From positions 1 through 16,327 of the forward strand of contig JAJDEH010000415.1 in NCBI GenBank assembly GCA_029259935.1: a stretch of 16,327 bases of DNA, given 5' to 3'. Source of the stretch: Planctomycetota bacterium. GTDB taxonomy: Bacteria > Planctomycetota > Planctomycetia > Pirellulales > Pirellulaceae. The notes beneath the pieces were generated by a model, which was not told the origin of the DNA, ran no database searches, and saw nothing but the letters and a program-made list of their open reading frames with translations. This document shows, in pieces, positions 1 through 16,327 of the stretch (position 1 is its first letter; each line of letters opens with the position of its first letter). The translations under genes and the position numbers were made by a program.

Positions 1-1844
1 TGATTCGCGCCCGAGGCGAAGAGGGCGTGTCGCCAGCGGTCGGTGTGGTTGCTGGAGAACGACACCTTGGAGCCACCCTGAATCCACGCGGCGAAGTTCG
101 GCGGACCACCTGCGCGCGGGCCGTTGCCCTTGAAGCGGTTGCGCGAAATCGTCGCCGTACCTTGGACCATGACGCCGGCCACGCCTCCACCAACGATCTT
201 ATTGTCGGTGACGACGGCCGAGGAGTTTTCGCGAACCGCGATCATCGGGGGCATCCCACCGGTGCGGATCAATTGATTCTTCCCGATGTAGGCGTCAGAG
301 CCATTGCGAATGCCGATCGCAACGAGTTTGTTTTCAATGCATTTGTTATTGAGAACAATCGCGTTTGCCTTTTCTCGAATACCGATTCCAGCCGTGGAAT
401 TGTTGCGGCATTCGTTGTCGACAATGACGGCTCTCGCACCCGTCTGCGTGCCGATGCCGGCCTGTCCGTTTTTCTCACAATGGTTGTTACGGATGATCGG
501 GACGGAGTTGTCCTGCGAGCCAATGCCGGCCAACAAGTTCTCGTAACAGTGGTTTCCCTCGATGACTGGCCGCGCGCCCGTACGGGACCCAATGCCGGCC
601 ATGAGGTTCTTGTAGCATTTGTTGTCGCGAATGACGGCGACGGCTTCGGTCTCGGTGCCGATTCCGGCCATCAGATTCCCATAGCACTCGTTGCCCACGA
701 TGAGCGGCCGCGCTTCTTGTTGCGAGCCGATTCCGGCCATTTCGTTGTTGTAGCAGCGATTGTGTCGAATCACCGGTTCCGCTTCTGTTCGGCATCCGAT
801 CCCGGCCATCTTGTTTTCAAAACACTTGTTGTGTTCGATCAGCGGTCGGGCCTTCGTGCGACAGCCGATTCCGGCCATCTTGTTCTTGTAGCAGCGGTTG
901 TGGCGAATGATTGGCGTGGCATCGTCGCGCGAGCCGATTCCGGCCATATCGTTTTCGTAGCATTCGTTGTGTTCCACGACTGGGGACGTGGTGGACTCGG
1001 TGCGAATACCGATTCCGGCGCGGCGGTTGTGGTAGCACTTGTTGCCGCGAACGGTTGGGCAGGCTCCCTCGCTGATGCCAATGCCGGCCCGCACATTTTT
1101 GTAGCAGGTATTGTTAATGACCATCGGATTCGCGTCTTCATGGCCGATGCCCGCATAGAAGTTCTCGAAGCAGATGTTTTCCTCGACGATCGCGGTCGAC
1201 CCGCGCATCGAACCAATCCCGCCGCCCATGTTACGGTACGTCACGTTGCGGAAGATGTGCGGCGAGACATGTTTGCCTTTCGCGCCCGTAATCCCAATAC
1301 CGGTGTAGCCGATGTGATGCACGATGTTGTTGGCGACCGTGCAGCGACTGACACCCGACACGGCGATCCCAGCCGTGCCCGGCGCGCCGATCGGCTCCTT
1401 GGCCTGCTCTTCGCCCTGGGTGGCGTGATGTTTGTTCCAGCGATCATCGTCGTAATTGCCGACGCCGGTCACGCTGAAGCCGTCGAGTGTCGAGTTCTCA
1501 GCCATCACGACGCCGGGGCTTGTTGCCCCCTCGACGTTGCCGTCAATAATTGTCGTCTCGGCGCGCGCCAGGCCAAGCTTGCCTTTCGCATCGTCGCCGG
1601 CACTTTTGACGGTGATGCCTGGCTTCAAACGGATTCGCTCTTTGTAAGTTCCGGCGTTGACGACGACCGTATCGCCGGTGTTGGCCGCATCAATGCCGGC
1701 TTGAATCGTTATGTGATTCTGCGGTACGCGAATTGTGTCGGCCTGAAGTGAAGTCGACACGAACAATGAGGTCGCCATCGCAGCGGCGAAACCTTGTCGC
1801 AACAGATGGGTACCGCGAAGTCGTGGTCGGATAGTCGAGGACAT
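1..1844 (-). CDS. Secreted right-handed parallel beta-helix repeat protein (3' end outside window)
   Basis: The minus-strand frame is open from ATG 1844 to the window edge (614 codons, no stop), so the C-terminus is missing. The ATG has an ideal AAGGAGG ribosome site seven bases upstream. Residues 1-35 look like a signal peptide (basic N-region, hydrophobic AAAMATSLFVS, likely cleavage after SLQA). Residues 36-120 resemble the start of DUF1565/pectate-lyase-like beta-helices (TIRVPQNHITIQAGIDAA, then GDTVVVNAGTY). Residues about 208-530 hold 14 units of 22-25 residues (12 are exactly 23) with the pattern AGIG-x(9-11)-I-x-x-N-x-C-Y-x-N, one helical coil each. Such proteins are exported or surface proteins, often carbohydrate-active or structural. 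No catalytic residues can be assigned, so the substrate is unknown. It follows a marR gene by 71 nt and may be co-transcribed with it. NosD/PbH1-type is the closest family label. Confidence 0.9.
   Translation of the reverse strand, partial: MSSTIRPRLRGTHLLRQGFAAAMATSLFVSTSLQADTIRVPQNHITIQAGIDAANTGDTVVVNAGTYKERIRLKPGITVKSAGDDAKGKLGLARAETTIIDGNVEGATSPGVVMAENSTLDGFSVTGVGNYDDDRWNKHHATQGEEQAKEPIGAPGTAGIAVSGVSRCTVANNIVHHIGYTGIGITGAKGKHVSPHIFRNVTYRNMGGGIGSMRGSTAIVEENICFENFYAGIGHEDANPMVINNTCYKNVRAGIGISEGACPTVRGNKCYHNRRAGIGIRTESTTSPVVEHNECYENDMAGIGSRDDATPIIRHNRCYKNKMAGIGCRTKARPLIEHNKCFENKMAGIGCRTEAEPVIRHNRCYNNEMAGIGSQQEARPLIVGNECYGNLMAGIGTETEAVAVIRDNKCYKNLMAGIGSRTGARPVIEGNHCYENLLAGIGSQDNSVPIIRNNHCEKNGQAGIGTQTGARAVIVDNECRNNSTAGIGIREKANAIVLNNKCIENKLVAIGIRNGSDAYIGKNQLIRTGGMPPMIAVRENSSAVVTDNKIVGGGVAGVMVQGTATISRNRFKGNGPRAGGPPNFAAWIQGGSKVSFSSNHTDRWRHALFASGAN
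255..1223 (-). repeat. 14-unit tandem coding repeat, about 69 bp per unit
   Basis: This is the DNA that encodes residues about 208-530 of the beta-helix protein. Units begin at AGIG-type tetrapeptides (for example at 1223, 1154, 1088 and 323, reading leftward). Twelve units are 23 codons, one is 22 and one is 25. The protein consensus is well kept while third positions vary, so the units are diverged and are held by protein structure. Units 5 and 6 (both starting AGIGCRT) are the most alike. The periodic DNA also creates long spurious open frames on the plus strand. Confidence 0.9.
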
Positions 1845-1851
1845 GGCATTG

Positions 1852-1858
1852 CCTCCTT
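1852..1858 (-). promoter_or_regulatory. Ribosome binding site of the beta-helix gene
   Basis: The gene-sense sequence AAGGAGG lies seven bases before ATG 1844. It fixes that start codon and supports translation of this gene independent of marR upstream. Confidence 0.75.
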
Positions 1859-1915
1859 CAAGGTAGGAAGAGTGTCGGTGGGTTCGTTCGATTTGTTTGA
1901 CATTGGATTGTCTCA

Positions 1916-2407
1916 TCATATTTCCTCGTCTGGTGACGGGACCTGTCCGTCAATCATCTTGTTTAATAGCCGAGCCAACTCGAGCCGTTCTTTGTCCGTC
2001 AAACCAGCTGTTACCCGCTCCAACTGATCCTGCTGAACTTTCCAGACGCGTTTCAGCAGCATGCGGCCTCGGCGTGTAATCTTCACGAACCTCTCACGGC
2101 GGTCGGCGGCGTTGACCGTCCGTTCGATGAGGCTCGCTTTTTCCAAACGCGACAGCATGACGGTCACGTTGGGAAACGATACGTACAACTCTTTGCCCAA
2201 CTTCCGCTGTGTAATCTGCTCGCCGTGTAAACGATTGAGCACAGTCAGCATTTGAAATTGAGGCGGTGTCAGCCCGAATCTCGCGTAGTGTGGCCCCATC
2301 TTCCGCGCCAGCGCGCCGAAACCACGCACGACCGACACCACTGCTCGACGGGCCGTTGTGTCCGGAAATTCATCTGTCAGGTCCGGTATTTCGTGTTCTT
2401 TGTTCAT
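1916..2407 (-). CDS. MarR-family winged-helix transcriptional regulator
   Basis: The 163-residue product has the MarR layout: an N-terminal dimerisation helix (about 20-45), then LTPPQFQMLTVL (46-57), the recognition region QRKLGKELYVSFPNVTVMLSRLEKASLI (about 67-94) and a wing containing the typical DRRERFVKIT segment (102-111), ending in a long C-terminal helix. MarR proteins are dimers that usually repress their own operon and release DNA when a small molecule, often phenolic, binds or when a cysteine is oxidised. This protein has no cysteine, so a ligand-type switch is more likely than thiol sensing. Its ATG overlaps the stop of the MBL gene (ATGA), so the two are translationally coupled. 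No strong ribosome site of its own is visible. The 16-bp palindrome at 3308-3323 is the best candidate operator. Confidence 0.93.
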   Translation of the reverse strand: MNKEHEIPDLTDEFPDTTARRAVVSVVRGFGALARKMGPHYARFGLTPPQFQMLTVLNRLHGEQITQRKLGKELYVSFPNVTVMLSRLEKASLIERTVNAADRRERFVKITRRGRMLLKRVWKVQQDQLERVTAGLTDKERLELARLLNKMIDGQVPSPDEEI

Positions 2408-3273
2408 TCGCCGTCTTGAGCGACTTTGGCTGGCAAGGTGCTAACGATGAATTGTCCCCTATCGAGGACAATCCGCCTCCCCGCACCGGCCGTGTGGTAC
2501 TGCTTTCCATAATTCAGTTGAAAGAGTTCCTTCGCCAGATCACCTGAGCAATGTGCCGGAACGACTGTCACGACCTTTAAGTCCTCAAGACGGTTGATCG
2601 CCTCCTTAATCTGCTCTGGATTTTTCCTCAGCATGTGAATGCCGCCCAGCAGCAGACGAACCGACTTCTTCTTCCGCTGGGTCTCGGCCGTCTCGACCAG
2701 CTTGACGAGACCGGGATGCGAACACCCGACGATCATGACCAACCCTTTTGATGTTTCGATTAACAGCGATTGTTCGGGTGGCAGTCCGTCAACGACTCCG
2801 GTCGAGTAAACACCTGGAACGACCTGAAACGGCTCTTTCACTCTGTTCGGTTTCATTTTCACCGCCGTCGCACGACGAAACGCTTCGTCTGGAAAACAAT
2901 CCAGAAAGTGGACCTTCATCTTTGGATTTTTCTCAAAAACCCAATACACACCCCGTAGGTGGTCGCCATGTTGGTGTGAGATAACGGCGTGCTCGATCGT
3001 TTTCGGATCAATCTGCATCTTATCCAGATGTTCCAGAAGCAGAATCGGATCGCTGCCGGCATCGAACAGCACGCGGTGTCCGCCGAAATCGACCACAGCC
3101 GAAAACCCCCACGACCGCCGCAAGTCTTCCCGCGCGGACGTGTTGTCGAACAGCACACGAATTTCCAACTCCGGTCGATCGCCACCATTTATCGGTTCGG
3201 TCGCACAAGCCCACGCTGGGATAAGGAGCCAACAAAGAGCCCCAACCATACAACCGTTGCTGAAACGTCTCAT
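2404..3273 (-). CDS. Secreted metallo-beta-lactamase-fold hydrolase (dihydropterin/RFAP-synthase-like branch)
   Basis: The 289-residue product starts with a probable signal peptide (MRRFSNGCMVGALCWLLIPA, likely cut after ACA near residue 24; a lipoprotein site at WAC is possible but weak). The MBL metal ligands are visible: H100-x-H102-x-D104-H105 (SHQHGDH), H186 in GCSHPG, and late histidines in GGIHM (213) and PAHCSGD (241). The GCSHPG...GGIHM...HCSGD series matches the branch annotated as 7,8-dihydropterin-6-yl-methyl-aminobenzene phosphate synthase-like or MBL-fold metallohydrolase. Archaeal members act in methanopterin synthesis, but an exported bacterial member probably has another substrate. 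The ATG at 3273 has GGGAG nine bases upstream. The gene is first in an apparent operon with marR and is preceded by a clear promoter and palindrome. The true substrate is unknown. Confidence 0.88.
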   Translation of the reverse strand: MRRFSNGCMVGALCWLLIPAWACATEPINGGDRPELEIRVLFDNTSAREDLRRSWGFSAVVDFGGHRVLFDAGSDPILLLEHLDKMQIDPKTIEHAVISHQHGDHLRGVYWVFEKNPKMKVHFLDCFPDEAFRRATAVKMKPNRVKEPFQVVPGVYSTGVVDGLPPEQSLLIETSKGLVMIVGCSHPGLVKLVETAETQRKKKSVRLLLGGIHMLRKNPEQIKEAINRLEDLKVVTVVPAHCSGDLAKELFQLNYGKQYHTAGAGRRIVLDRGQFIVSTLPAKVAQDGE

Positions 3274-3282
3274 GTACCTGAT

Positions 3283-3287
3283 CTCCC
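3283..3287 (-). promoter_or_regulatory. Ribosome binding site of the MBL-fold gene
   Basis: Gene-sense GGGAG lies nine bases upstream of ATG 3273 and supports that start. Confidence 0.55.
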
Positions 3288-3307
3288 GATGTCGAACGAT
3301 GCCGCGC

Positions 3308-3323
3308 TAATAGTTAACTATTA
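3308..3323. promoter_or_regulatory. Perfect 16-bp palindrome, candidate MarR operator
   Basis: TAATAGTTAACTATTA is its own reverse complement over all 16 bases. It lies 2 nt downstream of the -10 element, across the predicted transcription start of the MBL-marR operon. Its length, AT-richness and position match known MarR-family operators, which are 16-20 bp palindromes overlapping promoters. Binding of the adjacent regulator is inferred, not shown. Confidence 0.75.
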
Positions 3324-3324
3324 A

Positions 3325-3353
3325 ACTATATGGCGGACCGGCTGCCAGTTCAA
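3325..3353 (-). promoter_or_regulatory. Sigma70-like promoter of the MBL-marR operon
   Basis: In gene sense a -35 box TTGAAC (3348-3353) is separated by exactly 17 bases from a -10 box TATAGT (3325-3330). Each is close to consensus. Transcription would start near 3318, inside the palindrome, giving a leader of about 45 nt before ATG 3273. This is the clearest promoter in the window. Confidence 0.75.
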
Positions 3354-3379
3354 GGGTTTACTGAAACAAAGAATTCCGG

Positions 3380-4015
3380 TTACCCAGTGGCGTGGGCGGG
3401 GAAGCTCACCCCCACCCTCAAAATGGACGTGTGACCCAGCACGGCAGCGCGACGTCTGCCCGCAGTTCTCCCCGGTCTGAAAACGATACCGCCGGCATTG
3501 ATCACTTCCCAGTTTGATTCCGTATCGACGATCGGGAGTAACTGGCGAAGCCATCCGGGAAATGAAGTTGCATCGTTGTACGGCCTGCCGTAGGTCGTCG
3601 AGCCGCCAAGGCAGAAGATTCGATACGTTCCGGCCGGCTTATTCCGCAGAAACGACTGGTCGTTGAAATACGCGAGTTTGTTTTGCGCCGTCGCCATGAC
3701 GACTTGGCCGTCTGTATCGACCTTTTCAACGTACAACGGCAAGCTGGAGGCGAAGCCCACGAAGAGGTCGTGAGTTTCAACCGTCGCTCGCACTCCAACG
3801 ACAGCCAACAACCCTTCGAGCAAAAAGAAAACGGCGCACGTCACGGACGATCCAAAGATGACCTTTTTCACGCACGCTTCCGTCGTCGGCTCGCGGGTCG
3901 CACTAAAATGCTCCATGGCGAGAACGGCGGCACCAATTCCCCTTAAGATGTCCAAAACCGCGTTTCGGTGATCTCGAAGGTCCTCGAAGGTAGACGAGAC
4001 AAAGACACGAGACAT
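3380..4015 (-). pseudogene. Chimeric ORF: DUF4062 N-terminal fragment joined to truncated SGNH hydrolase
   Basis: The 211-residue frame starts at ATG 4015 (a GTG two codons earlier is possible; no ribosome site is evident for either). Residues 1-48 are the first half of a DUF4062 domain (SRVFVSSTFEDLRDHRNAVL, then MEHFSATREPTTEAC), normally the start of large NTPase/TPR proteins. From residue 49 the sequence becomes the N-terminus of a membrane-anchored SGNH/GDSL hydrolase: a hydrophobic helix (about 52-75), an ectodomain, the nucleophile block GGSTTYG (137-143) and the second block NAGG (173-176). Homology stops at residue about 177. The Asp-x-x-His block is missing, and the last 34 residues look unrelated. 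V49 is a GTG that could be the native SGNH start, so the junction falls at or near a start codon. The product is unlikely to be an active esterase. Confidence 0.6.
3392..3415. repeat. GC-rich imperfect hairpin
   Basis: GTGGG (3392-3396) can pair with CCCAC (3411-3415), continuing with GG/CC across a one-base bulge and a loop of about nine bases. It lies at the end of the chimeric DUF4062/SGNH frame, upstream of the MBL promoter. No T-run follows on the minus strand, so it is a weak terminator candidate. It may be a dispersed repeat. Confidence 0.25.
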
Positions 4016-4027
4016 GATCACAGCGAA

Positions 4028-4132
4028 CTACGCGACACCGAGCAAGTGCCATTGCTCGAAGACGGAGGCATCGGAGCATTCATCCGCCGTGAAGTCCTGC
4101 CACACGCGCCCGACGCCGATCTCCAAAGTAGA
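4028..4132 (-). other. Coding-like tail in frame after the TPR stop codon
   Basis: After the TAA at 4133-4135 the same frame stays open for 34 codons and ends in TAG at 4028-4030. It would encode a peptide containing EIGVGRVWQDFTADE and FEQWHLLGVA. The composition looks protein-like, and there is no start codon that makes it a credible separate gene. It could be the C-terminal scrap of another gene or a former extension of the TPR frame. No family is recognised. Confidence 0.35.
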
Positions 4133-5212
4133 TTACTTGACCAGTCGGCGGACTTTGTCGAGTACCTCCTTGACCGGATCTTCCAAACCAACAATGCCGT
4201 GTTTCTCAACTAAGTCATTTGCTTCCCGACACATGTGCAGTGCGAGACGCGGTTCACCTAGCTGGTTGGCATACAGCTCGGCTTGCCACGCCAGGTTTCG
4301 TGCCAATCGGCCTGGGTTCGTCAGAGATCGACAAATCTGTTCTGCTTGACCGTAAAGCGACATGGCGATGGTGAGGCGTTCCTGCTCGGCATGGATTCCG
4401 GCTTGAGCGTTGAGCGCACTTTGCAAACCGTCAACATCTTCCAGTTGTCGACAAATCTGTTCCGCCTCCTCGTGCAAACGTAAGGCCTCCGAAAGTCGAC
4501 CCTCTTCCTCCATGACGAAGGCCTGGCTCCCCACGGAGCGATAAAGGATATGCAGATCACCGACCTCTCGGGCAACTTTCTCGACCCTTCTGTGCAGCTC
4601 CATGGCTCTTTGCAGCTCTCCTCTTCGGCAAGCGATCACGGCCTGTTGGTAGAGGCTTGTACAGACTCCCGTTGGGTAGTCCATTTGATGGCAGATTGCC
4701 TCAGCCTGCTTGTACAGATCAAGCGCCCCGTCGTCGTCGCCCAGAATTTCAAGCAGGACGGCCTGTCCGCCAATTGCGAGTTGAAGCCCGTGTGAATCGT
4801 TGATTTTTCGACAAATCGACTCTGCCTGTTTTCGCAGCGCCATCGCTGATTCCAATTCGCCGGTCAGCTGCAAGAGCCCTGCCTGACTTCCCAGCGCTGC
4901 GCGTAGACCTGCCAGATTACCGATCTGTCTGCAAATGGACTCCACTCCCTGGTGCAGCGAGAGAGCAGCTTGATAGTCGCCTCGCGTGGAATACACGTCG
5001 GCTTGCGCACCCAGACTCCGAAAGAGCGATTCATGATCTTGAAGTGTTCGCGCTAAACGTTCCTGCTCCGTGGCCAGGTCGCTGCCGATCAGTCCCAACA
5101 GACCCGCGATGGTGGATGACGGCAAGTAGACGCGCTGGAGCAGCCACAACCGGGACCGCAAAAATTGGCCCAGCAGCAGTAGGATCGATATCAGGCAAAA
5201 ATCTTGGAACAC
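4133..5212 (-). pseudogene. Chimeric ORF: GltS-like symporter N-terminus joined to seven TPR-like repeats
   Basis: The 359-residue frame starts at GTG 5212. No ATG exists in frame back to the upstream TGA near 5272. Residues 1-43 form a transmembrane start that resembles the N-terminus of sodium/glutamate symporters (GQFLRSRLWLLQRVYLPSST, then IAGLLGLIG), but no further membrane segments follow. From about residue 66 there are seven repeats of exactly 40 residues (starting near 66, 106, 146, 186, 226, 266 and 306), with the pattern LGxQAxLLxxxGxxxxAMxLxxQAExICR, as in the C-terminal arrays of DUF4062/NB-ARC/TPR proteins. The symporter part cannot function. The TPR array itself is undamaged and could be expressed as a membrane-tethered repeat protein. 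The neighbouring chimeric frame and lack of a clear ribosome site favour a recombination product. The GltS assignment rests on about 40 residues. Confidence 0.6.
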
Positions 5213-5407
5213 TTGGATCCCGTGATCGGGTTGTAATCCATGAGGAAGCTGGCAATACGCGGTCAGTCAAGGCCCGCGCGATCATCCCACGTGTAAGTCT
5301 GGCCGCGACACCGACGAAGCATTCTGGCAAGATGTCTGCTGTCGTGACAACCCAACTGAGTACGCCAATCTCAACTATCGCTCTTTCGCCCGAAATCGTT
5401 GCTTTGA
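5213..5407. other. Intergenic stretch downstream of the reductase gene
   Basis: These 195 bases separate the end of the rnf operon from the chimeric TPR frame. Open frames exist on both strands but none has a recognisable family or convincing start. The best stem near the reductase stop is only four base pairs (TTTC/GAAA), so no terminator can be called. Confidence 0.4.
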
Positions 5408-6268
5408 TCAATAGAGCAACTCGACCCAACGATGGCCAGCTTCGAGTTCAGCTTTGCGTCGGGTCCACTTTTCTGGCGAGCCGGCGATTTTGGCAAACAC
5501 CGCGTCGAGCTCGTCGCGGATTTGCTCTAGCCCGGCCACGTACACGTACGTCTTGGCATCCGACAACATTTTCCATAATTCGCTGCCGCGCGACTGAACT
5601 GCACTGTGCCAGTCAACCAAGTCCGACCAGTGAGGCCGTTGGCTCAAGGCGGTGATCGCCTCGAATGTTTCCTTGTCGTAGTATTGTGCGAAGTCGTTTC
5701 GTTGTTCATTCATATACAACAATTCGAGGCCCGTTCTGCCACCGTGGAACAAGCAAATGCGGCCCTGAAAATCGGGTGCGTGCTTGTAGATGTATTTCAC
5801 AAAAGCGCGGAACGGGGCAATGCCAGTGCCCGCGCCGATGAGGATCAGAGCGGCGTCGGGTTCTTCTGGCACCGCGAAGGCAACGCCGTAGGGACCAGAC
5901 AGAGTCAAAGAGTCTCTCGCGCGTAGATCGCACAAATAGTTCGAGGCGACACCGTCGCATAGCTCGCCACTGTACTCGTCGATGTAGGTGCAGCGGCGAA
6001 CGCAGATGTGAACCCTGACTGCTCCCTCGCTGGTTCGCTCAGGCAAGTCGGCGAGGCTGTATAGACGGAAGTGATGTTCCTGGCCGAGTTCTTTCTGTCC
6101 GGGCGCTAGTATGCCGATGTTTTGACCAGCCTTGACGTCGAATTCGGGACTCTCGACATCCAGCACGATCTCTCGCACTTCGTCCAGCGATTCGCTCGGC
6201 GTGATGCGTACGGACGCCACGACCTTGGCTTGGAACTGAGTGCTCGTGTCATAATCTTGTAGTCGCAT
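5408..6268 (-). CDS. Plant-type ferredoxin-NADP(+) reductase-like flavoprotein
   Basis: The 286-residue product has the FAD- and NAD(P)-binding halves of the ferredoxin-NADP reductase family: RLYSLAD (68-74, FAD), GVASNYLC (107-114), GPYG (125-128), GAGTGIAPFRAF (146-157, nucleotide loop), YVYVAGLE (241-248) and a C-terminal aromatic Tyr (VELLY) that stacks on the flavin in plant-type enzymes. It should move electrons between ferredoxin (or flavodoxin) and NADP(H) in the cytoplasm. ATG 6268 is chosen because GGGAGG lies ten bases upstream. An earlier TTG at 6304 would overlap the preceding gene and lacks a ribosome site. It is the last gene of the rnf operon, 22 nt after the Cys4 membrane protein, which suggests that it connects the PFOR/Rnf ferredoxin pool to NADPH. 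Pyridine nucleotide preference is inferred from the family. Confidence 0.85.
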   Translation of the reverse strand: MRLQDYDTSTQFQAKVVASVRITPSESLDEVREIVLDVESPEFDVKAGQNIGILAPGQKELGQEHHFRLYSLADLPERTSEGAVRVHICVRRCTYIDEYSGELCDGVASNYLCDLRARDSLTLSGPYGVAFAVPEEPDAALILIGAGTGIAPFRAFVKYIYKHAPDFQGRICLFHGGRTGLELLYMNEQRNDFAQYYDKETFEAITALSQRPHWSDLVDWHSAVQSRGSELWKMLSDAKTYVYVAGLEQIRDELDAVFAKIAGSPEKWTRRKAELEAGHRWVELLY

Positions 6269-6278
6269 CGCGTTCTTG

Positions 6279-6284
6279 CCTCCC
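6279..6284 (-). promoter_or_regulatory. Ribosome binding site deciding the reductase start
   Basis: Gene-sense GGGAGG lies ten bases before ATG 6268 and inside the longer TTG-started frame, which argues for the shorter protein. Confidence 0.6.
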
Positions 6285-6290
6285 GATAGG

Positions 6291-6509
6291 TCAGGTTTTT
6301 GCAACGCCTTCTAGTTCGTTGATCGTCTCGTCGGCTGCGGTTTGCGGCAGGCAATCCGGGCGCGAACAGCCATGGCAATCGAAACAACCGTGAACATCTT
6401 CGCCAGCAAGATCAGCCTTGAACACTCGCCGCCACGCCGCCTGCACTAACAGCCACGCGCCGAGAATGGCTGTGATCACAATGACTGCTTTTATCGCTGC
6501 TTCGAACAT
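6291..6509 (-). CDS. Small one-helix membrane protein with Cys4 motif, Rnf-associated
   Basis: The 72-residue product starts at ATG 6509, 19 nt after the rnfA stop. A GGAG precedes it at a long spacing of 13 bases. A frame starting upstream at 6548 would overlap rnfA. Residues 5-24 form one transmembrane helix, followed by positive residues (WRRVFK), which places the C-terminus in the cytoplasm. A compact motif C42-x2-C45-x2-C48-x4-C53 (GCFDCHGCSRPDC) follows, then an acidic tail. The family is not recognised by name. The architecture resembles NqrM, a small one-helix Cys-rich protein needed for the iron centre between NqrD and NqrE of the related Na+-NQR complex. Since RnfA and RnfE are the homologues of NqrE and NqrD, an iron-delivery or maturation role is an attractive inference. 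Alternatives are a FeoB-associated-type Cys-rich protein or an extra electron-transfer subunit. Confidence 0.75.
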   Translation of the reverse strand: MFEAAIKAVIVITAILGAWLLVQAAWRRVFKADLAGEDVHGCFDCHGCSRPDCLPQTAADETINELEGVAKT

Positions 6510-6528
6510 GTCTGCTACATTGCTCCTT

Positions 6529-7107
6529 TCAACTGGACAGTCCCGCAAAGCCCATGAAGCAAATCGACAGCAAGCCCGCCAGTAGCAGCGTGATTGCCGT
6601 GCCTTTGACGAGATCGGGAGTCTCGGCCAGTTCTAGTTTTTCGCGCAGCCCCGCCATCAGCACAAGAGCCAAGGTAAAGCCCGCGCCCGCTCCCAGCGCG
6701 TAAACGATCGACTGCACAAAACCGTATCCTTTGTTGGTCTGAAACAAAGCCAAGCCGAGGATCGCGCAGTTGGTTGTGATTAGCGGAAGGAAAATCCCGA
6801 GCGCTCGGAACAGCGTCGGGCTTGTCTTCTTGATGAACATCTCCACGAGTTGAACAGTCGATGCGATCACAGCGATGAACGAGATCAGCCGCAGATAATT
6901 CACGTCGAGCATGGACAGCAGCGATTGAATGCCGAAAGCGGCCATCGAGCTGATCAACATCACAAATGTAACCGCACCGCCCATACGCGTCGCGGTGGCG
7001 AGCTTGCCCGATACACCAAGGAACGGGCAAATACCCAAGAAGTACGCCAGCACAAAGTTGTTGATCAGGCAGGCGTTGATGAAGATCGACCCTAGAGAAT
7101 CGTTCAT
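6529..7107 (-). CDS. rnfA: Rnf complex membrane subunit RnfA
   Basis: The 192-residue hydrophobic protein has the RnfA/NqrE signatures NNFVLAYFLGICPFLGVS (16-33), KTSPTLFRALGIFLPLITTN (94-113) and CAILGLALF. About six transmembrane helices are expected. Cys27 and Cys114 lie in the two inverted-repeat positions that hold the intramembrane iron-sulfur centre shared with RnfE. It is part of the ion-translocating ferredoxin:NAD+ oxidoreductase. The ATG overlaps the rnfE stop by four bases (ATGA), so translation is coupled. Length is normal for the family (about 190). Confidence 0.96.
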   Translation of the reverse strand: MNDSLGSIFINACLINNFVLAYFLGICPFLGVSGKLATATRMGGAVTFVMLISSMAAFGIQSLLSMLDVNYLRLISFIAVIASTVQLVEMFIKKTSPTLFRALGIFLPLITTNCAILGLALFQTNKGYGFVQSIVYALGAGAGFTLALVLMAGLREKLELAETPDLVKGTAITLLLAGLLSICFMGFAGLSS

Positions 7108-7742
7108 GATATCGACTCCTTCGCTCGGCGTGACCGCAGCTTTCCGATCCAGTTAAACAACAACAGCCAACCCGCCAACGCGAAAAAACCTCCGGGAGGC
7201 AACAGCATGACGACCCATTCCTGGTATCGCTGGCCAAACAGCGAAACGTCGAACAGGCTGCCGTTGCCCAAGATTTCGCGGACACCACCCAAGCACAACA
7301 ATGCCAGGCTGAAGCCGAGTCCCATTCCCAACGCGTCAAGCAGCGAGCGGAACATGCCGTTCTTCGATGCAAAGGCTTCGGCACGACCGAGAATCAGGCA
7401 GTTAACCACAATCAATGAAATGAACGCGCCCAAGCGCCCGTGCAGTTCCAGACTGATGGCCTGAATGAGATAGTCGACAATGGTGACAAATGTAGCGATC
7501 ACCAAAATGTAAGTCACGATCCGCGCTTGCTTGGGCACGAAGTGACGCAGCGCGGAGACGACAAGGTTCGACATCAGCAACACGAACGCGGTCGCCAGAC
7601 CCATCGCCAAAGCGTTCTCCGCCGTGTTGCTTACCGCCAGCACGGGGCACATGCCCAGCACATAGACGAATACCGGGTTCTGCTTCCAGATCCCTTTAAG
7701 GAACTCGTCGGTGCCGGTCGTCTGCTCGACCATAGTTGCCAT
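7104..7742 (-). CDS. rnfE: Rnf complex membrane subunit RnfE
   Basis: The 212-residue product matches RnfE/NqrD: KGIWKQNPVFVYVLGMCPVLAVSNTAENALAMG split across residues 16-48, then GAFISLIVVNCLILGRAEAF (105-124) and a C-terminal membrane segment with LPPGGFF. Cys32 and Cys115 are the expected ligands of the iron-sulfur centre shared with RnfA. ATG 7742 follows the rnfG stop by one base, with GGAGG eleven bases upstream. An in-frame upstream start at 7841 would lie inside rnfG and add a non-homologous extension, so it is rejected. Confidence 0.95.
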   Translation of the reverse strand: MATMVEQTTGTDEFLKGIWKQNPVFVYVLGMCPVLAVSNTAENALAMGLATAFVLLMSNLVVSALRHFVPKQARIVTYILVIATFVTIVDYLIQAISLELHGRLGAFISLIVVNCLILGRAEAFASKNGMFRSLLDALGMGLGFSLALLCLGGVREILGNGSLFDVSLFGQRYQEWVVMLLPPGGFFALAGWLLLFNWIGKLRSRRAKESIS

Positions 7743-7743
7743 G

Positions 7744-8451
7744 TCAGCCCTCGCCTCCTTCGTATCGGAAGTCCGCCTGCTGCTGGTAAACACGAGGAAT
7801 CCAGCGAGCCGAACTCGCGCGCAGCATATTCGCCGTGGCACGTGAAGTAACCGTTGCGCCGGAAATCCCGTCGATCTGCCAGCGCGCGACTTTCTTTCCC
7901 GGTTTGACGAACTCGATGGGGTGAGCCAACTCGTTGCCTTCCGCCTTTAACTGCACATCGAGTTGCTCAAAGTTGCGGAGGAAATCGGCATCGGTTTCGA
8001 TTCGATCACCCAAGCCCGGGGTCTCGCGACTTTCGAGCACTCGCATCCCCACAATCGATTGCGTTTCGAACGAGTAGCCATAGAGCACTCGTACGACATC
8101 CTGGTAACCCATGCCCTGCGCCTCGATGGCCAGTCCCACCAGATTGTGCTTGTCGTCGTAGCCAGCGAAGACCAGGTCCGAGCCTTCTTTGTCTGGCGAA
8201 GTCCGCTCGAAGCGGCCGTTTTCGCTCAACTGGAATGCGTCGCTCGTGCGAGCGCCGGGCAGGACATCGAGAATCGCCCGTTGTCGCAATTCAATCTTGT
8301 TGCGCTGGATGATCGGGCGCGTGGTTTCGTACACCGTCACGATGGCCAAGGCGCATACAATGCCGACGCCTACGACAGCACCGTACATGCGCGCGGCAGA
8401 GGTCGGCGACTGTCTGCTTTTGCTCGTTGTCAGTGTGTTGAAGTCAGTCAT
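7744..8451 (-). CDS. rnfG: Rnf complex FMN-binding subunit RnfG
   Basis: The 235-residue product has one N-terminal transmembrane helix (about 24-42) and an extracytoplasmic FMN-binding domain. SGATVT (197-202) is the flavinylation motif, with Thr202 as the likely residue carrying FMN through a phosphoester bond, attached by an ApbE-type transferase not encoded in this window. Other family marks are GMGYQDVVRVLYG (113-125) and ETPGLGDRI (143-151). ATG 8451 overlaps the rnfD end by eight bases and has GGAGG seven bases upstream (8459-8463), which decides it over a longer frame. Electrons pass through this subunit on the outer face of the complex. Confidence 0.95.
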   Translation of the reverse strand: MTDFNTLTTSKSRQSPTSAARMYGAVVGVGIVCALAIVTVYETTRPIIQRNKIELRQRAILDVLPGARTSDAFQLSENGRFERTSPDKEGSDLVFAGYDDKHNLVGLAIEAQGMGYQDVVRVLYGYSFETQSIVGMRVLESRETPGLGDRIETDADFLRNFEQLDVQLKAEGNELAHPIEFVKPGKKVARWQIDGISGATVTSRATANMLRASSARWIPRVYQQQADFRYEGGEG

Positions 8452-9472
8452 GCGACGGCCTCCGCCTCGACGTTCCATAGACTCGTGGCTGAATCCAGTT
8501 GTCGATGTGAGGTGACACGGCGTTGCTCAACAGAATGGCGTACATCACTCCCTCGGGCATGCCACCCCACACGCGGATCACCACCACGAGCAGACCAATC
8601 AAAGCGCCGTACAACATGCAGCCTGAATGGGTCATCGGAGACGCAACCGGATCCGTGGCCATGAACACCGCGCCCAGCATCAGGCCGCCAGAGAACACCA
8701 TGAACAACGGCCCGGCGTAGCGACTGGGATCGATCCAATTCAGAACGAAACTGCAAATCGCGACAGTCAGGAAGATGGCGACCGGGATCTGCCAACTCAT
8801 CATTCGCCGTGCCACGAGGTAAGCGCCTCCCAGCAGGATGAGCAGTGCGGAAGTCTCGCCAGTCGAACCTGCGACGGAACCCAAGAACAAATCGCCCGTC
8901 GTGGCGCTCGTGACTCGATCGAATTTCCAACTTGCAAGCGGAGTCGCGCCTGAAAGGACGTCATACCGCGGCTCGGTGAACGGCAACGCTAAGGTCGAGG
9001 TCGGCAATGCGGTGAAACGACTTGTCGGCATTGCCGGCCAGGTAGTCATCGCCACGGGAAAGGCGGCTTGCAAGAGTGCCCGCCCGACCAGCGCCGGGTT
9101 AAACGGGTTGTACCCCAAGCCACCAAACAGCAACTTGCCCAAGCCAATAGCAAGCACGCCGCCAACCGCCACCATCCACAATGCCAGGCCAGGTGGCAGA
9201 GTCAGCCCGAAAAGCAAACCGGTGACAGCAGCCGACCAGTCTCCCACACTGGATTCTCGGCCAGTGAAGCGACACAACAGATACTCGGTCAACACGCAAG
9301 AAGATACCGCGGTGACCAGCGTGAGCAGTGCAGCCAGACCGAAGGCATAGACAGCAAAGGCGCTGATGGGCAGCAACGCCAACACGACGTTGAACATGAT
9401 CGTGTCTACGCTGTTACCACTGGCCAAGAGCGGCGCGCTGCGGAGCTGCAAGGTCTTCGCCAATTGTGTCAT
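8444..9472 (-). CDS. rnfD: Rnf complex membrane FMN subunit RnfD
   Basis: The 342-residue integral membrane protein matches RnfD/NqrB. It shows repeated hydrophobic helices, GYNPFNPALVGRALLQAAFP (120-139), the covalent FMN motif SGATPLA (174-180, FMN expected on Thr177), FMVFSGGLMLGAVFMATDPV (257-276) and GGMPEGVMYAILLSNAVSPHID near the C-terminus. It is thought to form part of the ion path and carry electrons across the membrane with RnfG. ATG 9472 overlaps the rnfC stop (ATGA). A longer frame from 9667 would run back through rnfC and shows no RnfD-like sequence there. Confidence 0.95.
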   Translation of the reverse strand: MTQLAKTLQLRSAPLLASGNSVDTIMFNVVLALLPISAFAVYAFGLAALLTLVTAVSSCVLTEYLLCRFTGRESSVGDWSAAVTGLLFGLTLPPGLALWMVAVGGVLAIGLGKLLFGGLGYNPFNPALVGRALLQAAFPVAMTTWPAMPTSRFTALPTSTLALPFTEPRYDVLSGATPLASWKFDRVTSATTGDLFLGSVAGSTGETSALLILLGGAYLVARRMMSWQIPVAIFLTVAICSFVLNWIDPSRYAGPLFMVFSGGLMLGAVFMATDPVASPMTHSGCMLYGALIGLLVVVIRVWGGMPEGVMYAILLSNAVSPHIDNWIQPRVYGTSRRRPSHD

Positions 9473-10809
9473 GCCGTTGCCCTCGCCTTGCGCACCGCAG
9501 CCTTGGCAACGCGAAAGCGATGCACCAGCGGAATATGCGATGGACAAACGAACGTGCAACTGCCGCACTCGAAACAGTCGGCCAAATGGAACTCCGACGC
9601 CATGCGTTCGTACTGTTGCTGGCGAGCCAACAATCCCAATTGCGAAGGATTGAGATAGAGCGGACACGCTTCAAGACAGGACGCGCAGCGAATGCAGGGG
9701 TATTCTTTTTGACTGGCCAGTTTGCCGGTCTCACGCTCGGTGAGTGCGATGATGCCAAGCGTGCCTTTGATGATGGGAATATCAAGGCTCGACACGGCCT
9801 CACCCATCATGGGCCCGCCCAGGAACACACAGGAAATATCGTCGTGAACGCCGACGGTCTCCAACACGAAACGTAACGGAGTTCCGATTGGAATGCGGTA
9901 GTTCCCTTTGTTCTTGACCGCCGGGCCGCCAATCGTGATCACACGTTCTTGCAGGCCAGCACCGTGCGGAAGCAGCCTCCCGATTTCCGACGTACTGGTA
10001 ACGTTGAAACACAGTGTATGGACGTCGATCGCATGCCCGTCCATTGGCTTCTCGCGCCCCAAGAGAGTTTTCATCAGCATTTCCTGAGCGCCTTGCGGAT
10101 ATTTGACCGGCAACACGCGAACCGTGATCGGCGCATCGTCTGGGATCGCCGACTGAATGGCTTTCGCAGCATCGCGTTTATTGCTCTCGATGCCCACGAT
10201 CGCGTCAGCCGCACGGGTCGCTCGTAGTAAATAACGAATGCCAAGAACGATTTCCTTAGGATATTCGAGCATCACTCGGTGGTCGGCGGTCAAGTACGGT
10301 TCGCATTCAGCCCCGTTGATTAGAATCGTGTCGACATACATCCCTTCCGGTATCTGCATCTTGGCGTGGCTCGGGAACCCGGCTCCACCCAGTCCCACGA
10401 TACCGGCTTGCTGGACCGCGTTTACGATCTCTTCAGGACTTGCCGTCGCGACATCGCACGGCGGCCCTTCCAGCCGTTCCTGCGTCGAAGCCGGGAACGG
10501 TTCAATGAAAATGCAAGGAACCATTCTTCCGTCGATGCTTGGAGCGAGATCGAGGCGACGCACGACGCCCGAGGTTGGGGCGTGCAATGCGACGGAGACG
10601 AATCCGTCGGGACGAGCGATACACTGGCCACGGGTTACTTCCTGACCTTCATTGACAATCGGGACGGCTGGTTTCCCGATGTGCTGCGACAACGGCACAA
10701 TCAGCACGGGCGCGAAGGGGAATTGTCGGATCGGCGAGCCACTCGTGTCGTCCTTCAACGTGGGCGGGTGGATTCCGTGCGCGAACGTCTTGCCACCGAA
10801 AATGTTCAT
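9469..10809 (-). CDS. rnfC: Rnf complex NADH-binding iron-sulfur subunit RnfC
   Basis: The 446-residue soluble subunit has the N-terminal RnfC barrel-sandwich region (HAPTSGVV, 77-84), the NADH/FMN domain shared with complex I NuoF (GLGGAGFPSHAK, 139-150; NGAECEPYLTADHRVM, 165-180), a SLBB region, and two [4Fe-4S] motifs at C372/C375/C378/C382 and C412/C415/C418/C422. It oxidises or reduces NAD(H) at the cytoplasmic face. ATG 10809 lies 13 nt after the PFOR stop, with AAGGA ten bases upstream. The length is near the 440-450 of clostridial RnfC and lacks the long C-terminal extension seen in gamma-proteobacteria. Confidence 0.96.
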   Translation of the reverse strand: MNIFGGKTFAHGIHPPTLKDDTSGSPIRQFPFAPVLIVPLSQHIGKPAVPIVNEGQEVTRGQCIARPDGFVSVALHAPTSGVVRRLDLAPSIDGRMVPCIFIEPFPASTQERLEGPPCDVATASPEEIVNAVQQAGIVGLGGAGFPSHAKMQIPEGMYVDTILINGAECEPYLTADHRVMLEYPKEIVLGIRYLLRATRAADAIVGIESNKRDAAKAIQSAIPDDAPITVRVLPVKYPQGAQEMLMKTLLGREKPMDGHAIDVHTLCFNVTSTSEIGRLLPHGAGLQERVITIGGPAVKNKGNYRIPIGTPLRFVLETVGVHDDISCVFLGGPMMGEAVSSLDIPIIKGTLGIIALTERETGKLASQKEYPCIRCASCLEACPLYLNPSQLGLLARQQQYERMASEFHLADCFECGSCTFVCPSHIPLVHRFRVAKAAVRKARATA

Positions 10810-10822
10810 CGTCGGCCCGTCC

Positions 10823-13800
10823 TTAGTTGAATTTCTCGGCCCGCGCGATCCACTTGTCGACATCCTTCGCGCTACGATCCTTGGGCAGGCCGGGGTGGAT
10901 CACTTCAGCGGTGCAGCGCTCGGCCGCTTTCACCAGATCTTGATAGGGACCGGCCAGGGCGTTCTTGATGTACGCCTTCTTTTGATCGTTGTACTCAAAG
11001 ATGTTGGCGTTGAGCTTGATGCACTCGTCACAAGCCGAGCACTGTTCGGTGTCAATCCAGGGGGCCATGTACTCGCCGGCCGACGGTGGTGCTCCGTTGC
11101 CGCTGATCTCGACAGCGGTCGGCGCTGCTACGGCGCTTGAGAGCGCCGCGATCCCCTCGCCGCTGGCAAGCTGCATGAGGCCCGCTGCGATCTTGCTGCT
11201 CATTTCGCGGCGGACATCGGCTTCGATGTCAGCTCGCGACAGCTCGTCTTCGCCCACCCGCGCGATCGCTCTCAACATCGTCCAGAAGTCGCGACGATCC
11301 TCGCATGACTGGACGATGGGTTGAGAAACCAGCAACCGCATGAGTTGCTGCTTGCGGTCGATGCTCCACACATACGGGAACCGGCCCTCGCGATCTTCGT
11401 GGGAAAGTTCGAGAAACTCGCCCAGCGGGACCATGTTTTCGTTCCACGTGTCGGGCGGTGCGACGCGAAAGTGCTTGCGAAACCGAATCTCGCTGACCGC
11501 GAAGTCGGCGAACGTCATCGGTAATTCCATCGTCTTCTCTCGCCCGTTGTCGAGGTATTTCAGCGTGTAGATCGGCCAGTCCTGATCCTGCGCCGGGTTG
11601 CCTTCCAGATCGAAGCACTCCTCTGGGCGCGGTCCGTTGTCTGGGTTGTAGCGGAACAGGGGATAGGCACGAGACTCGACGACAAGCCGCGCTTGGTTGG
11701 CGCTCATGTCGTCCCCAATGCCGTGTTCGGGCTGACATGAGGTGTAGAGGTTGAACATCGCCGGCCGGCGCGCTTTCAGCCCCTCGATAAAGCCTTCGAT
11801 CATGTGATTGGGATGCGCGATCGTGCTTTGCATGACGTAGGTATTGCGATGCGCCATACCGATCAGTCCCATCTCTTTGCGCACTTCCTGCTTACCTTGT
11901 ATCGCTTTGCCGAATTGCGCCATGTCGGAGACTTGGCCGAAGAAACCCGACGTGCAAGCCTGGCCCCCCGTATTCGAATAGACCTGCGTATCAAGGATCA
12001 GCACCTTGACCGGCTTGCCGGACATCATCAGACGCGAAAGATTTTGAAAGCCGATGTCGTACATCGCTCCATCGCCACCCAAAGCAACCACGGGCGGGCA
12101 GAGCTCCCATTCGTTGTCACTGAACTGCCGCCAGTTGAAATACGTGAGGAATTCGTCGTGCTTGCTGGGCTCGTAGCCGCCCGCAAGTTCGAGTTCCGCC
12201 CTGCGGATCGCCTTGAATCCTTCCGCCATTTTTGACATATGCCCTTCGAAGACGCCCATGGCCATCGATGCGGCGTCCTGGAATAAATGGTTCGCCCAAG
12301 GAAACGGGTAGGGGTTGAAAGGAAACGTGCTACCCCAAACCGACGAGCATCCCGTCGAGTTCAGAATGCCGGCATTCGCACGACCGCGACCCGTCGTGCC
12401 CTCGATGTATTTCCATTTCAGTCTCTTGAGCTGGGCAACTAGACGCGTGATGCGTTGCAACCATTCTTGGTCAATCGGCTCGCCGCCGCCCATCCGCTCG
12501 ACATGTTCAGCGATGCTGGCAAGCGTGACGTCGCCAGCACCAATCTCGTCGATCACGCTCGCAATCGTGGCCGGGTCGCCGACGTCGATTTCACGGACGA
12601 GCTGATGCTGAATGTGTTCTTCCAGCTTGCCGATCAATTCGGTCAAGTGAGCGACATGACGTTCGATCCGTGGCTGCATGAGCGCCTCGACAGTCGCCAC
12701 GAATAGATGAACCACCGTCTTTTCGCCGCAGCCCAGGCATGCGCCATCACCGCTGACGAAGGCGGAGTAGTTTCTCTTATCGAGCAGGATCGTCTCCAGC
12801 GCGCCAATTCCCTGTTCGATATCGTCGACTCGAATGTACTTCCGTGGCGTGCTAGGCAAGTCGAGCCAGAAGTCCCAATTTCGCCGCAGGTTCGTGATGG
12901 ATTCGGCGGTCTGCGGCACGGCCCTCAAGGCATCATCTTCGCAGACCGCGACGCATTCCATGCATCCTTTGCAGGTGGTTGGGTTGACCGTGATGCTCAG
13001 CAGCCCACCTTCGCCGGGCGACTTTTGTTCCTTGAGCGTATAATACGGCCTTGAAAGTGCGAACTGGAAATCGCCAAGCTCTTCACGGAATAGCTCGAAC
13101 TCGTGCTTCAATTCGTCGCGCGCGGGTTCGTCCACTTTGGTATCTCGCAGTGTCTTTTCAATCGCCTCGTCCAGCATGCCGGCGACGCTGTCGGTCTCTT
13201 TGGCTTCCGCGAAGATCGCACGCAGGTGTTGCTCAGCTTCGCGCACGGCCTTCGACAAGTGTTTGACTTCGCGCCCATGCTTACGCAGCCGATTGACAAC
13301 CGTATCGAAGACTTGCGACACCTCATTCACCAAACCGGGAATGGCGGTATCGGGACAAATGGTATAGCAATTGCCGCAAGCCGTGCAGTTTTCGGAAATC
13401 CACTGGGGATGTTGAAAGCGAATGCCAGTCATATCGCGAAATAACGAAGTCACCGCGGGCATCTGGCCGAGTCCGATGAACGGATCGGTGATCGTATCGG
13501 TGCCCATGCCGCGAGCATAGAAGCTGCCGGTCTGTTCCCAGAAACGATGAATGTCGGTAGCGGGTGCCTTGCTTTGCGGCTGGCGTTTGAGCATCACGGG
13601 AAGCGGTGGCTCGGCGGAAGCTGCCCCCGCGGCGGTCGTCGCTTCTTCGGTGACCGGGCCATGTGGCACGGGCTGGACTTCATCGAAGCCGCGTTGGACG
13701 ACACGCAGATTCTCTTCGACAACCCGCGCGCCCTTGGCACCGAACTTGTGCTTGAGCTGGCTGTGGATCGCGGCAAGGAGTCTTTCTTCCGAGAGCCCCG

Positions 13801-15757
13801 CCTGCTCCATTACGTGAGACGTGGCGAAAAAAGCTCCCTGAAATGCGATGCCCTGCATTCGCAGTTGTAGATCTGGATCGGTCGCCTCTTCTCGGGCAAT
13901 CTTGAATGCATCGACGCTGTACACACTGATGTTGTTGTCCACGATGATTCGGCGGTAACCAGCCGGAATGCTGGCCCACACCGCGTCAGCCGACGGCTGA
14001 TCACTTTGAATAACGAAGACACCACCTTTCCTGAGACCGGCCAAGGCATTGGTGTGCTGAAAGACATTGGGGTCCGGTGAAAGCACGACGTCCACATAAA
14101 AGTATTCGCAGTTAACCCGAATTGGCTCAGGAGCCGCCGACAGATAATAAGTGGTCGGCTGTCCCTTCTTCTCTGACCCGTACTTCGGATTGGCTTTGAT
14201 ATGAAAACCCAGCAGGTCGAACAAGGTCATCGCCAGGTTTTTGCCGGTGGTGATCGCTCCCCAGCCACCCACTGAGTGGAAGCGGACGGTAATACTTCCT
14301 TCGGGCATCAAGTTTGGATTCTCGGAACCGCGCAAGGCCAACTGCCTCACCCGGGGATAGCCGCTTTCAATGTTCTCTTGATGGATGCGCTGTTTGGGAG
14401 TGACAGGCTCGTCGCGTAGAAAGTCGATCGACAAGTAGAAGAACTTTTGGTGCTTTCCCTTCGGCAGCATGTTCTCAACTGCGGCGATCAATCCCTCAGG
14501 CTGGAGATCGCGGCTGCCCATGCCAAAGGAACCCGAATAGAGAGCAGGTGTGTCCGTCACCTTCTGGTAGACTTCGAGTTCCGGAAACGCCAAATGTTCT
14601 GGGTCGCGACCATTCTCCAAACAACGGCTCATCGTGGCCCGCACCTCGCGCATCATGGGTAGTTCCACGGCCAGCGGTTGGTCGAGTCTTTCTAGGACGG
14701 CAACTCCTTTTTTTCCTTTCAGAACGCGGCTCAGCAAATCCGCGGGAAACGGCCGGAACATCACGAGATTGACTACACCAACCTTGATGCCGCGTTGGTC
14801 GCGCATGTAGTCGGCGACCGCCTCGGCCGTGGGGATCATGCTGCCTTGGCCTAGGATCAGATAGTCGGCGTCCTTGACCCGGTAGTTGAGTACGCGATCG
14901 TACCTGCGCCCTGTTAGCTCGTAAAACTCCTCGAAAGCTTGCGCGGCCAGATCGAGAATGTGATCGAAAAAGTAAGGACGCTGAGCTGCCACGCTCTGCA
15001 TGTACGAGTCTTGGTTTTGCACCAGTCCGGCCATCACCGGATTGTCGACGTCCCACAACTCTGGAATGCGGCGTCGCGTTTCGCCGTAGATGATCCGTTG
15101 CGATGGGGTGGGCGTGTCGATGATGTCTTCGGGACGGCCCAGGTACTCTCCGATCAGTTCCCGTTCGGGAACTTGGATCGATTCAATCAAGTGCGTGGTC
15201 AGGAATCCATCTTGAGCGATCGCGCCGGGCGTCAGGGCCAGTTCGGCAATGCGGTGAGCGATGATGTTCAGGTCGGCAACCGACTGCGCGCCTTTGGCGA
15301 ACATCTGAAAGAAGCCCGTGTCGTCGATGCAATGATAGTCGTCATGCCCAGCATGAACGTTGAGGTTCGCCTTGGTCATGGCGCGAGAACCGATGTTCAG
15401 CACATAGGTCAATCGCTTGCCGACCGCCGCGTACAACGACTCGTGCATATAGGCGATGCCTTGGCCCGACGAAAAGTTGGTCGAACGCAACCCGGTCATC
15501 GACAGGCCGGCCGTCACGGCGGCGGCGGCGTGCTCACCCTCTGGTTCAATGAAGATCAAGGGACGGCCCGAAACGTTGACGTGGCCAGCCGCAGCCGCCT
15601 CGGCCCAGTATTCGCCCATTTGTGTGGACGGCGTAATGGGGTAAGCGCCGGCCGCATCGCTGGACTCGCGCTCGCACATCACGACGGCCGTGTTCCCATC
15701 CACGGCGGCCCGTGTTCCCGTGTATTTGAACTGCTTTTTGCGTTTCTTCGTCGGCAT
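10823..15757 (-). CDS. nifJ: Giant pyruvate:ferredoxin (flavodoxin) oxidoreductase
   Basis: The 1644-residue product is a single-chain PFOR, against about 1170-1200 for usual members. In order: pyruvate domain (AYPITPSTQMGEYWAEAAAA, 38-57), transketolase-like domain II (about 288-440), gamma domain (FHSVGGWGAITTGKN, 493-507), first 4Fe-4S motif (C791/794/797/801), a charged helical insert (about 812-910), second motif (C929/932/935/939, with Glu in place of the usual Pro), proximal cluster GACLGCGE (C1007/1010), a second helical insert (about 1025-1125), TGCSS (C1137), the TPP site GDG (1228-1230) to SNTGGQ (1261-1266), C1341, and a C-terminal ferredoxin-like segment (C1573/1576/1579 and C1615). 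The expected reaction is pyruvate + CoA to acetyl-CoA + CO2 with ferredoxin reduction. ATG 15757 is preferred over TTG 15811. No strong ribosome site is visible. It lies between rnfB and rnfC. Confidence 0.93.
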   Translation of the reverse strand: MPTKKRKKQFKYTGTRAAVDGNTAVVMCERESSDAAGAYPITPSTQMGEYWAEAAAAGHVNVSGRPLIFIEPEGEHAAAAVTAGLSMTGLRSTNFSSGQGIAYMHESLYAAVGKRLTYVLNIGSRAMTKANLNVHAGHDDYHCIDDTGFFQMFAKGAQSVADLNIIAHRIAELALTPGAIAQDGFLTTHLIESIQVPERELIGEYLGRPEDIIDTPTPSQRIIYGETRRRIPELWDVDNPVMAGLVQNQDSYMQSVAAQRPYFFDHILDLAAQAFEEFYELTGRRYDRVLNYRVKDADYLILGQGSMIPTAEAVADYMRDQRGIKVGVVNLVMFRPFPADLLSRVLKGKKGVAVLERLDQPLAVELPMMREVRATMSRCLENGRDPEHLAFPELEVYQKVTDTPALYSGSFGMGSRDLQPEGLIAAVENMLPKGKHQKFFYLSIDFLRDEPVTPKQRIHQENIESGYPRVRQLALRGSENPNLMPEGSITVRFHSVGGWGAITTGKNLAMTLFDLLGFHIKANPKYGSEKKGQPTTYYLSAAPEPIRVNCEYFYVDVVLSPDPNVFQHTNALAGLRKGGVFVIQSDQPSADAVWASIPAGYRRIIVDNNISVYSVDAFKIAREEATDPDLQLRMQGIAFQGAFFATSHVMEQAGLSEERLLAAIHSQLKHKFGAKGARVVEENLRVVQRGFDEVQPVPHGPVTEEATTAAGAASAEPPLPVMLKRQPQSKAPATDIHRFWEQTGSFYARGMGTDTITDPFIGLGQMPAVTSLFRDMTGIRFQHPQWISENCTACGNCYTICPDTAIPGLVNEVSQVFDTVVNRLRKHGREVKHLSKAVREAEQHLRAIFAEAKETDSVAGMLDEAIEKTLRDTKVDEPARDELKHEFELFREELGDFQFALSRPYYTLKEQKSPGEGGLLSITVNPTTCKGCMECVAVCEDDALRAVPQTAESITNLRRNWDFWLDLPSTPRKYIRVDDIEQGIGALETILLDKRNYSAFVSGDGACLGCGEKTVVHLFVATVEALMQPRIERHVAHLTELIGKLEEHIQHQLVREIDVGDPATIASVIDEIGAGDVTLASIAEHVERMGGGEPIDQEWLQRITRLVAQLKRLKWKYIEGTTGRGRANAGILNSTGCSSVWGSTFPFNPYPFPWANHLFQDAASMAMGVFEGHMSKMAEGFKAIRRAELELAGGYEPSKHDEFLTYFNWRQFSDNEWELCPPVVALGGDGAMYDIGFQNLSRLMMSGKPVKVLILDTQVYSNTGGQACTSGFFGQVSDMAQFGKAIQGKQEVRKEMGLIGMAHRNTYVMQSTIAHPNHMIEGFIEGLKARRPAMFNLYTSCQPEHGIGDDMSANQARLVVESRAYPLFRYNPDNGPRPEECFDLEGNPAQDQDWPIYTLKYLDNGREKTMELPMTFADFAVSEIRFRKHFRVAPPDTWNENMVPLGEFLELSHEDREGRFPYVWSIDRKQQLMRLLVSQPIVQSCEDRRDFWTMLRAIARVGEDELSRADIEADVRREMSSKIAAGLMQLASGEGIAALSSAVAAPTAVEISGNGAPPSAGEYMAPWIDTEQCSACDECIKLNANIFEYNDQKKAYIKNALAGPYQDLVKAAERCTAEVIHPGLPKDRSAKDVDKWIARAEKFN

Positions 15758-15848
15758 GGTCGTCTCAATAGGGTGAGGTACTCGGAAGCAATTCCGCAAA
15801 GTGCATGCCAAGAGGGATTGGTTTCGGTTTGGCCGCAGCTACGCCGCG

Positions 15849-16327
15849 TCAGGTGGGTGCGTCGTATATGGTGCCTTTGCGAATGACCTTGTGTGCCGCC
15901 TGTCCCTTCAACGCGCCTAGCTTCTCATCTAGCCAGACAATTGCTCCCGTCGGACAACTCTGCGTCGCCGCGGCAGTGGCGGGGCCTTTGGAATAGTCGA
16001 CAACAGGCAAGTTGTGGCTCATCGTGATCAGTTCCGGGGCGTCCCTAGCGCACCGCTCGCAAGCAGTGCAGGCGACTTCACAGTCTTCCAGAACCTCGTC
16101 ACCCGCTTCCCGCGATCGGCAGGCGACCCAAAGCTGGTGGCTCTGAGGGTGAATCGAAAACAAGTCTTTGGGGCAGGCTACCACACAATCCCCGCAGGCC
16201 GTGCAACGTTCTTCGTCGACGACCGGTAACTGGTGCTCGTTCATCTCGATGGCGTCGAAGGTACAAGCCTCGTCGCAGTCGCCATAACCGAGGCATCCCC
16301 AAAAGCAGCCCTTGCCGCCACCTGCCA
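15849..16327 (-). CDS. rnfB: Rnf complex ferredoxin-like subunit RnfB (C-terminal part only)
   Basis: The open frame enters from the right edge with no start; 158 codons plus stop are visible. It begins with the RnfB-type cluster C-x3-C-x5-C-x3-C (GCFWGCLGYGDCDEAC), continues with a classic 4Fe-4S motif CTACGDCVVACP, then WVACRSREAGDEV, a further Cys set CEVACTACERC, and SCPTGAI. This order matches the C-terminal ferredoxin region of RnfB, which accepts electrons from soluble ferredoxin. The usual CP after the CEVACTACERC set is replaced by DAPE. The missing N-terminal part should hold the membrane anchor and the first cluster. It is upstream of PFOR by 91 nt with no clear terminator between them, so one transcript is likely. 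The operon promoter lies outside the window. Confidence 0.9.
   Translation of the reverse strand, partial: AGGGKGCFWGCLGYGDCDEACTFDAIEMNEHQLPVVDEERCTACGDCVVACPKDLFSIHPQSHQLWVACRSREAGDEVLEDCEVACTACERCARDAPELITMSHNLPVVDYSKGPATAAATQSCPTGAIVWLDEKLGALKGQAAHKVIRKGTIYDAPT

Follow-up and report, generated by a model that had tools for sequence, protein, structure and literature searches.

A one-helix cysteine protein encoded behind rnfA as a candidate accessory protein of an Rnf branch that may have exchanged RseC

RseC is a two-helix membrane protein that is needed in E. coli together with RsxABCDGE. As laid out in PMC11729352, its N-terminal domain holds a CX2CX5C motif of three conserved cysteines next to an unconserved fourth, the isolated domain carries an O2-labile Fe-S cluster upon reconstitution, and function is lost on changing two of the three cysteines. 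The same account reports that RseC contacts the reducer complex in two-hybrid assays, RsxB and RsxD being the partners tested, and that it is homologous to R. capsulatus RnfF in the N-terminal part of the latter (PMC11729352). In Clostridium ljungdahlii, autotrophy is lost when rseC is deleted, just as it is when rnf is; there RseC is presented as a transcriptional regulator, direct action on the complex being also allowed, and seven of 30 acetogens with RNF genes are listed without rseC (PMC9124969). For NQR, the membrane site that corresponds to the one in RnfA and RnfE seems to need the small protein NqrM, as stated in PMC12174285. No assembly factor is named for Rnf in the open-access literature that we searched, the described one being NqrM for NQR; the protein family presented here bears on how Rnf assembles the cluster of its membrane core.

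The window, by which we mean the whole stretch of 16,327 nucleotides of Planctomycetota DNA analysed here, carries an Rnf operon on its minus strand. In the order of transcription it comprises the end of rnfB, a nifJ-type pyruvate:ferredoxin oxidoreductase (PFOR), rnfC, rnfD, rnfG, rnfE, rnfA, the gene of a small cysteine protein and a gene for a protein resembling ferredoxin--NADP reductase (FNR) (Table 1). The initial annotation, made from the letters alone, had described a 72-residue protein with one transmembrane helix and the pattern C-x2-C-x2-C-x4-C downstream of rnfE-rnfA. The open reading frame, an AlphaFold2 model and the rnfA profile match bear this out, and the strand, which had been left unstated, is the minus strand.

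Table 1. Coordinates of the operon features in the window
Feature	Position	Strand	Basis
Cysteine protein, one helix, 72 aa	6291..6509	-	ORF translation; AlphaFold2 helix 2-29; family alignment A1; C42, C45, C48, C53
AAGGAG, likely ribosome-binding site for the cysteine protein	6523..6528	-	Sequence
rnfA, 192 aa	6529..7107	-	TIGR01943, 243 bits, over cut-off
rnfE	7104..7742	-	Profile match; start at 7742 is a chosen one
rnfG (FMN_bind)	7744..8478	-	Best NCBIfam match rnfG, below its cut-off
rnfD, open frame	8444..9667	-	Profile match; true start probably about 9463
rnfC, open frame	9469..10863	-	Profile match; true start probably about 10806
nifJ-type pyruvate:ferredoxin oxidoreductase with C-terminal ferredoxin-like domain (Fer4_13)	10823..15811	-	Profile match
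rnfB, C-terminal part alone, continuing past the window end	15849..16325	-	Profile match
Ferredoxin--NADP reductase (FNR)-like protein	5408..6269	-	PetH/BoxA-like, below their cut-offs

The gene of the cysteine protein opens with ATG 19 nt behind the rnfA stop and is preceded by AAGGAG; the plus strand of the same interval is interrupted by stops. In the AlphaFold2 model the single helix is of high confidence and the tail that follows, with C42-x2-C45-x2-C48-x4-C53, is unstructured (pLDDT about 50). Since RR follows in the helix end, the positive-inside rule places this tail probably in the cytoplasm. On the side of the complex, C27 (GICPFL) and C114 (TTNCAIL) of RnfA align with the corresponding cysteines in solved RnfA chains, and the RnfE cysteines in GMCPVL and VVNCLIL are their partners at the intramembrane [2Fe-2S] site. 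An earlier idea that rnfB is absent and replaced by the FNR-like gene was dropped, as the frame at the window end is rnfB. In the PFOR of the window, which is about 1650 residues long, an extended segment separates the POR and TPP parts. Elsewhere in the window, a plus-strand ORF of 574 aa (27-1751) is probably antisense; the minus frame is open there, repetitive and, judged by eye, beta-helix-like, with repeats like NxCYxNxMAGIGxR. A MarR-type regulator (1916-2407, minus strand; NCBIfam matches below their cut-offs) overlaps a metallo-beta-lactamase-fold protein (PF00753; 2404-3273, minus strand).

Searching a species-genome collection with the window RnfA yielded 259 relatives, the best 80 of which were kept (75-90% identical). 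Their record titles name Planctomycetota, Verrucomicrobiota, Myxococcota, Bacteroidota, Gemmatimonadota, Acidobacteriota, Calditrichota, Gammaproteobacteria and others. A one-helix cysteine protein is encoded behind rnfA in 76 of these best 80 of 259 loci, at a distance of at most 60 nt in 68, 66-186 nt in seven and 468 nt in one (L044). In two more loci (L050 and L059) the contig breaks off after the N-terminus of the protein, and L015, where the contig stops at rnfA, is uninformative. Counted over the informative loci, a relative follows rnfA in 78 of 79, the exception being L060; three loci beyond this set (L117, L170, L171) also have the small protein behind rnfA. The ratio dN/dS stays below 1 in all 190 pairs inside the set divergence limits, pairs that are not independent of each other, and amounts to 0.06-0.44 in 23 pairs without any common member. 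With a relative in 78 of 79 loci and dN/dS below 1 throughout, the frame is a real gene and not a chance ORF.

The neighbourhood recurs as well. The nifJ gene adjoins rnfC in most loci of the 80-locus set that are long enough to show it, and the placement of the PFOR between rnfB and rnfC suggests direct electron delivery from pyruvate to Rnf. In the window the likely ATG of the FNR-like gene lies 21 nt past the stop of the cysteine protein. Because an FNR-like gene follows the small gene in 72 of the 74 loci uncut by a contig end, the operon may connect PFOR and Rnf with NADPH.

Family alignment A1 joins the window member with those of 74 of the 76 loci (75 rows; L008 and L053 were omitted because contig ends truncate them). 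Eight columns are conserved at 90% or more, namely W19, Q23, W26, F30, D38, C45, C48 and C53, which gives a near-invariant W-x3-Q-x2-W-x3-F plus three cysteines, mostly spaced as CX2CX5C. The conserved triad consists of C45, C48 and C53 of the window protein, and C42 occupies the column of a conserved Arg. Behind residue 28, 65 of the 75 members have four cysteines, six have three, one has two, two have five and one has eight; L034 is the member with two, and L041 and L046 are among those with three. CX2CXnC with n=4-7 is found in 69 of 75 members and with n=5 in 53. The feature of the family is therefore a CX2CX5C-like triad with a fourth cysteine that shifts, and the four-cysteine pattern of the window is one version of it.

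Comparison with described families gave no relative. The NqrM profile (PF04400) matches 0 of 75 members at E<=0.01, GSCGG, invariant in 15 of 15 aligned NqrM rows, is absent from the A1 consensus and its near-invariant columns, and hhalign reaches 42.5%, confined to the cysteine patch; homology to NqrM is not supported. The NqrM-like build, a single N-terminal helix followed by a triad, is nonetheless present, with mostly X5 here versus CX2CX6C there. For RseC (PF04246) no member matches at E<=0.01 and hhalign gives 0.7%, so that homology is not shown here either; the build of two helices with an N-terminal cysteine domain is also not found, the small protein having one helix and its cysteine domain at the C-terminus. 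What it has of RseC is the CX2CX5C triad (exact X5 in 53 of 75, X4-X7 in 69 of 75) and the trait of tracking Rnf rather than NQR. The FeoB_associated profile (PF12669) finds the window member alone, one of 75, with 20.8 bits where the cut-off is 27, and this identity was rejected, given also the linkage to rnfA across many phyla. In NCBIfam, AimP and GspM matched one member each among the 75, which we take as chance, and no Pfam or NCBIfam model covers the family. A protein search with the single sequence found one other protein; with the alignment, 225 were found in a set of 5.8 billion. Among the 120 of these matches that were listed, none has a Pfam domain and the named ones are called 'hypothetical' or 'uncharacterized'. 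A profile search of the PDB returned one match at chance level (E 0.83).

These results support in part what the initial annotation had put forward. The survey of Rnf operons in other phyla that it proposed recovers a conserved small cysteine ORF behind rnfA, and its proposal of a dedicated Rnf-linked membrane protein is upheld by this placement and by a profile that tracks Rnf, not NQR. Of the analogy to NqrM, the topology, a similar cysteine triad and an apbE neighbour in a sister branch stand; kinship is not supported, as the comparison with DUF539/NqrM profiles came out negative. The objections the annotation had raised against itself, namely an ORF not conserved in relatives, freely varying cysteines or membership in an unrelated family such as FeoB-associated proteins, are not borne out: the ORF is conserved, three cysteines are near-invariant and the last profile stays sub-threshold in its one match. 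What the annotation missed is RseC, which the small protein replaces.

The small cysteine protein goes with Rnf and not with NQR. Among 148 Bacteroidota genomes its profile matches three, each with an rnfA over the cut-off, and there is no match in the 22 genomes that have NqrE-like matches under the cut-off and nothing above it. In 149 Planctomycetota genomes there are two matches, both directly behind rnfA; this is a lower bound, as at most 40 candidates were scored per genome and seven proteins of the sister branch were missed. In general, a family-like gene may be present without an A1 match at E<=0.001, as the L060 genome shows. NqrM (PF04400) is present in three of 34 genomes of the first set, so that the two proteins are not mutually exclusive.

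The sister branch has RnfA proteins 58-64% identical to that of the window and encodes a shorter, more variable one-helix cysteine protein behind rnfA in seven of seven loci, followed in five of the seven by apbE, a flavin-transferase gene. In a set of 24 sister-branch sequences, W-x2-h-[QED] is found in 12 and the triad in either order in 19. The grounds for homology of this protein to the window family (Cys4) are its position, its topology and the RnfA tree, which unites the sister branch with the Cys4 branch at a support of 99, and not a profile test. In the same tree, from which L103 and L172 were omitted as duplicates, the Cys4 branch comes close to one clade: the Cys4 label requires two changes and the sister label one. 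The Cys4 label was given to all of L001-L080 except L060, including L015, L050 and L059, where the protein is unseen or partial.

What is new here is the complementarity of the small cysteine protein with RseC. In Bacteroidota, rnfA is over the cut-off in 24 of 148 genomes; 21 of these have RseC over its cut-off without the small protein, and three have the small protein without RseC. The other 124 genomes contain no RseC over the cut-off (two weak matches lie below it). In all 21, the RseC match and rnfA share a contig and are at most about 6 kb apart, and no motif-bearing protein stands behind rnfA. Short hydrophobic frames with 2-4 cysteines do occur behind rnfA in three of these 21 RseC-type loci (L149 at +130 and +413, L150 and L151 beyond +800); as the motif is absent, they were rejected as family members and taken as chance frames. 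For Planctomycetota, 30 loci were fetched from 63 genomes with a match. RseC is found in 0 of 9 with the small cysteine protein; among the other 21, 15 have it over the cut-off and one below. An independent draw of 188 Myxococcota genomes gave 32 rnfA matches of at least 205 bits, all of which were taken. From these, 30 operons were fetched, L246 was set aside as NQR, and G006 and G008 were already present as L013 and L020, which leaves 29; L013 and L020 are further operons of this sample with the small protein. Operons were assigned to a branch by RnfA identity (42-53% versus 58-83%) and gene content, with no tree. The ten ordinary Rnf operons have no small protein. RseC lies no more than 7 kb away in seven of them, and of the three without it two are at contig ends. 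Of the 19 operons of the branch under study, 18 encode the small protein (one as N-terminus only) and none has RseC within 7 kb or up to the contig end.

Pooled over the three phylum samples, counted as genomes or operons and with kinship ignored, RseC accompanies the small protein in 0 of 31 cases versus 43 of 52 for the others. Genomes with both proteins fit this picture. RseC occurs in three of 34 Cys4 genomes (33 from the best-80 loci, plus G155), and in these three there is, in addition, an rnfA scoring 258-285 bits that is followed by rnfB and lacks the small protein, a second Rnf type that no other of the 34 genomes shows. Matches of about 174-211 bits, under the cut-off, were taken as NQR in these 34 genomes without individual inspection. 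In G004, RseC lies 2.3 kb from the other-type rnfA; in G027 and G034 its neighbours are RseB on one side and a Do-type protease on the other, as in the rpoE operon. The small protein replaces RseC in this Rnf branch, and the exchange may have happened once: the Cys4 branch is close to one RnfA clade, so that a single exchange is possible and the counts are not independent. Three observations speak for a functional link rather than ancestry alone: both proteins are bound to Rnf operons, the triad is common to them without detectable kinship, and cells with two Rnf types keep both.

In genomes of the first set, each Rnf copy of the branch found beyond the first carries a small cysteine protein of its own (five of five: G004, G010, G012, G016 and G033). 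In G004, three Rnf copies differ in their helpers, with RseC near L211, a short cysteine protein at L210 and Cys4 at L216. G033 has a degenerate two-cysteine version behind one copy (L034, 10582-10752) and a four-cysteine version at the second (L215). L234 is a branch Rnf with no small gene behind rnfA, and the same genome (G421) has a second Rnf, L240, with the gene. At L060 there is no small cysteine gene behind rnfA and the FNR gene starts about 60 nt behind it, but a family-like gene is found elsewhere in the genome (L247, 9469-9654, minus strand). It encodes 61 residues with one helix, W-x3-Q-x2-W and CX2CX6C, with a weak match to A1 (E 0.008). The gene lies 70 nt behind a PFOR-like pair, a TPP-binding protein followed by an 812-residue protein that ends in Fer4_13, a C-terminus also present in the NifJ of the window. 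The place behind rnfA is thus not absolute, and this copy hints at a tie to PFOR. Two loci, L004 and L010, have the small cysteine gene and no FNR match in the following 4.5-5.1 kb; in L010 a sigma-factor-like frame, judged by eye, comes after it. Five of the 21 other Planctomycetota genomes have Rnf and neither RseC nor the small protein, behind rnfA or by profile. In these five (L111, L112 and L116 in G161, G078 and G074; L095 and L096 in G067 and G062) rnfB is directly behind rnfA. In Methanosarcina acetivorans, taken as a control, rnfA is present and RseC was not found.

The evidence strongly supports a dedicated Rnf accessory protein next to rnfA. As to what it does, we consider it rather probable that it is the accessory protein of one large Rnf branch, a non-homologous counterpart of RseC and functional analogue of NqrM that would act in assembly or repair at the RnfA-RnfE cluster. 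Its helix would dock on the membrane part of the complex, while the CX2CX5C loop in the cytoplasm would bind Fe or a labile Fe-S unit, and the protein would deliver or protect the [2Fe-2S] held by C27 and C114 of RnfA and two RnfE cysteines for as long as this site faces the cytoplasm. Such a protein would not be a fixed redox subunit. We judge this role the most likely one because the site cysteines are present, NqrM has the same build and apbE neighbours both nqrM and the small gene of the sister branch. Against a strict need speak L234, the five Planctomycetota genomes, Methanosarcina acetivorans and the two-cysteine L034. An unlikely alternative is a redox subunit or tether, the cysteines of which would carry a cluster relaying electrons between RnfA-RnfE and ferredoxin, PFOR or the FNR-like reductase. 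The FNR-like gene next door, nifJ in the operon, the L060-genome copy downstream of PFOR-like genes, the second of which encodes the same C-terminal ferredoxin-like domain, and a topology like the single helix of RnfB or NqrF all agree with such a relay. However, L004 and L010 carry the small gene without an FNR match nearby, at L060 rnfA is followed by FNR although the small gene is missing there, and the sister branch mostly has apbE next instead. Moreover, the fourth cysteine moves, some members keep two or three, and the subunit entries consulted in PMC12174285 list no such part for solved Rnf.

That the protein stabilises, regulates or senses redox state for Rnf, with no iron handling for RnfA-RnfE, follows what one paper proposes for RseC; with C. 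ljungdahlii on H2/CO2, deleting rseC reduced rnf transcripts by a factor of about 3.5 to 26 (PMC9124969). We regard this role, too, as doubtful, since the one-helix protein of 72 aa shows no DNA-binding domain, the cysteine triad is the best-kept part outside the helix region, and the cysteines matter in E. coli RseC (PMC11729352). A role in maturing clusters elsewhere in the operon, those of RnfB, RnfC, NifJ or the fused ferredoxin, in place of the RnfA-RnfE site would suit an operon rich in Fe-S proteins and the copy adjoining PFOR-like genes. It appears quite improbable, as the gene stays behind rnfA where rnfB moved behind FNR, as in Bacteroidota, and as NqrM does the parallel job at the corresponding NQR membrane site (PMC12174285). 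A FeoB-associated or general iron-uptake protein placed here by chance, which the sub-threshold PF12669 score of the window protein might suggest, is hardly credible with one match in 75 members and linkage to rnfA in many phyla.

Together with the mutual exclusion with RseC, the family brings together, as one testable class, a so-called regulator and a set of hypothetical proteins that had no name and are about 50-95 residues long. For heterologous expression of such Rnf operons it also points to a tiny gene to include, one that annotation easily misses. More tentatively, and with somewhat less than even confidence, RseC, NqrM and the small cysteine family may be seen as three unrelated solutions for loading or protecting the buried [2Fe-2S] of RnfA-RnfE or NqrE-NqrD via a cytoplasmic CX2CX3-7C triad. 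RseC would then be a maturation factor and not a regulator, and each Rnf would have its own loader even among several copies per cell.

Set beside the known systems, the family resembles each in part. With FeoB_associated proteins it has in common that it is short, one-helix and cysteine-rich, but the window member alone matches, below the cut-off, and no feoB is among the genes searched. The N-terminus of RnfB also has one helix followed by a cysteine motif and belongs to the same complex, yet the operon has rnfB as a gene of its own and no profile match links the two. NqrM shares the order of one N-terminal helix, a first cysteine and a triad, CX2CX6C in its case, and its gene lies beside the pump operon and apbE (PMC6209661) just as the small gene of the sister branch lies beside apbE; it differs in the invariant GSCGG and in serving NQR, not Rnf. 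RseC, about 150 aa long, with two helices behind its cysteine domain and no profile similarity, is likewise an Rnf-tied membrane protein with three conserved cytoplasmic cysteines in CX2CX5C and an unconserved fourth, and it is found with most other Rnf operons of the phylum samples.
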